A stretch of 64,000 nucleotides of DNA from Butyrivibrio sp. NC3005 (GTDB lineage Bacteria; Bacillota; Clostridia; Lachnospirales; Lachnospiraceae), in contig NZ_AUKC01000004.1 of the NCBI RefSeq assembly GCF_000424545.1, positions 1 to 64,000 of the forward strand, read 5' to 3'. Shown piece after piece: positions 1 through 64,000 of this stretch. The notes beneath the pieces were generated by a model. It had not been told where the DNA came from. It ran no database searches and worked only from the letters and a program-made list of their open reading frames with translations. Both the position numbers and the translations under genes were made by a program. Position 1 is the stretch's first letter, and each line of letters starts with the position of its first letter.

Positions 1-91
1 GTGAGAACAAAAGTCAAGCGGCAAACTGGTCCAAGGCGAAGCCTTTTTAAATGGCCAGTTTGCGTAGTTTTTGGAACGTAGTGACAAAAAA
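1..91 (+). repeat. Dispersed repeat A, copy 1 (5' end cut by window)
   Basis: This is one of three copies of a non-coding repeat, with others at 3602-3705 (minus) and 48555-48654 (plus). The core pairs GCAAACTGG (21-29) with CCAGTTTGC (55-63). A smaller hairpin, AAGGC-GAA-GCCTT (33-45), sits inside that stem. The other copies begin with GAGTTTCGTGAG, so this copy probably starts just before the window. It runs directly into repeat B copy 1 through the sequence CTATAGG. No convincing reading frame lies in it. Confidence 0.85.
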
Positions 92-220
92 CTATAGGTT
101 CTTGTTTTCATCAGGGAAATCAAGAACCGTACCAGACCAAAATTCGTCGTTAAGACAAATTTTGTCCTGCGAAGCAGGATTCTTGCTGATAATAATCATA
201 AATCTCAGCAAGAAGTCATA
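92..220 (+). repeat. Dispersed repeat B, copy 1
   Basis: This copy of the 127-nt repeat family runs from CTATAGG to AAGTCATA and follows repeat A without a gap. Four hairpins in a row can be drawn. The first stem here is GGTTCTTG/CAAGAACC, where most copies have GGTTATTG/CAATAACC. This paired change suggests selection on a fold. The short frame that crosses it is a by-product of the repeat and recurs in other copies. Confidence 0.9.
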
Positions 221-295
221 TAATTCTTATTACGCCATCGTTTTATAGTCTATTTTGGCTATAGTAAGCTGTAGTAACATTTTCATGAATGCTAC

Positions 296-323
296 TTGTG
301 CAATCGGTTGTTCTAGTTATAAT
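296..323 (+). promoter_or_regulatory. Candidate distal promoter upstream of comM
   Basis: TTGTGC (296-301) and TATAAT (318-323) are separated by 16 nt and point toward comM. This could be a second start site for the comM-dprA operon. Only the -10 box is a strong match. Confidence 0.35.
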
Positions 324-414
324 ATAAGATTCTTATTTCCCTAAATCAATTCTGTAATGTAACCAAACTTTTTTGTGCTTAAATGATTTATCTTTAAGTA
401 ATATCAACAATTTA

Positions 415-431
415 TTGCGCAAAGTTGCGCA
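415..431. promoter_or_regulatory. Palindromic operator candidate upstream of comM promoter
   Basis: GCGCAA-AG-TTGCGC (417-430) is a perfect inverted repeat centred about 53 nt before the predicted start site. That is a usual position for an activator. It stands out in AT-rich surroundings. The regulator is unknown. Confidence 0.4.
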
Positions 432-441
432 CAGAAGATTG

Positions 442-470
442 TTGCACAAAATTAACTTTTCTGATATAGT
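442..470 (+). promoter_or_regulatory. Promoter of comM-dprA
   Basis: TTGCAC (442-447), a 17-nt spacer and TATAGT (465-470) form a good sigma-A type promoter. Transcription would start near 477. The upstream ATG at 476 would then have no leader, which supports the internal ATG at 545 as the real start of comM. Confidence 0.7.
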
Positions 471-544
471 AATCGATGCTCTATGTTTTTTCTGACTTTA
501 CAAAACATAGATTTAAATATCTAAACGGAAGGGAATCCATCTAT

Positions 545-2119
545 ATGTTCAGTACTGTAACTTCTGGTGCTATTCACGGCATCCACAGTTATCTAATGCA
601 AGTCGAAGTCGATGTTTCAAATGGTCTGCCATCTTTTACTATGGTTGGTCTACCGGGAGCTGAAGTAAGAGAAGCTTCTGAAAGAGTAAAAGTTGCTTTG
701 AAAAACTGTGAAATCTGTCTCCCACCTTCGCATATCACCATAAATCTGTCTCCAGCTGACATTCATAAAGAAGGTGTTACTATTGATTTGCCTGTTGCAA
801 TCGGAATACTGGTTTCAAGTGGCAAAATTCCTCAAAGATGCATTGAAAATACACTTATTATCGGTCAATTGGCACTTAACGGGGATGTTAAGGGCGTAAG
901 AGGCGTTCTTCCAATCGTTCAGATGGCAGTTGATCATGGAATAAAACGTTGTATCCTACCTATCGAAAATGTCTATGAAGGTGCTGTTCTAAGCTCTCAA
1001 ATTGATATTATTGGTGTAAAAAATCTTATCGAATGTATCAATTACCTTAAAGCTGATGATTCTGAAAAAAATAGTATTATCTCTCCTACTCTCATTGATA
1101 TTTCAAATCTTTTTGAACAAAACACTGAGGAAGACAATCTGGATTTTAAAGATATTAATGGTCAGTCTGCGTTAAAAAGAGCCATGGAGATAGCTGCAGC
1201 TGGTTTTCATCACGTACTTATGGTAGGACCTCCAGGTACAGGCAAAAGCATGATTGCAAAACGTTTTCCAACTATCATGCCTCCTTTGACAAAAGAGGAA
1301 AGTCTTGAAGTTTCAACTATCTATTCTGTTGCAGGATTAATGAAACCTAAGCAGCCCCTTATTACGAAACGTCCTTTCAAAGCACCTCACCATTCAATTA
1401 CTCCTTCTGCACTGACTGGTGGCGGCAAAATTCCACAGCCTGGTGTCATATCTTTAGCTCACAGAGGTGTTTTATTTCTTGATGAACTTGCTGAATTCAA
1501 CAGAACTACTCTCGATTTATTGAGACAACCTCTAGAAGATCATGAAGTTAATATTGCCAGACTAGGCGGAACTTTTACTTATCCAGCCAATCTGATGCTT
1601 CTTGGCGCAATGAATCCATGTCCATGCGGATATTATCCTGATAGAGGCAAATGCAGATGCTCTGAAAAAGAAATAAGAAATTACATGAGTCACATTTCCG
1701 GTCCAATTCTAGATAGAATAGACATCTGCGTTGAAGCTCCCCGCATAGATTATAGCGACCTTGCAGGAAGCGGAACTGTCAATGAATCCAGCTCTCAAAT
1801 AAGAGACAGGGTTCTTAAAGCAAGAAAAATACAAGAAGAAAGATTTAAGGACTCCTCTATAAAATTCAATAGCGAAATGAGTCCCTCTGATATTAGAAAA
1901 TTTTGCATACTTGGTTCAAATGAGCAAAATCTTTTAGAACAAATCTACAAAACTTTTGACCTCTCAGCAAGATCTTATCATAGACTTATCAAACTATCAC
2001 GAACAATCGCTGATCTTGATAATTCAGAAAAGATTCTATCTCACCATATAACTGAAGCGGCTTGCTATCGCATGAATGATGCTATTTTCAATGTAAATAA
2101 AGAAAGTTTAAGAAAATGA
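545..2119 (+). CDS. comM: YifB/ComM family Mg-chelatase-like AAA+ ATPase
   Basis: This AAA+ ATPase belongs to the YifB family. Its proteobacterial member ComM is a hexameric branch-migration helicase that helps integrate DNA in natural transformation. The N-terminal ~190 residues form the ChlI-type domain. Walker A GPPGTGKS is near residue 228 and Walker B VLFLDE near 308. A cysteine cluster beginning NPCPCGYY (near 357) and the family C-terminal domain follow. At 524 aa it is close to the usual ~510. The start at 545 is chosen because GGAAGGGA precedes it, the protein then begins MFSTVTSGAI as relatives do, and the upstream ATG coincides with the likely transcription start. It overlaps dprA by 4 nt (ATGA), so the two are co-translated. 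The family is certain; a role in transformation here is inferred. Confidence 0.93.
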   Translation: MFSTVTSGAIHGIHSYLMQVEVDVSNGLPSFTMVGLPGAEVREASERVKVALKNCEICLPPSHITINLSPADIHKEGVTIDLPVAIGILVSSGKIPQRCIENTLIIGQLALNGDVKGVRGVLPIVQMAVDHGIKRCILPIENVYEGAVLSSQIDIIGVKNLIECINYLKADDSEKNSIISPTLIDISNLFEQNTEEDNLDFKDINGQSALKRAMEIAAAGFHHVLMVGPPGTGKSMIAKRFPTIMPPLTKEESLEVSTIYSVAGLMKPKQPLITKRPFKAPHHSITPSALTGGGKIPQPGVISLAHRGVLFLDELAEFNRTTLDLLRQPLEDHEVNIARLGGTFTYPANLMLLGAMNPCPCGYYPDRGKCRCSEKEIRNYMSHISGPILDRIDICVEAPRIDYSDLAGSGTVNESSSQIRDRVLKARKIQEERFKDSSIKFNSEMSPSDIRKFCILGSNEQNLLEQIYKTFDLSARSYHRLIKLSRTIADLDNSEKILSHHITEAACYRMNDAIFNVNKESLRK

Positions 2120-3267
2120 TTAATGAAATAAAAGAAAAAATAGATTTTTATGCTTTGTTCTCTACTCCGGGTATAGGAAAAAAAGCAATGTTTCATCTTA
2201 TGGAACGTTATGCTAATCCTTCAACAGTCTGGAATATGGATGAAGAATCTGTAAAAAAGCTTTTCAAACCAAAACAGGCTGAAAAATTTCTTTCTTTCCG
2301 AAAAAACTTCGATCCTTTAAAAAGCTATGAGCATATGGAACAGCAGGGAATTAAAATGATTACATATCTTGACAAAGAATTCCCAAATAAATTAAAAAAT
2401 ATTCCTGACATGCCTTGTGCAATATTCGTAAAAGGAAGTCTTCCTGATCCCAATGCACCAAGTGTTGCAATAATTGGTGCCAGAATGTGCTCAGAGTATG
2501 GAAGATTTGAAGCAAGAGAATTTGGGTTGAAACTTGCAAGAGCAGGCATCCAGATTATAAGCGGTATGGCTCTTGGAATTGATGGCATTAGTCAAAAAGC
2601 AGCATTAAATGCAGGTGGGAAAACATTTGCTGTTCTTGGGAGCGGTGTTGATATATGTTATCCCTCTGAAAACATAGAAATTTATAATAAACTCGCAGAA
2701 AAAGATAGTAATGTTGGTGGACTTATTTCAGAATATCCTCCTGGAACCCCGCCTTCTTCTAGACTTTTTCCTCCAAGGAACAGAATTATCAGTGCTTTGT
2801 CAGACATTGTACTAGTCATTGAAGCAAGGAAAAAATCCGGCACTTTAATTACTGTTGATATGGCTCTTGAGCAAGGAAGAGAAGTATTCGCTGTTCCTGG
2901 TCGAATAACTGATAGATTAAGTGATGGATGCAACTATCTTATTAAACAGGGATCTGGAATTGCTCTTTCGCCTGAAGATATTATCAATGAATTTTCATAT
3001 TGCACAAACACAGCTAAAGCATCATGTAACTCTTTACAAAACAGTAGTAAAGAAATATCACTTCCGAAGATTCCTCTAAATGAACACGAGAAAAAAATCT
3101 TCTCTGTTCTGGATATAAATCCAAAAAACAGCGCAGATATAATTGCAGATTTGAATAGAAAAGGTGATGCAATATCTCCTGAAATAGTCATGCAGAACCT
3201 CACTATGATGGAATTAAAAGGGATTATAAAATCCAGCGGATCAAACTATTTCATCACGCTGGATTAA
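2116..3267 (+). CDS. dprA: DNA processing protein DprA
   Basis: DprA protects incoming single-stranded DNA and loads RecA on it during transformation. An N-terminal helical SAM-like region (~1-60) is followed by the Rossmann-type DNA-binding fold (~110-310). Hallmarks are GSGVDICYP, the SEYPPGTPP stretch, FPPRNRIISALS and the SGTLITVDMALEQGR segment. The C-terminal ~65 residues look like the DprA winged helix. The length of 383 aa is normal. It starts inside the comM stop codon. In many Firmicutes topA follows dprA; here only repeat B copy 2 follows, 16 nt after the stop. Confidence 0.95.
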   Translation: MINEIKEKIDFYALFSTPGIGKKAMFHLMERYANPSTVWNMDEESVKKLFKPKQAEKFLSFRKNFDPLKSYEHMEQQGIKMITYLDKEFPNKLKNIPDMPCAIFVKGSLPDPNAPSVAIIGARMCSEYGRFEAREFGLKLARAGIQIISGMALGIDGISQKAALNAGGKTFAVLGSGVDICYPSENIEIYNKLAEKDSNVGGLISEYPPGTPPSSRLFPPRNRIISALSDIVLVIEARKKSGTLITVDMALEQGREVFAVPGRITDRLSDGCNYLIKQGSGIALSPEDIINEFSYCTNTAKASCNSLQNSSKEISLPKIPLNEHEKKIFSVLDINPKNSADIIADLNRKGDAISPEIVMQNLTMMELKGIIKSSGSNYFITLD

Positions 3268-3282
3268 AAATTAACAGAAAAT

Positions 3283-3410
3283 TATAGGTTATTGTTTTCA
3301 TCAGGAAAATCAATAACCGTACCAGACCAAAATTTGTCGTTAAGACAAATTTTGTCCTGCAAAGCAGGATTCTTGCTGATGATTATCCTAAATCTCAGCA
3401 AGAAGTCATA
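3283..3410 (+). repeat. Dispersed repeat B, copy 2 (reference copy)
   Basis: This is the cleanest copy. Stem I is GGTTATTG (3287-3294) with CAATAACC (3311-3318), extended inward by TTTTC/GAAAA. Stem II is AAAATTTGTC (3329-3338) with GACAAATTTT (3344-3353). Stem III is TCCTGC-AAA-GCAGGA (3355-3369). Stem IV is TTCTTGCTGA (3370-3379) with TCAGCAAGAA (3395-3404). Stems I and IV lie at the two ends, as in hairpin-ended mobile repeats. No product is encoded. Confidence 0.92.
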
Positions 3411-3431
3411 CTTTTTTGTTTTATATAATCT

Positions 3432-3573
3432 GTTCTGATGTTTGTATATTTCGTCGCAGACACGCTTTCGCTTGATTATAAACGTAATGGTTCGTAATGC
3501 GCTAAAAAAACAGCGCATAAGAACCAACGTTTATAAACAGTTCTGCTCATGAAATATTACAAGCCATCAGAAC
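3432..3573. repeat. Long imperfect inverted repeat between repeats B2 and A2
   Basis: The outer arms are GTTCTGATG (3432-3440) and CATCAGAAC (3565-3573). The inner arms are TATAAACGT (3477-3485)/ACGTTTATA (3527-3535), GGTTC (3489-3493)/GAACC (3521-3525) and ATGCGCT (3497-3503)/AGCGCAT (3512-3518), around an A-rich 8-nt loop. It is far longer than a normal terminator and lacks a strong T-run. A frame crosses it but has no ribosome site and no recognisable product. Confidence 0.75.
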
Positions 3574-3601
3574 TCATCTAATTAGTTAAAATAACAAAAA
3601 C

Positions 3602-3705
3602 CTATAGATTTTTGTCACTGTTTTCCAAAAACTACGCAAACTGGCCATTTGAAAAGGCTTCGCCTTGGACCAGTTTGCCACTTGACTTTTGTTCTCACGA
3701 AACTC
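3602..3705 (-). repeat. Dispersed repeat A, copy 2
   Basis: On the minus strand it reads from GAGTTTCGTGAG to GACAAAAATCTATAGG, with the same nested hairpin as copy 1. It faces repeat B copy 2 across the long inverted repeat. Its first bases also form part of the hairpin at 3699-3723. Confidence 0.9.
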
Positions 3706-3723
3706 GCAGTAAATGCGAGTTTC
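3699..3723. repeat. Perfect 10-bp hairpin at the edge of repeat A2
   Basis: GAAACTCGCA-GTAAA-TGCGAGTTTC is a perfect stem. On neither strand is it followed by a clear T-run. Just beyond it, 3739-3756 holds the palindrome AAGAAGTCATGACTTCTT, which resembles the right end of repeat B (AAGAAGTCATA) with an inverted partner. Confidence 0.6.
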
Positions 3724-3753
3724 TGATTATAAGTGACAAGAAGTCATGACTTC

Positions 3754-4332
3754 TTAATTCTCTTCCTTTGTACAAAGTATATTTCCGCAAAATTCACATC
3801 TAACAACAGTTCCTTTAGGAAGAAGTTTTGTTGCTTTGCAACCATTACATGTAACTGTAACATACCCATTAGAGGAATACTTGCGAATACGCTCTGGAAA
3901 CTGAATAGTTGCACTGCTTTCGTCTATTACAACATTATGGAAAAAACCTATATCCACAAAATATCGTAGATTACTCAATGTATCAGAATATGATTCATTT
4001 TTAAGACTACTAAGTCTTTTGATAGAGCCACTTTCATCATTTTGAAGAATAGCAACATAATCTCGAAACTTAATTATGTTCTGTATTCTTTTATATGACA
4101 TATAAATCATCCATCCACCCATGATGAACAGAAATACAATAAAAAGAGTCATTGAAAACATATTTGTAAGACTTTTATTTTTGTGAGAAAACAAACATTC
4201 TATGATAGTTATTGCCAGTCCAAGTAGTTCCATACTTATCCCGATTATTTTTTCAAATGCCGCAATATTACTACTCATAATAATTTTAGGATTCGTATGA
4301 TCAAACCTAAAACTCTCTACCCTACTTTCCAT
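3754..4332 (-). CDS. Hypothetical membrane protein with C-terminal zinc ribbon
   Basis: No family is recognised. Two hydrophobic segments are visible, one near residues 25-45 and one near 58-80. A soluble region follows, then a C-terminal CxxC...CxxC ribbon (CNGC and CEFC) that should bind zinc. The ATG at 4332 is preferred over 4341: GGGAG lies 9 nt before the former but abuts the latter. The stop codon lies beside a fragment like the end of repeat B. The ribbon resembles those of small regulatory membrane proteins, but no role can be given. Confidence 0.6.
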   Translation of the reverse strand: MESRVESFRFDHTNPKIIMSSNIAAFEKIIGISMELLGLAITIIECLFSHKNKSLTNMFSMTLFIVFLFIMGGWMIYMSYKRIQNIIKFRDYVAILQNDESGSIKRLSSLKNESYSDTLSNLRYFVDIGFFHNVVIDESSATIQFPERIRKYSSNGYVTVTCNGCKATKLLPKGTVVRCEFCGNILCTKEEN

Positions 4333-4391
4333 ATAGCCCATCTCCCATTATACATTACTATCTACTCACTAATTTTTTCAGAAGATAATAA

Positions 4392-5456
4392 TTAAAATAC
4401 CCCTAATTTGACACGCATTGTGTCTGGATCCTGCGCAAACGTCGATGCAATTTCTTTACTTATCCTACCAGCCTGATACAGATTTATTATTGCTTCGTCC
4501 ATTGTTATCATGCCCTGTTTGCGATTAGTCTGCATTATTGTAATAAGCTGATGAGTCTTCCCCTCACGTATCATATTTCTGACTGCGCTGTTTACATGCA
4601 AGACTTCAAAAGCAGCAACTCTCGACCTGCCATCAAGAGTTGGTATAAGCTGCTGCGATATTACTGATTCTAATACATTCGCTAGTTGGACCTTAATCTG
4701 TTGCTGCTGATGCGGTGGAAAAACATCAATTATTCTATCAACTGTACTGGCAGCTCCTATTGTATGAAGTGTTGATAAAACCAGATGACCTGTCTCAGCA
4801 GCTGTTATAGCTGTAGAAATTGTTTCCAGGTCACGCATTTCTCCAACCAAGATTACATCTGGATCTTCTCTTAATGCAGATCTTAACGCATCTGAATACG
4901 AACTTGAATCAATACCGATTTCTCTTTGGTTAACTATTGATTTATCATGGTGATACAAGTATTCGATTGGATCTTCCAATGTTATAACATGTGATTCTCG
5001 ATTCTTATTAATCTTATCAATAATTGCTGCAAGTGTTGTAGATTTACCAGAACCTGTTGGACCTGTTACTAAAACAAGACCTCTTTTTCTTTGATATAAA
5101 TCAATAACAGACTGAGGAATTCCAAGCTCAATTGCATCTGGAACAGTTGTTGCTACCAAACGAAAAGCAAGCGCTATAGATCCTCTTTGCTTGAAAACAT
5201 TCAACCTAAATCTTCCAATTCCAGCTATTGAAAATGCAAGATCAAGTTGACCATTTTTATCTAAAAACTCTTTTTGCTGTTCGTTCATAATCTTTTCAGC
5301 AAGTTCAAGCGTATCTGGCGGAAGCATTTTTCCATATTTTTCCATTGAAATCAACTGACCGTTTATACGCATTTTAGGCGGTATTCCGACTGTGATATGA
5401 ACATCTGATGCATTCTTTACCTTAGCTTCTTCAAGTATTTCTTTTATATCTGCCAT
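4392..5456 (-). CDS. pilT: PilT-type type IV pilus retraction ATPase
   Basis: PilT hexamers use ATP to depolymerise type IV pilus fibres. The 354-aa protein has the N-terminal PAS-like region (1-100), Walker A GPTGSGKST (132-140), the Asp box around DPIEYLYH, Walker B VILVGEMRD and the His box HLVLSTLHT. It also carries the PilT-type signature SAVRNMIREGK. AGGGG sits 8 nt before the start. No pilB, pilC or pilin gene is nearby, so it is an orphan copy here. It may serve pili encoded elsewhere. Confidence 0.93.
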   Translation of the reverse strand: MADIKEILEEAKVKNASDVHITVGIPPKMRINGQLISMEKYGKMLPPDTLELAEKIMNEQQKEFLDKNGQLDLAFSIAGIGRFRLNVFKQRGSIALAFRLVATTVPDAIELGIPQSVIDLYQRKRGLVLVTGPTGSGKSTTLAAIIDKINKNRESHVITLEDPIEYLYHHDKSIVNQREIGIDSSSYSDALRSALREDPDVILVGEMRDLETISTAITAAETGHLVLSTLHTIGAASTVDRIIDVFPPHQQQQIKVQLANVLESVISQQLIPTLDGRSRVAAFEVLHVNSAVRNMIREGKTHQLITIMQTNRKQGMITMDEAIINLYQAGRISKEIASTFAQDPDTMRVKLGVF

Positions 5457-5625
5457 ATTTTAACCCCTAAAATTAGTGTAGTTTAATAGTAAATAAAATT
5501 TGAATTTTATCACTTATATAATGCCCGATTAAAAAGTAGTACTTTCTGAAATATTAAAAAGAATTCTCAATAAATAATATTGTACAACGAAATTCCATCA
5601 TTAACAAGTTAGGCAAAAATTCAGT

Positions 5626-6705
5626 TTATCTCAAATATACAAATGGAAACTGAAACTTATCTCCAACATTAAAACTTGAATTACCATTACTTGCTGTAAC
5701 TTCAAATGAAGCGCCATCAAAGCCGTTTATCCTAATAATACCTTCTATACTTGAATCCTTAGCTGTGAATTGGATTTCACCATTACCATTATCTTTATAT
5801 GAACCACTTATAGTCCCTGTTCTGTAAATAGAAATTACTGCTTCATTCTTAAATTCCCAATCAAGTCTTAATAAAAGAGAACTATATACACTTCCGGTTC
5901 CCTGATTGTCAATAAATATTCCTGCATTATCTGACATTACAGGCTTCATAGTAAATGACTCACCCTTTATCTTAGCGATTTCATTTGCAATAATATAGCA
6001 TCTTGTTTTAGCAATATTTTCAAGAAGTTCTTGCCTTTCCTGAGGATAAATGCTTCCATTTTCTTCTCGTGTTCCTAAATATTCCAAAAAAATTTCATCC
6101 TGCATGGCTATCCAGCTTTTCTCATCTGCAAGCACTCTTTCCTTTGTCTGCTGATCTGCCAGCTTAGTAAATCTCCCCCAAAGATTATTTAGTTCGCAAT
6201 CCCATACATGATGCTCCCAACCAGCTGCGACATTATATTCAAACTGGGTCACTGCAGAGTTAATCATACGTCCATATTTATCACTAACAAGCTTATCAAC
6301 AAGAGTAAATTCTTCTGTAAGATTAGATGCAGAGGATACAACTGCCTCTACATCAGCTTTTATTTCCTCAGAATAATCATGTTCAAAATCAATTTTAAAT
6401 TCACTTCCAGCCGTTGTACTTTGACGGTTTTCTGTATCTTCATCATCAGACGAATCGACGCTCCCATCTGATGATTGCAAATTCCCACTTTCTGATGTCT
6501 GAATGCTATTCTGAGTGTTAGAATTATCTCCTGATATTACTGTTTTTGAACTTGAAGAATTCTCAGCTCCAGTATCTGCAATTGTTGCAATACTTCCAAA
6601 TCCAGATTCTCCAACATTTCCTTTATCTATCCCTGTTTGGCTGCAACCGGCAATAAGCATGCAGCCAGTAAATAATCCTAATAGATTAATACTTTTTTTC
6701 TTCAT
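5626..6705 (-). CDS. Lipoprotein with DUF1311/LprI-like region
   Basis: A lipobox, LIAGC, at the end of a 21-residue signal peptide predicts membrane anchoring at Cys21. A Ser/Asn/Asp-rich linker follows (~22-100). The middle region, with DCELNNLW, QTKERVLADEKSW and a later TRCYIIANEI, has the spacing of DUF1311 proteins. That group includes the lysozyme inhibitor LprI. The C-terminal ~100 residues are probably a beta-rich domain. GGGAGAA lies 8 nt before the ATG. Lysozyme inhibition would be inference only. Confidence 0.65.
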   Translation of the reverse strand: MKKKSINLLGLFTGCMLIAGCSQTGIDKGNVGESGFGSIATIADTGAENSSSSKTVISGDNSNTQNSIQTSESGNLQSSDGSVDSSDDEDTENRQSTTAGSEFKIDFEHDYSEEIKADVEAVVSSASNLTEEFTLVDKLVSDKYGRMINSAVTQFEYNVAAGWEHHVWDCELNNLWGRFTKLADQQTKERVLADEKSWIAMQDEIFLEYLGTREENGSIYPQERQELLENIAKTRCYIIANEIAKIKGESFTMKPVMSDNAGIFIDNQGTGSVYSSLLLRLDWEFKNEAVISIYRTGTISGSYKDNGNGEIQFTAKDSSIEGIIRINGFDGASFEVTASNGNSSFNVGDKFQFPFVYLR

Positions 6706-6765
6706 TTCTTTAGTTCTCCCATGTTGTTTGTTTTATATCCAAATATATTGACGCAATTCTTCTAC

Positions 6766-6774
6766 ATTATAGCA
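6766..6774 (-). promoter_or_regulatory. Extended -10 promoter for the lipoprotein gene
   Basis: On the minus strand TGCTATAAT matches an extended -10 element about 60 nt before the lipoprotein start. No good -35 box is seen, as is common for this class. Confidence 0.4.
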
Positions 6775-6873
6775 TTTTTTGATGATGCTTTTCCTCATTT
6801 TAATGCCGTTAACGATTATATTGATAATGTGTTTTCCTTCTTTTGGCCAATTGAAACTTTTTGACAAATTTGC

Positions 6874-7000
6874 ATAGGTTATTGTTTTCATCAGGAAAAT
6901 CAATAACCGTACCAGACCAAAATTTGTCGCCAAGAGAAATTTTGTCCTACAAAGCAGTATTCTTGCTGGTGATTATCCTAAATCTCAGCAAGAAGTCATA
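6874..7000 (+). repeat. Dispersed repeat B, copy 3 (degenerate) at prophage edge
   Basis: Stem I and stem IV are kept, but stem II (GTC against GAG) and stem III (TCCTAC against GCAGTA) have lost pairing. Its right end, GTCATA, abuts the first base of phage-derived sequence, so it marks the left border of the prophage remnant. Confidence 0.88.
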
Positions 7001-7005
7001 AAAAT

Positions 7006-7033
7006 AAGAGCATCTAATTTCTCAGATACTCTT
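7006..7033 (-). terminator. Terminator after the gp10 pseudogene
   Basis: AAGAGTATCT pairs with AGATGCTCTT (one G-U), followed by ATTTTTA on the minus strand. It is nearly identical to the terminator at 8467-8494 and was duplicated with it. Confidence 0.7.
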
Positions 7034-7056
7034 ACCTATATGTTAGAACATAAATT

Positions 7057-7309
7057 TTAGCCTTTTAAATTATCCCTAATGATTTGGTTGTATGTTGATT
7101 TGTTTTTTCAATCGCTTTTTTAAGGAAATGCGAAGGTTGCATACCAGAAGTTTTATGCCATTCGCCTTTACTGTCTTTAAATACCCAAGGTGTTTTCCAA
7201 AAATTTAAAGCCGCTTCACGTTGTGAAAACAATCCGCACTCTGTTAAAGCTTTCTTTGCTTGTTCTTACAAGGCTCTTTTAACTTCTTCGCTGTTATATC
7301 GAAATCCAT
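7057..7309 (-). pseudogene. Truncated duplicate of the gp10-like gene
   Basis: Both ends match the intact gp10 gene at 8518-8928 closely. Three lesions are visible: a 7-nt shortening near the start that shifts the frame, a TTGGAA to TTGTAA change that creates a stop, and a deletion of about 150 nt. The deletion joins two GGTGTTTTCC-type sequences that are apart in the intact gene. The ribosome site AGGAGCA is kept. It cannot make a full protein. Confidence 0.85.
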
Positions 7310-7323
7310 GGTTGCTCCTAATG

Positions 7324-7548
7324 TCATTCAACATAATCTTCAACATTATCATAGTATATGTTATCCCTTGTTCTTTCAATGATATAAGCGAAATCTGTTG
7401 GTTCATCATTATTGCTCATAGCTTCTTCATCATACCTATCGTCTAACTCATCAATCAATCCCCAAAAATCATCATCTTTAAGATAATGTTCAAAATTAGA
7501 GATGATTTTCTTTAAGTTAATTCTATCTTTTTCTTGAATTTTTATCAT
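7324..7548 (-). CDS. Small acidic protein, candidate immunity protein
   Basis: This encodes 74 aa with many Asp and Glu residues (ending NIYYDNVEDYVE). It overlaps the end of the toxin-like frame by 26 nt. Size, charge and position fit an immunity protein paired with the preceding C-terminal toxin domain; this is inference from context. The ATG at 7548 is chosen over a TTG at 7581, with a modest AGG ribosome site 10 nt upstream. No family is recognised by eye. Confidence 0.5.
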   Translation of the reverse strand: MIKIQEKDRINLKKIISNFEHYLKDDDFWGLIDELDDRYDEEAMSNNDEPTDFAYIIERTRDNIYYDNVEDYVE

Positions 7549-7903
7549 TTGGATTTGCCTGTACAACCTTTCTTGTATCAACGTTTATTCTTGTTTCTAC
7601 ACTGCCAAAACGAAAAGACTGTGTTGGTCCGTATTTGTTCTTTTTTTCTGTGCCTATTTTTGTATATTTATTTATTAATGTTTCTTTTATCTTCTCTATT
7701 GTAACACCTCTTAGCACTTTGGGATTATTTTCATGCCACATATGCCCGAAAATTCTTGTTGTAAGATGTATTGAAACATCTTTGATTTCGATACCATTTG
7801 ATGTTGTTAAGCCTATAAATTCATCTTTTGTTCTGTGATACATTTTAAGATACTCCTTATAACCTACTAATGCTTCTATTTCGCCTTTATCAATGTCACG
7901 CAA
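7523..7903 (-). pseudogene. Orphan C-terminal toxin-like domain (BECR-type nuclease-like)
   Basis: The frame opens with TTG and has no ribosome site. It is joined out of frame to the scaffold gene at 7896-7903, so it looks like the C-terminal part of a larger protein. The segment with FRFGSVETRINVDTRKV followed by VQANP resembles the last strands of small barnase/EndoU/colicin-type RNase domains attached to phage MuF proteins. The residue pattern is only suggestive. A basic tail, NSRKR, ends it. The acidic gene that overlaps it supports a toxin-immunity reading. Confidence 0.5.
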
Positions 7904-8324
7904 AAATATCTTTCAATTTGCCATCTTCACCTAACTCCATGTTAGTGAAATCTGTTACTCTAAGGATTGAATCAATCCTTTTTTCACTGATACCTGCATC
8001 TTTCAAAAGTTCGGTATAAACAGCCTTCTTATCATCCATGGCTTTCTTGTTTGCCTGTTCATCCTTGTAAGCTTTGAAATCAGCCTTTTCTTTCTCATAC
8101 TTAGCTTTCCAATCATCAGAACCGCTAGCTTCTTTAAGCGCTTCATACTTCTTTTCAAGCTTTCCTTTTTCGGCTACTAACGCATCATAGCCTTCTGCCT
8201 TTTTCTCTGCTTCTTTTACAGATGCTTTTAAACCTTCCACTGTTTCAGTGTGTGCTTCAATGATTGCTGAAATCTGGTCTGCTGTCAGACCCATTCCGTT
8301 TAGCATGCTTCTTGTTAATGCCAT
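7896..8324 (-). CDS. Phage scaffold-like protein (GP20 family), C-terminally truncated
   Basis: The N-terminal MALTRSMLNGMGLT, a long charged coiled coil (~25-90) and the AYKDEQANKKAM region match phage minor structural/scaffold GP20 proteins. These guide capsid assembly and normally run near 200 aa. Here 142 aa end abruptly (KLKDIFA) where the toxin-like frame begins, which suggests a deletion junction. GGAG lies 11 nt before the ATG. With no capsid or portal gene nearby it is probably not functional. Confidence 0.7.
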   Translation of the reverse strand: MALTRSMLNGMGLTADQISAIIEAHTETVEGLKASVKEAEKKAEGYDALVAEKGKLEKKYEALKEASGSDDWKAKYEKEKADFKAYKDEQANKKAMDDKKAVYTELLKDAGISEKRIDSILRVTDFTNMELGEDGKLKDIFA

Positions 8325-8466
8325 TTTCTTTGAATCTCCTTTTCTTCGGTGTGATTTTCTTTACACATTCGATTCTGTGTTTCTCCGAAATTCGGTTCTT
8401 TGAATCTCTGTTTAACATTTAAACATGCTTTTAAGGCTCACTTAGACAAACTTTTGCATAAAAAAT

Positions 8467-8494
8467 AAGAGCATCTAATTTCTTAGATACTCTT
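8467..8494 (-). terminator. Terminator after the intact gp10-like gene
   Basis: AAGAGTATCT/AGATGCTCTT with an 8-nt loop is followed by a T-rich run on the minus strand. It is the parent or sister of the copy at 7006-7033. The stretch 8325-8466 between it and the scaffold gene holds no gene that I can see. Confidence 0.7.
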
Positions 8495-8517
8495 ACCTAT
8501 ATGTTAGAACATAAATT

Positions 8518-8928
8518 TTAGCCTTTTAAATTATCCCTAATGATTTGGTTGTATGTTGATTTGTTTTCTTCGATTGCCTTTTTAAGAAAATGCGAAGGTT
8601 GCATACCAGAAGTTTTATGCCATTCGCCTTTACTGTCTTTAAATACCCATGGTGTTTTCCTGCCACCATTAGCATATATACCCGTTCCAAACTCAACATA
8701 AGGTGCATATTCCATGTTAGAAACAATATACACGCATCCTTCGTTCATATCAACCTTAGTGGCGATACTATTACGAAGTGGACCTGTATAAATTCGCCTT
8801 GGTGTTTTTCCAAGATTTAAAGCCGCTTCACGTTGTGCAAACAATACGCACTCTGTTAAGGCTTTCTTTACTTGTTCTTCCAAGGCTCTTTTTACTTCTT
8901 CACTGTTATCCTTGAAATCAAACTCCAT
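8518..8928 (-). CDS. HK97 gp10-like head-tail joining protein
   Basis: The 136-aa protein has the family pattern: an N-terminal helix, YTGPLRNSIATKV, then YAPYVEFGTGIYANGGRKTPW and a C-terminal PSHFLKKAIEEN. HK97 gp10 proteins complete the head-tail connection in siphophages. The gene is intact and has a degraded copy at 7057-7309. It follows the 53-aa gene at 9005-9166. It belongs to a remnant, so activity is doubtful. Confidence 0.8.
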   Translation of the reverse strand: MEFDFKDNSEEVKRALEEQVKKALTECVLFAQREAALNLGKTPRRIYTGPLRNSIATKVDMNEGCVYIVSNMEYAPYVEFGTGIYANGGRKTPWVFKDSKGEWHKTSGMQPSHFLKKAIEENKSTYNQIIRDNLKG

Positions 8929-9004
8929 TGTTTATGCTCCTTATAGTGCTTTAATTGCAGACAATAGCTTTGCCATATCTTTAAAATCTTTCATTTTCCC
9001 CTTC

Positions 9005-9166
9005 TTAATCAAACATTGAATATAGCTTAGTCACTCTTTCATCAAGTTCTTTTAAATCTCTTGGAATATTTGTTTTCAGATGCCGCCCTTTTTCATCATA
9101 ATAAACCCACTTTTCCTCAATTTCATCAAGTTTTTTTACTTCTTCTTTGGTAAGTGCTATTGTCAT
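9005..9166 (-). CDS. 53-aa protein coupled to the MuF gene, candidate immunity protein
   Basis: It begins MTIALTKEEVKKLDEIEEKW and ends KLYSMFD. It overlaps the MuF stop codon (ATGA), so it is translationally coupled. It is charged and soluble. In MuF toxin loci the gene just downstream is usually the antidote. The same place in the second cassette is held by the acidic gene at 7324-7548. No family is recognised, and the immunity role rests on position alone. Confidence 0.5.
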   Translation of the reverse strand: MTIALTKEEVKKLDEIEEKWVYYDEKGRHLKTNIPRDLKELDERVTKLYSMFD

Positions 9167-10302
9167 GTTATCACTTCCTTTACTAATTCAATCAATCTGA
9201 TATCATCTATTGCTTTTTTATCATCTAGCACCATAACATCTGCAATAAGTTCATTCAAATTTTCATTTCTATTAAATGCTTTTTGCGCATTTTTGCTAAT
9301 ATTTTTTTGAATATACTTTCTTTCATACACTTGTTGTTCTTTTACATATTTCCGTAAATCGTTTTCTAACTCTTGCTTAATTATATCACTGTCTTTCCCA
9401 GATGATACAGAAAGTGAAAAAATTTTATCCCAATGTTGTTTATGATACATTTCATGTTTTAACGTTTCTTCTGCATTTTTTGCGGCATAATAACCATTAT
9501 TAACTTCTTGTTTGATGTATTTTGCATCACTAAGTTTGCTATTAACATATAAACTATTATCCCCATGGTCATATGCGGCTACAAATGAAGAATTTCTTAA
9601 AATCACAACATTATCTACTTCTTTTAACAATGGAATATTTTTCTTGAATTTTTCAATCATATTAACTGTTTCTATTGTATCTTTAGAATAATGCTGAACA
9701 TAAACATTATCAAAGCCTTTTAGCTTATAACCTTTAACTTTTAAAGAACCAGAAGAAAAGTTTTTAGCCATTCCCATGTTGTCTACACTTGCTTCTTTTT
9801 CTTCAAGCCATTCTCTATATGATTCTACTGTGTTTTCTGTCCTCTTCTGGTTATATTTCGGCATATAAGCCTGCATTGTGCATCTGCAATTATAAACTTC
9901 TGATGGTGAGCCGTTAGGATCAGCAGGGAAGCGCAAGCCATTAGGAAATGTTTCTTCGTTTCCAACTGTTACTCCATCAAGTGCCGCATGTGAATCTCTT
10001 ACCCTTGCATCACCTGCTGTTATCCATTCCTTTTGCAGTTCTATTCCCATGCTAGCCGCATCATTAAAAGTTTTCTGTCTGCCGCCATTCTGTGCACCTG
10101 TCATTGCTGTTCGTGCGTTTCTTATGGCACTGTTTCTGTTCATATCGGTTACATGCTGAAACGAATCTGCAAGTTCTTTCAAAGTCTTGCCTTGCACAAT
10201 AGCACTTGTAAGAGCATTGTTAAGCTTCTTTTTGTTCCAAACAACATCCTTCTTTTCGTTTATTTTCAAATTTTTCGGGAACAAGTCGGGTTCTTCTAGC
10301 AT
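9163..10302 (-). CDS. MuF head-morphogenesis protein with C-terminal zincin-like domain (N-truncated)
   Basis: Residues ~50-145 hold the Phage_Mu_F (SPP1 gp7-like) core: SAIRNARTAMTGAQNGGR, then GDARVRDSHAALDG, ending VYNCRCTM. Normal MuF proteins carry 150-200 more N-terminal residues, which are missing here. The region after ~180 is unlike capsid parts. It contains HEMYH (283-287), the HExxH zinc-protease motif, with NELIAD about 65 residues later as a possible third ligand. This is the layout of MuF polymorphic toxins of Firmicute phages, in which an effector replaces the C-terminus. The truncation makes packaging of the effector unlikely now. Confidence 0.75.
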   Translation of the reverse strand: MLEEPDLFPKNLKINEKKDVVWNKKKLNNALTSAIVQGKTLKELADSFQHVTDMNRNSAIRNARTAMTGAQNGGRQKTFNDAASMGIELQKEWITAGDARVRDSHAALDGVTVGNEETFPNGLRFPADPNGSPSEVYNCRCTMQAYMPKYNQKRTENTVESYREWLEEKEASVDNMGMAKNFSSGSLKVKGYKLKGFDNVYVQHYSKDTIETVNMIEKFKKNIPLLKEVDNVVILRNSSFVAAYDHGDNSLYVNSKLSDAKYIKQEVNNGYYAAKNAEETLKHEMYHKQHWDKIFSLSVSSGKDSDIIKQELENDLRKYVKEQQVYERKYIQKNISKNAQKAFNRNENLNELIADVMVLDDKKAIDDIRLIELVKEVIT

Positions 10303-10492
10303 CAAACGTTTTACAGAAAATATATGTTAATCAATTGAAATCAAAATCTGCTTAATATACTGATAAAGCAAATAAATATTTTGCTGATAATTTGGTAGAG
10401 AAGAATAAGCAAAAAGAAGAATGAATGTTTTGCATTTCATTTTGCATAACGCTTTCATATAGCGAAAATCGTTTATAATGTATAACAACAAA

Positions 10493-10544
10493 AAATGTAG
10501 CAAATATGCGACTTACAACATAAAACCGCATAATTGCTACATTT
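10493..10544 (-). terminator. Terminator of tRNA-Gly
   Basis: On the minus strand AAATGTAGCAATTATGCG and CGCATATTTGCTACATTT form an 18-bp stem with one mismatch, then TTTTTTG. It begins 10 nt after the tRNA. The stretch between this and the MuF fragment (10303-10483) has no gene. Confidence 0.85.
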
Positions 10545-10553
10545 CCTAATATA

Positions 10554-10624
10554 AGCAGATGACGGGAATCGAACCCGCCTCACCAGCTTGGGAAGCTAGT
10601 GTTCTACCGATGAACTACATCTGC
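10554..10624 (-). tRNA. tRNA-Gly (anticodon CCC)
   Basis: All arms can be drawn: acceptor GCAGATG/CATCTGC, D arm GTTC/GAAC, anticodon stem CTAGC/GCTGG with loop TTCCCAA, and T arm GCGGG/CCCGT around TTCGATT. The anticodon CCC reads GGG. The discriminator base is U, as expected for glycine. CCA is not encoded. The prophage remnant lies on its 3' side. Confidence 0.93.
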
Positions 10625-10714
10625 AAAAATAATGTGAATTATCAGAATAACTCTGTCAACAAAGAAAATTCTATCACATTATTTTTTAAAATTCAACGCT
10701 TTAGCAGGCTATAT

Positions 10715-12070
10715 TCAAATATTTTTTTCAAAATATCCGTATTTTTTATTTTTGGCAATTAAAAATGTCCATGAAACCAAAAATGCTGCTATTTCAGCAA
10801 CTGCAACTGCACACCAAATCCCATTTATTCCGAATATTTTGGGAAGAAATATTACTGACAATAGTTCAAATACAAGACTTCTAAGTCCAGATATTACAGC
10901 AGAAACAGGTCCATTATTAAGCGCTGTAAACACTGCAGAAGCAAATATATTGCCTCCTGCAAAAAGAAAAGCAAACAAAAATAGTCTGAACGCTCCAATT
11001 GTCATATTTAGAAGATCTGCATCATATCCAACAAATATCATAGATATTGGTCTTGCAAGAAGTTGTGCCAGTAAAAACATTAAAACTCCGCCAATATACT
11101 CTATTATAAAGCTTTTTTTGAATACATTTGCGAGTTCTTTTTTGTTACCTGCACCAAAGTGAAAACTTACTATTGGTGATGTTCCAAGTGAGTATCCAAA
11201 TAAAATTCCAATAAAAATAAATTGAACATACATTATTACTCCGTATGCTGCAACACCATTCTCTCCTGCATAATAAATGAGAATCCTGTTATACACCATA
11301 CTGACAACAGAAGAAGCCACACTTGTCATAAGTTCTGATACGCCATTAAACGCAGCTTTACTCACCGCACTACAATCAATTGGTGTTAAGGTAAATCTTA
11401 GCAAACTTTTATTTGGGTTCATGAAAAAAATAAGCGGGATTACTCCACCAATAAATTGACTCGTTCCTGTAGCAAGAGCCGCTCCAACTACTCCCCATTT
11501 AAAAACTGCTATAAACAGAGCATCTAATGCCATGTTTATAGCACCTGCTGCAACTGTAATTATAAGCCCTAGTTTTGGTTTTTCAGCTGCTACAAGAAAG
11601 CTTTGGAAAATATACTGAAGTTCGAAAGCTACCATAAACACTATTACACATCTTCCGTACATTACTGCGTCATCAAAAATCACATTTGATGCTCCAAGTA
11701 TTTTTATAATCTCTGGCATCAACCCAAAACCAACAATGGTTAGAACTCCACCAATTATTATTGCAACTTCAACCATCATTGAGAAATATTTGTTCGCAAG
11801 TTCTTTTTTATCTTCTCCTAATGTCTTGGCAACAAGGGCTGTTCCTCCTGTTCCAAACATTGTTCCAAATCCTCCCAATATCATAAGAGAAGGCATTACC
11901 ATATTTATAGCTGCAAATGCATTTTTACCCACAAAATTTGAAACAAACAAGCCATCAACTACACCATAAACTGATGTTAGTACCATCATAAATATTGTTG
12001 GTAAACAATACCTTAAAAGTCTTTTATAATCGAAATGATCCGATAATTGAATTATATCTTTTCTACTCAT
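10715..12070 (-). CDS. MATE family multidrug efflux protein
   Basis: This is a Na+ or H+ driven exporter of the MATE/NorM class. About twelve membrane segments are visible. The N-terminal half has LPTIFMMVLTSVYGVVDGLF and AFAAINMVMP, and the second half repeats the pattern. With the ATG at 12070 (AAGGA 5 nt upstream) it is 451 aa, typical for the family. The earlier ATG at 12106 lacks a ribosome site. It lies 52 nt downstream of a MarR regulator gene in the same operon, which suggests drug-inducible control. The substrate is unknown. Confidence 0.92.
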   Translation of the reverse strand: MSRKDIIQLSDHFDYKRLLRYCLPTIFMMVLTSVYGVVDGLFVSNFVGKNAFAAINMVMPSLMILGGFGTMFGTGGTALVAKTLGEDKKELANKYFSMMVEVAIIIGGVLTIVGFGLMPEIIKILGASNVIFDDAVMYGRCVIVFMVAFELQYIFQSFLVAAEKPKLGLIITVAAGAINMALDALFIAVFKWGVVGAALATGTSQFIGGVIPLIFFMNPNKSLLRFTLTPIDCSAVSKAAFNGVSELMTSVASSVVSMVYNRILIYYAGENGVAAYGVIMYVQFIFIGILFGYSLGTSPIVSFHFGAGNKKELANVFKKSFIIEYIGGVLMFLLAQLLARPISMIFVGYDADLLNMTIGAFRLFLFAFLFAGGNIFASAVFTALNNGPVSAVISGLRSLVFELLSVIFLPKIFGINGIWCAVAVAEIAAFLVSWTFLIAKNKKYGYFEKNI

Positions 12071-12122
12071 ATCATCCTTACCAAAAATCTCGTCTAAACA
12101 AAACATCTCTAAAAAATGAAAT

Positions 12123-12548
12123 CTATAGTTTTTTCACTAAAAAATCCAGTTTATTCATAAAGTCTCTATTTAACTTTATAATCAATTGTCTTTCTTCTTC
12201 TGTCCAGCTATCAAAAATCTGATTTTCGATTTCAATAAGCCGTGCAACAGTGTTATTCATTAATTCTCTACCTTTATCCGTCAGATATACTCCTGTACTT
12301 CTACCATTTATAGCTTTAAATATAAGATAGCCATCTTTTTCCATATTCTTTACAGCTGTATTGATTGTAGTCTTCCCTATTCCAGTTAGAGAACAAAAAT
12401 CTTTCTGTGCATATCCTTCTCCTCTTTCAAATAAAATATACAAAATGCACATTTGGGCATCAGATAAGCCAAGTCGTCTAGCCGCTTCATGATACAACGC
12501 ATCTGTGCCTTCCATTATCATGTTAAGTTCTTTTAATTTTACTTCCAT
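12123..12548 (-). CDS. MarR family transcriptional regulator
   Basis: The 141-aa protein has the winged-helix region AQKDFCSLTGIGKTTINTAVKNM and a wing around GRSTGVYLTDKGREL, flanked by dimer helices. The ATG at 12548 has GAGG 7 nt upstream; the GTG at 12554 does not. It probably represses itself and the MATE pump. A 16-bp-arm palindrome overlies its promoter at 12568-12609. Confidence 0.88.
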   Translation of the reverse strand: MEVKLKELNMIMEGTDALYHEAARRLGLSDAQMCILYILFERGEGYAQKDFCSLTGIGKTTINTAVKNMEKDGYLIFKAINGRSTGVYLTDKGRELMNNTVARLIEIENQIFDSWTEEERQLIIKLNRDFMNKLDFLVKKL

Positions 12549-12567
12549 AAACACCTCACATTAATAA

Positions 12568-12617
12568 AAGTCCGAAACCGTACAATTATATTAGTACGAT
12601 TTCGGACTTAATGTCAA
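12568..12617 (-). promoter_or_regulatory. marR-MATE promoter with overlapping operator
   Basis: TTGACA (12612-12617 on the minus strand) and TAATAT (12588-12593) are 18 nt apart. The arms AAGTCCGAAACCGTAC (12568-12583) and GTACGATTTCGGACTT (12594-12609) differ by one base from perfect inversion and cover the spacer and -10. This is a typical autoregulated MarR layout. The same hairpin could also end transcription from the upstream mutS-like gene. Confidence 0.65.
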
Positions 12618-12657
12618 CTACTATTTTACCATTTTCTGTTTTACTAAGCAGTAGACT

Positions 12658-14340
12658 TTACTTCCATGAACCTGTTTTGTCAAAATTGTCAGCCATAGCC
12701 TGTGCCGCATCTACAATTCCGCTGTCATAACCTATCATACTTAAAAGTTTTATCGCATTTCGATTTGTAGCAGGTCCTTTTTTCAAAGTATAATCAAATT
12801 TAACATCGTTACCTGTTACTGTTCCTTCGAAATGATAATTCTCATAATCTTCTTTGAGCAGTTCTGTAAGTTCTATATCATGAGTTGCTGCAAAACATTG
12901 AATCTTATCATGTTTTAAAAATCTTAATATCTGTGTTGAAGCTGCAATTCTTTCAACTGTATTAGTACCTCTAAGAACTTCGTCTATAAGGCATAGAATC
13001 TTGTTTCCATCTCTTTGAGCACTATCTAGTATTCTCTTTAATGACTTGATTTCAACAATATAATAACTATCTCCTGAAACTAAATCATCTCTAAGTGCCA
13101 TGGAAGAATAAACTCTATACATTGGTGCATTATAGCTTGTCCCAAGTACGGTGTGAATAGACTGAGCCATAACAGCTGATATAGCAATTGTTTTTAAGAA
13201 AGTTGACTTTCCTGATGCATTTGATCCTGTAAGAAGAACGCTTCTATCGGTGTGAATAGAATTAAGCACAGGATTATTCATATTCGGATGATACAGATTT
13301 TCAGCATTATATTTTTCTGAGCTATTGTCAAAAACAGGAAGACAATAATTATCATTTAATGATGCTCTATACATCATAATAGATAATTCCATATCAATAT
13401 GCCCCATGGTTGTTATCATTCTGTCAATTATGTCTTTATTATTTTTGAGCTGAGCATACATCTGATTGAACTTGATTAAATCAAGATGTGTAATCATACA
13501 TACATAATTCAGCAGTACATTAATAGGATCACCACTTGACGAGAGTCTTGTAGGAGACATTATAATAAAACTTCCGCGTTTAAAAGATGCCATTTTCTCA
13601 GCATCTTCCTTTAAGGTCTGCGTTTCCTGTCTAAGAACTTCATCGTCAATTTTGGATATCATAGATGCACAGTCTGAAATTCTAATAACATATCTGAATG
13701 TTTCAAGATATGGCTCTATTTCTCCTTTATAAGCAAAATATCTAACAATATTCACAAAAAGAAGCGCAATTGAAAGTACAAAGAAAACCCCAAAATAAAA
13801 AAATGTACCAATAACTGACAACAAAAGCAATACATCAAGTAAAATATGTGATTTATTACTTGTATTTTTTAATTCGTCAAGCCTGTCAAGGTATTCATAA
13901 AGTGAATACTTTCCAGAATTCCCCATTTTAGCGAGGATAAGCATGCACTTTTCACTCAACTTCTGATTTTTTGAAAAATGCTCTATATGTTTTTCCTCGC
14001 TCACAAAATCATCACTTTGCTTTGGAGTTCTTAATCTATGGTAAAGATATTCCTGTCCTGCTCCAGATTTGCAATAGTTTATTCTTTCATAAACTGCATC
14101 AAGTCCAAGATCATTCCATGTAATGTCATCTATTGTGTTGTCATCACGGTGAGTAATTGAATACCTTGGAATAGCGGCAAGGCGCGCCTTTGAAAGTTTC
14201 AAATTTGGTGCCTTGCCCATGTTTTTTCGATTATCAGCAATAAATTCACGTTCTGCAACTATTTCATTTCTTATCCCAAGCAAAAATGCTATAAAAAGAA
14301 AAAGAACTACAATTCCAATAACCATTAAATAGACTTGCAT
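12658..14340 (-). CDS. Membrane-anchored MutS-like ATPase
   Basis: The C-terminal ~200 residues are a MutS-type ABC ATPase: Walker A GSNASGKST, the loop following GDSYYIVEIKS, Walker B ILCLIDEVLRGTNTVER and the TATHDIEL-like AATHDIELTEL. The mismatch-binding domain I is absent. Instead there is an N-terminal membrane helix (~4-22) and a hydrophobic pair in the middle (~165-195). Such membrane MutS relatives have no settled function, and a repair role should not be assumed. Its start overlaps the end of punA by 16 nt, with GGAAGGA as ribosome site. Confidence 0.8.
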   Translation of the reverse strand: MQVYLMVIGIVVLFLFIAFLLGIRNEIVAEREFIADNRKNMGKAPNLKLSKARLAAIPRYSITHRDDNTIDDITWNDLGLDAVYERINYCKSGAGQEYLYHRLRTPKQSDDFVSEEKHIEHFSKNQKLSEKCMLILAKMGNSGKYSLYEYLDRLDELKNTSNKSHILLDVLLLLSVIGTFFYFGVFFVLSIALLFVNIVRYFAYKGEIEPYLETFRYVIRISDCASMISKIDDEVLRQETQTLKEDAEKMASFKRGSFIIMSPTRLSSSGDPINVLLNYVCMITHLDLIKFNQMYAQLKNNKDIIDRMITTMGHIDMELSIMMYRASLNDNYCLPVFDNSSEKYNAENLYHPNMNNPVLNSIHTDRSVLLTGSNASGKSTFLKTIAISAVMAQSIHTVLGTSYNAPMYRVYSSMALRDDLVSGDSYYIVEIKSLKRILDSAQRDGNKILCLIDEVLRGTNTVERIAASTQILRFLKHDKIQCFAATHDIELTELLKEDYENYHFEGTVTGNDVKFDYTLKKGPATNRNAIKLLSMIGYDSGIVDAAQAMADNFDKTGSWK

Positions 14341-15182
14341 GTCAATCCTTCCTTATCGATAGCTTTTAAAAATTCTGTCACAAGTTTTGTAAAACGAGGT
14401 GCTGCCATATCTGCTGCCTCCTGAACTTCCTTATGAGACAAAGGCTGCGCATTCATTCCGGCTGCAAGATTACAAATGCAAGATACTCCGCAAATCTTCA
14501 TTCCCATATGATTTGCTGCAATTGCCTCTACTACTGTACTCATACCGACACTGTCTGTTCCAAGAGTTCTGAGCATTCTGATTTCTGCAGGAGTCTCATA
14601 ACTTGGACCAGTAAGCTGACAGTAAACTCCTTCTTTAAGCGGAATCTTGTTTTCAACTGCTACTTTTCTAAGAATATCCTGAAGATGTACGTCATATACA
14701 TGACTCATATCCGGAAACCTAACACCAAATTCATCAATATTTGGTCCTATGAGCGGATTAGGTGCAAAACATGAAATGTGATCTGTAATAAGCATCAAAT
14801 CACCAGCTTTAAAATTATAATTCACTCCGCCAGCTGCATTTGTCAGAAAGAGAATCTTTGCACCTAGTTTTGCCATAATTCTTGTCGGCATGACAACATC
14901 AGAAATAGAATATCCTTCATAAAAATGTACTCTTCCCTTCATGCAGACAACTTTTGTATCGCCTACTGTTCCAAATATGAATCTTCCATCATGTCCCTGC
15001 ACTGTAGAAGTTGGCATTCCTTCAATTTCAGAATATGGAATTTCGCACTCGATTTTGATGTTACTTGCATAGTCACCAAGTCCAGAGCCAAGAATAAGTG
15101 CAACATCTGGTACAAAAGAAGTCCTTTTTCTGATTGAATTAACACATTTACTTATTTTATCTAATATTACATTCTCTACCAT
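14325..15182 (-). CDS. punA: Purine-nucleoside phosphorylase (PunA type)
   Basis: It cleaves (deoxy)guanosine and inosine with phosphate to a base and (deoxy)ribose-1-phosphate for salvage. Family motifs are LILGSGLGDYA, VQGHDGRF, MKGRVHFYEGY, LTNAAGGVN, GVYCQLTGPSYETPAEIR and GMSTVVEAIAANHMG. The 285 aa fit the trimeric class. GGAG lies 7 nt before the start. It follows the ABC-F gene after 12 nt. Confidence 0.94.
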   Translation of the reverse strand: MVENVILDKISKCVNSIRKRTSFVPDVALILGSGLGDYASNIKIECEIPYSEIEGMPTSTVQGHDGRFIFGTVGDTKVVCMKGRVHFYEGYSISDVVMPTRIMAKLGAKILFLTNAAGGVNYNFKAGDLMLITDHISCFAPNPLIGPNIDEFGVRFPDMSHVYDVHLQDILRKVAVENKIPLKEGVYCQLTGPSYETPAEIRMLRTLGTDSVGMSTVVEAIAANHMGMKICGVSCICNLAAGMNAQPLSHKEVQEAADMAAPRFTKLVTEFLKAIDKEGLTCKSI

Positions 15183-15194
15183 AGTATTTCTCCT

Positions 15195-17075
15195 TTATTG
15201 ATTTGCTATTTCCTCAGCTTTTTCTTCAAGATAAACGTATCTATCCATTTTTTCTTCAAGCTTTTTTTCTGTTTCTTCTTTCTTCTTTGTTAGTTCATTT
15301 AACTTTACAAAGTCTGACGCATTTTTCATAATAAGATCATCATATTCTTTAATTTTTTCCTCAAGAGCAGCAATATCATCTTCTATTGTGTCATATTCTT
15401 TCTGCTCGCTATATGTAAACCTAAGCTTATGAGTTCCTTGTCCTTCATATCTCTTACCATCTAGACGCTTCTTATTTTTGGTTTTCTCTATTTCGGCCTC
15501 ATTCTCTTTTTTAGAACTACTCTCATCAGAATAATTCCAGCATAGGCTTCCATCTACACCTTCTTTATGTTCCTCAAAAAACTCTGTATATGTACCATTA
15601 TACAAATGAATCTTGCCATATCCATCGAACGTAAGCATTCTTCTACTGGTTCTGTCTAAAAAATATCTGTCATGTGAAACTGCAATTACAATTCCATCAA
15701 AGCTATCTAAATAATCTTCTAGAATCTGAAGTGTTGAAATATCAAGATCATTAGTAGGCTCATCAAGGATAAGAACATTAGGAGCTTCCATTAAGACTTT
15801 ACACAAATACAGTCTTCTTTTTTCTCCTCCAGAAAGCTTACCTATTGGCTGATACTGCATGCTTCCTTCGAAAAGAAATTTTTCACACATTGCTGAAGCT
15901 GTTATATATCCATCGTCTGTTTTAATATACTCAGCAGTATCTTTGACATAGTCAATTACTCTCTGATCATCTTTCATGGTCGTCCATTCCTGAGCATAAT
16001 ATCCTATTTTAACTGTTTCGCCAACTTCCACATGTCCTAAATCTGGAGAAAGACTGCCTACTATCATTTTCATAAGTGTAGTCTTTCCACAGCCGTTAGG
16101 CCCAAGAATTCCTACTCTGTCATCTCTTGTAAAAGTAAATGTAAAATCATCTATTAGAGTTCTATCGCCATAGGATTTAGATATATTTTTAAGTTCGATA
16201 GTTTTTTTGCCTAATCTTGAAGAAAGAGCCTTTATTTCTACCTGACCATCAAGCTTTATCTTTTCCTCATCACGCAATGCTTCATATCTCTGAATATGAG
16301 CTTTTTGTTTAGTGGATCTTGCTCTTGCACCTCTCTGCATCCATGCAATTTCTTTTCTAAGAATATTTGCATGCTTATCTTGAGTTGAAAGAGCCATTTC
16401 AATACGCTGTTTCTTTAATTCAAGATACCCTTCATAATTAGTGTTATAAGTGTATAAATCACCTTTATCGACTTCAACTATCTTATTGCATACAAGGTCA
16501 AGAAAATATCTATCGTGAGTAACCATTACAAGTGCTCCACGATAATTCTCAAGATAAATCTGAAGCCATTCACTCATAGCATTATCCAAATGGTTTGTAG
16601 GCTCATCAAGAAGTAAAATGTCGCTGTTTCTAAGAAGGCATGCACAAAGTGCAACTTTTTTTCTCTGTCCACCCGAAAGATGCGATACTTTTTCATAAAT
16701 ATCAGAAAATCCCAGCTTTGTAAGAATCTTCTTAGCTTCTCCTTCTAGCTCATAGGTCAGTTCTTTTGCTTCAAAAGCATCACTTGGTCTTCTCAACTTA
16801 ACATTTTCTGATACAACGTAATCATACAGTGTATAATCCATGTCAAATTCCGGATTCTGAGGCAAATATGAAACTACCACTGAATTTCCTTTAATAATTT
16901 CGCCTTCGTCAGCACTTGTAAGTCCTGCTATTAGTTTTAAAAGCGTTGATTTTCCGGTTCCGTTAATTCCGATGACACCTATTCTATCTCCGCTATCGAT
17001 TCCAAAAGCTACGTTTTTCAAAAGTACCTTATCTGTATAAGCTTTTGAAACGTCCTTCATTGATAAAAGATTCAT
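15195..17075 (-). CDS. ABC-F family ATPase (Uup/EttA-like)
   Basis: There are two ABC domains without membrane segments. Walker A motifs are GINGTGKST (~37) and GPNGCGKTT (~330). Signatures are LSGGQRKK and LSGGEKRR, and Walker B motifs are LLLDEPTNHLD and LILDEPTNDLD. The linker between the domains and a C-terminal coiled coil (~560-626) fit the Uup type. ABC-F proteins act on the ribosome to relieve stalling or protect it from antibiotics; the Uup-like class is mostly housekeeping. It lies between the serine hydrolase and punA in a minus-strand run. Confidence 0.9.
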   Translation of the reverse strand: MNLLSMKDVSKAYTDKVLLKNVAFGIDSGDRIGVIGINGTGKSTLLKLIAGLTSADEGEIIKGNSVVVSYLPQNPEFDMDYTLYDYVVSENVKLRRPSDAFEAKELTYELEGEAKKILTKLGFSDIYEKVSHLSGGQRKKVALCACLLRNSDILLLDEPTNHLDNAMSEWLQIYLENYRGALVMVTHDRYFLDLVCNKIVEVDKGDLYTYNTNYEGYLELKKQRIEMALSTQDKHANILRKEIAWMQRGARARSTKQKAHIQRYEALRDEEKIKLDGQVEIKALSSRLGKKTIELKNISKSYGDRTLIDDFTFTFTRDDRVGILGPNGCGKTTLMKMIVGSLSPDLGHVEVGETVKIGYYAQEWTTMKDDQRVIDYVKDTAEYIKTDDGYITASAMCEKFLFEGSMQYQPIGKLSGGEKRRLYLCKVLMEAPNVLILDEPTNDLDISTLQILEDYLDSFDGIVIAVSHDRYFLDRTSRRMLTFDGYGKIHLYNGTYTEFFEEHKEGVDGSLCWNYSDESSSKKENEAEIEKTKNKKRLDGKRYEGQGTHKLRFTYSEQKEYDTIEDDIAALEEKIKEYDDLIMKNASDFVKLNELTKKKEETEKKLEEKMDRYVYLEEKAEEIANQ

Positions 17076-17145
17076 AATTTATGTATTCCTTACTTAATTA
17101 CCACTTATTTTTGCCTTACCCCCAAAAATAAAGCAAAGAGTATTT

Positions 17146-18996
17146 CTAATTATTTTTTATTAAAGTACCATATATTCTAGGTCTTATAGTTGCTGACATT
17201 GTCTGATTCAAAGCAACTTTTGCTACTGTCTTTTCAATAGTCTGCATAAAAAAGCCTTCGATTCCAGTACTTGGTGTCACATTAGAAAGTGATGACATCA
17301 AAATATCAGTTCCTGGCATTTCCGAAAACTGAACAGTTAAATTTTCATAGTTTTCGGGTGGTAACGACATTCCTTCATCTTCAAGTTTATTTTTTCTACC
17401 CACATACAAATATATATGTCTTTCTGTTGCTTCTTCCAAGAATACCAGACGCATCATTATAACAATTCTGCCCCATTCATCAACAGACAATCTCGCCCTA
17501 TTAACAGTGTGATATATTTCTCCATGCATATTAATATCTGCTTTATTATGCTTGAAATTACTACCACATGGAATTGTATAAATCTGATTCCCTTCATAAA
17601 ACTGTACACCAAAAATGTGATGACTTAGTGAAACAAAACCAATCTTTGTTATTCCATCAGTAAAATTGTTATGAAAAATCTGCATTAAAAGTGGAAAAAT
17701 ACCTACTCCGCTTTTACCAACATCATAAGTTTTACCTATTATTTTCTGAATTTGATGATCTATGTCGAAATCTTTGCCGGCTTTTTTAGATCTTCTTCCA
17801 ACTGTTTTTGACCATCCTCCATATTTTATGACAGGAGTAGTTAGATTTCTTCCCTGAAGTCTCTTACAAGTCATTTTTAATTTTGTAAGCTCAATTTCAT
17901 TTTCAGGTAACTCGTCAAAAACCTGAATTTTTCTGATATGGTCATAGATTATCTCTGTCATTTCTCCAGTCTGAAATATTTCTGTACTTCCAGCATTTAT
18001 TCCAATAACCATATCAATATCCGGAAAAACATATACATTTTGGCCTAGCATTCCATTGAATTCAAAAGTGCCTTCTCTAACATCATCTACCCAAATATGA
18101 TACCCGTATTCTGTAGCACCTTCAACTTCTGTTGCAACGTGACCTGCTATTGATGATTCTACCCAGTTTGCAGGTACTATTTGTTTACCTTTCCACATAC
18201 CTTTTTGCAAATACATCTGACCAAGTTTACACATGTCTTCAATTCGCATAAAAAGTCCCCAACCGCCTTTGGTAATTCGATTAGGATCGGATTCCCAACA
18301 AACTCTAGTAATACCCATAGGTCCAAAAATTCTGGCATTTACAAAATCAAACAAGCTCATACCTGTAATCTTGGATACAATTGCAGAAAGCATATATGAA
18401 TTCATAGAATTATACGCAAAACGAGTTCCTGGCGCAAAATCAGTTCCTGAATCCATATATCCTTTTATCCAATCGTTTCCAGATATTGCTCCGGTTTCGT
18501 TAAATGAAACTCCGCTTTGCATTGTAAGGAGATGTTCAATTGTTAAATCACGCAACCTAATCATAGATGTTAAGGTCTTTTTATCCGACATAATATCTAT
18601 GACTTTGTCATTCAAGTTAAGTTTCCCTTCACTTACTAAAATGCCGATTGCCATTCCTGTTATTGATTTACACATTGAATGTGTGACATGCCACTGATCC
18701 ATTTCATACGGTGCATAGGCTGTCTCTCCTACTACCACTCCATGTCTAAGCACCATAATTTTATGCATATGAGAAGCATTTGAACTTCCTAATGTATCAA
18801 AAAGACTCCTAAGCCAACCAGATTGTACTCCCTGCTGCTCGGGACTTGTCCTTGGTAATGACTGTTCTCTTATTATATTTTGGGCAGGAAAAGCTGGTTT
18901 TTGAGGTCTATAATCAACCTTGCTGATTTCGCCAGTTTCTCGATTTGCCAATTTCATAAGTAACTGTGCAACATACAAATCAGATGATATCGGCAT
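17146..18996 (-). CDS. Beta-lactamase/penicillin-binding-like serine hydrolase
   Basis: The first ~350 residues are the class C beta-lactamase fold of PF00144, with SxxK as SMCK (in HSMCKSITG) and the tyrosine motif as YNS (in FAYNSMNSY). No signal peptide is seen, so it should be cytoplasmic. The C-terminal ~260 residues are not part of the catalytic fold and I do not recognise them. At 616 aa it is much longer than a resistance enzyme. Esterase or peptidase activity is as likely as lactam hydrolysis. AGAGG lies 6 nt before the ATG. Confidence 0.8.
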   Translation of the reverse strand: MPISSDLYVAQLLMKLANRETGEISKVDYRPQKPAFPAQNIIREQSLPRTSPEQQGVQSGWLRSLFDTLGSSNASHMHKIMVLRHGVVVGETAYAPYEMDQWHVTHSMCKSITGMAIGILVSEGKLNLNDKVIDIMSDKKTLTSMIRLRDLTIEHLLTMQSGVSFNETGAISGNDWIKGYMDSGTDFAPGTRFAYNSMNSYMLSAIVSKITGMSLFDFVNARIFGPMGITRVCWESDPNRITKGGWGLFMRIEDMCKLGQMYLQKGMWKGKQIVPANWVESSIAGHVATEVEGATEYGYHIWVDDVREGTFEFNGMLGQNVYVFPDIDMVIGINAGSTEIFQTGEMTEIIYDHIRKIQVFDELPENEIELTKLKMTCKRLQGRNLTTPVIKYGGWSKTVGRRSKKAGKDFDIDHQIQKIIGKTYDVGKSGVGIFPLLMQIFHNNFTDGITKIGFVSLSHHIFGVQFYEGNQIYTIPCGSNFKHNKADINMHGEIYHTVNRARLSVDEWGRIVIMMRLVFLEEATERHIYLYVGRKNKLEDEGMSLPPENYENLTVQFSEMPGTDILMSSLSNVTPSTGIEGFFMQTIEKTVAKVALNQTMSATIRPRIYGTLIKNN

Positions 18997-19080
18997 ACTT
19001 TACCTCTCAATACACTTTTTGATAATATTTATATACTTAACAATCTATATTATAAACACATTTTGTTAATGCTAGAATTC

Positions 19081-19207
19081 ATAGGTTATTGTTTTCATCA
19101 GGAAAATCAATAACCGTACCAGACCAAAATTTGTCGTTAAGACAAATTTTGTCCTGCAAAGCAGGATTCTTGCTGATGATTATCCTAAATCTCAGCAAGA
19201 AGTCATA
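19081..19207 (+). repeat. Dispersed repeat B, copy 4
   Basis: This copy is almost identical to copy 2, with all four stems intact (stem I GGTTATTG/CAATAACC). It lies between the start of the serine hydrolase and the 3' end of the DUF1275 gene. The frame starting inside it is not a gene. Confidence 0.92.
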
Positions 19208-19255
19208 CAACATCATCCCATTTTTTATATGTTACCACAAAAACAGTCTTTATAT

Positions 19256-19918
19256 TTACTTTCTCATAAGAAAAATTCCGAAAATAAGGAAAATTAAACA
19301 CCCCCATATTGCTCTAAATCCCAAGTTTATAGACAATATAGCGCCAAGACCTGCTCCAATAGCAAAAATAAAAATTATCCCATAATAGTGAAAAGCCTTA
19401 TACAAAGCTTTTACATTTTTATCTCTTATAAAGACTGAAAAACTCTCTGTTCCACTTCGAAGATTACCTATACACATAGTACTAGCATATGCAAATCCAT
19501 TTATCTTTCTAAATGTCTGAACCTGCATCGCGCAAGACAAAGAAACCAACATATTAGCAAGTGTATTACAGGATTCCGGAAGAAAACCAACAATTCCTAA
19601 TACTAATATTTCAATTAAAAGAATCATTTGTCTCCAGTGAACTTTTTGACAATGTTTGTATTTATGTCCAATTTGCTCTGCTATGAAAACACCAACTGCA
19701 AAGGATAAAATTGGAATCAAATAGTGAATTGCCTTAAAGTTTTCTCCCATCATCAAATGCTGACTCATAAGAACAATATTACCCGTCTGAGCGTTTGCAA
19801 AGACTTTATCTCTTAAATTATAGGTATACGCATCTTGAAAGCCACCTGAAAAAGATAAAACTGCACTCAATAAAACTGTTTCTGATGCCTGAATTTTTTT
19901 CACTTCGTTTGCTGTCAT
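19256..19918 (-). CDS. DUF1275 (YoaK-like) membrane protein
   Basis: Six or so membrane segments and the family motifs SFSGGFQDAYTY, ANAQTGNIV, MQVQTFRKINGFAYAS and GNLRSGTESF are visible. The family is broad and uncharacterised; its members are small inner-membrane proteins. The ATG at 19918 is preferred to the GTG at 19927. It lies downstream of the YczE-like gene in the same direction. Confidence 0.85.
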   Translation of the reverse strand: MTANEVKKIQASETVLLSAVLSFSGGFQDAYTYNLRDKVFANAQTGNIVLMSQHLMMGENFKAIHYLIPILSFAVGVFIAEQIGHKYKHCQKVHWRQMILLIEILVLGIVGFLPESCNTLANMLVSLSCAMQVQTFRKINGFAYASTMCIGNLRSGTESFSVFIRDKNVKALYKAFHYYGIIFIFAIGAGLGAILSINLGFRAIWGCLIFLIFGIFLMRK

Positions 19919-20056
19919 TGTATCCACTTCTTTTCTTTATATATTAAATACCTCACCGTAAACAGCGAGGTATCTTTTGATTTCTTTGTATTTGTAAGCG
20001 CATTATATGCAAAATAAAGCTAGAATAGTTTATAAATATATAATCAAAGCCTCTTC

Positions 20057-20707
20057 TTATATCCAGTTTTTTATTCTGTTACCAACAAATGATATCGTTG
20101 GTCCAAGAAGAAGTGCCATTGCAATAATACCGACATTAGGTATTCCTCCAAAAAGACATCCAATGAGGATAATAGTAAAGTCAAAGCCCATACGAACAAA
20201 TTTAAATGGGAATTTCTTAAAAATCTTTTTATATAAAATATTTGGTACTGCATCATATGGAGAAACTCCCATATCAGCATTCATATAGAATGACGCTGCC
20301 ACTACGAATCCCAACAAAGCTATTGTAAATATGATTCCTCTATAAGGCATTGTCAAGAAAACTTCTTTCAAATGAGTTCTAGACCAGATCATTCTAAAAA
20401 AATCTGAAACATATCCAATAAGGAACATATTGGCAACTGTTCCTGGACCAATCTGTTCTCTATCAAAAGCTATCACAACGAGCAGCAGGGCTATATTAAA
20501 AATTGCCTGCCAGTTTCCAAAAGATAAATGTAGTCTCTCAGAAATTGTAACATTCATAAATGTACACGGGTCAGTTCCTAAATTGACATCAATCAAAAAA
20601 GATACGAAGAATCCCATCAATAATACCCCAGCCATCATCAATGCAAATTTTTTCTTCACACCTTCTCTGCAAAAATAACTCGCTGCATTTGTTTTCAAAC
20701 CATTCAT
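20057..20707 (-). CDS. YczE/YyaS/YitT-like membrane protein
   Basis: The 216-aa protein has about five membrane helices and the YczE-type motifs VNLGTDPCTFMN and ADMGVSPYDAVP, two related halves each with an LG.DP/MGVSP turn. YczE-like proteins are linked to sugar or peptide-antibiotic traits in Bacillus, but the activity is unknown. It lies 27 nt after the last glycosyltransferase start region on the operon side and may be transcribed with the glycan genes. Confidence 0.75.
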   Translation of the reverse strand: MNGLKTNAASYFCREGVKKKFALMMAGVLLMGFFVSFLIDVNLGTDPCTFMNVTISERLHLSFGNWQAIFNIALLLVVIAFDREQIGPGTVANMFLIGYVSDFFRMIWSRTHLKEVFLTMPYRGIIFTIALLGFVVAASFYMNADMGVSPYDAVPNILYKKIFKKFPFKFVRMGFDFTIILIGCLFGGIPNVGIIAMALLLGPTISFVGNRIKNWI

Positions 20708-20734
20708 TTCTAACTTAAAACCTTCCTACTCCTA

Positions 20735-21691
20735 TTACTTTTTTAATAAACTATATACTTTTGGTGCAAACCTAAAGTACTTATAAAATTTTTCCTTTGG
20801 TAAGTCACGAGATATATAATATAGTCTTTTATACTCTTTGTACAACTCTTTTCTGTATTTTTTTTCTTTTTTTTGCCTAAAAAGTTTTCTGTATTCATCC
20901 ATATGCCAATACATGTTCGTTTTTGCGGCAAATTCATAATACTCCGGACAGTTTTCCTGCATAAAATCCATTTCTTCATCAAGTGCAAGGTAAACATCCT
21001 TATAATACTTTTCTGAAAGATTAAAAGTAGAACTTGACTCATTTGCCCTATAATATCCGTACAAGGCTTCATCTATCTCAGAAATGCGATTAGCTTTATA
21101 ATATAGCTTGTACAAAACAGCAAGATCTTCGCAAATTCTTCCTTCTGGAAATGTTATTTTCTCAAATAAACTTTTCTTGAATATCTTTGCCCACAATACA
21201 ACATATTTTTCTCCAGGTACAGTATGAATAAACTCTATAGCTTTCTTTCCCTGGTATATCTTTTCTTTAGAATTAGCTTTTGTTTTCTCAAAATATACTT
21301 CATCAAAAAACATTATGAAATCACACATGCAGATTTCGCTGTCTGTTTTAATAGCACATTCTAATAATTTCTCTATCATAACCGGAGAAATTACATCATC
21401 AGAGTCAACAAAAACAAAATACTCTCCTGTTGCAATCTTCATTGCATTGTTCCTTGCTACTGACTGTCCCATATTTTCTTGATGTAATACAATGATTCTA
21501 TCATCATTATGTGCAAAATTGTCACAAATCTGACCGCTTGAATCTTTCGAACCATCATCAACGAGTATTATTTCTAAATTGGTATGTGTCTGGCATTCAA
21601 CCGAATTCACACATTTCTTTATGTATTTTTCCGCGTTGTATACCGGCACTATTACAGAAACTTTTATTTCTTCAATTTTATTACTATTCAT
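20735..21691 (-). CDS. Family 2 glycosyltransferase
   Basis: GT-A fold enzyme. VSVIVPVYNAEKYI opens the nucleotide-sugar site, with LVDDGSKDSS and the metal-binding FVDSDD (~95). EDLAVLYK is the likely acceptor-side motif. There are no membrane helices. It is the last GT2 gene of the glycan operon. Donor and acceptor cannot be read from the sequence. Confidence 0.9.
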   Translation of the reverse strand: MNSNKIEEIKVSVIVPVYNAEKYIKKCVNSVECQTHTNLEIILVDDGSKDSSGQICDNFAHNDDRIIVLHQENMGQSVARNNAMKIATGEYFVFVDSDDVISPVMIEKLLECAIKTDSEICMCDFIMFFDEVYFEKTKANSKEKIYQGKKAIEFIHTVPGEKYVVLWAKIFKKSLFEKITFPEGRICEDLAVLYKLYYKANRISEIDEALYGYYRANESSSTFNLSEKYYKDVYLALDEEMDFMQENCPEYYEFAAKTNMYWHMDEYRKLFRQKKEKKYRKELYKEYKRLYYISRDLPKEKFYKYFRFAPKVYSLLKK

Positions 21692-21795
21692 CTTTTCATT
21701 TATTCCCTCTGATATACCCTATTTTCCTCAGTATGCAAAATTATGACAAAGAACATTAAAAAAATACATGTCATTAAGTTAAATAAGTACAAGAA

Positions 21796-22806
21796 TTATT
21801 TAAACATAACTCTTTTAAAATAATATAGTGCAAAGTACTGCTTATGTTTTAATAAAAACACCATTATTTTCTGTCTTGGACTAAGCATTTTGCCTGGAAG
21901 ATTTTTGAGCGTTTTTAAAGCAAACTCATCTGTAAGCATATCTTTGACATCTTTTCTAAACAGATTATATCCAGAAAGTTCATATGCATTTGTTAAAGTT
22001 ACGTAAATAGTGTAAAACGCTGATGCAAGAAGCCTTTGAGTAACTTCTTTAGAACTATCGTTTTGAAATACTCTTTCTATTTTTTCATGTCTACTCTTTA
22101 GCTTATTCCAAACATTTTTTCTATATGTATGAGTAAGAGATGCCTCATTAACGCGATAAAAAACCAGTTTATCCGGAATATATACTATTCTTTTTAGCTG
22201 CGGATACAAATAAGCCTGAAATACATCATCTTCAGGATAAGTTTTTCGTTCAGAAACAAAGCACTCTTTAACTATACAGCTTTTTTTATAGATTCTGCCC
22301 CAAACATATCCCGGAAGATTCTTATAATTCCCAGAATATAGCTTCCCAATAATTGGAAGAATGTGATTATTCTTTATATCTTCCCCTTCGTAAACTGCAT
22401 AATCAAAGTCATAAGTATTGGTAATAATAGTTCCTTCCTTGTACTGGAAATGGCTACAAGTACACATATCTGCATTTTCCTTCGATAAAGCCTCCATATT
22501 CTTTTTCAAAAAATCTTTATGAAGGAAATCATCTCCATCAAGAAAACAGATATACTCGGCCGTAGCCGCATCAAATCCAGCAATTCTAGTACTTGTCAGT
22601 CCTCCGTTTTCCTTATCTATAACCTGAAAACGACTGTCTTTTTTAGCATATTCATTACATATATCAAGACTATCATCAGTTGAACCATCATTTACCAATA
22701 TGCATTCGAAATTATCATAAGTTTGTTTTAGAACACTATCGATACATTCATGCAAATATGCATGCTGATTGTATATCGAGACAACAATTGAAATTTTTTC
22801 ACCCAT
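21796..22806 (-). CDS. Family 2 glycosyltransferase
   Basis: The N-terminal region has ISIVVSIYNQHAYLHECIDS, LVNDGSTDDS and DxD as FLDGDD. The later YPEDDVFQAY is the acid pair common to this GT2 subgroup. The ATG at 22806 has GGGAG 9 nt upstream, and the upstream ATG has none. The C-terminal part has a hydrophobic patch but no clear membrane helix. It is one of four paralogous enzymes in the operon. Confidence 0.9.
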   Translation of the reverse strand: MGEKISIVVSIYNQHAYLHECIDSVLKQTYDNFECILVNDGSTDDSLDICNEYAKKDSRFQVIDKENGGLTSTRIAGFDAATAEYICFLDGDDFLHKDFLKKNMEALSKENADMCTCSHFQYKEGTIITNTYDFDYAVYEGEDIKNNHILPIIGKLYSGNYKNLPGYVWGRIYKKSCIVKECFVSERKTYPEDDVFQAYLYPQLKRIVYIPDKLVFYRVNEASLTHTYRKNVWNKLKSRHEKIERVFQNDSSKEVTQRLLASAFYTIYVTLTNAYELSGYNLFRKDVKDMLTDEFALKTLKNLPGKMLSPRQKIMVFLLKHKQYFALYYFKRVMFK

Positions 22807-22900
22807 TTTTTCTAACTCCCAACTCACTTTCTCACATTGATTATAAAAATACAACCCCTTCTTTACTCCCAGAAGATAAATATATCAAAATTAATAAAAT

Positions 22901-23854
22901 CTATTTTATTCGTTTTAAATACCAAACGTAATACTGTTTTACTATTTCTTTCAAAGGAAAAGTTAAAGAAACCTTTATATACCTTAAACACTCCCTGAAC
23001 TGATTTCTCTTTTCTTCAATAACCTTCTTGTCAAAAAGATTGTTTTCCTTCATTTTATTATAATTACACCAGAATAAATAAAACATCGAATTGTATGATA
23101 TCTCAATAAAACGTTGTTGCTTTTTATCAGCAAAATACAGAAGCTGTTCTCTTTTGGCATCAAACATATTCCATTCTTTCAATGAATACTTTTGATGTGT
23201 TATCGAAGCTTTATTTAATCTTCTTGCATATTCAACTTTATCGACAATAGCAGCTTTTCCTGCTTTATCAAAGATTTTATACCACACATATGTATCTTCA
23301 AATATCTTGCCCTCAGGAAACGAAATGCCTTCCCAAAGAGATTTTGAATACATTTTATTCCAACAAACAACCGAATATTCATTCTTTTCAAGATGATTTA
23401 ATCCAAAATTTAAAATGTCATCTTCTGTTCTGACCTTACAAGCTCTTTTATTATCAGAAAAAGCAAAATCTTCACTATCTTGAAAATTAGTATATTCACA
23501 AATAGATAGCTTGCAATTGTTTGCTACTATAGCATTATAAAGATTCTCCAAATAATCTTCCGCTATATAATCATCAGAATCTATAAAACAAATATAATCT
23601 CCTATTGATTTCGCAATTGCAAAGTTTCTAGAAAAAGAAATTCCCATATTTACATGATGAAACACTTTAATTCGTTTATCATTATCAGCATAATAATCTA
23701 TAATCTCACCTGTTTTATCAGTAGAACCATCATCTACTATAAGTAATTCAAAATCTGTAAAAGTTTGATTTAATATACTTTTTATACACTGATCAATATA
23801 ATCCTCTGTATTATAAGCAGGCATAATAACACTAACTGTCACTTTGTTCTTCAT
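22901..23854 (-). CDS. Family 2 glycosyltransferase
   Basis: Motifs are VSVIMPAYNTEDYIDQC, LIVDDGSTDKTG, CFIDSDDYI (DxD) and FEDTYVWYK. The ATG at 23854 follows GAGG by 8 nt and replaces a longer frame that opens at 23881. At 317 aa it is typical for capsule or wall glycan GT2 enzymes. The sugar is not known. Confidence 0.9.
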   Translation of the reverse strand: MKNKVTVSVIMPAYNTEDYIDQCIKSILNQTFTDFELLIVDDGSTDKTGEIIDYYADNDKRIKVFHHVNMGISFSRNFAIAKSIGDYICFIDSDDYIAEDYLENLYNAIVANNCKLSICEYTNFQDSEDFAFSDNKRACKVRTEDDILNFGLNHLEKNEYSVVCWNKMYSKSLWEGISFPEGKIFEDTYVWYKIFDKAGKAAIVDKVEYARRLNKASITHQKYSLKEWNMFDAKREQLLYFADKKQQRFIEISYNSMFYLFWCNYNKMKENNLFDKKVIEEKRNQFRECLRYIKVSLTFPLKEIVKQYYVWYLKRIK

Positions 23855-23978
23855 AGCTATATCCTCTATAAAAAGTTTCACTAATACTTTCTAACGATAA
23901 TCTTAAGTTTGCAGTAACAAATCAGACATTATCGCTAAATCGTTATAGAATAATCTGATAATGATTAGTCTATGCTAT

Positions 23979-24980
23979 TTATCCAATTAGTCTAAGTTTA
24001 AGCTTAATATATCTATGCTGCGCATTTGGAAAAAATCTATAGATTATATATTTTAATCTCTGCGTATATTTCAAAGAATTATTTTTTAAAACTCTTTTGT
24101 AATTAGATATGTACATTGACCTAATTTTTTGGCACATTTCTTTGTCATATTTCTCAAATCTGACTCTAATGTACGATTTAAGAAGAGTATTTAAATAAGC
24201 TACATAAGCCATTTCTATAAGCTCTTCTTCTCCCTTTTCTTTATAAAAGGCTATTTTATCGGTCTCCGTGCCTATTCCATCCATTATCCTTTTAGAATTG
24301 TACTCACTTCTAGTACTAGAATTCTCTGAATAATAGTAATTGTAAAGCTTTTTAGATGTAACTACTACTTTCCTTGCATTATAAATTGCTTTAAAAGTGG
24401 TAGCTCCATCTTCATAATATTTGTAGCTGGTATCAAAACGTATATTTTTCCACAGGAAACTTTTGAATAGCTTTCCCCATACCATGCTGTACATAATTCG
24501 AAGATCTTCACGAAGAAGAAGCTGCTTTCCAGTAAGCGTATATATATTATCTTCTTTAGGCAATTCTTCGAAATCCAGTTTTTCCTTTTCGAAAGTATTA
24601 TGTACACCACACCATGAAAAATCCGCATCATACTCTTTCAACAAGCTATGAAGGTATGAAAAATACTGCGGATGAAGATAATCATCAGAATCCACAAATG
24701 CAATATAACTGTCAGAATAATTTACATGCTCTAATCCAATATTTCTCGCATTTGCTATTCCGCCATTTTTTTTCAATGATATTAATTCAAATCGTGAATC
24801 TTTGTCTGCCCAACTTTGGCAAATCTGTTTAGATCTATCTTTAGAACAATCATCAATCATCAATACCCTGAAATTAGAATATTCCTGATTTGCAATACTC
24901 TGAAGACATCTGCCGACGAATCCTTCAGCCTGATATACAGGAACAATAATAGTAATTAATTCATTCTCAAAATTACTCAT
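23979..24980 (-). CDS. Family 2 glycosyltransferase
   Basis: Motifs are ITIIVPVYQAEGFVGRC, LMIDDCSKDRS, FVDSDDYLH and YYEDGATTFKA. GGAGG lies 8 nt before the ATG. It follows the iron-sulfur protein gene after 38 nt. Together the four GT2 genes suggest a repeat unit of at least several sugars. Confidence 0.9.
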   Translation of the reverse strand: MSNFENELITIIVPVYQAEGFVGRCLQSIANQEYSNFRVLMIDDCSKDRSKQICQSWADKDSRFELISLKKNGGIANARNIGLEHVNYSDSYIAFVDSDDYLHPQYFSYLHSLLKEYDADFSWCGVHNTFEKEKLDFEELPKEDNIYTLTGKQLLLREDLRIMYSMVWGKLFKSFLWKNIRFDTSYKYYEDGATTFKAIYNARKVVVTSKKLYNYYYSENSSTRSEYNSKRIMDGIGTETDKIAFYKEKGEEELIEMAYVAYLNTLLKSYIRVRFEKYDKEMCQKIRSMYISNYKRVLKNNSLKYTQRLKYIIYRFFPNAQHRYIKLKLRLIG

Positions 24981-25018
24981 CAGATTATCCTCCCACTATT
25001 TACTTATCTTTTACCCGT

Positions 25019-26164
25019 TCAGCGAAAAATCTTATATATCACCGTGCTTTTCATAATATTTTTTATTTTAATCTTAAATAATTCTTTTGAAATACTTTTA
25101 CCCGTATCAGTTTTCAAAAGTGCTTTGTAAAAACCTTTATCAAGATTGTCTAAAAATACTTTTCTGTCCTTATGCACAGGCATAGGTGCTTTTAGCTGTT
25201 CATTGTATTTCACAGCCTCTTCAATTTCTCTATCTTCCATATGTAAAAATTCTTTTGACATATCAAGAAGCTTCTGCCCTTTTGATGAATTTACAAAAAT
25301 TGAAGAAATTCTGCCATCATATTTTACAGACAAAGTAGACTTATCAAGTCCCCAAAAATCTCCAATTGATAAATCAGACACACGCTGCCTTCTTGCATAT
25401 CTGCATGAATAACAATTATCGCGACTGATAATTCCACTCAAAAAAGATTGATAATAGTAATCATGTATACTTGGTCTCATGAATACTGTTTTATCACCAC
25501 TATATAAAGAAAAGAAATAATTATTCTGTCCTCTAAACGAAACTGATGTTATGTTTTCCTTGCCTTTTAAAGCTTTGACATAATCCTGTAAATATCTATA
25601 TGGCGGTGTTCCATGACATATAATATCTACAAGATACAAATTGTCATATTCTTTTCTTAGAAAATGCTTAAGTCCATCTATCTGACATGGAGTTCCCACG
25701 TATAACACCATGCGACCTTCTTCAAGATCTTTTCTTGCTTCTACATAAGTATTTTCTGTTGAACTCTGAACATATTTAGAGGATCTAAATGCCTCCAAAT
25801 CTTCTTCAGTTTCTGATCTGCAGATAATAGGCTTTAAATCTTTATCATACCTGCAGCCATAAATCACACCATTTTCCTGTAATACTTTCCTGTAAAGTCC
25901 TGTAGCTATACCACCTGACGCACATTTTTCTTTGTCTTCTTTTTCTAAAGTCCATGAAGCAAGACATTGTTTAGGTTCTTCAAACCTGCTCTCATTTAGT
26001 ACAGGACACACTTTATTGCAAAGTCCGCAATCAACACATATCTCACTATTAATCTTAGGAATAGTCTTAAATTGACTAGTAAGAGTCATAGTAATAGCAT
26101 TTCTTGGGCAAGCTTGTAGACATGCCCTGCATCCTGTGCACTTATCTTTATCACATAAATTCAT
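25019..26164 (-). CDS. Coenzyme F420 hydrogenase beta-subunit-like Fe-S protein
   Basis: The N-terminus has two 4Fe-4S ferredoxin motifs (CTGCRACLQACP and CVDCGLCNKVCP). Next come the FrhB-type domains with KCASGGIATGLYR, YVGTPCQIDGLK and DIICHGTPP, and a further cysteine pair in NCYSCRYAR. In Firmicute glycan loci this protein sits beside a polysaccharide pyruvyl transferase, as here. It probably does redox chemistry on a glycan or cofactor; F420 use is not implied. AGGAG lies 9 nt before the ATG. Confidence 0.88.
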   Translation of the reverse strand: MNLCDKDKCTGCRACLQACPRNAITMTLTSQFKTIPKINSEICVDCGLCNKVCPVLNESRFEEPKQCLASWTLEKEDKEKCASGGIATGLYRKVLQENGVIYGCRYDKDLKPIICRSETEEDLEAFRSSKYVQSSTENTYVEARKDLEEGRMVLYVGTPCQIDGLKHFLRKEYDNLYLVDIICHGTPPYRYLQDYVKALKGKENITSVSFRGQNNYFFSLYSGDKTVFMRPSIHDYYYQSFLSGIISRDNCYSCRYARRQRVSDLSIGDFWGLDKSTLSVKYDGRISSIFVNSSKGQKLLDMSKEFLHMEDREIEEAVKYNEQLKAPMPVHKDRKVFLDNLDKGFYKALLKTDTGKSISKELFKIKIKNIMKSTVIYKIFR

Positions 26165-26235
26165 TTAATAAATCTCCTAAAAACAATTCTTATTTCGTAA
26201 AAAACAATGAAATAAGTAAAATAGAAGAACAGAGA

Positions 26236-27363
26236 TTACTCTACAAAATTTCTCAAATAATCTAGAGCTTTCTGTTTTTCGCTGCTTATTTTCATATTAA
26301 CCGGTTCATAATCAATTGTTTCAAGGAGTTTATCTTCTAAATCAGATACATTAGTCAACTCTCTATTTCCCAAGTTGAATGTTTTTAAAAGATCCTCTAG
26401 CTTTTCGCTGTTTCCATAAACCTGCTCGACACCTTTACGAATCAAGGTAACGAACTGTTTATTGTATTTAATAGAAAATACCGTTCCATGGAAAGTATCT
26501 GTCACTATAAAATCTGCCTTACGAAAATAAGCCAGTACCTCAAAAGGATTAATGGCAATATATTCATCAAAATATTTCTGATGTCCTTCAACACAAATAA
26601 CCTTTTTATTATACTTTTTAGCAAATTTTTTAATCGCCCTTGCTTCTTCTTTACTAATTCTGCAGCTATAAGAATAAACAACAATGTAATTAGTATATGG
26701 AACTTCTATATCAGTTTCTTGTTCGTAATCATACAGGAAAACCGGATCAACATTTTTATGGATATTATTTACACCCATGTTACTGATAATTAATGAAGAA
26801 TTATCATCTCTAACAGAAATATCATCGAATTTAAGAATCATATCTTTAACTTCATCGTATATTCCATACTTCTTGAGTCCTTCTTCCTTGGTATTACCAA
26901 AAGAAGCTGCATATGTAATAATCTTATCTGCCTTATTCCCATACCCAAATAATTCTTTTGAATAACCAACATCTGGATTTGTCTGAAGACAGTTAAAAAC
27001 TTCATCACTTCCAACAATAAGTAAATCAAGATCAGGAGTGTAATTTCTCTCTTTTGTAACACCAATCATTGGCTGTATTTCATTTATAAAATCACATGTG
27101 ATCTTATACTCCATTTTCCAATGTTTATCATAAACATCCATACTTTTTTCGCGCGGAAACAAGTATTTATCCTTTAAACTTTTAATTTTCTTTTTTATAA
27201 TTGATTTTTTGGATCTATTCTCAGATACCAGAGGTTTCCCGACATGATAATCTACCATGCATACCTCTGCCCCCATTTTTTCAAGATTCTTCTTTAAACT
27301 GTAAGACTGCAAAAAAGAGCCATAATTGACTATTCTCTGCATTGACATTATTCCAACTTTCAC
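26236..27363 (-). CDS. Polysaccharide pyruvyl transferase family protein
   Basis: Members move pyruvate from phosphoenolpyruvate to a glycan sugar as a ketal, adding negative charge. The start VGIMSMQRIVNYGSFLQSYSL, the LIVGSDEVFN motif, DPVFLYD and the C-terminal FIVTDTFHGTVFSIK match the family. GTG at 27363 is chosen: GGAG lies 6 nt upstream and the protein then begins MKVGIMSMQ. The GTG at 27375 has no spacing. It is the first gene of the glycan operon. Confidence 0.88.
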   Translation of the reverse strand: MKVGIMSMQRIVNYGSFLQSYSLKKNLEKMGAEVCMVDYHVGKPLVSENRSKKSIIKKKIKSLKDKYLFPREKSMDVYDKHWKMEYKITCDFINEIQPMIGVTKERNYTPDLDLLIVGSDEVFNCLQTNPDVGYSKELFGYGNKADKIITYAASFGNTKEEGLKKYGIYDEVKDMILKFDDISVRDDNSSLIISNMGVNNIHKNVDPVFLYDYEQETDIEVPYTNYIVVYSYSCRISKEEARAIKKFAKKYNKKVICVEGHQKYFDEYIAINPFEVLAYFRKADFIVTDTFHGTVFSIKYNKQFVTLIRKGVEQVYGNSEKLEDLLKTFNLGNRELTNVSDLEDKLLETIDYEPVNMKISSEKQKALDYLRNFVE

Positions 27364-27381
27364 TTTTTTCTCCACCTTCCT

Positions 27382-27420
27382 AAAAAATGAGCCCCCGAAC
27401 TCGTGAGACTTCGAGGGCTC
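27382..27420 (-). terminator. GC-rich terminator or attenuator before the glycan operon
   Basis: GAGCCCTCGAA (minus strand, from 27420) pairs with TTCGGGGGCTC, followed by ATTTTTT at 27382-27388. It stands immediately before the ribosome site of the pyruvyl transferase. It may end the upstream sugar operon, or act as an attenuator if the promoter at 27432-27460 is used. Confidence 0.7.
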
Positions 27421-27431
27421 AACATCTAAAG

Positions 27432-27464
27432 ATTATAATTGATATTTGCTTATAATGCAAATAT
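27432..27464 (-). promoter_or_regulatory. Candidate promoter and palindrome of the glycan operon
   Basis: TTGCAT (27455-27460) and TATAAT (27432-27437) are 17 nt apart on the minus strand. ATATTTGC/GCAAATAT (27442-27464) is a perfect inverted repeat across the spacer and -35. Transcription would start just before the terminator-like hairpin. Confidence 0.45.
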
Positions 27465-27633
27465 GTTTTCTTTTCTCTGTGTATTTTACCATGTACAAAT
27501 TAATATTATCCAAAAAGAAAACTATAATCAAAAATGTTTATATCAGTGAAAGTTTTACAAATGTGTTACTACAAGCTTTTATTTCGAAGATAAAATAAAA
27601 ACAAGACAGTAACATTTTCATCAAAATTTCCGA

Positions 27634-28275
27634 TTAGATATCTTTTGCAATATCAAGATTCTCTCCAGTAATTCCAACGAAAGCTCCCTGAGAAGCCTCT
27701 GAAGATTCAGGATGAGCAATGAGCCATTTGTTGCTAGCCCAAAGAAGCTTATCCTCACTTGTTTTGTTCTCAGTCTTTGTTGTACCAACATTTGTTCCCT
27801 TAGGAAGAGCAACCAATACACGGAAGCCCTTATCAGGATCTGTATGGCATGGAGCATAATGAAGAGATGTAGCATAAACCTCAACTAATACACCCTTTGG
27901 TACACGGAAAGCCATAGCCTTAGAAGAGTCAAGCTTAAAGTTTTCCATATCACTCTGTTTTGCAAGAATAAGAACAAAATCTTCTGTTCCAAGATTGAAC
28001 TCGCTACTTCTATGATACTCGAGGCAGTTGAGCTTTGTGTTGTGGCCATTGCACCATCCAAACTGAGCCGGAATGCCACCAAAGATTGTTCTAGAAAGAA
28101 CTTCTGCTTCTGTAAGGGACTGCAGAGCAGCTTCTTCTGGAACATAATCTACTCCTTCAGGAAGTGGAGTGTATTCATTCAAAGCTTCAACAATCTTTTC
28201 ACATTCTTTTTCATATCCATCAATAACGTGTCCGAATTCTTTAAATTCAGGATCATAAACGCTATAAATTTTCAT
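27634..28275 (-). CDS. DUF4867 family (cupin-like) protein
   Basis: The 213-aa protein has the cupin-like core with CNGHNTKLNCLEYHRSSEFNLG and a later YATSLHYAPCH, whose His and Glu could bind a metal. DUF4867 genes regularly stand with isomerase and kinase genes for pentose or deoxy-sugar use, as here. A sugar mutarotase or isomerase helper role is a guess. It is the last gene of the operon, 59 nt after the isomerase. Confidence 0.75.
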   Translation of the reverse strand: MKIYSVYDPEFKEFGHVIDGYEKECEKIVEALNEYTPLPEGVDYVPEEAALQSLTEAEVLSRTIFGGIPAQFGWCNGHNTKLNCLEYHRSSEFNLGTEDFVLILAKQSDMENFKLDSSKAMAFRVPKGVLVEVYATSLHYAPCHTDPDKGFRVLVALPKGTNVGTTKTENKTSEDKLLWASNKWLIAHPESSEASQGAFVGITGENLDIAKDI

Positions 28276-28334
28276 CTGTCATTCACCTTTTCACTAATTA
28301 ATCTAGTGACAATCAATGAGATTTTATCTAAAAA

Positions 28335-29828
28335 TTAGATTTCACCCCATGGATTCTCGTTAGCATAACGAACACCAGCTGGCTGATTGTATCCAATTTC
28401 AGATGCATCAACACCGATGTACTTAAGTGCTTCGTAAAGAGCCTTTCCATAGTGACCGAACATAACAGCACCGTGGTGAGGGAAGTTCTTTTCAATCAAC
28501 CAGTAGCGATAGAAACGTCCCATTTCCTTAATTGCAAATACACCGATTGAACCAAATGACTGTGTAGCAACAGGAAGTACTTCACCTTCAGCAGCATATG
28601 CACGAAGCTTGTTATCAGCTGTGCTCTGAAGTCTGTAGAATGTGATTTCGCCTGGCTTGATATCGCCTTCGATTGTTCCTTCGCACCAATCCTGTGGGTG
28701 TGTACGAGCCATAATTCTCTGGAAGGAAAGGTGAGGGCTGCACAGAAGGTTAGAACATGTATTTCCACAGTGGAATGCCATGAATGTATCTGTGTGCTTG
28801 TAATCGAACTTGCCTTCGATGCTTGCCTTGTACATATCAGCTGGTACGCTGTTGTTGATATCAAGGAGAGTTGTCTCAGATCCGCTGATGCAAAGACCAA
28901 TGTACTCAGAAAGTGTTCCATAGATATCTACTTCACAAGATACTGGAATACCTCTACGCATTAAACGGCTGTTTACATAGCATGGAACAAACTTGAACAT
29001 ATCCTGGAATGCAGGCCAGCACTTTGTTGTAAGAGCAACATACTTACGATATCCTCTGTGTTCTTCAACCCAATCAAGAAGTGTAAGCTCATACTGAGCA
29101 AGCTTCTTGAGCATTTCAGGCTGCTTGCCATCAGCATAGTTCATTTCCTTAGCCATATCAGCAGCTACTTCAGCGATTCTCTCATCGTTCTCGTGCTTCT
29201 GGTATGCTTCGAAAAGATCAAGCTCAGACTCTTCTTCAATTTCAATTCCAAGGTTGTAAAGCTGCTTGATAGGAGCATTACATGCAAGGAAGTTTGCTGG
29301 ACGTGGTCCGAAGCTGATAATCTTGAGGTTGTCAAGACCATATGCTACACGAGCGATAGGAAGGAAGTCATGAATCATGTCTGCACACTCATCAGCTGTT
29401 CCTACTGGATACTCAGGAATATATGCCTTTGTGTTACGAAGAGCAAGGTTGTAAGAAGCGTTGAGCATACCACAATATGCATCTCCACGTCCGTCCATAA
29501 GATCCTTCTGGCTCTCTTCTGCTGCTGCACAGAACATCTTAGGTCCATCAAAGTGCTTAGCAAGAAGTGTCTCAGAAATTTCAGGTCCGAAGTTTCCAAG
29601 GTATACGCAAAGAGCGTTACAACCATTCTTCTTAACATCTTCAAGAGCGTTTACCATATCGATTTCGCTCTCGATAATTGTAATAGGGCACTCATAGATA
29701 TCTTTTGCATCATACTTCTGTGTATAAGCTTTAACAAGTGCCTCTCTTCTGTTTTGTGCAAGTGAAGCTGGGAAGCAGTCACGGCTAACTGCGACAATAC
29801 CAACTTTCATTTCAGGAATGTTATTCAT
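28335..29828 (-). CDS. L-fucose/L-arabinose isomerase-like protein
   Basis: This is an aldose-ketose isomerase of the FucI/AraA-related fold (COG2407 type), 497 aa. The start MNNIPEMKVGIVAVSRDCFP, the FGPRPANFLACNAP segment, CEVDIYGTLSEY and DINN (metal-binding Glu and Asp), and MAFHCGNTCSN (catalytic His region) fit. The longer upstream frame is not coding: GGAG lies 11 nt before the ATG at 29828. With xylulokinase it should turn an aldose into a ketose-5-phosphate. The exact sugar cannot be decided. Confidence 0.85.
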   Translation of the reverse strand: MNNIPEMKVGIVAVSRDCFPASLAQNRREALVKAYTQKYDAKDIYECPITIIESEIDMVNALEDVKKNGCNALCVYLGNFGPEISETLLAKHFDGPKMFCAAAEESQKDLMDGRGDAYCGMLNASYNLALRNTKAYIPEYPVGTADECADMIHDFLPIARVAYGLDNLKIISFGPRPANFLACNAPIKQLYNLGIEIEEESELDLFEAYQKHENDERIAEVAADMAKEMNYADGKQPEMLKKLAQYELTLLDWVEEHRGYRKYVALTTKCWPAFQDMFKFVPCYVNSRLMRRGIPVSCEVDIYGTLSEYIGLCISGSETTLLDINNSVPADMYKASIEGKFDYKHTDTFMAFHCGNTCSNLLCSPHLSFQRIMARTHPQDWCEGTIEGDIKPGEITFYRLQSTADNKLRAYAAEGEVLPVATQSFGSIGVFAIKEMGRFYRYWLIEKNFPHHGAVMFGHYGKALYEALKYIGVDASEIGYNQPAGVRYANENPWGEI

Positions 29829-29922
29829 TGTCTTATAATCTCCTTCTCTAAAAAAGATTGCCAAATATATTCTGCTAAAGTCCAGATTTAAAAATCTATA
29901 GACTGTGCATACAAAATTAAAA

Positions 29923-31395
29923 TTACATCTTATGGAATGCATCCTTAAGTGCTGGATAAAGGCTGCGATAAACCTGATAACGCTGCTCATAAAGGGCTGC
30001 AATTTCAGGATCAGGTTTCTGAGTAGAAGTAACCTTGATAAGAGCATCACATGCATCCTTAACTGATGCATACTCTCCACATGCTACTGCAGCAAGAATA
30101 GCTCCGCCATATCCTGGTCCCTGTTCTGTCTCTGGGCTGTCAAGCTCAATGTTAAGAACATTTGCAAAAATCTTCTTCCATAATGGGCTCTTAGCACCAC
30201 CACCACAAATCATGCTTCGCTTTACATCGATTCCCATTGCCTTTGCAGCTTCAAGAGAATCACGGATACCAAAAGCTACCCCTTCAAGAACTGCCTGAGT
30301 CATATCTGCTCTTGTTGAATCCATTGTCATTCCGATAAAGCAGCTTCTTGCCTGAGGATCATTGTGAGGTGCTCTCTCTCCCATAAGATATGGAAGATAA
30401 TAAACATGACCTTTTCCAAGCTTAGACTCATCAATATCAGCCTGCTCTTTTGCATATTCTGTTGTCTTAAGAATTTCATCCATCCACCACTTATTGCAAG
30501 ATGCAGCAGAAAGCATACATCCCATGAGATGGAATCCACCATCAGCATGGTCGAATGAATGCATTGCATTACCTTCATCAACGCTGAAAGAATCGCTGGA
30601 AATGAAAATTGTACCGGATGTACCAAGAGAAATGTTACATGCACCATTTCCAACTGTTCCTGTACCAATTGCTGCTGCTGCATTATCACCAGCACCTGCA
30701 ACAATCTTTGTAGAAGCTGAAAGACCAAGCTTTTTGGCCATCTCTTCCTTAAGTGTTCCTACAACCTCATAGCTTTCAAAAAGCTTTGGCATCTGGCTCT
30801 CAGAAACGCCACAAATATCCAGCATTTCTTTGCTCCAACATTTATTCTTAACATCAAGAAGAAGCATACCAGAAGCATCAGAATAATCTGTGCAGAAAAC
30901 TCCACTAAGCATATAGTTGATATAATCCTTAGGAAGCATGATTTTTGCAATCTTTGCAAAAAGTTCAGGTTCATTCTTCTTCATCCAAAGAATCTTAGGA
31001 GCTGTAAAACCTGCAAATGCGATATTACCTGTAAGTTCACTAAGTTTCTTTTTTCCGATTTCATTATTGAGATAATCGGTCTCAGCCTGTGTACGTCCAT
31101 CATTCCAAAGAATAGCAGGACGAAGTACGTTATCATTTTCATCAAGAACCACAAGACCATGCATCTGTCCACCAGCGCCGATTCCTGCAACTTTAGAACG
31201 ATCAAAGCCCTCTGTAAGTTCTTTAATTCCATCAATTACAGCATTAAGCCAATCTTCAGGCTTCTGCTGTGACCAGCCTGGCTGAGGGAACTCTAAAGGA
31301 TACTCACGAGAAACAATATTCTCAATCTTACCCTTCTCATCCATCATCAGTAATTTAACGGCTGATGTACCAAGATCTACTCCAATGTAATACAT
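29923..31395 (-). CDS. xylB: Xylulokinase (FGGY family)
   Basis: It phosphorylates D-xylulose or a similar ketose. MYYIGVDLGTSAVKLLMMD is the N-terminal phosphate loop, and GWSQQKPEDW is the XylB signature. The C-terminal FGGY part has GVAFGIRDSLE, ICGGGAKSPLWKKIFANVL and GPGYGGAILA. The 490 aa are normal. GGAGGAGAG lies directly before the ATG at 31395. It is the first gene of the sugar operon, with a strong promoter at 31492-31520 and a ROK-type operator between. Confidence 0.92.
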   Translation of the reverse strand: MYYIGVDLGTSAVKLLMMDEKGKIENIVSREYPLEFPQPGWSQQKPEDWLNAVIDGIKELTEGFDRSKVAGIGAGGQMHGLVVLDENDNVLRPAILWNDGRTQAETDYLNNEIGKKKLSELTGNIAFAGFTAPKILWMKKNEPELFAKIAKIMLPKDYINYMLSGVFCTDYSDASGMLLLDVKNKCWSKEMLDICGVSESQMPKLFESYEVVGTLKEEMAKKLGLSASTKIVAGAGDNAAAAIGTGTVGNGACNISLGTSGTIFISSDSFSVDEGNAMHSFDHADGGFHLMGCMLSAASCNKWWMDEILKTTEYAKEQADIDESKLGKGHVYYLPYLMGERAPHNDPQARSCFIGMTMDSTRADMTQAVLEGVAFGIRDSLEAAKAMGIDVKRSMICGGGAKSPLWKKIFANVLNIELDSPETEQGPGYGGAILAAVACGEYASVKDACDALIKVTSTQKPDPEIAALYEQRYQVYRSLYPALKDAFHKM

Positions 31396-31456
31396 TTCTC
31401 TCCTCCAAAAGTCTATTGCAATACTCAATTTCTATAAGCAATAACTGTTTTGAAAC

Positions 31457-31478
31457 ATACTTTTATAAAATTACTTTT
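31457..31478 (-). promoter_or_regulatory. ROK operator in front of xylB
   Basis: On the minus strand AAAAGTAATTTTATAAAAGT starts a 22-nt stretch that matches, with two differences, the operator at 32904-32925 before the ROK gene. It lies just downstream of the -10 box, so a bound repressor would block transcription. Confidence 0.6.
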
Positions 31479-31491
31479 CAAATGCAACTTT

Positions 31492-31520
31492 ATAATAGTC
31501 TTTAGTACTGCAACTGTCAA
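31492..31520 (-). promoter_or_regulatory. Promoter of the xylB operon
   Basis: TTGACA (31515-31520) and TATTAT (31492-31497) with a 17-nt spacer on the minus strand form a near-consensus promoter. The leader is about 90 nt. The rest of 31521-31664 shows no gene. Confidence 0.75.
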
Positions 31521-31664
31521 TTGTTTTTATAATAAAAAGTTCAATTTTGATAGTTTGTACAGAAATAAAGTCTCATTTTTGTGAGATTCAATGAAGATAA
31601 TGTTTTTTTATAAATATACTTGTCATAAGTATATTTTTGTGCTACATATTTTTGCTTTAACAAT

Positions 31665-31713
31665 AGAAAAACAGGCTGGCAAATGTATATAGAAACATCA
31701 TTAACCAACCTGT
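31665..31713 (-). terminator. Terminator of the ROK gene
   Basis: ACAGGTTGG and CCAGCCTGT pair (one G-U), then TTTTTC on the minus strand, right after the ROK stop codon. It separates the regulator from the xylB operon. Confidence 0.75.
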
Positions 31714-31717
31714 TTTA

Positions 31718-32857
31718 TTAAACATTTTCTATAAATTCACTTGTAAAGTGCCATGCGACACCCATCATAGCTGCATTTCTTGGATGTTTACCTATGTATA
31801 TAAAACTTCCATCATCATCAAACGGACTTCTTTCAGCAACCATTTGTCTCAATCTAGGAAGATATGGTTCTAAATATTCAGAAACAAATCCACCAAGAAC
31901 AATATCACTATCATAAACCATTCTTAGATTGCAAATCCCAATAGATAAATGTTCCAATACATCATCCCAAAGTTTTGCATATTCAATATTTCCCTTAGAT
32001 AATCCATCAAAAAATTCTTCAATTTGAATTCCTAAATCTCTTGTAAATCTAAAAGCACTACAATATGCCTCAAGACAGCCTTTCTGCCCGCAACTGCAAG
32101 AAAGCCCACCAGGTTCTACTCGCATATGTCCGAATTCACTACATCTATTATTGTTACCCATAATCTGGTGTCCCCCAATAAATGCAGTTCCTCCGATACC
32201 ATTTTCAAGCTGCAGATAAACCATATTACGGTTTTTTTCCTTTTGTTCACTGCAAATCCATTCTGCGTAACCTGCTGAATGTGAATCATTTTCAAAATAT
32301 AATGGATAAGGGATAAGTTTACGAATAATGCCAAGACTCATCTTACGGATATTCATTGTAGGTGAAAGAATAATCTCATCTTTCTCATGATCAATAATAC
32401 CCGGAATTGTAAGTCCTACCCCTAATAGCTGTGATGAATCAAGTTTATTCTCTCTCATAAACAAATCCAATTCACGCTGTATCTGACGAGCAAACTCATC
32501 TGCAAGATTTGCTTCAATATGTATCCTTTTATAATTGAGCTGTTGCTGATTAACATCACAAACCAAGAATCTAAGATAATTAGCTGAAACAGCAATTCCG
32601 ATAGCGTATCTTACACTTCCTACCGCTTCATATCCAACAGGAGGACGTCCGCCAGTAGATTCTTTTATAACACCAACTCTTATGAGACCTGCTGCTAATA
32701 ATTCCGTTATATTCTGATGAATTGTCGGAAGACTATATCCGAGACTTTCTGATATTTCCTGTTTACTAACCGGCTTCGGCGCGTCATAAATGAATTTGTA
32801 AATACTGTTTCTAGTTTGACGCCGTCTCTCCGTGACCGGTTTCTGAAGCTCCATCAT
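31718..32857 (-). CDS. ROK family transcriptional regulator (XylR/NagC-like)
   Basis: The N-terminal winged helix has SKQEISESLGYSLPTIHQNI. The ROK fold follows, with GVGLTIPGIID and the zinc motif CSCGQKGCLEAYC. At 379 aa from the ATG at 32857 (GGGG 9 nt upstream) it is typical of XylR/NagC repressors. It probably represses the xylB operon and itself, because similar operator sequences stand before both. The inducer would be the sugar or its phosphate. Confidence 0.88.
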   Translation of the reverse strand: MMELQKPVTERRRQTRNSIYKFIYDAPKPVSKQEISESLGYSLPTIHQNITELLAAGLIRVGVIKESTGGRPPVGYEAVGSVRYAIGIAVSANYLRFLVCDVNQQQLNYKRIHIEANLADEFARQIQRELDLFMRENKLDSSQLLGVGLTIPGIIDHEKDEIILSPTMNIRKMSLGIIRKLIPYPLYFENDSHSAGYAEWICSEQKEKNRNMVYLQLENGIGGTAFIGGHQIMGNNNRCSEFGHMRVEPGGLSCSCGQKGCLEAYCSAFRFTRDLGIQIEEFFDGLSKGNIEYAKLWDDVLEHLSIGICNLRMVYDSDIVLGGFVSEYLEPYLPRLRQMVAERSPFDDDGSFIYIGKHPRNAAMMGVAWHFTSEFIENV

Positions 32858-32903
32858 ATTACTTTCCCCTTCTGCATCAAGTAACAACATTTGCTTAGTA
32901 AGC

Positions 32904-32942
32904 AAAAGTAGTTTTATAAATGTATTTTACAAAACTACTTTT
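32904..32942. promoter_or_regulatory. ROK operator in front of its own gene
   Basis: AAAAGTAGTTTT (32904-32915) and AAAACTACTTTT (32931-32942) are perfect inverted arms 15 nt apart. They lie just after the -10 box of the ROK gene. The left arm and spacer recur before xylB at 31457-31478. Confidence 0.65.
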
Positions 32943-32971
32943 ACTATATAATTCATTTATGAAATTGTCAA
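32943..32971 (-). promoter_or_regulatory. Promoter of the ROK gene
   Basis: TTGACA (32966-32971) and TATAGT (32943-32948) are 17 nt apart on the minus strand. The operator begins right after the -10 box. Confidence 0.75.
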
Positions 32972-32983
32972 TTGTTTTTTCAA

Positions 32984-33029
32984 AACAAAAAGTTACCGCC
33001 TGCCGTAAAACTGGCAAACAGTAACTTTT
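32984..33029 (-). terminator. Terminator of tyrS
   Basis: AAAAGTTACTGTTTGCC and GGCAGGCGGTAACTTTTT pair on the minus strand with several G-U pairs, ending in a T-run. It lies about 80 nt after the tyrS stop. Confidence 0.7.
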
Positions 33030-33110
33030 ATACATTTATCTTAATCTACCACCAACTATATCATAAACACAGAAGTTAATGACAGCTTTTAAGCATATGA
33101 CACGATAGCA

Positions 33111-34346
33111 TTAAAATGTGATTCTCTTAAATGCCTTCTTTCCACGCTTAACCATAACACCATCACCAGCAAAAAAATCCTTATCATAAAGGGTCTTAGG
33201 ATCTGTTACTTTCTCATCTCCTACAGTAACACCGCCCTGCTGAACATTTCTTCTAGCATCGCTTCTTGTCTGAACAAGACCTGATGAGACAAGTACCTGA
33301 AGAATGTCAACCTTGCCATCGCGGAAATCTTCTTCTTTAAGAGGAGTTGCTGGAACCTGAGAAATATCATCTCCACCACCTGCAAAGAGAACCTTCGCAC
33401 CAACCTGTGCCTTCTTAGCCTCGTCTTCACCGTGAACAAGTTTTGTTAAATCATAAGCAAGAATTTCCTTCTGCTCATTAATTCTGCTCTCATCCCACTT
33501 CTCCATCTCTTCAATCTGTTCAAGAGGAATAAATGTAAGCATTCTTAAGCACTTATCAACATCTGCATCCGTAACATTTCTCCAATACTGATAGAAATCA
33601 TATGGAGATGTTTTATCAGGATCAAGCCATACTGCTCCTTTGGCTGTTTTTCCCATTTTCTTGCCCTCAGAGTTTGTAAGAAGAGTTATTGTCATTGCAT
33701 ATGCGTCATCTTTTCCAAGCTTTTTACGAATAAGATCAGTACCAGCAAGCATATTAGACCACTGGTCATCACCACCAAACTCCATGTTACAACCATATTT
33801 TTTGTAAAGCATATAGAAATCATAACCCTGAAGAAGCATGTAGCTCATTTCGAAAAATGTCAGACCACCTTCACGAGCCATACGATTCTCATAAGCTCTT
33901 GCACGAAGCATGTTATTAACATTAAAATGAACACCAACTTCTCTCATGAATTCCATAAAATTCATATCACGAAGCCAGTCTGCATTATTAACCATACGTG
34001 CTTTGTTCTCACCAAATTCGATGAATTTACTCATCTGTTTCTTGAAGCACTCGCAGTTATGATCAATAATCTCGTTTGTAAGCATACTTCTCATATCAGA
34101 ACGTCCTGAAGGATCTCCAATCATTCCAGTTCCGCCGCCTACAAGAGCAATTGGCTTGTTGCCAGCCATCTGCAAGCGCTTCATAAGGCAAAGTGCCATA
34201 AAATGACCTACGTGAAGTGAATCAGCTGTAGGATCAAAGCCGATATAGAAAGTTGCTTTACCATTATTAATAACTTCCTTTATCTTTTCTTCATTAGTAA
34301 ACTGTGCAAGAAGTCCTCTTGCACTTAATTCTTCAAAAATCTCCAT
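33111..34346 (-). CDS. tyrS: Tyrosyl-tRNA synthetase
   Basis: This class I enzyme charges tRNA-Tyr. HIGH appears as HVGHF (~41-45) and KMSKS as KMGKT (~230). YMLLQGYDFYML and GGDDQWSNML are tyrosine-binding motifs. The C-terminal ~65 residues are the S4 RNA-binding domain (SSGLVQTRSDARRNVQQGGV). The KMGKT form is usual in bacterial TyrRS. GAGG lies 7 nt before the ATG. Only 39 nt separate it from the upstream gene, so there is no room for a T-box leader directly ahead. Confidence 0.96.
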   Translation of the reverse strand: MEIFEELSARGLLAQFTNEEKIKEVINNGKATFYIGFDPTADSLHVGHFMALCLMKRLQMAGNKPIALVGGGTGMIGDPSGRSDMRSMLTNEIIDHNCECFKKQMSKFIEFGENKARMVNNADWLRDMNFMEFMREVGVHFNVNNMLRARAYENRMAREGGLTFFEMSYMLLQGYDFYMLYKKYGCNMEFGGDDQWSNMLAGTDLIRKKLGKDDAYAMTITLLTNSEGKKMGKTAKGAVWLDPDKTSPYDFYQYWRNVTDADVDKCLRMLTFIPLEQIEEMEKWDESRINEQKEILAYDLTKLVHGEDEAKKAQVGAKVLFAGGGDDISQVPATPLKEEDFRDGKVDILQVLVSSGLVQTRSDARRNVQQGGVTVGDEKVTDPKTLYDKDFFAGDGVMVKRGKKAFKRITF

Positions 34347-34385
34347 CTTAGCACCTCATCAAAACACTTCGTTATAGATATTACT

Positions 34386-34976
34386 TTAAAAAGTCAGCAA
34401 TAATCCTTTATTCTCAATCTTTGCAGAACGATATATATCTAATAGCCTTTGAAAAGCCTCACTCAAATCAGATTCATCCATGTCATCCAACATTAAATCC
34501 ATTTCTTCAATATCAGCTTTATCAATTTTGGGTTCAAGTTCTTTAAGTTTATAAAAAATCTTGCTCACTTCCTCTGCAGTTAAGATACCAAAACCACATC
34601 GGCCAGGATCAAGAGTAAATCCATCTTTACTGACTGTTTTTCCCAAAACAGCCTCCTGCGCTTGTTCAAAACCTAATCTGTTAAGCGCTTCCAGAACAAT
34701 ATCCCATTGCTCTTCGAGACCGATATCATCACTTGGATTGTAATAGGCTGTCATTGCAAAATCTGCGTATTCCTGCACGTCTTTTGTTTCCATCTCATCT
34801 TCCCAATCCTGATCGATATCGTCTCCCCAATATGGAGATTTTATTCTTTTGGAATTGTCTTCTACAAACTTTTTTACCGTCCCTGGCTCATCCTTTACAC
34901 CGCTATTCAAAATCAAATCACGGCACTCCCGATCGAATAAGTCCGTATCAAATAAAAAAGCTCTATGCTCTATCAT
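34386..34976 (-). CDS. Hypothetical acidic protein
   Basis: This 196-aa protein is rich in Asp and Glu and has no membrane segment or signal peptide. Visible features are an acidic middle with SPYWGDDIDQDWEDEMETKD, a GRCGFGILTAEEV segment and an acidic helix with MDLMLDDMDESD. I recognise no family. GGAGGG stands 12 nt before the ATG. It precedes tyrS by 39 nt and may share its transcript. An immunity-type or regulatory role is possible but unsupported. Confidence 0.6.
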   Translation of the reverse strand: MIEHRAFLFDTDLFDRECRDLILNSGVKDEPGTVKKFVEDNSKRIKSPYWGDDIDQDWEDEMETKDVQEYADFAMTAYYNPSDDIGLEEQWDIVLEALNRLGFEQAQEAVLGKTVSKDGFTLDPGRCGFGILTAEEVSKIFYKLKELEPKIDKADIEEMDLMLDDMDESDLSEAFQRLLDIYRSAKIENKGLLLTF

Positions 34977-35089
34977 TATATATAAAAACCCTCCTCACAA
35001 GGTCACCCTTTTTATCGCAGATTAGACTATTGTAATACAAACCGAGAAATTTAGAAAGACTTTATATAAATTTATTTGAAAAAGAATCA

Positions 35090-36121
35090 TTATTCCTGAA
35101 ATTTAAGCAAATGACTTTCTATTTTTTTATCTCGTAGCATTAATTCTTCCACTGCTTCAGAAGCTTTTTTTCCGTAAAATAACACTTCACAAACCTGTTC
35201 GACAATTGGCATTTCAACATCATAAACTTTTGCCAATTTAAGAGCAGCTTTAGCGCTAAAAGCTCCTTCTACGACCATGTGAACCTCTTTTTGAGTTTCT
35301 TCTAAACTCTTTCCTTGTCCTATTAGTATTCCGGCTCGCCTGTTACGGCTGTGCATTGAAGCGCAAGTAACAATCAAATCTCCCATTCCTGTCAAACCAG
35401 AAAATGTTTCAGGCTGCCCGCCTGCTGCAAGTCCAAGCCTTGTAATTTCAGCTATTCCTCGCGTAATAATAGCTGCTTTTGTATTATCACCATATCCAAG
35501 TCCATCAGCAATTCCAGATGCAAGAGCTATGACATTTTTTAACGCAGCCCCTATTTCTATTCCTTTCATATCAGGACTGATGTAAACTCTAAATGTCTTG
35601 TTCATAAAAGCATTTTGAAGAAACCTAGCAACACTCTCCGAAAAAGCTCCAATAACGATTAACGTCGGAAGTCCTTTACCAACTTCCTCAGCATGTGACG
35701 GGCCAGACAAGACAGCAATATTCTTCTTAGGGAAATCATTTCCAAGAACATCTCGTATGACCTGACTCATTACAAGAAGTGAACTTTCTTCAATTCCTTT
35801 TGCGCAGTTCACTATTATCTGATCATCTTTAAGATATGGCTTCATCTGCTCAACAGTTTTCCTAACGTGAGCAGATGGAACTACTAGAACTATGATTTTC
35901 TTATCTTTGATAGCTTCTATCAAATCAAAGGTAAACTTAACATCATCCGGCAAGATAACTCCAGGAAGTTTTTCTTTGTTCTCGTGCTCTCTAGAAAGAA
36001 TTTCAACATTTTCTTTAGTTCTAGACCATACTGTCACATCGTGTCCATTATTAGACATCAGGTAAGCAAGTGCCATTCCCCAACTTCCCGCACCAATAAT
36101 GCCCACTTTTTCTTTACTCAT
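35090..36121 (-). CDS. gpsA: Glycerol-3-phosphate dehydrogenase (NAD(P)+)
   Basis: It reduces dihydroxyacetone phosphate to sn-glycerol-3-phosphate for phospholipids. The N-terminal Rossmann motif is GIIGAGSWGMALA. NCAKGIE, LSGPSHAEEV, ALKNVIALASGIADGLGYGDN (around the catalytic Lys) and GLTGMGDLIVTC follow. The 343 aa are standard. It is next to plsY, the enzyme that acylates its product, which supports a lipid operon der-plsY-gpsA. Confidence 0.96.
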   Translation of the reverse strand: MSKEKVGIIGAGSWGMALAYLMSNNGHDVTVWSRTKENVEILSREHENKEKLPGVILPDDVKFTFDLIEAIKDKKIIVLVVPSAHVRKTVEQMKPYLKDDQIIVNCAKGIEESSLLVMSQVIRDVLGNDFPKKNIAVLSGPSHAEEVGKGLPTLIVIGAFSESVARFLQNAFMNKTFRVYISPDMKGIEIGAALKNVIALASGIADGLGYGDNTKAAIITRGIAEITRLGLAAGGQPETFSGLTGMGDLIVTCASMHSRNRRAGILIGQGKSLEETQKEVHMVVEGAFSAKAALKLAKVYDVEMPIVEQVCEVLFYGKKASEAVEELMLRDKKIESHLLKFQE

Positions 36122-36150
36122 TAAATATAATCCCCCTCATATCATTTGAA

Positions 36151-36807
36151 TCAAAGTTTATTCTTTTTGAAAATATATGTTTTACGCTCTTCTTTGTTAA
36201 TTAGTTTAACAATATTACTGCGATGTTTCCAAAAAGCAAGCAAAGTCATAATTATCGCAATGCTATACGTTTCAAACAATTGAATTTGAGACATAGTATG
36301 AAATCCGAACAAACCTTTTTGCCCTTCGAAAATCAACATAAGTACAAATCCTACATATAAGGATAATGAACCTACCGATACATAATGAGTCAAATTAAAA
36401 ATTACAAGAAAAACAATCAAAAACATTGGAATAAACGTCCAATGGAATGCAATCATAAAACCGCATGTAGCAGCAATTCCCTTTCCACCTTTAAAGTTCA
36501 TGTAAAAAGGAAAATCATGTCCTAAAATTGCCCCAAAAGCTGTATATATCTTAAGAAGGTAAATCTCATTACCATAACTTCCTTTAAAAATAGCACTAAC
36601 AAGCCAAACAGCAATCACACATTTTATCATATCTCCAGCAAGTACTATAAATCCAGCCTCTGGTCCTAATACTCTAAGAGTATTAGTGGTCCCTGCATTG
36701 CCACTTCCATACTTGCGAATATCAATTCCTTTCATTTTCCCATAAAAGTAAGCTGTCTGAATCATTCCAAACAAATAGCCGATTAAAATACATATCAGCC
36801 TAATCAT
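36151..36807 (-). CDS. plsY: Acyl-phosphate:glycerol-3-phosphate acyltransferase PlsY
   Basis: This membrane enzyme transfers the acyl group from acyl-phosphate to glycerol-3-phosphate, the first step of phospholipid synthesis. There are about five helices. The three loop motifs are visible: GSGNAGTTNTLR, GHDFPFYMNFKGGKGIA and the later helix end near HRSNI. GGAGGAG lies 7 nt before the ATG. It stands directly upstream of gpsA. Confidence 0.95.
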   Translation of the reverse strand: MIRLICILIGYLFGMIQTAYFYGKMKGIDIRKYGSGNAGTTNTLRVLGPEAGFIVLAGDMIKCVIAVWLVSAIFKGSYGNEIYLLKIYTAFGAILGHDFPFYMNFKGGKGIAATCGFMIAFHWTFIPMFLIVFLVIFNLTHYVSVGSLSLYVGFVLMLIFEGQKGLFGFHTMSQIQLFETYSIAIIMTLLAFWKHRSNIVKLINKEERKTYIFKKNKL

Positions 36808-36836
36808 TTCTGTCTCCTCCGCCTTTATAATTGTTA

Positions 36837-38189
36837 TTATTTATTAGTGCCTTTTATTGAATTATCGCCTTTTCTCTCTCTTACGATGAACCTAATCGGC
36901 GTACCTGCAAATCCAAAGGCATCTCTAAGCTGATTCTCCAAGTATCTAAGATAAGAAAAATGAAGAAGCTTCTTTTCATTAACAAATACAACAAAGGTTG
37001 GTGGTTTTACAGAAACCTGTGTCATATAGAAAACTTTCAGCATACGTCCCTTATCTGTTGGCGGCTGCTGCATAACAAGAGCACGCATGAGTACTTCATT
37101 AAGTACACCTGTTGCGACTCTAAGACAATGGTTCTGATAAACCGCATCGATAAGTTCATACAACTTTGTAAGTCTTTGACCTGTCTTTGCGGAAATAAAA
37201 ATAATAGCACAATAAGGCATGAAAGAAAGTGTATTTCTAACCTTTTTTGTGAACTCCTGCACTGACTTATTATCTTTTTCAATCAAGTCCCACTTATTGA
37301 CAGCTACAATTACAGCTTTACCGTTTTCATGTGCTATTCCTGCAATCTTGGCATCCTGTTCTGTTACGCCTTCATCGGCATTTATTACAATTACACACAC
37401 ATCAGCTCTTTCAACAGCTCCGACAGTTCTAACAATCATAAAGTGTTCAAGTTCTTCTTTAATCTTATTCTGTCTTCTGATTCCTGCGGTATCAATAAAG
37501 GTGTATTCCTGTCCATTGTATGCAATCTTGGTGTCAATAGCATCTCTTGTTGTACCTGCTATATCTGATACAATCAGTCTGTTCTTTCCAATCAATCTAT
37601 TAATAATACTGGATTTTCCAACGTTTGGTTTTCCAATTACAGCAACTTTTATAGAGTCATCATCTTCATCTGTGTCATCTTTTTCATCTGGAAAATACTT
37701 AACAACTTCTTCAAGAAGATCACCTATTCCCTGACTGTTAACAGCTGAAATCGGTACTGGATCGCCAATTCCGAGGTTATAGAATTCATAAATATCCATT
37801 TCGTCTCGTTTAAAGTTATCAACCTTATTTACAGTAAGAACAACTGGTTTACCACTCTTTCTGAGCATATCAGCAACCTGAGAATCTGCATCTGTAACAC
37901 CTGTTTTCAAGTCACATAAAAATATAATTACATCTGCGGTATCAATCGCTATCTGAGCCTGTTCTCTCATCTGCGAAAGAATAATATCTTTCGAATCTGG
38001 TTCAATTCCGCCTGTATCAATAACTGTAAATGTTCTTCCTAGCCATTCAACATCCTGATAAATTCTATCTCTTGTTACACCTGGGGTGTCTTTAACAATG
38101 GAAATACGCTTTCCTGCAAGCGCATTAAATAGGGAAGATTTTCCCACATTAGGTCTGCCCACAACGGCAACTATCTGCTTTCTACTCAT
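36837..38189 (-). CDS. der: Ribosome biogenesis GTPase Der (EngA)
   Basis: Two tandem GTPase domains act in 50S subunit assembly. G1 motifs are GRPNVGKSS and [10 protein letters not shown]3 motifs DTGGIE and DTAGIR, and G4 motifs NKVD and NKWD. A C-terminal KH-like domain includes [11 protein letters not shown]. The start at 38189 (GGAG 5 nt upstream) gives the usual [13 protein letters not shown] opening and removes an overlap with the DUF512 gene, which ends 19 nt earlier. Confidence 0.96.
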
Positions 38190-38208
38190 TATTACTCCTT
38201 GTACTACT

Positions 38209-39579
38209 TCATTCAATTTCGGAAAGTCTAAATAGTTTATCCACAAGGTCATCTCCCTCGCAGCTAACTATTTCTATTGGAACGCCCAGTGCTTCTTCAA
38301 TTTGAGGCACTGTTACATCATCAAGCAAATAATTTTCTCCGGCTCTGAGAACATTCATAGGCAAAAACAGACTTTTCCCAAGGTCTTTGCCCTTTAACTG
38401 TTCGATAATGTCTTGACCGGTCAATAGTCCGGTTACAGTTATACGTTCTCCAAAAAAATTATTTACAATACCATGCACGTCAACTTTAAGTCCTTTGCAG
38501 AAATTCTGCGCTTCTTCCATAATTTGGCAAATATATGGATAAATAAGTCTTCCAGTGGCAATGGAATAATGATACTCAAAGTTATTCAAATAATCAAATA
38601 TTTTTTTATCTTTTTGAGCTTTTTGTTTCAAATGTTCCAATGACTCATGAAAATCATCCAAAAGAAGGCGCACCATACCTACTCCGTTTTCAAGCTGTCC
38701 ATAGCCATCATACATAGAAGCCTCAGGAATTGGTAAGTCACCAATCATAAACCATTCATCACTTGCGTGAACAAAATGATCACCATATTCTTTTAAACTC
38801 TTCTCCTGCCAATAACTTAGTTCTTTAACAACGTCTCTTGCATCCTCTTTTTCAAAAGGTTCAAGAGGATAAAGTCCCTCTCTAAATTTGGATAACCCAA
38901 CAGGTACAACTGAAACACTCTGCAGATTAGGTCTGCACTTATACAAATCAGAAAGACTTCTATGAAGTTCTTCTTTGTCATTAACATTTTTACATAAAAC
39001 AATCTGTGCATTGAGCTTAATTCCATACTCAGGATCACAAAGTCTCTTGAATTTCTCCAAAGCAGCGCCTGCAAACCGATTGTTCAGCATCATGTTACGA
39101 AGTTCAGGATTTGTCGTCTGAATGGAAACATTAATAGGTGAAAGATGATATTTCAATATTCTATCAACATCATCATCAGACATATTGGTAAGTGTCACAT
39201 AATTTCCCTGTAAAAAAGACAACCGAGAATCATCGTCTTTAAAATATAATGTTTCTCTCATTCCCTTAGGCATCTGATCTATAAAGCAAAAGATGCACTT
39301 GTTATGGCAGGAACGATAACTATCCATAAGACCATTATCAAAAACAATTCCTAGGTCTTCATCTTCATCTTTCTCAACTTCCAAAAGCCACGGTTCACCA
39401 TCAGGCTTTTCTATTAAAATATTACATTCTTCATTTTCAGTAAGATATTGATAATCAAAAATATCTTTAATTTCCTGATCATTTATTGCAAGAAGATAGT
39501 CCATTGGCTCAATACCAATTTCTTCAGCAATACTTCCAGGTATAATTTCTTTTATTAAATGTCCTTTTCTTTTATCCAT
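38209..39579 (-). CDS. DUF512 protein (PDZ plus radical-SAM-like domain)
   Basis: The N-terminal ~70 residues are PDZ-like ([26 protein letters not shown]). The radical-SAM-type cluster motif is [11 protein letters not shown] (CxxxCxxC). Conserved DUF512 features include [41 protein letters not shown] and a C-terminal [10 protein letters not shown]. The family is widespread in clostridia and of unknown reaction. The ATG at 39579 is preferred over 39603. It is conserved upstream of der in related genomes. Confidence 0.9.
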
Positions 39580-39675
39580 AAAAATCCTTATTATAATATG
39601 CATTCAAAGGTAAAATAATTATTTTTACATTCGAACAGTAATTACACATACAAAGTTATTTTAACACGAATAATC

Positions 39676-39704
39676 TTGACGTGCCACCTATCAAATGATA
39701 AAAC
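39676..39704 (+). promoter_or_regulatory. Promoter of prs
   Basis: TTGACG (39676-39681) and TAAAAC (39699-39704) with a 17-nt spacer point toward prs. The -10 is imperfect. The divergent DUF512 gene has no promoter that I can pick with confidence. Confidence 0.45.
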
Positions 39705-39777
39705 ATAATAAGCATATGTTTTGCATGCAAATTATAATGTAACAACAAATATCATTTTCATGATTGGAGAATTAAAA

Positions 39778-40977
39778 ATGCCTGATTTCCGCAAACTTGA
39801 GGCTTCAATTCCTGTTGCCCCTTTATCACTTATCGCTTTAGATTCAGCTGCTGATCTTGGTAAAGCTGTTAATCGTCACCTTGTTGACTTTCGTCATAAT
39901 CTTCATCAAGCTCCTGCTAATGATCCTGCTTTCAAAGGATACTGCGAAGATTCATATTTAACAGATGTCTGCATTGAACGTTTTGGTAGCGGCGAAGGAA
40001 AAGCAATGTTCAAAGAAACCTGTCGTGGAAAAGATGCATTTATTCTTTTGGATGTTGTCAATTACAATTGTCCTTATAAAATGAATGGTTTTATAAACTA
40101 TAAATCTCCTGATGATCACTACCAGGACTTAAAGCGTGTAATTGCCGCAATAAATGGTAAGGCAAAAAGATTAAACGTTATCATGCCTTTCCTCTATGTA
40201 GGACGTCAGCATCGTCGTACACAAAGAGAATCCCTTGATGCCGCTGTTATGTTTCATGAACTTAGCGAAATGGGTGTATCAAATTTCATTACTTTTGACG
40301 CTCATGATCCGAGAATTTCAAATTCAGCTCCTTTAACCGGATTTGATAATTTCATGGCAACCTATCAGTTTATGAAGGAACTTCTTTGCAACATCGATGA
40401 CCTTATTGTGGATAAGGAACATCTTATAGTTATAAGTCCTGATGAAGGAGCGCTCGACAGAGCTGTATACTTTGCAAATGTACTTGGTGCAGATACTGGT
40501 ATGTTCTATAAAAGACGTGATTACTCTCATGTTGTTAACGGAACTAATCCTATCGTTGCTCATGAGTTCCTTGGCTCTGATATCAAGGGAAAAGATGTTA
40601 TTATCGTTGATGATATGATTTCCTCTGGTGCTTCTATGATTGATACCAGCCGTCAGCTCAAAGCCATGGGTGCCAAACGTGTATTCATTGCCTGTACTTT
40701 TGGTTTATTCACAGATGGAATGGATAAATTTGATGAAGCATATGACAGAAGAGAATTTGACTACATTATTTCTACTAACCTTACTTATCAGAATCCTGAA
40801 TTTGTAAAGAGACCTTATTACCTTGTAGCTGACATGAGCAAATTCATTGCTACTATTATTGATTTCTTTAACCACGATTCTTCAACAGTCAATATATTAA
40901 CTCCTACATCTAAGATTCGTGAGATTGTTAAAAAATACAATGAAGGTGATCATACACTTACAGAACTAAGAGGATAA
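39778..40977 (+). CDS. prs: Ribose-phosphate pyrophosphokinase (long clostridial form)
   Basis: It makes PRPP from ribose-5-phosphate and ATP for nucleotide, His and Trp synthesis. The PRPP loop is VIIVDDMISSGASMID. FITFDAHDPRIS and VGRQHRRTQRESLDAAV are metal and ATP sites. At 399 aa it is longer than the classical ~315 aa enzyme, matching a clostridial subgroup. The ATG at 39778 has GGAG 8 nt upstream. It is a single gene between a promoter and a strong terminator. Confidence 0.94.
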   Translation: MPDFRKLEASIPVAPLSLIALDSAADLGKAVNRHLVDFRHNLHQAPANDPAFKGYCEDSYLTDVCIERFGSGEGKAMFKETCRGKDAFILLDVVNYNCPYKMNGFINYKSPDDHYQDLKRVIAAINGKAKRLNVIMPFLYVGRQHRRTQRESLDAAVMFHELSEMGVSNFITFDAHDPRISNSAPLTGFDNFMATYQFMKELLCNIDDLIVDKEHLIVISPDEGALDRAVYFANVLGADTGMFYKRRDYSHVVNGTNPIVAHEFLGSDIKGKDVIIVDDMISSGASMIDTSRQLKAMGAKRVFIACTFGLFTDGMDKFDEAYDRREFDYIISTNLTYQNPEFVKRPYYLVADMSKFIATIIDFFNHDSSTVNILTPTSKIREIVKKYNEGDHTLTELRG

Positions 40978-40993
40978 TTAATTTTCGAAATTC

Positions 40994-41037
40994 AAAAAAC
41001 GTTCCTTAAAGCCTATTGGTTTTAAAGAACGTTTTTT
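40994..41037 (+). terminator. Terminator of prs
   Basis: AAAAAACGTTC and GAACGTTTTTT pair, with TTAAA/TTTAA inside, followed by ATTTTAG. It begins 17 nt after the prs stop. Repeat B copy 5 follows directly. Confidence 0.9.
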
Positions 41038-41041
41038 ATTT

Positions 41042-41150
41042 TAGGATAATCATCAGCAAGAATCCTGCTTCGCAGGACAAAATTTGTCTTAACGACAAAT
41101 TTTGGTCTGGTACGGTTACCTGTTTTCCTGATGAAAACAATAACCTATAG
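41042..41150 (-). repeat. Dispersed repeat B, copy 5 (right end missing)
   Basis: On the minus strand it starts CTATAGG and keeps stems II and III. Stem I has changed on its right side (CAGGTAACC). The copy stops within stem IV, before CTCAGCAAGAAGTCATA. The break coincides with the prs terminator tail. Confidence 0.9.
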
Positions 41151-41167
41151 TATAACAATACCAATAA

Positions 41168-42109
41168 TTATTTTAAAGCAATAAAAGCAGCAAGATTTCC
41201 TCGTTTATCTCCCATTACTCTATGAGAAAACAATAAATCAGAATTGCACTTTGTGCAAATATCTGTTGTAAAAATATTTTCTTTTGAAACGCCAGCTTCT
41301 ATTAAAGTTTTTTCAATAGCCGCCCACAGGTTTAATTGAAATTTTCCATCCGACTTTTTCCATAAAATCTGATGCTTTCTACCACCCTTTTCCAAAGAAA
41401 TACCTTGTTCGCATTGATATATTTTATTACAATCACACACTTGATCCTCTGAAAGCATTTCATTAGAATAGGTTAACCCAAATTCCTCTATAAATCTATC
41501 AGCAACGTCCACACTAACTTCATAACAATCTGCACAAATGGACGGGCCTATTGCACATAATAAATCTTTAGGATTAGTACCAAATTCCTGAACCATAGCC
41601 AGGACAGTTTTAGCTCCTATCCTTGAAACAGTCCCCTTCCATCCCGAATGTGATAAACCAATTGCTTTATTAACCGGATCAACAAAATAAACAGGTGGAC
41701 AATCAGCATGAAAAGTAACAAGTATAACATCTTTTAGATTAGTTATAAGACCATCAACATCTACATAATCACGCAACTTACATACACCTTTTCCTCTGTC
41801 ATCTTCTGTTACACGTCTAACATTTGCAGTATGCGTCTGATAAGTAGTCACAAAATTATCTAAGCTGCCTTTGTATCCGAAAATTTTTGACATGATTCGA
41901 TAATTTTCATCTACGTTTTCTTTTATATCTCCTCTAGTATATGAAAAATTAGCTTCTCCAAAACATCCTTTAGATGCTCCTCCCATTCTAGTACTAAACG
42001 CAGTTTTAACAATATTAGTCTCATCCAGCATTGGAAACGAAAGATAAGTCATTTGATATTCTGTTTTTTCTTCAAGAATCCTCTTATTTGTTTTTCTGTT
42101 AAAATCCAT
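41168..42109 (-). CDS. pgeF: Peptidoglycan editing factor PgeF (multicopper-oxidase-like laccase domain)
   Basis: The YfiH/YlmD family includes E. coli PgeF, which removes wrongly built wall precursors, and human FAMIN-type purine phosphorylase activity. Metal-binding motifs are VTTYQTHTANV, VTFHADCPPVYF and LSHSGWKGTV. A C-terminal DICTKCNSDLLFSHR matches the family. The start at 42109 (GAGG 8 nt upstream) begins 10 nt after the HD gene ends, so the pair are co-transcribed. Confidence 0.9.
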   Translation of the reverse strand: MDFNRKTNKRILEEKTEYQMTYLSFPMLDETNIVKTAFSTRMGGASKGCFGEANFSYTRGDIKENVDENYRIMSKIFGYKGSLDNFVTTYQTHTANVRRVTEDDRGKGVCKLRDYVDVDGLITNLKDVILVTFHADCPPVYFVDPVNKAIGLSHSGWKGTVSRIGAKTVLAMVQEFGTNPKDLLCAIGPSICADCYEVSVDVADRFIEEFGLTYSNEMLSEDQVCDCNKIYQCEQGISLEKGGRKHQILWKKSDGKFQLNLWAAIEKTLIEAGVSKENIFTTDICTKCNSDLLFSHRVMGDKRGNLAAFIALK

Positions 42110-42119
42110 CTCTTGTTCC

Positions 42120-42725
42120 TCAATCGCTAAGTTCATCCAGAGTACGTCCGTAAGACGGCAAAAATTCATTAACAAAATCTAGCACTTCAGGATATTTTGC
42201 CTGTAATTCATTAATTGATTTTTGAGTAGTCTCTTTCGCTGTTCTGAACTCTGTATTTCCACTTCTTTCTTCTTCAATGCATTTGATTAAAGCTGATATT
42301 TTATCTGCTGCCTTAACCAACTGACGAAGGTAATCATCTTCTACTGAATTAGATGGATGATAAATCTGTTCATAAGTCGGTCTTAAATCCTCTGGAAGTC
42401 TTTCAAGAAGCTTTTCCTCTGCAATTTTTTCGACTTCTTTATATGCACTCTGTATGGTTTCATTATAATACTTAACTGGGGTAGGCATATCGCCTGTTAT
42501 TATTTCTGTAGTATCGTGATAAAGACCTATCATTGCTGCTCTATCTGCATCTAAATTCCTTCCATATCTAACATTCCCTATTGTACAAAGAACATGAGCA
42601 ATCATCGCCACCTCACAAGAATGTTCTGAAAGATTTTCGGGACGAGAATTTCTCATAAGTGCCCATCTCTCAATATATTTCATTCTTGAAACAGTTGCAA
42701 AAAATGTATGTGTACCTTTTAACAT
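42120..42725 (-). CDS. HD-domain 5'-nucleotidase (YfbR-like)
   Basis: YfbR enzymes remove phosphate from deoxynucleoside 5'-monophosphates. The HD motif set is visible: NLSEHSCEVAMIAH, GLYHDTTEIITGDMPTPVKY and KAADKISALI. The 201 aa from the ATG at 42725 match the family. Its partner pgeF follows at once; both may act on nucleotides, but the link is inference. Confidence 0.88.
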   Translation of the reverse strand: MLKGTHTFFATVSRMKYIERWALMRNSRPENLSEHSCEVAMIAHVLCTIGNVRYGRNLDADRAAMIGLYHDTTEIITGDMPTPVKYYNETIQSAYKEVEKIAEEKLLERLPEDLRPTYEQIYHPSNSVEDDYLRQLVKAADKISALIKCIEEERSGNTEFRTAKETTQKSINELQAKYPEVLDFVNEFLPSYGRTLDELSD

Positions 42726-42812
42726 AAATAACACCCGTTACTAATTACAGCTTTTCTTCTGTACCTGGCAACAAATCCTTTCTAAACAGTAATTTAATTC
42801 TATATAATTATA

Positions 42813-43184
42813 TCATCTTGCATAATCAAATGCATTTTTTATCCACTGTATCTGCGTTTTTCCTGTCGCAGAATTTACATCAAGAGCTATAACATCGAAC
42901 CTTATAGGTGCGAAATCTCCTAGCCCCCGCTTCATTCTATAAAAATCACAACCTCTGCATATCTTTTTTTGTTTGGGATAATTTACAGCTTCGCTTGCCA
43001 TTCCAAATGCAGATAACGATCGATATTTTACTTCAATAAATACAAAATACTCACCATCTTTGGCTATTATATCTATTTCCCCACCTTTAAAACGAAAATT
43101 ACGCTCTAAAATGATACATTTATGCTTCTCTAAATAATTGCATGCGAGGTCTTCACCTCGCATGCCAATTTCATGTTTATTCAT
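42813..43184 (-). CDS. YraN/UPF0102 family nuclease-like protein
   Basis: The 123-aa protein has the Holliday-junction-resolvase-like fold: GEDLACNYLEKH, GGEIDIIAKDGEYFVFIEVKYRS (the E.D...E.K catalytic set) and a C-terminal FDVIALD. No activity is established for the family. It overlaps the FlhB-like gene by 4 nt (ATGA). Confidence 0.92.
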   Translation of the reverse strand: MNKHEIGMRGEDLACNYLEKHKCIILERNFRFKGGEIDIIAKDGEYFVFIEVKYRSLSAFGMASEAVNYPKQKKICRGCDFYRMKRGLGDFAPIRFDVIALDVNSATGKTQIQWIKNAFDYAR

Positions 43185-43501
43185 TTAAAACTATTACCTT
43201 TATCTTTTGCCTTGATTTTATCCATTGCATCAACAAAAACAAGTATTTCTGCAACAACTTCATATAATTCTGGTGGAATTGCTTCTCCTATGTCAAGCCT
43301 TGATAATGTATCAGCAAGCTTTCCATCAGAATGAAGAGGAATATTATTCTCTTTAGCCTCTTCTATTATTTTATCTGCAAGATAACCTTTTCCTGAAGCT
43401 ATAACTTTTGGTGCATTGTCGTTATTAGGATCGTATCCTAGAGCAACTGCAGTCTTTATCTTTTCTTTTTTATTATTACTGTTCTTATAATACTCTGACA
43501 T
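43181..43501 (-). CDS. FlhB C-terminal domain-like protein
   Basis: The 106-aa protein corresponds to the cytoplasmic domain of the flagellar export switch FlhB (EscU/YscU type). It has AVALGYDPNNDNAPKVIASG and IPLHSDGKLADTLSRLDIGEAIP, but no membrane part. The NPTH cleavage motif is not present. It stands between the FliK-like gene and yraN. Stand-alone FlhB-C paralogs of this kind are known in Firmicutes; their role is unclear. Confidence 0.85.
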   Translation of the reverse strand: MSEYYKNSNNKKEKIKTAVALGYDPNNDNAPKVIASGKGYLADKIIEEAKENNIPLHSDGKLADTLSRLDIGEAIPPELYEVVAEILVFVDAMDKIKAKDKGNSFK

Positions 43502-43516
43502 ATCATCTACCTATCC

Positions 43517-45529
43517 TTATGCTCTTGCATCAAATGATGTCTGCGAAATTATACTAATTCGCTCGCTTTTTCTAAGAATTTCATCAACAGGAGCATCTAA
43601 AGATGCATCCTGACCACTCTGTAACACTTCACATTTCATAGAATAGCCACGTTTTTCAAGTCTTTCTGACAAAATACTTATGTGCTTTTCAATCAAATCT
43701 ATACAAGATGCATCAGCCATGTAGAAATTCGTTGTTACTTTTTGTCCTTTCAATTTTACATAAATATCTGTAGGTCCTAAATTCGCCATATCCAGATGAA
43801 GTAATGCACTCACGCTTCCATCATAAGATGCCATATGTTTCTTGTTTGAATAAACATACAAATCGCCATGTGCCTCGTTTCCAGCCATTTTCAGCGGAAG
43901 CTGAATATAATTTGCCATCTGCTGCATTTGATTCATAAAATCAAGATTCTGAGACATATTCTGAGAGCTTTGAAAAGCACTGCTTTTATCACCTACCGTA
44001 TTTTCTAACAATGAAGTTAACTGCTTAGACTGCTCGTTTAACCTTCTATATAAATCTTCTACATTTTTCTTTTCAGATACATCCTGGGGCTGTAATAACC
44101 ACTGCGCAACTATAGTTTCCTTCAAAAGATCTGTGAAGCCTTTTGATGAAAAAAGCTGACTCCATCCTCTATCTATTTGTGCAGAAGTATGGGCACTTTG
44201 TTCATAAAGATTAAGTAGTTCTTTCATAAGTCTTACTGGTTCTGCCTGCATATCTCCAGTATAAAACCTGCTTATATCGCGAGAAGATATCCCAATATCC
44301 TTTAATCCTTTCACAATATCCTGCATATTAGGAGAAAGCGAATTATATGTAGCATTAGAATCAATGTTCGAATCCACTTTGACCACATTTTCAGTCCCTA
44401 TTCCAGAAATAACTCTGTTAACTGTTTCAACATTTTGCTGTTGTTCTATAGCATTTGCTTCAACAGTGTTTTGACCATCAGCATTTTGCTGTGCTAGTTT
44501 AGCTTCATTTATCTGTTCTCTGAGACCTTCTTCCGCATTCACACCAGAGTAGTTTTGAATTGTTTCTGGCATTACTCCCATATCATTTGCAGCTTCTGTT
44601 ATTGCATTTGAAAAAGAAGAAGACATATTATTTAAAGCTGCATTATCGGAATTATCCTGGCTACTTTCCATAAACTGCTGCAAACTATTATTTTCAGATT
44701 GACTTGTATGATGAACCTGTGGTGTTATGTCAAAATTCAAAAGGCCACTCTGATTACCACCTTCGCCTGCTGAGGATGAAACAACACTATTTAAAGGGGC
44801 TTGCCCTTTGGCTGTTATATCAGCTGTAAAGAGCTTCATCAAATCTCCATACAAATCTAATGCTTTAGTTTGCTGACCTTGAGCACTCATATCTGCAAAA
44901 GCTTGAGGAAGTTCCTCCATAATAGCTTTTGCACCTGCAACTAACTGATGCTCATAATTCATATAATTTTGGAATTGACTAATATTACCATCCGTAACAG
45001 GAATTTCCATATTTTTAAGCTGTACTAACATTCCGATGTTCTTACCCGGATTGTCATTTACAATCTGGCTCATTTGAGTTAGATTGTCTTTATCAATGCC
45101 AATTCCATTACGCATCATCTCTGTAACCATCTGCTTCATATCATCAGATGGATAAATATTTGCCTCATTAAGCGCTTTAACTGCTGTTTGATTAAGCGCT
45201 GCCGTATTTTCATATAATGGATTTAATGTTAATGTACCTGAGTCAGTACTTCGAACTTGAAAAGAAATATTTTGACCTTGCGATAATTGCATCCCATTAT
45301 CCAAACGAGCACTTATATTCCTACCGCTAATATCAATTTCAGCCGTTCTCTGACCATCCGGCTGCATCGAAATAGAAACTACTTTTCCACTAATAGTATC
45401 TCCTGCATGAAAAGAGCGCAGAGTGTCTTTATCTGCATTAGAAACACTCTGCTGCTCAACTTGACGATTATTTTGAATCTGTACTTGCCTTTGGTACGGA
45501 TCTTGTGAAATTCCAATCGAACCAGCCAT
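43517..45529 (-). CDS. FliK-like (hook-length control C-terminal domain) protein
   Basis: This is a long Gln/Asn-rich, low-complexity protein of 670 aa. An N-terminal OB-like region around HAGDTISGKVVSISMQPDG is followed by a disordered middle. The C-terminal ~110 residues (LPLKMAGNEAHGDLYVYSNK, then LHLDMANLGPTDIYVKL) resemble the FliK C-domain that contacts FlhB. Its neighbour is the FlhB-C homolog, so the two may interact. No other flagellar gene is nearby. The ATG at 45529 is preferred over the GTG at 45535. Confidence 0.75.
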   Translation of the reverse strand: MAGSIGISQDPYQRQVQIQNNRQVEQQSVSNADKDTLRSFHAGDTISGKVVSISMQPDGQRTAEIDISGRNISARLDNGMQLSQGQNISFQVRSTDSGTLTLNPLYENTAALNQTAVKALNEANIYPSDDMKQMVTEMMRNGIGIDKDNLTQMSQIVNDNPGKNIGMLVQLKNMEIPVTDGNISQFQNYMNYEHQLVAGAKAIMEELPQAFADMSAQGQQTKALDLYGDLMKLFTADITAKGQAPLNSVVSSSAGEGGNQSGLLNFDITPQVHHTSQSENNSLQQFMESSQDNSDNAALNNMSSSFSNAITEAANDMGVMPETIQNYSGVNAEEGLREQINEAKLAQQNADGQNTVEANAIEQQQNVETVNRVISGIGTENVVKVDSNIDSNATYNSLSPNMQDIVKGLKDIGISSRDISRFYTGDMQAEPVRLMKELLNLYEQSAHTSAQIDRGWSQLFSSKGFTDLLKETIVAQWLLQPQDVSEKKNVEDLYRRLNEQSKQLTSLLENTVGDKSSAFQSSQNMSQNLDFMNQMQQMANYIQLPLKMAGNEAHGDLYVYSNKKHMASYDGSVSALLHLDMANLGPTDIYVKLKGQKVTTNFYMADASCIDLIEKHISILSERLEKRGYSMKCEVLQSGQDASLDAPVDEILRKSERISIISQTSFDARA

Positions 45530-45559
45530 ATTCACACCTATTTTTTATAAAATGAACTG

Positions 45560-46324
45560 TCACTTTATAAAATTACCTATAAATGATCTACGATGGATTT
45601 CGCATGGGCCATATTTTTTTAATGCTGCAATGTGTTGTGCACTTCCATATCCTTTATTGCTAGCAAAGCCATACTCAGGATATTTTGCATCCATTTCGAC
45701 CATATACCTGTCTCTAACCACCTTGGCTACTATGCTCGCAGCTGCTATAGATGCACTAAGAGTATCACCTTTTATAACAGAAACCTGCTCGTAGCTCTCA
45801 AGCTGAGGAACATGCACTGCATCAAGAAGTAAAATATCTGGTTTCACAGTAAGCTTCGAAACTGCTTCTTCCATTGCTTCATAATCTGCCTCTAAAATAT
45901 TGATCTCATCAATTCTTTCAGGACTCCTAAAGCAAACAGAAACAGAAATCGCTTTATCCATTATAATGTCATATAGTTCCTCTCTCTTTTTTTCGGATAA
46001 TTGTTTCGAATCATTGAGATATAATATTTCTTCATCTCTTGGTAAAATGACTGCGCCAGCGCATACCGGTCCAGCTAAAGGACCACGCCCAACCTCATCT
46101 ATACCACACAAATATCCGCTCGGGCAAACCTTATTGTCATATTCTCGCATAATTTTTACGCGTTTTTTTTCTTTTTCAAGAGCAAGAAGCTTATTTTTAG
46201 CAGAATTAACTATCTGTTTAACTCCAGCCCTTTCGTCAGCTTCAAATTCTGCAATAAAAAGAGGAAGTTCATCTATTGTCTTATTTTTATATAAAGATTT
46301 AATATTAGCTATTGATTCACTCAT
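45560..46324 (-). CDS. rnhB: Ribonuclease HII
   Basis: It removes RNA and single ribonucleotides from DNA-RNA hybrids. The catalytic acidic set is GIDEVGRGPLAGPV (Asp-Glu), LNDSKQLSEKKREEL and LLLDAVHVP. KGDTLSASIAAASIVAKVVRD and EYGFASNKGYGSAQH are family motifs. An N-terminal ~70-residue extension is typical of Firmicutes. It is downstream of lepB and rbgA in a conserved order. Confidence 0.95.
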   Translation of the reverse strand: MSESIANIKSLYKNKTIDELPLFIAEFEADERAGVKQIVNSAKNKLLALEKEKKRVKIMREYDNKVCPSGYLCGIDEVGRGPLAGPVCAGAVILPRDEEILYLNDSKQLSEKKREELYDIIMDKAISVSVCFRSPERIDEINILEADYEAMEEAVSKLTVKPDILLLDAVHVPQLESYEQVSVIKGDTLSASIAAASIVAKVVRDRYMVEMDAKYPEYGFASNKGYGSAQHIAALKKYGPCEIHRRSFIGNFIK

Positions 46325-46341
46325 TAATTGGTCATTCCTTA

Positions 46342-46938
46342 TTATTTAAGCTTTCCAAAAGTATCAAAAGGGTAGATTCTGAAAACAGCTTTTCCTACAA
46401 GTTCATCTCTTTTTATCTTACCGACGTCAGTAAATCTTGAATCTAATGAATCATTACGATTATCACCTAAGACAAAATACTCATCTTCACCTAATACAAT
46501 AGGATTTATAGCATTTCCTGGATTCTGAATTGTTTCTTTTCCAAAATGTTCATCAAGAACTTCACCATTTATGTAAATATTACCGTTAAAGTCAATCTGA
46601 ACAGTTTCACCAGGCATACCTATAATTCTTTTTATAAAAAAAGTTTTCTCATTTGTTGCCTTATTGATATGCGGAAAAACAACAATATCAAAACGATTCG
46701 GAGTACCCAGTTCATAAGAAATCTTCGAAACAATAAGAGAATCTCTATCATGCAGGGTATTAAGCATTGATCTACCACTTACTTCTGTTTTCTGAGCAAC
46801 AAAAGTTATAAATAAAAAAGTAAGAAGAATAACACCTGCCACATATAAAAGCCATGAGAAAAACTCTTTCACAGGATTCTCTCTGTTTGTATCTTCTTTT
46901 GTGTTCTCTAACATTTCTTTTTCCTGTAGTTCATTCAT
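46342..46938 (-). CDS. lepB: Signal peptidase I
   Basis: This membrane Ser-Lys protease removes signal peptides. There is one N-terminal helix (~28-50). The catalytic Ser is in SGRSMLNTL, the Lys in FFIKRIIGMPGE, and box E is YFVLGDNRNDSLDSR. GGGAG lies 8 nt before the ATG. A second, different signal peptidase gene lies at 47878-48510, so the cell has at least two. Confidence 0.94.
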   Translation of the reverse strand: MNELQEKEMLENTKEDTNRENPVKEFFSWLLYVAGVILLTFLFITFVAQKTEVSGRSMLNTLHDRDSLIVSKISYELGTPNRFDIVVFPHINKATNEKTFFIKRIIGMPGETVQIDFNGNIYINGEVLDEHFGKETIQNPGNAINPIVLGEDEYFVLGDNRNDSLDSRFTDVGKIKRDELVGKAVFRIYPFDTFGKLK

Positions 46939-46978
46939 TCCGTCATCTCCCTTTTGAATGTTTTATATTACATTAAAT

Positions 46979-47857
46979 TTACACTGGTCTTTCCAATGTA
47001 ATACGTCCAAGTCTTCCAGATCGGAAATCATCCAAAAGTAAATCAGCAGCTCTTGTATAATCAACTCTATTTCCAGATAAAACAAGATTTCTATTCTTAG
47101 CTATACATGTAAGAATACCTGCATAACTACTTAAAAGCTGTTCACTCTCTACTTCTTCCTCGACCTGAGTATCACTAATATTATACTTCTTAAAGACTAT
47201 ATCTGCATAGCTTTTTTCAAGTGTACGAAGAAGATCAATTGCAAGCTCACCACTATCAATCTTTTCATCATTCATAGAACCAATCATAGCAAGATGAGCA
47301 CCAACTTCTTCATCTTCAAATTTCGGCCACAAAATCCCCGGTGTATCTAATAACTGCAATGAAGATCCTAGCATTATCCACTGCTTTCCTTTGGTAACCC
47401 CAGGTTTATTACCGGTTTTAGCAGATGATTTTCCTGTAAGATGATTTATAAATGTAGATTTTCCAACATTAGGAATACCTGCAACCATAGCTCTAATCGG
47501 ACGATTTTTTATTCCCCTTTGTCTATCTCTTTCAATCTTATCTGCACAAGCAAGAGTCATGCATTTTTTTACATCTTTCATGTTTTTTCCTGTACGTGAA
47601 TCCATCTCCATAACAAGATAGCCTTGAGATTTATAAAAATCCGTCCATGCCTTATTCTGAACCGGATCAGATAAATCAGCCTTATTTAAAATTAAAAGTC
47701 TGGCTTTCCCCTTACCAAGTTCATCAATATCAGGATTTCTACTTGCAACTGGAATTCTTGCATCTATAACTTCAATAATCATATCAACAAGATTGATGTT
47801 CTCCTTCATCATTCGAACAGCTTTTGTCATATGACCAGGATACCATTGATAATTCAT
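46979..47857 (-). CDS. rbgA: Ribosome biogenesis GTPase RbgA (YlqF)
   Basis: A circularly permuted GTPase needed for late 50S assembly. YQWYPGHMTKA opens it. G4 is NKAD (~60), G1 GIPNVGKST (~130) and G3 DTPG. The C-terminal ~110 residues are the ANTAR-like RNA-binding domain. The ATG at 47857 has GGAG 6 nt upstream. It lies between the two signal peptidase genes. Confidence 0.95.
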   Translation of the reverse strand: MNYQWYPGHMTKAVRMMKENINLVDMIIEVIDARIPVASRNPDIDELGKGKARLLILNKADLSDPVQNKAWTDFYKSQGYLVMEMDSRTGKNMKDVKKCMTLACADKIERDRQRGIKNRPIRAMVAGIPNVGKSTFINHLTGKSSAKTGNKPGVTKGKQWIMLGSSLQLLDTPGILWPKFEDEEVGAHLAMIGSMNDEKIDSGELAIDLLRTLEKSYADIVFKKYNISDTQVEEEVESEQLLSSYAGILTCIAKNRNLVLSGNRVDYTRAADLLLDDFRSGRLGRITLERPV

Positions 47858-47877
47858 AATTCTCTCCATTCAATAAA

Positions 47878-48510
47878 TCATTTTGTAGTTGTCAGGTAAT
47901 TATTATGTATAAAACCTTTATTCTCAAAATTTCCACCATACACATACCATGCATTACCTATAATCATGCTTGCTTTGACAACTCCAACATTAGCACTTCT
48001 ACTATCTTCTGAACTATTTCGACTATCTCCCAAGACAAAATATTCATCTTCCTTAAGTTTTATTGGTGATGATGCAATTCCAGCATCTTCCATTTTGTCA
48101 AATTCCTTTGCATCTTTTGTCTGTTCTACACCATTTACAAAAAGAATTCCGCCTTTTATCTGCACAGTTTCACCTGGGATAGCCACAACTCTTTTTATGT
48201 AATAATGAAGATTTGTATTGCCATTAGGCAGAAATGCAACCAAATCTCCCCTTGAAGTTCCTTTCAAATAACCATTTACGCGATTAATTAAAACTGTCTG
48301 ACCATTATTTAAAGTTGGTTCCATAGAATTACCAACCACATTTACCGTTTTACCAAATGCAAAAGAAAACATGGCTGCAATTACAACAGCTATAATAGTA
48401 TAAAAAATCCAAGAAAAAGCTTCTCTAACCATTTCTGGAGTAATTTTCTTCTTATCATCATCTATAAGATGATATTCCATCTTTCTATGCCTTCTATACT
48501 TACGTCTCAT
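47878..48510 (-). CDS. lepB: Signal peptidase I, second paralog
   Basis: It has one helix (~30-55), SxxM as VGNSMEPTL with the catalytic Ser, YYIKRVVAIPGE with the Lys, and YFVLGDSRNSSEDSR. It has an N-terminal basic tail and is about equally distant from the canonical and the downstream paralog. AAAGGAG lies 8 nt before the start. It is the first gene of the lepB-rbgA-lepB-rnhB run. Repeat A copy 3 lies 44 nt upstream. Confidence 0.94.
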   Translation of the reverse strand: MRRKYRRHRKMEYHLIDDDKKKITPEMVREAFSWIFYTIIAVVIAAMFSFAFGKTVNVVGNSMEPTLNNGQTVLINRVNGYLKGTSRGDLVAFLPNGNTNLHYYIKRVVAIPGETVQIKGGILFVNGVEQTKDAKEFDKMEDAGIASSPIKLKEDEYFVLGDSRNSSEDSRSANVGVVKASMIIGNAWYVYGGNFENKGFIHNNYLTTTK

Positions 48511-48554
48511 AATTAACTCTCCTTTAATAGCGTGTTATTTTTTATTATTGACTA

Positions 48555-48654
48555 GAGTTTCGTGAGAACAAACGTCAAATTGTAAACTGATCCAAGGCGA
48601 AGCCTTTTTAACTGTCCGGTTTGCGTAGTTTTTCGGAACACAGCGACAAAAACT
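48555..48654 (+). repeat. Dispersed repeat A, copy 3
   Basis: It starts GAGTTTCGTGAGAAC and ends GACAAAAACTT. The main stem is GTAAACTG/CGGTTTGC, in which two base changes against copy 1 both give G-U pairs. The inner AAGGC-GAA-GCCTT hairpin is unchanged. It lies between rplS and the second lepB and is not followed by repeat B. Confidence 0.88.
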
Positions 48655-48722
48655 TCACTATAAAAAATAATGGCAATTACAAAAGAACACAATATTTAAG
48701 TGTTCTATAGTAATTGCCATTT
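48655..48722 (-). terminator. Terminator of rplS
   Basis: AATGGCAATTAC/GTAATTGCCATT with an inner GAACAC/GTGTTC, followed by ATTTTTTAT on the minus strand. It begins about 40 nt after the rplS stop and ends where repeat A begins. Confidence 0.9.
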
Positions 48723-48763
48723 TCACTGAAAAAATAATGACAAATTTAAAAATGCGAGATAAA

Positions 48764-49108
48764 TTATCTTGCTTCCTTAACCTTTGCCTTCTTACCTGTC
48801 AAACCAACAAGGTAGTTGAGCTTAGCACGTCTTACTCTACCTTTACGTACTACTTCAACCTTCTCAACGAGTGGAGAGTGCATAGGCCATGTCTTCTCAA
48901 CTCCAACACCGTAAGCAATCTTACGAACTGTGAATGTAGCGCGGTTAGAACCACCCTGAATCTTCTTAACAGTTCCTTCGAAAACCTGTACACGTGTGTG
49001 GTCGCCTTCTACGATCTTACCATATACACGAACTGTATCACCTGTCTGGAACTGAGGTGCATTAGCATTAAGCTGCTCTTTCTCGATGTCTGCAATAATT
49101 GTGCTCAT
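48764..49108 (-). CDS. rplS: Ribosomal protein L19
   Basis: L19 lies at the 30S-50S interface. The protein is 114 aa, with [26 protein letters not shown] KOW segment, [18 protein letters not shown] and a basic end with [11 protein letters not shown]. The ATG at 49108 follows AAGGAG by 8 nt. The longer frame upstream is the leader. It has its own promoter and terminator, unlike the usual trmD-rplS read-through unit, because udp is inserted between. Confidence 0.97.
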
Positions 49109-49210
49109 TTTAATTCTCCTTATAATTGGACGTTCTATAATGCCATGTATTCGCTCTAATAACACTAGAGACTAGCAACAGAGGACCGTCTGATTTTTGA
49201 CAACATTGTA

Positions 49211-49239
49211 ATAATATCATATTGTCTTATAATCGTCAA
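49211..49239 (-). promoter_or_regulatory. Promoter and leader of rplS
   Basis: TTGACG (49234-49239) and TATTAT (49211-49216) are 17 nt apart on the minus strand. The -35 box overlaps the last codons of udp. The ~95-nt leader to 49108 could hold an autoregulatory L19 element, but I cannot draw a confident fold. Confidence 0.7.
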
Positions 49240-50009
49240 TGTGTTTCTCTAATCATTATCTTAATAGCTTCAACAGCTGTTTCAATTGCTTTTCCAGTAT
49301 CATGAACCTGTGGATTTGGAAGACCAAGTTTTGCTCTTTCCTGATTAGCAACTGTTAAAAGAACTGTTCCGCAATGAACTTTTAGTGTGCTTGCAACAGT
49401 AAACAACGCAGCTGATTCCATTTCGGAACCAAGCACACCACATCTCATCCATGCTTTCCACTTATTTTCCAATTCATAAAAAACTGGTTTCTTATCAGGC
49501 TCATGCTGTCCATAAAAAGAATCTTTACACTCTACTACACCTACATGATACGGAAATTCTTTAGCTTCTGCCGCATCTACTAATGCTTTAGTTATCTTAA
49601 AGTCAGCAACTGCCGGAAATTCAATAGGCGCATATTCTTTGCTGGTTCCTTCCATTCTAACAGCACCACTGGCAATAATAATATCTCCACCTAAGACATT
49701 TGTCTGCATACCACCACAAGTTCCAACTCTTATGAAATTCTTTGCTCCGCAATGAACAAGTTCTTCCATAGCAATCGCTGCAGATGGACCTCCAATACCA
49801 GTTGAAGTCACACTAACTTTTGTTCCCTCAAGCATTCCAGTATATGTTGTAAACTCCCTATTGCTAGCAACCATTTTTGCATCTGTAAAATATGAAGCAA
49901 TCTTCTCACACCTACCAGGATCTCCAGGTAAAATTACATACTCACCGACCATGTCTGCGTTTGTATGAATGTGATATTCGATGCCAGCTCCTTCTGTGTA
50001 ATCAACCAT
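49236..50009 (-). CDS. udp: Uridine phosphorylase
   Basis: It splits uridine with phosphate to uracil and ribose-1-phosphate. NP-I family motifs are [39 protein letters not shown] and [13 protein letters not shown]. The 257 aa are normal for the hexameric class. GGAG lies 8 nt before the ATG. It sits between rimM and rplS, an insertion into a ribosomal gene cluster. Confidence 0.92.
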
Positions 50010-50043
50010 TTTTTCTCTCCAATCCTAATTTATAATGCGTTTT

Positions 50044-50565
50044 TCAGTCCATAAGACCTTTCATAACATGAATCTTCATGTAATTTTCTTCAATATTAGT
50101 TTCCAAAATGCATTGCTTTATAGCAGGAATCATTACATTATTTCCTTCATCAGCCCTTTCCATTTCATAAACATCATTGGCAGCCATTTGCAATACATTT
50201 ACAAGTTTACCAAGCTTATTTCCATCTTCATCAATTATATCCATACCAAGAAGATCCTGTATAAAGTATCTGCCAGGCTCAAGTTTTACAGCATCCGCTC
50301 TTGGAATAGTGAGTTTATTACCTCTAAATCTCTCCACTTGATTTATATCGTCAAATTCTTTAAATTTAACAATAACAAACTTCTTAGAAAACTTTACTTT
50401 TTCAATATGAAGCTGTGTCGATTCACCACGTTCACTCTCCATTGTTACTTCTTTAAGTTTCTTAAAGCGCTGTGGATCATCAGTTGTAGGAAAAACATTA
50501 AGTTCTCCACCAATACCATGTGTAGAAGCTATTACTCCTACCTGAAATCTCTCAGTTATTGCCAT
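50044..50565 (-). CDS. rimM: 16S rRNA processing protein RimM
   Basis: RimM binds S19 and assists maturation of the 30S head. The N-terminal domain has FQVGVIASTHGIGGELNVFPTTDDPQRF, and the PRC-barrel has LGMDIIDEDGNKLGKL with VMIPAIKQCI. The ATG at 50565 (GGAG 6 nt upstream) lies inside the end of trmD, an overlap of 14 nt that indicates coupling. Confidence 0.95.
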   Translation of the reverse strand: MAITERFQVGVIASTHGIGGELNVFPTTDDPQRFKKLKEVTMESERGESTQLHIEKVKFSKKFVIVKFKEFDDINQVERFRGNKLTIPRADAVKLEPGRYFIQDLLGMDIIDEDGNKLGKLVNVLQMAANDVYEMERADEGNNVMIPAIKQCILETNIEENYMKIHVMKGLMD

Positions 50566-51340
50566 TTTTATCTCCATTCTCATCTGCATGATGTTTTCTT
50601 CTACGCTTTTTAGGCGGCTTTACTGGATGTAATTTTATCCATTCCTCATACATATCAGGGCGACGTTCCTTCGTCCTTTCGATGGCTTTTTCAAGTCTCC
50701 ATTCATCAACTTTCTTGTGATTTCCCGAAAGTAGTATCGGCGGAACTTTTCGTCCCATCCACTCTTCAGGTCTTGAATACTGAGGATATTCAAGAAGTCC
50801 ATCATTAAATGACTCTGTCTCTGATGAGACATCATTATTCAAAACTCCTTTAACAAGTCTTGAGATACAATCTATCATAACCATAGCAGGAAGTTCACCA
50901 CCAGTTAAAACATAATCCCCTATGGAAACATAATCAGTTACTATTTCTTCTAATACTCTTTCATCGACACCTTCATAATGTCCGCAAAGGAACACAAGGT
51001 CCTCTTCCTTTGCAAAATCTCTTGCCATCTGCTGATTGAAAACACGCCCTTGAGGTGTCACATATACTACTCTTGGTTTTTTCTTGTCAGAATGAGATTC
51101 CTCTATCTTTTTTTCAATTGCTTTATAACAATCATAAATAGGCTGTGCCTGCATAAGCATTCCAGCACCGCCACCATATGTATAATCATCTACTTTTTTA
51201 TGTCGTAAATCGTTAGAATAATCTCTAATGTTTACAGCATCAAGTTGTATTAAGCCTTTATCAATAGCTCTGCCCATTATGCTATTATTAAGACCCTGAT
51301 CTATCATTTCAGGAAATAAAGTCATTACATAAAAATTCAT
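50552..51340 (-). CDS. trmD: tRNA (guanine37-N1) methyltransferase TrmD
   Basis: It methylates G37 of tRNAs and prevents frameshifts. The protein has the SPOUT knot: LFPEMI start, GGGAGMLMQ, YVTPQGRVF, LCGHYEGVDERV and DYVLTGGELPAMVMID. A basic C-terminal tail (PPKKRRRKHH) is an extra. ATG at 51340 is the family start. A GTG at 51352, closer to AGAGG, is an alternative that adds four residues. Confidence 0.95.
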   Translation of the reverse strand: MNFYVMTLFPEMIDQGLNNSIMGRAIDKGLIQLDAVNIRDYSNDLRHKKVDDYTYGGGAGMLMQAQPIYDCYKAIEKKIEESHSDKKKPRVVYVTPQGRVFNQQMARDFAKEEDLVFLCGHYEGVDERVLEEIVTDYVSIGDYVLTGGELPAMVMIDCISRLVKGVLNNDVSSETESFNDGLLEYPQYSRPEEWMGRKVPPILLSGNHKKVDEWRLEKAIERTKERRPDMYEEWIKLHPVKPPKKRRRKHHADENGDKNGNN

Positions 51341-51370
51341 ATATTTTGTCACTATCCTCTAAAAACTTAA

Positions 51371-51396
51371 ATATCCCGCAGGTTTACCCTGCGGGA
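51371..51396 (-). terminator. Perfect hairpin between khpA and trmD
   Basis: TATCCCGCAGG-TTTA-CCTGCGGGATA is a perfect 11-bp stem. On the minus strand TTTAAGTTTTTAG follows, a broken T-run. It may be a partial terminator or attenuator that sets the ratio of upstream to downstream genes. Confidence 0.6.
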
Positions 51397-51465
51397 TACA
51401 AGTTACTACTCATATGAATAATAACGTCTATGCATCAGCTCCCGGAAGCTGCGCGGATTGTACTT

Positions 51466-51693
51466 TTAAACAATCTCCACATCAACATGCTTATCTTCTC
51501 GTGTGGAAGCAGCTTTAACAACCGAACGAATCGCTTTAGCAATTCGTCCCTGTTTTCCAATTACTTTTCCCATATCGGAAGCAGCCACATGTAATTCAAT
51601 CGTCACATTTCGGCCATCGTTTTCCTCAGTTACAACAACCTCTTCCGGATTATCGACTAAAGCCTTTGCGATTACTTCAACCAATTCTTTCAT
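51466..51693 (-). CDS. khpA: KH-domain RNA-binding protein KhpA
   Basis: The 75-aa single KH domain has the GxxG loop in GKVIGKQGRIAKAIR. KhpA pairs with KhpB and binds small RNAs in Firmicutes. GGAGG lies 11 nt before the ATG at 51693; a GTG at 51705 abuts that site. It lies between rpsP and trmD, the usual order. Confidence 0.95.
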   Translation of the reverse strand: MKELVEVIAKALVDNPEEVVVTEENDGRNVTIELHVAASDMGKVIGKQGRIAKAIRSVVKAASTREDKHVDVEIV

Positions 51694-51766
51694 ACTGATG
51701 TCCACCTCCGGCTAATTACCACAATCTCATGCACTAAATGTCATCTTGTGGCTATATGCTGACAAA

Positions 51767-52015
51767 TTAGTTCTTATGAACACCAGCCTGTCTGAAGATC
51801 TTAGCAACAGTATCTGTAGGCTGAGCACCATTTGCAAGCCACTTCTGTGCCTTTTCAGCATCTACACGTGTTGTAGAAGGGTTAGTGTTTGGATCATATG
51901 TTCCGATTTCATCGATGAATCTTCCAGCGATAGGGAACTTAGAATCACTTACTACGATTCTGTAGAAAGGAGTCTTCTTCTTACCAATTCTCTTTAATCT
52001 AATCTTTACTGCCAT
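51767..52015 (-). CDS. rpsP: Ribosomal protein S16
   Basis: The 82-aa protein has the S16 start [39 protein letters not shown] and a C-terminal [17 protein letters not shown]. It is a 30S assembly protein. GGAGG stands 10 nt before the ATG. It follows ffh by 91 nt. Confidence 0.97.
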
Positions 52016-52106
52016 TTTAAAATATCCTCCATAGATAAACTAAAAAATATAAAATTTTATGAAAATCAGTCATATTTGGCTGTTTCAAACATTAACAACT
52101 TTATAA

Positions 52107-53486
52107 TCAAAAGAACTTATTATTTCCGCCAAACATTCGGCTCATATTCATGAGATTACCCATTCCGCCGCGTTTGCCTTTTTTCATTCCGCCCATCTGC
52201 TTCATAAGCTTTTGTGCTTGTTCAAAGTTTTTGATAAATCTGTTTACAACTGCAATATCATTACCTGAACCATCTGCAATACGCTTCTTTCTAGTAGGAC
52301 TCATAAGCTTAGGATTTCTTCGCTCTTCAACAGTCATTGATAAAACAATTGCTTCCATTCTGGCAAGTTCTTTCTCGTCTGGAAGCTGGTCATCACTAAT
52401 CTTATTCATACCTGGAAGCATTGATAATATACTTCCAAGACCACCAAGCTTTCGCATCTGTTTCATACTCTCAAGGTACATTTCAAAATCAAATTTACCC
52501 TTTTTAAGCCTTTGAGCCATTTCCTGACTCTGTTCTAAATCAACTTCCTGGTTAGCTTCCACAGCTTTATCAATAAGTGTAAGTACATCACCCATTCCAA
52601 GAATTCGATTAGCCATTCTATCGGGATAGAACTGTTCCAGATCAGAAAGTTTCTCACCCATGCCGACGAACAAAATAGGCTTACCAGTAACCTGCCTTGT
52701 AGAAAGTGCAGCACCACCTCTTGTATCGCCATCCATCTTGGATAAAACGATTCCGTCAACACCTACTTTGTCATTAAATTCAGAAGCAACGTTTACTGCT
52801 TCCTGACCGGTCATAGCATCAACTACCAAAAGAGTTTGATATACATCAACTTCCTTCTTAATCTGAACAAGCTCTTTCATCATAGCATCGTCAATCTGCA
52901 AGCGACCGGCTGTATCTATAATAACCACATTTTTGTGATTATTCTTAGCAAAATTTACACCATCTCTGGCAATTTCAACAGGTGACTTTTCTGTTCCCTC
53001 TTCAAAGAAATCAACAGTCATCTTCTGAGCATTTACACGTAACTGCTCTATAGCAGCCGGACGATAAACGTCACAAGCTACAAGCAACGGGAACTTACCC
53101 GCTTTTTTTAATTTACCTGCAATCTTTGCTGCTGTTGTAGTCTTACCAGCACCTTGAAGACCTGCCATCATAATAACGGTTACTTCATTTCCAGGTTTAA
53201 ACTGAATCTGAGTGGTCTCTGAACCCATCAGCTTAATCATTTCTTCATTAACAATCTTAATAACCATTTGCCCAGGATTAAGACCATTCATTACATCTTC
53301 ACCAATTGCTCTTTCCTGTACTGAAGAAACGAACTTTTTAACTACTTTAAAGCTTACATCTGCTTCAAGAAGTGCCATTTTAACTTCACGAAGTGCAAGC
53401 TTAACATCATCTTCTGTAAGCTTTCCCTTGCCTCGAAGTTTTTTAAATACGTTCTGAAGTTTATCTGATAAACTCTCAAATGCCAT
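52107..53486 (-). CDS. ffh: Signal recognition particle protein Ffh
   Basis: Ffh binds 4.5S/6S RNA and signal sequences and docks on FtsY. The N domain is ~1-90. The G domain has GLQGAGKTTTAAKIA, CDVYRPAA, DTAGRLQ and SKMDGDTRGG. The methionine-rich M domain ends with MKKGKRGGMGNLMNMSRMFGG. 459 aa. It starts 24 nt after ylxM, its regulator partner. Confidence 0.97.
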   Translation of the reverse strand: MAFESLSDKLQNVFKKLRGKGKLTEDDVKLALREVKMALLEADVSFKVVKKFVSSVQERAIGEDVMNGLNPGQMVIKIVNEEMIKLMGSETTQIQFKPGNEVTVIMMAGLQGAGKTTTAAKIAGKLKKAGKFPLLVACDVYRPAAIEQLRVNAQKMTVDFFEEGTEKSPVEIARDGVNFAKNNHKNVVIIDTAGRLQIDDAMMKELVQIKKEVDVYQTLLVVDAMTGQEAVNVASEFNDKVGVDGIVLSKMDGDTRGGAALSTRQVTGKPILFVGMGEKLSDLEQFYPDRMANRILGMGDVLTLIDKAVEANQEVDLEQSQEMAQRLKKGKFDFEMYLESMKQMRKLGGLGSILSMLPGMNKISDDQLPDEKELARMEAIVLSMTVEERRNPKLMSPTRKKRIADGSGNDIAVVNRFIKNFEQAQKLMKQMGGMKKGKRGGMGNLMNMSRMFGGNNKFF

Positions 53487-53510
53487 ATATTCTGTCCTAT
53501 AATTAATTTA

Positions 53511-53867
53511 TTATCTAATCAACTGTTCCATAATACTGTCTGTAAGAGAAATAATCTTATCTTTTTCCTCAAAATCAGATTCTTCTTGCTGAATCAGTAT
53601 TTGCTTTATCTCATTGGTACGGCTTCGAATTTCTTCAAATCTCGCAACCATATGCAATTTGTCTTCGTAGCCTTCCAAAATCTTAGTACACCTTTTTATA
53701 AGATCATGTACACCCTGTTTGCTGATTCCATACTCTTCAGCAATCTCGCTTAACGACATATCATTATAAACCAAGTCTTCATATACTTCTCTTTGGTGCT
53801 TAGTCAAAAGCTCCCCATAAAAGTCATATAAAAGTCCTTGTGCAACGATTTTCTCAACTTTTTCCAT
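53511..53867 (-). CDS. ylxM: YlxM family DNA-binding protein
   Basis: The 118-aa helix-turn-helix protein has KHQREVYEDLVYNDMSLSEIAEEYGISKQGVHDLIKR, broken here only by its loop. YlxM is linked to the signal recognition particle pathway in Firmicutes. The ATG at 53867 has GAGG 8 nt upstream. It is the first gene of the ylxM-ffh transcript. Confidence 0.92.
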   Translation of the reverse strand: MEKVEKIVAQGLLYDFYGELLTKHQREVYEDLVYNDMSLSEIAEEYGISKQGVHDLIKRCTKILEGYEDKLHMVARFEEIRSRTNEIKQILIQQEESDFEEKDKIISLTDSIMEQLIR

Positions 53868-53923
53868 TAGTTCAACCTCGTGCACCTTTCCTAGTTGCAA
53901 TGAAAACTCAACCCACGTTTGTT

Positions 53924-53952
53924 ATATTACACGAGTTACAATCTGGTGTCAA
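53924..53952 (-). promoter_or_regulatory. Promoter of ylxM-ffh
   Basis: TTGACA (53947-53952) and TAATAT (53924-53929) with a 17-nt spacer on the minus strand. It lies 31 nt from repeat B copy 6. Confidence 0.75.
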
Positions 53953-53983
53953 GTATTTTTTCTTTACCCCCTACAAATATTGT

Positions 53984-54111
53984 TATAGGTTCTTGTTTTC
54001 ATCAGGAAAATCAAGAACCGTACCAGACCAAAATTTGTCGTTAAGACAAATTTTGTCCTGCGAAGCAGGATTCTTGCTGATGATTATCCTAAATCTCAGC
54101 AAGAAGTCATA
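53984..54111 (+). repeat. Dispersed repeat B, copy 6
   Basis: All four stems are intact, with the GGTTCTTG/CAAGAACC form of stem I as in copy 1 and TGC-GAA-GCA in stem III. Its right end supplies the stop codon (TGA) of the AraC-type gene on the other strand. Confidence 0.92.
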
Positions 54112-55048
54112 CATAATTACCTTTTCTATCTAAAAAAACTCTTTCACAACTGTTTGCGCATTCATTTCCATATTCAGATGGAAGATGTCCTGTTTGTTTC
54201 TGAAATGCCTTGCAAAAAGAAGAATAATCTCTAAATCCCGATTCAAGTGAAGCTGTCATTGCTGGCATTCCAGATATAATCAAATCTCTTGCAAGAAGAA
54301 TTCTTTTTTCCATTATATACTGATGGACACTATATCCTGTTTCATTTTTAAAAACACGCATCATATGATACTTACTTATATAAAACCTGTCTGCTATCTG
54401 ATCAATTGATAAATCATTTCCAAGATTAGCACTTATGTAATCAATAATATCAATTACTTTTCGATTATATCTTGCTTTCTCCATAAAAGCATCCTTACAT
54501 GAAACACACGCTTCATTAAGCATAATTAATAGTCTTGCTAATATAATCTTACTTTTTAAACTCTGTGCAAAAGGCTCTTTACACGAATTTTGGGAACTGT
54601 TTAAGCATTCTTCCAGCTCCTGGAAACATTTAAGAAGAAAAGCCGAAGTAGCCGCATCAAAATGAACAACATTTGTTTTCTTTAAAGCAGCTATTTCAAA
54701 ACACTTTTTTAAAAGGTGTGTTTTTTTATCACCTCCGCCAAATTCTTCTATTTGGTCATATATTTCAGGTTTCAAATACAATATATATCTTTCGTATTTT
54801 GAACTATCTAATGCTTCAACACTGTGAATATTATTTTTGGGAACCAAAACAATATCATATGGTTTGAGATCATATTTACGACCTTCAATTGCATACGCGG
54901 CTTTTCCTTGCAAAAAAAACACAATTTTATCAAAATCATGATAATGCCAATCAGTCTGCACTTTTTTTGTCTCATTTATGTGGAAAAATTTGTAATCGCA
55001 ATTAAGATAACCTTTCTGCTCATAAGGAAGAGACGGATTAAAATCCAT
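54107..55048 (-). CDS. AraC family transcriptional regulator with cupin domain
   Basis: The N-terminal cupin sensor has TDWHYHDFDKIVFFLQGKA and an IVLVPKNNIHSVE segment. The C-terminal AraC domain has two HTH units (DLSIDQIADRFYISKYHMMR and TASLESGFRDYSSFCKAFQK). The gene ends four bases inside repeat B copy 6, so the last residues may be foreign to the original protein. Target genes are unknown; an inverted repeat at 55078-55119 lies before the start. Confidence 0.9.
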   Translation of the reverse strand: MDFNPSLPYEQKGYLNCDYKFFHINETKKVQTDWHYHDFDKIVFFLQGKAAYAIEGRKYDLKPYDIVLVPKNNIHSVEALDSSKYERYILYLKPEIYDQIEEFGGGDKKTHLLKKCFEIAALKKTNVVHFDAATSAFLLKCFQELEECLNSSQNSCKEPFAQSLKSKIILARLLIMLNEACVSCKDAFMEKARYNRKVIDIIDYISANLGNDLSIDQIADRFYISKYHMMRVFKNETGYSVHQYIMEKRILLARDLIISGMPAMTASLESGFRDYSSFCKAFQKQTGHLPSEYGNECANSCERVFLDRKGNYV

Positions 55049-55077
55049 AAATATTACCTAATACCTTTACACAACAT

Positions 55078-55119
55078 AGCACCAGACCATTTTCGTAATA
55101 ATCAAATAAGTCTGGTGCT
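55078..55119. promoter_or_regulatory. Inverted repeat between GH25 and araC-type genes
   Basis: AGCACCAGAC (55078-55087) and GTCTGGTGCT (55110-55119) are perfect 10-bp arms 22 nt apart. No T-run follows on the minus strand, so it could be an operator as easily as a terminator for the GH25 gene. Confidence 0.5.
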
Positions 55120-55155
55120 TAATCACACTTTAATAATCAATTTTTATCTGATTTA

Positions 55156-56235
55156 TTATTTCACCATGATATTCAAATCGACCTGTCCTTTGACACCATC
55201 AATTGTACCTTTAGAACTATACTGCCAATAAGTAAAATCATATGGAAAATACTGAGGCATATTATAATATGCAATCCATTTCTGAATACCTTCGAGTTCT
55301 TTCATATCAAGTATCAACGAAAAAGTCTCAATATTACCATAAATCATAGGTGTATATCCAGCTTTTGAAATAATATTACAGAATTTTTTTACAAGTTTAG
55401 TATAATCATCTTTACTCAAATCCTGAGTACGATAATCTTTAGAGTTTGGTCTTTCAACGTCAATAACAACAGGATACTTAATCTCATATGGCTCAATAGC
55501 ATCAAGTACAAGTTCTGCTTCTTCTTTTATCTCAGCTTCATTTATTGCAGAAGAAAAAATATAAACTCCTACTGAAATCCCATTTTGTAAAGCTCCTTCT
55601 ACGTTCTGCTTAAATTTCTCATCTTCAACAAGTTTTCCTGTAGATGTTCCACGATTTCCAACTCTTATAAAAGCATATGAAACCCCTTGTTTTGCTACAC
55701 TTTCCCAATCAATATCTTCCTGAAATCTCGAAACATCAATTCCCAGAGTTCCTGACACCTTTTCACTATTTCCATGGTATTCAAGAATACCTTTATCATT
55801 TTTGGTAAAATCAGTTTCCTTAAAATTATTCATTTTAAGTGAAGAATCAATTGGAACAAAATAATATCTCCCATCTTTTTGAACTAAAATCTGTCCTTCG
55901 AACAAATTTCTCAAAACACTAGCAGTACTGTTTCCAGCTTCAAGTTTTGACTTTATATTACCAAGCACTTGTTGCCTGGCTTCTTTAGAAGCATTCTTTT
56001 TGGCCTCCTCCAACATCAAATCAACTTGATCTACTTTATAATATCCCTTCTCCTGAAGCATACCAAGTTGTTGCTGATATGCCTCATTCTGTTTGCGAAG
56101 AGATGCATTTCTAAGCAAAATTATAATGCAGAATGTAAGTGTCATTATAGCAATAAGACTCAAAAAAATAACTGAAATAATATTTTGGGTGGTAACAGCA
56201 ACATGGAGAATACGATTTTTATTATTTTTTTTCAT
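55156..56235 (-). CDS. GH25 family lysozyme, membrane-anchored
   Basis: It hydrolyses the MurNAc-GlcNAc bond of peptidoglycan. An N-terminal membrane helix (~18-42) is followed by a coiled stretch. The GH25 domain (~165-359) has LGIDVSRFQEDIDW, YAFIRVGNRG and YPVVIDVERPN with the catalytic Asp and Glu. The ATG at 56235 shares one base with the yitT stop (TGATG). It is likely an anchored wall-remodelling enzyme, not a phage lysin. Confidence 0.9.
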   Translation of the reverse strand: MKKNNKNRILHVAVTTQNIISVIFLSLIAIMTLTFCIIILLRNASLRKQNEAYQQQLGMLQEKGYYKVDQVDLMLEEAKKNASKEARQQVLGNIKSKLEAGNSTASVLRNLFEGQILVQKDGRYYFVPIDSSLKMNNFKETDFTKNDKGILEYHGNSEKVSGTLGIDVSRFQEDIDWESVAKQGVSYAFIRVGNRGTSTGKLVEDEKFKQNVEGALQNGISVGVYIFSSAINEAEIKEEAELVLDAIEPYEIKYPVVIDVERPNSKDYRTQDLSKDDYTKLVKKFCNIISKAGYTPMIYGNIETFSLILDMKELEGIQKWIAYYNMPQYFPYDFTYWQYSSKGTIDGVKGQVDLNIMVK

Positions 56236-57110
56236 CAAATCTTATCCTCAAAATAGTTCTTGTAGCCTTCTCCAAAAATTTCTGACGCGCTGGTTATTAT
56301 CATAAATGCATCTGGATCTTCCTGACGAACAATTTCCTCCGCAAGCGGAGAAATTCTTTTTTTCATTACACACATTATCACTTTTTTATCAGTTCTACTA
56401 TAAGCTCCCTGACCATAGATATTAGTCACACCGACATCAAGTTCTTTCAAAAATCGCTCCGTTATAAGTTCATTTCTGTCAGAAATAATATACAAAAGCT
56501 TTGCTTCATCACGACCATAAAGAACAAAGTCCAAAACCCATCCTGTAACAAGAACCACTAATACAGAATAAAGAACTGCATTAGAGTCTCTCATTACTAT
56601 TCCTGCAAAAAATATTATTATCAAATCCGTTATAAACAGCATCATGCCCGTTTTGATATGAGGATAGCGTATTCTAAGGAGTTTAATAATAATATCAGAA
56701 CCTCCGCTTGTACTACCTGCCCTGAAAATAAGCCCGATTCCTGCTGCCATGAAAAATCCTCCAAAGGCCACAGCAAGCATCATATCAGTAACAAAATACT
56801 GCTGAAGATTGTGAGCAATAAAATCTGTAAAAACCGAAATTAGTCCGGTTGCGTAAAGAGTAGACACAATAAAGTGAAATCCGAATTTCCATGTACCTAT
56901 TACAAGAACAGGTATGTTCAATATCATAAACCATTTACCTGTTCCAATATTTACAATACGATTTAGAACAATAGCAATACCTGTAAATCCCCCAGGCGCA
57001 AGGTTATTCGGATCGCTAAATACAGCGGTGCCAATGCCGTAGAGAAGGGCACCAACTGTAATAAGCGCATAGTTATATAAAAGCTTAGTTAATTTTTTTC
57101 TGGTTAACAT
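56235..57110 (-). CDS. YitT family membrane protein (DUF161/DUF2179)
   Basis: There are five membrane helices with GIGTAVFSDPNNLAPGGFTGIAIVLNR, broken here at its turn, and FRAGSTSGGSDIIIKLL. The C-terminal ~90 residues are DUF2179 (VTNIYGQGAYSRTDKKVIMCVMKKR). The function is unknown for the family. It is translationally linked to the lysozyme gene. Confidence 0.88.
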   Translation of the reverse strand: MLTRKKLTKLLYNYALITVGALLYGIGTAVFSDPNNLAPGGFTGIAIVLNRIVNIGTGKWFMILNIPVLVIGTWKFGFHFIVSTLYATGLISVFTDFIAHNLQQYFVTDMMLAVAFGGFFMAAGIGLIFRAGSTSGGSDIIIKLLRIRYPHIKTGMMLFITDLIIIFFAGIVMRDSNAVLYSVLVVLVTGWVLDFVLYGRDEAKLLYIISDRNELITERFLKELDVGVTNIYGQGAYSRTDKKVIMCVMKKRISPLAEEIVRQEDPDAFMIITSASEIFGEGYKNYFEDKI

Positions 57111-57135
57111 TAAAGAGCTTTCCCAAACATATTAC

Positions 57136-58362
57136 TTAAATCTGGGTTGTAACCAGCTTAGGACAATATCCTTTTTTCTCAAGAGCATCGATAATCTGAG
57201 CTTTGTGCTCAGTTCCATATGCTTCAAGAGTAATTCGCAGCTCTACAGCAGCATTGCGATTGATAGATACAAACTGGTTATGATCCAGTTTGATAACATT
57301 TCCGCCAATAGTAGCTATTATTTCAGCTACTCTGGCAAGTTCACCAGGCTTATCTGGCAAAAGAACAGAAACCGTAAAAATTCTGTCTCTCTTAATAAGA
57401 CCCTGCTGAACGACAGAAGACATTGTAATTACATCCATATTTCCGCCAGAAAGCACACATACAATCTTCTTATCTTTACAACGAAGCTGCTTTAAAGCAG
57501 CAACTGTCAACAATCCAGAATTTTCAACAACCATTTTGTGATTTTCGACCATATCAAGAAATGCAACTACAAGATCCTCATCGTCAACCTTGATTATCTG
57601 GTCTATATTCTTCTGAATATATGGGAAAATATTATCTCCAGGAGTCTTTACTGCAGTACCATCAGCAATTGTATTAACCGATGGAAGTGTAACTACTTTG
57701 CCTTCTTTAATAGAAGCACTCATACAAGCTGCTCCACTTGGCTCAACACCTATAACTTTAATCTTGGGATTTAGCAACTTTGCCAGTGTACTTACACCGC
57801 TTGCAAGTCCGCCTCCTCCTATAGGAACAAGAATATAATCAACAGTAGGAAGTTCTTTTATAATTTCCATAGCAATACTTCCTTGACCTGTTGCAACATC
57901 CAAATCATTAAAAGGATGAACAAAAGTATATCCTTTTTCTTTGGCAAGTTTGAGTGCATGTTCGCATGCTTCATCATAAACATCACCATGAAGTACAACT
58001 TCAGCCCCAAGTGCCTTTGTACGGTTAACCTTGATAAGCGGAGTGGTAGTCGGCATTACAATTGTTGCATGAACGCCATATTGCTTTGCAGCATAAGCTA
58101 CACCCTGTGCATGGTTACCAGCTGAAGCTGTAATAAGACCTTTTTTACGATCTTCTTCAGACATAGTACTGATTTTATAGTATGCACCTCTAACCTTGTA
58201 TGCACCTGTACGCTGAAGATTTTCAGGCTTTAAATATACCTTATTTCCACTCTGATTACTGTAAAAGTCACTATAAACCAGCTTGGTTTTAAGCGTAACC
58301 TTATTTACCTGTTCACATGCCTCTTCAAATTTTTCTAACGTCATTTTCTTCTCTTCTGCCAT
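57136..58362 (-). CDS. ilvA: Threonine ammonia-lyase
   Basis: This PLP enzyme deaminates threonine to 2-oxobutanoate. The PLP lysine is in RTGAYKVRGA. The phosphate loop is PIGGGGLASGV, with SAGNHAQGVA upstream. The C-terminal ~75 residues form one ACT domain (TVSVLLPDKPGELARVAEIIA). At 408 aa with a single ACT it could be the biosynthetic or catabolic (TdcB-like) type. AGAGG is 11 nt before the ATG. Confidence 0.93.
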   Translation of the reverse strand: MAEEKKMTLEKFEEACEQVNKVTLKTKLVYSDFYSNQSGNKVYLKPENLQRTGAYKVRGAYYKISTMSEEDRKKGLITASAGNHAQGVAYAAKQYGVHATIVMPTTTPLIKVNRTKALGAEVVLHGDVYDEACEHALKLAKEKGYTFVHPFNDLDVATGQGSIAMEIIKELPTVDYILVPIGGGGLASGVSTLAKLLNPKIKVIGVEPSGAACMSASIKEGKVVTLPSVNTIADGTAVKTPGDNIFPYIQKNIDQIIKVDDEDLVVAFLDMVENHKMVVENSGLLTVAALKQLRCKDKKIVCVLSGGNMDVITMSSVVQQGLIKRDRIFTVSVLLPDKPGELARVAEIIATIGGNVIKLDHNQFVSINRNAAVELRITLEAYGTEHKAQIIDALEKKGYCPKLVTTQI

Positions 58363-58426
58363 AATTCAATGAACCTCTCATTACTATGCTTTACAGTGTT
58401 AAAACCTTACGTTCTGTTTTATCACA

Positions 58427-59380
58427 TCAGTACTTTCCCGTCAATATATCGATAGGATCTTCCTCTTCTTTGTCAAAGAGAGCTTTTACAAATTCATCTG
58501 CATCAAAGCGCTGTAAATCATCAATTTGTTCACCTACTCCTATAAACTTAACTGGAATATTCAGTTCAGAACAAATTGCAACAGCAATACCACCTTTTGA
58601 TGTACCGTCCATCTTGGTAAGAATAATACCTGTAAGATCTGCAACATCGTCAAATTCTTTTGCCTGTGACATAGCATTCTGACCAGTCGCAGCATCTAGT
58701 ACAATAAGATTTTCTCTTCCATATTCAGGAAGCTGCTGATCAAGAATACGATTCATCTTTCTTAGCTCTTCCATAAGATTTTTCTTATTGTGAAGTCTGC
58801 CCGCAGTATCCACTATTAAAATATCTGTATCTTTTGCTTTTGCAGCATTGACAGAATCATAAATAACACTTGCAGGATCTGCTCCGATACTGCCTTTTAT
58901 AATTGGAACATCCGCTCTTTTTGCCCACTCTTCAAGCTGCTCTGTTGCTGCTGCTCTATAAGTATCTGCAGCTGCAACCAAAACTTTTTTGCCTTTGTTT
59001 TTGAATATAGAAGCAAGTTTTCCAACAGATGTGGTCTTACCAACCCCATTAACACCTATGATAAAAAGAACAGTCTTTTTGTTCTCAAAATCATATGCAT
59101 GCTCATCAGTATGCATCTCATTTCTAATACTTTCGATTAGAAGTTTACGACACTCTTCAGTAGACCTGACGTTTTGCTCCTTAACCATTGCCCGTAGGTT
59201 ATCCATTACTCTGCTCGTAGCATTAACACCCATATCACCCATTATGAGCGTTTCCTCGAGATCTTCATAGAAATCTTCATCGATATCTGAATATCCGTTT
59301 ATAACGTTATCCAGACCTTTTACCATATTGTCTCTTGTTTTTGTTAAGCCCTCACTGAGCTTCTTAAAAAATCCAGCCAC
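58427..59380 (-). CDS. ftsY: Signal recognition particle receptor FtsY
   Basis: It receives the Ffh-ribosome complex at the membrane. The NG domain is compact, with GVNGVGKTTSVGKLA, AADTYRAAA, VDTAGRLHN and TKMDGTSKGG. The acidic A domain is nearly absent, as in many Firmicutes. The start is GTG, sharing a base with the smc stop (TAGTG); GGAG lies 11 nt upstream. Confidence 0.95.
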   Translation of the reverse strand: MAGFFKKLSEGLTKTRDNMVKGLDNVINGYSDIDEDFYEDLEETLIMGDMGVNATSRVMDNLRAMVKEQNVRSTEECRKLLIESIRNEMHTDEHAYDFENKKTVLFIIGVNGVGKTTSVGKLASIFKNKGKKVLVAAADTYRAAATEQLEEWAKRADVPIIKGSIGADPASVIYDSVNAAKAKDTDILIVDTAGRLHNKKNLMEELRKMNRILDQQLPEYGRENLIVLDAATGQNAMSQAKEFDDVADLTGIILTKMDGTSKGGIAVAICSELNIPVKFIGVGEQIDDLQRFDADEFVKALFDKEEEDPIDILTGKY

Positions 59381-62300
59381 TAATTTGTCAGCTCCTTATC
59401 AATTAAATTAACACTTACAAGTGCAGAAACACCTTTTTCCTGCATTGTAATACCATAAAGTCTATCTGCACTTTCCATTGTACCACGACGATGAGTTATT
59501 ACAATAAACTGCGTGCTACTAAGTTTATGAAGATATTTCGCAAATCGAACTACATTATTTTCATCCAATGCGGCTTCAATTTCATCCAAAAGACAAAATG
59601 GAGACGGCTTAAGGTTCTGAATTGCAAACAAAAGTGCTATTGCAGTAAGTGCCTTTTCTCCACCAGACATCTGCATCATATTCTGAAGTTTCTTCCCTGG
59701 TGGCTCTGCAATAATCTTAATTCCTGCCTGAAGAATATCCTCTGATTCATCAAGTTCAAGTCTTCCATGACCACCACCAAACATTTCCTTGAATACTACA
59801 TCAAACTGCTCGTTTATTTTACTAAACTGTTCTTTGAACTGAGCCCGCATGCTGTTATCCAAATCCAAAATAATAACCTTTAGCTGTTCTTCGGCAGTCA
59901 CAAGATCATCGTGTTGTTCTTTCATAAAAGTATAACGCTCAGATACATTTTTATATTCCTCAATAGCATTAACATTTACATCGCCAAGTTTTTTGATATT
60001 ATCCTTGAGCTTTTGAATTTCTTTTTTCATCCCCAACGCATCTGTCATATTATCATCACGCATCTGTCTTGCAGAAGAGAGAGTTATTTCATACTCTTCC
60101 CACATATAGTTAATAAGTCCCTCTATCTGATTGTCTATTTTTTCTTTCTGAGATGAAAGTCTATTAACTTCTTTATCCAGTGATGATTTTTGCTCTGCAA
60201 GCTTTTCTCTAACTTCAAAGAAACTCTTTTGTTTTCCGGATAATTCTTCACGAATTTTCTGCTTTTCTACCAGTAAAGACTTAGCTGTTGAAGAAGCTTC
60301 AAGAGAATTCTCCATAGTATTTCTTATTGACTCTATTTCTTTTTTCTTTTCAACCAACTCATCTTCACTCATCTTGATATGATTCAAAACCTCATCAAGA
60401 TTTTTTTTCTGAGCATTTATTTCTTCATTTATTCTATCAATATTTTCTTTTTGGAATTCCTGTCGCTGGCTTATTTTTGTTTTTTCAAGTTCCCACTTGG
60501 AAACTTCGACTAATGCACTTTCTTCCTCAAGATGCAATTTTGTTATTTCTGTCTGTAAAGACTCTATCCTTGTCTGACAATTCTCCTCGGTTAATTCAGA
60601 CTCTTTAAGGCTATTACAAGCCTGCTTTTCCTGAAGTTCAATCTCTGCAACCTTGTTCTGAATATCTTCATTTTCTGCTTTTAAATTTTCATAAGAAGTA
60701 GCTTCTTCTTTTTGACGTTCTTCTTCTTGATTTACATTTATACGTGCGGTATTCTGTTCAATAAACTTATCCTGAAGACTGCTTCTTGTTTTCTCCAAAT
60801 CAATTCGAAGCTTTGTTCTTTCTTCACGAATCATTGTTATTTCTTTTTCAAAAAAAGCCGCTTTTGCAGATAACTCCTGCATATTCTTTTGAAGATCATC
60901 CATCTCTCGTCTTCGTCCAAGAAGATTAGAATTATTCTTGAAAGCACCACCACTGATAGCACCTCCTGGAACCAAAAGCTCTCCGTCCAAAGTAACCATT
61001 CTAATTGAATAATGGTACTTTTTTGCTATATCGGTTGCATTATCCATATTGTCAACCACCAAAACACGGCCCAAAAGATTTTTGGCAACAACTTTATATT
61101 CATCGCTTGTTTCAACAAGCGAATCTGCGAGACCAATTGCACCTTTCTCATTCAATGCACCAGCATTTTTAAACTCTGAGTTTTGTGAAAGTGAAGTTAT
61201 TGGAAGAAAAGTTGCTCGTCCGCCCTTATTGTTCTTAAGAAATGTAATCATAGCTTTAGCTGTTGATTCATCTTTGGTAACAATATTCTGAATATTGCCA
61301 CCAAGAGCTATTTCAATAGCAGTTTCGTACTTTTTCTCAGCTTTAATAATATCAGCGACAACACCTATAACTCCAGGACTTTTCTCCTTCTGCTCCATAA
61401 CCTTTCTAACTGCGTTACCATAACCTTCATAACGCTCAGTAAGGTTTGCCAGTGCATTAAGCCTAGAACGAACCTCTGTTGCTCCATCTCTTGCCTTTCG
61501 CATCTGTTCGTCGTCTTTTAAAAGAAGTTCTCTAATTTCATCAAGTCTTTTTTCTTGAGTTTTCTGCGTCTGTGACAGAGTTATTATCTCTTCATTTATC
61601 CTGTCAAATATCTCTCTTAATGCAGTAAGTTTCTCTTCTTTTTGAGCTTCATCAGACCTGGCTCTTACCAGCCTGCTGGTAAGTTCAGCTTTTCTGATAC
61701 CAATTTGTTCTTTCATCGTTTTCAAAGAACTTTGCCTTGACTTAATCGTTGCCCTAGAATTCAACGTCTGTAAAATAAGACTTTTATTTTCTTCAACTTC
61801 TGTTTCCAGTTTTTTCAACTTTTCCTGGATTTTTGCCAATTTATCGCCAGCATTTTTCTGATTGTTTTCAAACTCCAAAACCTCTTCATCAATGCTTTGC
61901 TTTGAGTTTAAAACTTTATTCTTTTCATTTTCTTTCTGACTGATTATCTCTTCGATACTTTTCTGACGTTCTTTGAAATGTTCTGCATTGCTTTCGGAAG
62001 ACTTTATCTGCTCTTTTAAAATACCTATTTGTCCTTCGAGCTTCTCCTTCATGATACTGGAACTCGCCATCAAATCTCTGGCTTCTTCAATCTCTTTTTC
62101 AATCTTTTCGAGTTTTTCTTGAGCTTCGTCATAATCTATACGTGCCTTGTCATATTGATTGCTTGTATTGTTAAGATCATTTTCAGCAATAGAAAGTTTA
62201 TCGCAAGCCTCATCCAAAAGCCCTTTTAAACGTTCATTATCAAGCAAAAAGATGTTAACATCTAAAAACTTCAAGCGCTCTTTGTCTTTTAAATATATCT

Positions 62301-62937
62301 TTGCTTTTTCAGACTGTTCTTCCAAAGGACCAATCTGTTTTTCAAGTTCTGATAAAATATCTTTTAATCTTGTAAGATTAATCTTCTCATCCTCAAGTTT
62401 CTTAATAGCTGCTTCTTTTCGCAACTTGAACTTTACAATTCCTGCAGCCTCATCAAAAAGATTTCTTCTATCTTCCGGTTTACTAGACAAAATCCTGTCA
62501 ATCTGACCCTGTCCAATGATAGAGTATCCTTCTTTACCAATACCGGTATCATAAAACAGTTCATTTATATCTTTCAAACGACAAGAACTATTGTTTATCA
62601 TATATTCAGATTCGCCGCTTCTATACAAACGTCTCGAAACTGTAACTTCTTCAAAATCTATGGGAAGAGCATGATCAGAATTATCAAGTGTTATCGCAAC
62701 AAAAGCAAAGCCTAATGGCTTACGAAGCTGTGTTCCTGAGAAGATAACATCCTGCATAGAACCACCACGAAGCTGACGAGCGCTTTGTTCGCCAAGAACC
62801 CAGCGCACAGCATCAGCAACGTTGCTTTTTCCAGAACCATTAGGCCCTACAATACAAGTTATTCCATTGTGAAATTCAAATTTAATTCGATTTGCAAAAG
62901 ATTTAAATCCATGAATTTCTATACTTTTAAGATACAT
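59380..62937 (-). CDS. smc: Chromosome segregation protein SMC
   Basis: SMC dimers with ScpA and ScpB compact DNA and extrude loops. The N-terminal head has Walker A GPNGSGKSN. Two long coiled coils flank the hinge (~510-670, with GVIGVVADIIKAEKKYETAI). The C-terminal head has MSGGEKALTAIALLFA and Walker B CLLDEIEAALD. 1185 aa is normal. It lies between rnc and ftsY, a conserved order. Confidence 0.97.
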   Translation of the reverse strand: MYLKSIEIHGFKSFANRIKFEFHNGITCIVGPNGSGKSNVADAVRWVLGEQSARQLRGGSMQDVIFSGTQLRKPLGFAFVAITLDNSDHALPIDFEEVTVSRRLYRSGESEYMINNSSCRLKDINELFYDTGIGKEGYSIIGQGQIDRILSSKPEDRRNLFDEAAGIVKFKLRKEAAIKKLEDEKINLTRLKDILSELEKQIGPLEEQSEKAKIYLKDKERLKFLDVNIFLLDNERLKGLLDEACDKLSIAENDLNNTSNQYDKARIDYDEAQEKLEKIEKEIEEARDLMASSSIMKEKLEGQIGILKEQIKSSESNAEHFKERQKSIEEIISQKENEKNKVLNSKQSIDEEVLEFENNQKNAGDKLAKIQEKLKKLETEVEENKSLILQTLNSRATIKSRQSSLKTMKEQIGIRKAELTSRLVRARSDEAQKEEKLTALREIFDRINEEIITLSQTQKTQEKRLDEIRELLLKDDEQMRKARDGATEVRSRLNALANLTERYEGYGNAVRKVMEQKEKSPGVIGVVADIIKAEKKYETAIEIALGGNIQNIVTKDESTAKAMITFLKNNKGGRATFLPITSLSQNSEFKNAGALNEKGAIGLADSLVETSDEYKVVAKNLLGRVLVVDNMDNATDIAKKYHYSIRMVTLDGELLVPGGAISGGAFKNNSNLLGRRREMDDLQKNMQELSAKAAFFEKEITMIREERTKLRIDLEKTRSSLQDKFIEQNTARINVNQEEERQKEEATSYENLKAENEDIQNKVAEIELQEKQACNSLKESELTEENCQTRIESLQTEITKLHLEEESALVEVSKWELEKTKISQRQEFQKENIDRINEEINAQKKNLDEVLNHIKMSEDELVEKKKEIESIRNTMENSLEASSTAKSLLVEKQKIREELSGKQKSFFEVREKLAEQKSSLDKEVNRLSSQKEKIDNQIEGLINYMWEEYEITLSSARQMRDDNMTDALGMKKEIQKLKDNIKKLGDVNVNAIEEYKNVSERYTFMKEQHDDLVTAEEQLKVIILDLDNSMRAQFKEQFSKINEQFDVVFKEMFGGGHGRLELDESEDILQAGIKIIAEPPGKKLQNMMQMSGGEKALTAIALLFAIQNLKPSPFCLLDEIEAALDENNVVRFAKYLHKLSSTQFIVITHRRGTMESADRLYGITMQEKGVSALVSVNLIDKELTN

Positions 62938-63019
62938 ATAAAAGAAATCCCCTCATTAAATTGGCAGAATGCGAAAAATACAGGCACTAACAAATAACTG
63001 TTCAGCCAAATTATCTGAA

Positions 63020-63724
63020 TCATTTTTCTTTTGTTTTACCCGTCATCTGTAAAACTGCCTGATATGCAGCCTGCTGCTGTGCTGCTTTTTTGGTGTGTCC
63101 CTCACCCTCACCAAGTAATTTTCCGCCTACTATTACTCTTGCCTTAAATATTTTATCATGTTCAGGGCCGCTTTCGCCACAAATTTCATATTCAAGTGTA
63201 TTACCTGCTTTAGACTGAACAAGTTCCTGCAATTTAGATTTTGCATCAACAAAAATCTGCTGATTTTCAAGATCATTAAGAATAAATTTATCTATATGCT
63301 TTTTGGCAGCTTCAATTCCACCATCAAGATAAATAGCTCCTATTACAGCCTCCATAACATCAGATATAATAGAATCTCTGTGACGACCACCTGTAGCTTC
63401 TTCACCTTTTCCAAGTTGGATATATTTTGCAAGCTCAATATCTTTTGCACAAAAAGCCAATGCCTGCTCACAAACCATAGAAGCACGCATTTTAGTCATC
63501 TCGCCTTCCTTTTTGTCAGAATATGTGTTGTAAAGATATGTACTAGATACCATTTCAAGCACAGAATCACCAAGAAACTCCAATCTCTCGTAATCTTTCT
63601 GAATATGCATCTTCTGTTCGTTTGCGAAAGAAGAATGTGTAAGAGCCATGCGAATCAAAGATCTATCCTTGAAATGATACCCGATACGTTCTTCTAATTC
63701 TTCAATTTCTTTATCGGTTGTCAT
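63020..63724 (-). CDS. rnc: Ribonuclease III
   Basis: It cleaves double-stranded RNA in rRNA and mRNA processing. The signature is DYERLEFLGDSVLEMVSS with later catalytic DVMEAVIGAIYLDGG. A C-terminal dsRBD includes GEGEGHTKKAAQQQAA. The ATG at 63724 (GGAGG 7 nt upstream) is preferred to the longer frame from 63814, whose extra 30 residues come from the intergenic hairpin. 234 aa. Confidence 0.96.
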   Translation of the reverse strand: MTTDKEIEELEERIGYHFKDRSLIRMALTHSSFANEQKMHIQKDYERLEFLGDSVLEMVSSTYLYNTYSDKKEGEMTKMRASMVCEQALAFCAKDIELAKYIQLGKGEEATGGRHRDSIISDVMEAVIGAIYLDGGIEAAKKHIDKFILNDLENQQIFVDAKSKLQELVQSKAGNTLEYEICGESGPEHDKIFKARVIVGGKLLGEGEGHTKKAAQQQAAYQAVLQMTGKTKEK

Positions 63725-63747
63725 GATGTTCCTCCATTCATATTGAA

Positions 63748-63820
63748 AACTTCTTGCTGAAAAAAGCAACTGCCACTCATAAATACACCCTGGCAATCTC
63801 CTAATCATCAGCAAGAAGTT
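63748..63820. repeat. Inverted repeat before rnc, related to the end of repeat B
   Basis: AACTTCTTGCTGA (63748-63760) and TCAGCAAGAAGTT (63808-63820) are perfect 13-bp arms 47 nt apart. The arms match stem IV of repeat B, with TAATCATCAGCAAGAA shared on the plus strand. It lies between acpP and rnc. Confidence 0.75.
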
Positions 63821-63830
63821 AATATATATA

Positions 63831-64000
63831 TTAATCGTTTACTTCTTTAATAAGTTCTACAGCTTCTCCAACTGTTGTGATCTTCTCAATCTTATCTTCC
63901 GGAAGCTTGATACCAAACTCATCTTCGATTCCCATAATAATCTGATAAACGTCAAGAGAATCAGCTCCAAGATCATCAATAAACTTAGTATCATCCTTAA
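63831..64000 (-). CDS. acpP: Acyl carrier protein (3' part, runs off the window)
   Basis: The last 56 residues are visible, from KDDTKFIDDLGADSLDVYQI to AVELIKEVND. DSL is the phosphopantetheine site. AcpP carries acyl chains in fatty acid synthesis and lies upstream of rnc in the usual acpP-rnc-smc-ftsY order. Only the N-terminal part, about 15-20 residues, is outside the window. Confidence 0.95.
   Translation of the reverse strand, partial: KDDTKFIDDLGADSLDVYQIIMGIEDEFGIKLPEDKIEKITTVGEAVELIKEVND

Follow-up and report, generated by a model that had tools for sequence, protein, structure and literature searches.

Bacterial genomes commonly carry small folded repeats, and what moves them is often no more than a guess. 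REP and REPIN elements, which occur with RAYT proteins, are hairpin units, single or combined, that are dispersed between genes. The crossover sites of serine recombinases, such as res, hix, and the sites of IS607, are composed of a pair of arms, inverted relative to each other, that flank a core of 2 bp, and small serine recombinases act with a 2-nt overhang. The closest known kind to the element described here is that of the MITE/BOX-type repeats, and the nearest published examples among those checked are the pneumococcal BOX, RUP, and SPRITE elements; BOX is described there as modular, and both BOX and RUP as having target duplications along with inverted repeats at their termini (PMC3049150).

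Here we describe element A, a folded, multicopy repeat in the genome of Butyrivibrio sp. NC3005. We consider it probable, at roughly 0.6, that A is a non-autonomous mobile element, one member of a set of families with shared ends, and that it is mobilized by an enzyme that acts in trans and has an overlap of 2 bp, AT.

Copies and distribution of element A

The window, that is, the whole 64,000-nt stretch of DNA that was analysed, contains six copies of element A, five complete and one truncated (Table 1). An initial reading of the letters by themselves (the sequence-only reading) had placed six copies here, and both the number and the coordinates hold: five plus-strand copies and one minus-strand copy (approximately 41040-41149) were recovered. 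From one AT to the other it spans 126 nt (124 nt plus the flanking AT), and comparison with a 3279-3411 reference returned the copies near 89, 6869, 19076, and 53980 at 91-98% identity. As had been reported, all copies begin with (T)ATAGG and five end with GTCATA; copy 5 continues past ...TATCCTAAA as unrelated sequence and the GTCAT end is missing. The proposal that each copy forms four hairpins in a row stands for most copies, but not for all, since copy 5 has neither the 3' arm of stem IV nor the right end; in copy 3 the minimum-energy fold differs, with mismatches in stems II and III.

Table 1. Positions in the window of element A copies, stems of the reference copy, and elements of the related families B and C.
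Feature	Position	Strand	Remarks
Element A, copy 1	94..219	+	92-220 in the sequence-only reading
Element A, copy 2 (reference)	3284..3409	+	AT-AGG...GTC-AT with stems I-IV
Stem I, left end hairpin	3287..3318	+	TTATTG (outer arm) paired with CAATAA (inner arm); fold and covariation
Stems II and III	3325..3368 (about 3328-3354 and 3355-3369)	+	fold
Stem IV, right end hairpin	3370..3407	+	TTCTTGCTG...CAGCAAGAA, then GTC-AT; fold and covariation
Element A, copy 3	6874..6999	+	stems II and III weakened
Element A, copy 4	19081..19206	+	complete copy
Element A, copy 5	41040..41149	-	truncated; without 3' arm of stem IV and right end
Element A, copy 6	53985..54110	+	right end provides TGA stop of AraC-type gene 54107-55048 (-)
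Element B	1..95	-	cut by contig start; AT 94-95 common with A copy 1
Element C	3408..3605	-	198 nt, by difference: A+C+B = 464 nt, one AT per join
Element B	3604..3747	+	complete, 144 nt; ends as in A
Element B, partial	48555..48638	-	degenerate; AT ends not intact

The element is abundant in the host genome, an assembly of 3.87 Mb in 93 contigs. Its 17-nt 3' end has 177 matches with three or fewer mismatches (84 forward, 93 reverse) versus 11 for the reversed pattern (4 forward, 7 reverse), and BLAST with A returned at least 44 matches at 95-100% identity among the best 40 of 227 candidates scored. The first 1.165 Mb sampled hold 51 copies of A with a mean pairwise identity of 96%, divided 30 to 21 between the strands, and 28 copies of element B (described below) with a mean pairwise identity of 95%. 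When public genomes were scanned for TCCTGCNNNGCAGGATTCTTGC, at least 63 loci were returned; among the matches listed, 47 are element A or a piece of it, as judged from context by eye, and 16 are unrelated, and all 47 A loci among these lie in Butyrivibrio or Pseudobutyrivibrio records. Internal A sequence has BLAST matches in at least 7 of the 78 other genomes of the genus. In one of these, G060, the match covers 21 nt only, yet a related layout is present at its locus; in another, G020, the A locus matches one of Butyrivibrio sp. LC3010, including the flanks. Within the family, a covariance model of A had matches in 2 of 397 genomes, representing 2 of 334 genera; misses are likely in this search given its strict filters and the 8 candidates scored per genome.

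Searches for known relatives returned little. The single Rfam match in the window is a tRNA at 10554-10624 on the minus strand, with none on element A, and at E values up to 1 three loci gave three matches, all far under the curated cut-offs. The plasmids and phages searched held no match to the element. Neither B nor C was matched in 124 loci of other species, a set biased to A, Y1 genes, or one locus. Our literature search did not find an element of this kind in Butyrivibrio or Pseudobutyrivibrio, which does not prove its absence from print.

Gene context

Element A sits between genes. Among copies examined in the host genome none of 21 lies inside a crude open reading frame of at least 90 codons and 19 of 21 could be placed between two such frames; the corresponding counts elsewhere are 2 of 44 and 34 of 44. 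Tandem, convergent, and divergent gene pairs receive A roughly in proportion to background, with no clear preference for gene ends, and between co-directional genes the same and opposite strands are used 7 and 8 times in the host genome and 16 and 9 times elsewhere. The earlier remark that copies occur in both orientations and at 5' and 3' gene ends alike agrees with these counts, and the general picture of a folded repeat without genes of its own, scattered through intergenic DNA, is supported.

At the site of copy 6, the AraC/YlxM locus, the core of A is absent from all 29 relative loci that were fetched, 26 of which align on both sides; the exact empty junction was not readable in these 29 loci because their intergenic DNA is too diverged. 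The TGA stop of the AraC-type gene (54107-54109) comes from the element here, and the joined flanks suggest TAA before insertion. Several other observations concern the surroundings of the copies. The comM and dprA genes (476-3267) are flanked by piles of A, B, and C elements. The contig begins within a B element, and runs of N inside B copies indicate assembly trouble at these sites. Beside copy 3, 7000-7297 and 8461-8909 form a duplication approximately 1.46-1.6 kb apart, composed of three blocks at 91-99% identity, and one copy of the duplicated stretch is apparently broken.

Fold and covariation

The five complete copies fold as RNA with z scores of -7.1 to -10.1 and none of 200 shuffled sequences folds as well, which excludes chance as the source of the fold. 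As single-strand DNA, copy 2 gives z scores of -12.1 and -11.2 on its two strands, and the two strands of the element fold nearly equally well. Stem I of the window copies carries C-G in copies 1 and 6 where copies 2, 3, and 4 carry A-T, with pairing retained in all five, as first noted from the sequence; copy 5 has a further variant that can pair with two G-T pairs. Stem III, TCCTGCAAAGCAGGA, and the base and start of stem IV are almost invariant across copies and, hardly varying, are uninformative on pairing.

The four-hairpin layout recurs in other Butyrivibrio and in Pseudobutyrivibrio, where stems I and II are partly rewritten with pairing kept. We assembled 70 distinct copies of A from several species, reduced these to 29 non-redundant ones, and tested 38 pairs. 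At these pairs 92.8% of cells are paired; shuffles reach 81.5%, and sliding the partners leaves no more than 54.4% paired. Cells with double changes number 119 versus 40.3 in shuffles, distributed over 19 of the 38 pairs versus 11.6; the structure was derived from the same sequences, and related sequences can exceed shuffles in the absence of structure. For these reasons we give the visible stem swaps more weight than the counts. In three copies the inner part of stem I has TTTTT/AAAAA exchanged for AAAAA/TTTTT around the same loop. Stem II differs between lineages and is 77.6% paired in an alignment whose register is imperfect there, and the automatic consensus fold does not include it. The claim of a covarying stem is borne out across species, with pairing above that of shuffles. 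On the simplest reading, the stems are conserved because the element requires them either to move or to reside harmlessly in intergenic DNA.

Sister families share the ends of element A

The host genome contains further families with the end arms of A, namely B (144 nt), C (197-199 nt, with a long form of 283 nt), and single hairpins of 38 nt. All share the signature AT-NNN-TTNTTG...CAANAA-NNN-AT, each end being a 9-nt arm of roughly RNNTTNTTG beside AT, and their interiors are mostly different. Distances between ends peak at 38, 126, 144, and 197-199 nt and at sums of these minus 2 (250, 268, 321/322, and 464 nt), with 493 end pairs compared with 37 in a reversed-sequence control. The sums (250 = 126+126-2, 268 = 126+144-2, and 340 = 144+198-2) indicate that each join uses one AT. 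Three kinds of join occur: GTC-AT-AGG where elements are in tandem, CCT-AT-AGG where they are head to head, and GTC-AT-GAC where they are tail to tail. The repeat seen in the sequence-only reading is real, but that account overlooked the other families that have its ends (B, C, and the solo hairpins) and the rule of one AT per junction.

The end hairpins of A are formed by pairing between each outer arm and an inner arm in inverted orientation. C folds into one long closed stem instead of two end hairpins, so end hairpins are not universal among the families. The long form of C, represented by four copies, carries an extra block of approximately 80 nt with further hairpins. One host locus holds long C forms at 1793-2114 and 9423-9705, one of which ends in the left half of A; the families are exchanging interiors and ends, as in this C/A chimera. 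The 38-nt single hairpin has 7 matches in the host genome with three or fewer mismatches, and a Pseudobutyrivibrio locus holds a 46-nt copy of hairpin IV. The inner arm continues into CGTAC, with no AT at the end spacing, in 48 of 59 matches to hairpin I, and is followed by CTATA, the solo form, in 5 of the 59.

Insertion sites resemble the element ends

When the ends of A are located with anchors that do not require AT, the dinucleotide flanks 49 of 50 left ends and 47 of 48 right ends in the host genome; in other genomes it flanks 44 of 46 left ends and 42 of 49 right ends. The two-armed arrangement CAANAA-8 nt-TTNTTG occurs at 118 sites in 1.56 Mb, compared with 11-24 sites for gaps of 2-7 and 9-19 nt; judged by their triplets, these 118 sites are mostly joins between elements. 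AT lies in the middle of 108 of the 118, every other dinucleotide occurring at most twice, and the result is a palindromic site with a fixed 2-bp core, as expected of a serine-recombinase substrate.

Chromosomal targets were read from 74 ends that lie beside unique DNA, the other 102 of 176 ends being set aside as abutting another element. With ends chosen for having AT, a purine is present at +1 in 71 of 74 of these isolated flanks and A or T in 71 of 74 at each of +4 and +5. The pattern R..WW is found in 59 of 67 isolated flanks versus 1667 of 7906 nearby background AT sites. The arm motif of the element separates flanks from background, on the same AT-selected ends, with an AUC of 0.82 (0.74 for positions 4-9 alone), compared with 0.56 (p 0.04) for a reversed-arm control. 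Isolated insertion sites thus resemble degenerate palindromes of the element arms around AT. This signal is partial: the full arm, R..TT.TT, is seldom present in isolated flanks (5 of 67, compared with 2.2% of background).

Candidate mechanisms and enzymes

We propose that a recombinase or transposase acting in trans would bind arms in both element and target and exchange strands with a 2-bp AT overlap. Insertion would leave a good site at each element end, so that later copies would pile up there. Both a serine recombinase and a DDE transposase would fit the fixed 2-bp overlap, the common arms, and the joins in every orientation, and on sequences alone the two are not separable. We favor a small serine recombinase, with a DDE transposase that makes a 2-bp duplication as the main rival, since AT is fixed and the arms in the target look like the element ends. 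One form that such a system might take, which we put forward tentatively as possible but doubtful, is that of folded, gene-less cassettes that differ in their interiors but have a single serine-recombinase-type crossover site in common (AT core, RNNTTNTTG arms); a small serine recombinase encoded on the chromosome would move them in trans, and they would spread by integration into degenerate versions of the site on the chromosome, with integron-like pile-up. Under the DDE alternative, A would be a classic MITE mobilized by a transposase of IS30- or IS630-like logic, with AT as a 2-bp target-site duplication and not a crossover core. The short inverted terminal arms, the AT at either flank, the small size, the large number of copies, and the strong fold all suit this alternative, which predicts the same junctions and is compatible with a symmetric target preference; however, the duplication would need to be AT nearly always, the target arms would need to mimic the element's own ends, and the host genome has few DDE matches (rve 3, DDE_Tnp_1 2, and DDE_3 1, the last under its cut-off), none at a locus bounded by A-, B-, or C-type ends. 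We regard it as unlikely.

Two further explanations were suggested by the hairpins. Movement of a single strand by a Y1 transposase that recognizes end hairpins, as in REP/RAYT or IS200/IS605-type elements, would account for hairpins near both ends (stems I and IV) and for solo hairpins of 38 and 46 nt, and there are 10 Y1 matches in the host genome. A-, B-, or C-type ends do not bound any of these 10 loci or of the 18 examined in Pseudobutyrivibrio, and 19 of 29 Pseudobutyrivibrio genomes, not sorted by carriage of A, have no Y1 match. Single-strand insertion by Y1 enzymes is not expected to give sites with two-fold symmetry around AT, and the insertion sites have this symmetry, which disfavors a Y1 link; we consider this explanation very improbable, and these comparisons do not support the link to IS200/IS605-type elements raised in the sequence-only reading. 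Also very improbable, in our estimate, is that the repeat is a structured RNA or a cis-regulatory element under selection whose copies increased in number through their usefulness; a structured RNA, or a DNA fold with a role, had been suggested in the same reading. The strong fold, the compensatory changes across species, and the near invariance of stem III and the start of stem IV speak for it, but there is no Rfam match, both strands fold about equally well, strand relative to co-directional genes shows no clear preference (7/8 and 16/9, as above), and the copies pile up with families that have only ends in common with A. The preferred reading remains a mobile element moved in trans through a 2-bp AT overlap.

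PF00239 has 12 matches in the host genome, two of which, at L222 and L225, are small recombinases with a resolvase domain only by Pfam. Neither was retained as lying inside an element, since no end pair encloses either gene. At L222 a degenerate half of C adjoins the recombinase gene and A and B copies lie downstream; past the gene there is a long repetitive GGGGTTGGTGTTGG stretch beside repeated GATGGAACTGTTGATGG-type units. A protein search with L225 returned a very common family and no link to the element, so its presence counts as weak evidence. Segments between matching ends held genes that by eye are ordinary, and no enzyme gene was seen between matching ends in 1.56 Mb (approximately 40%) of the 3.87-Mb genome; end pairs at L159 and L284 look like chance and were left out of the element count. 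Several IS607-like copies, with a MerR-type domain and a resolvase domain, lie at contig ends (L226-L231). In five of these the left boundary is GG followed by TTAATAACTG, and we rejected them as a source because that boundary follows GG and not AT.

The loosest end pattern gives chance pairs around a Y1 gene at L069 (9-2047) and L234 (478-1143). These pairs do not coincide with the borders of the insertion sequences themselves; in L232-L234, L242, and L247 those borders lie near 1282 and 2078, and the end motif lies near 1918-1945. A longer gene of the Y1 family, which we take to be RAYT-like, is present in three Pseudobutyrivibrio genomes (L239, L240, and L244), and at L239 and L244 there is overlap between it and the beginning of a comM-type gene. 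The window, where comM and dprA occupy 476-3267, contains no gene of this longer type.

Comparison with known systems

We rate element A as MITE-like and unusual for its target rule of one AT with the same arms in element and target; its mover was not found in the part of the genome that was sampled. It is short, multicopy, and non-coding (126 nt, 51 sampled copies, 177 end matches) and has AT-NNN-TTNTTG at both ends as short and imperfect terminal inverted repeats. Like MITEs, as outlined in a review, A is small, gene-less, and folded, with inverted terminal arms and a short flanking repeat; unlike them, it has no parent with the same ends in the 1.56 Mb that were read, its flanking repeat is nearly always AT, and in A and B each end is itself a two-arm hairpin (PMC10969869). 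The words "serine" and "Butyrivibrio" are absent from the text of that review (PMC10969869).

Element A shares with REP and REPIN elements the use of hairpin units, single or combined, in intergenic positions, but none of the loci examined holds a Y1 or RAYT gene with these ends, and the AT sites are symmetric. Its sites are also like res, hix, and IS607 sites, in that the observed junctions would result if strands were exchanged across 2 bp; the IS607-like copies of the host differ in starting after GG and in having other ends, and no recombinase is tied to the sites of A. If the sites are still active, the genome would have more than 100 places for chromosome rearrangement.

The junction and target pattern, with one AT and two arms that are alike in element and target, is unusually clear and narrows the class of enzyme. 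As described, the pneumococcal BOX, RUP, and SPRITE elements are, like A, short, multicopy, gene-less, folded, and located between genes, and A differs from them as described there in having several families with one end signature, single-AT joins, and a target that resembles the element ends (PMC3049150).
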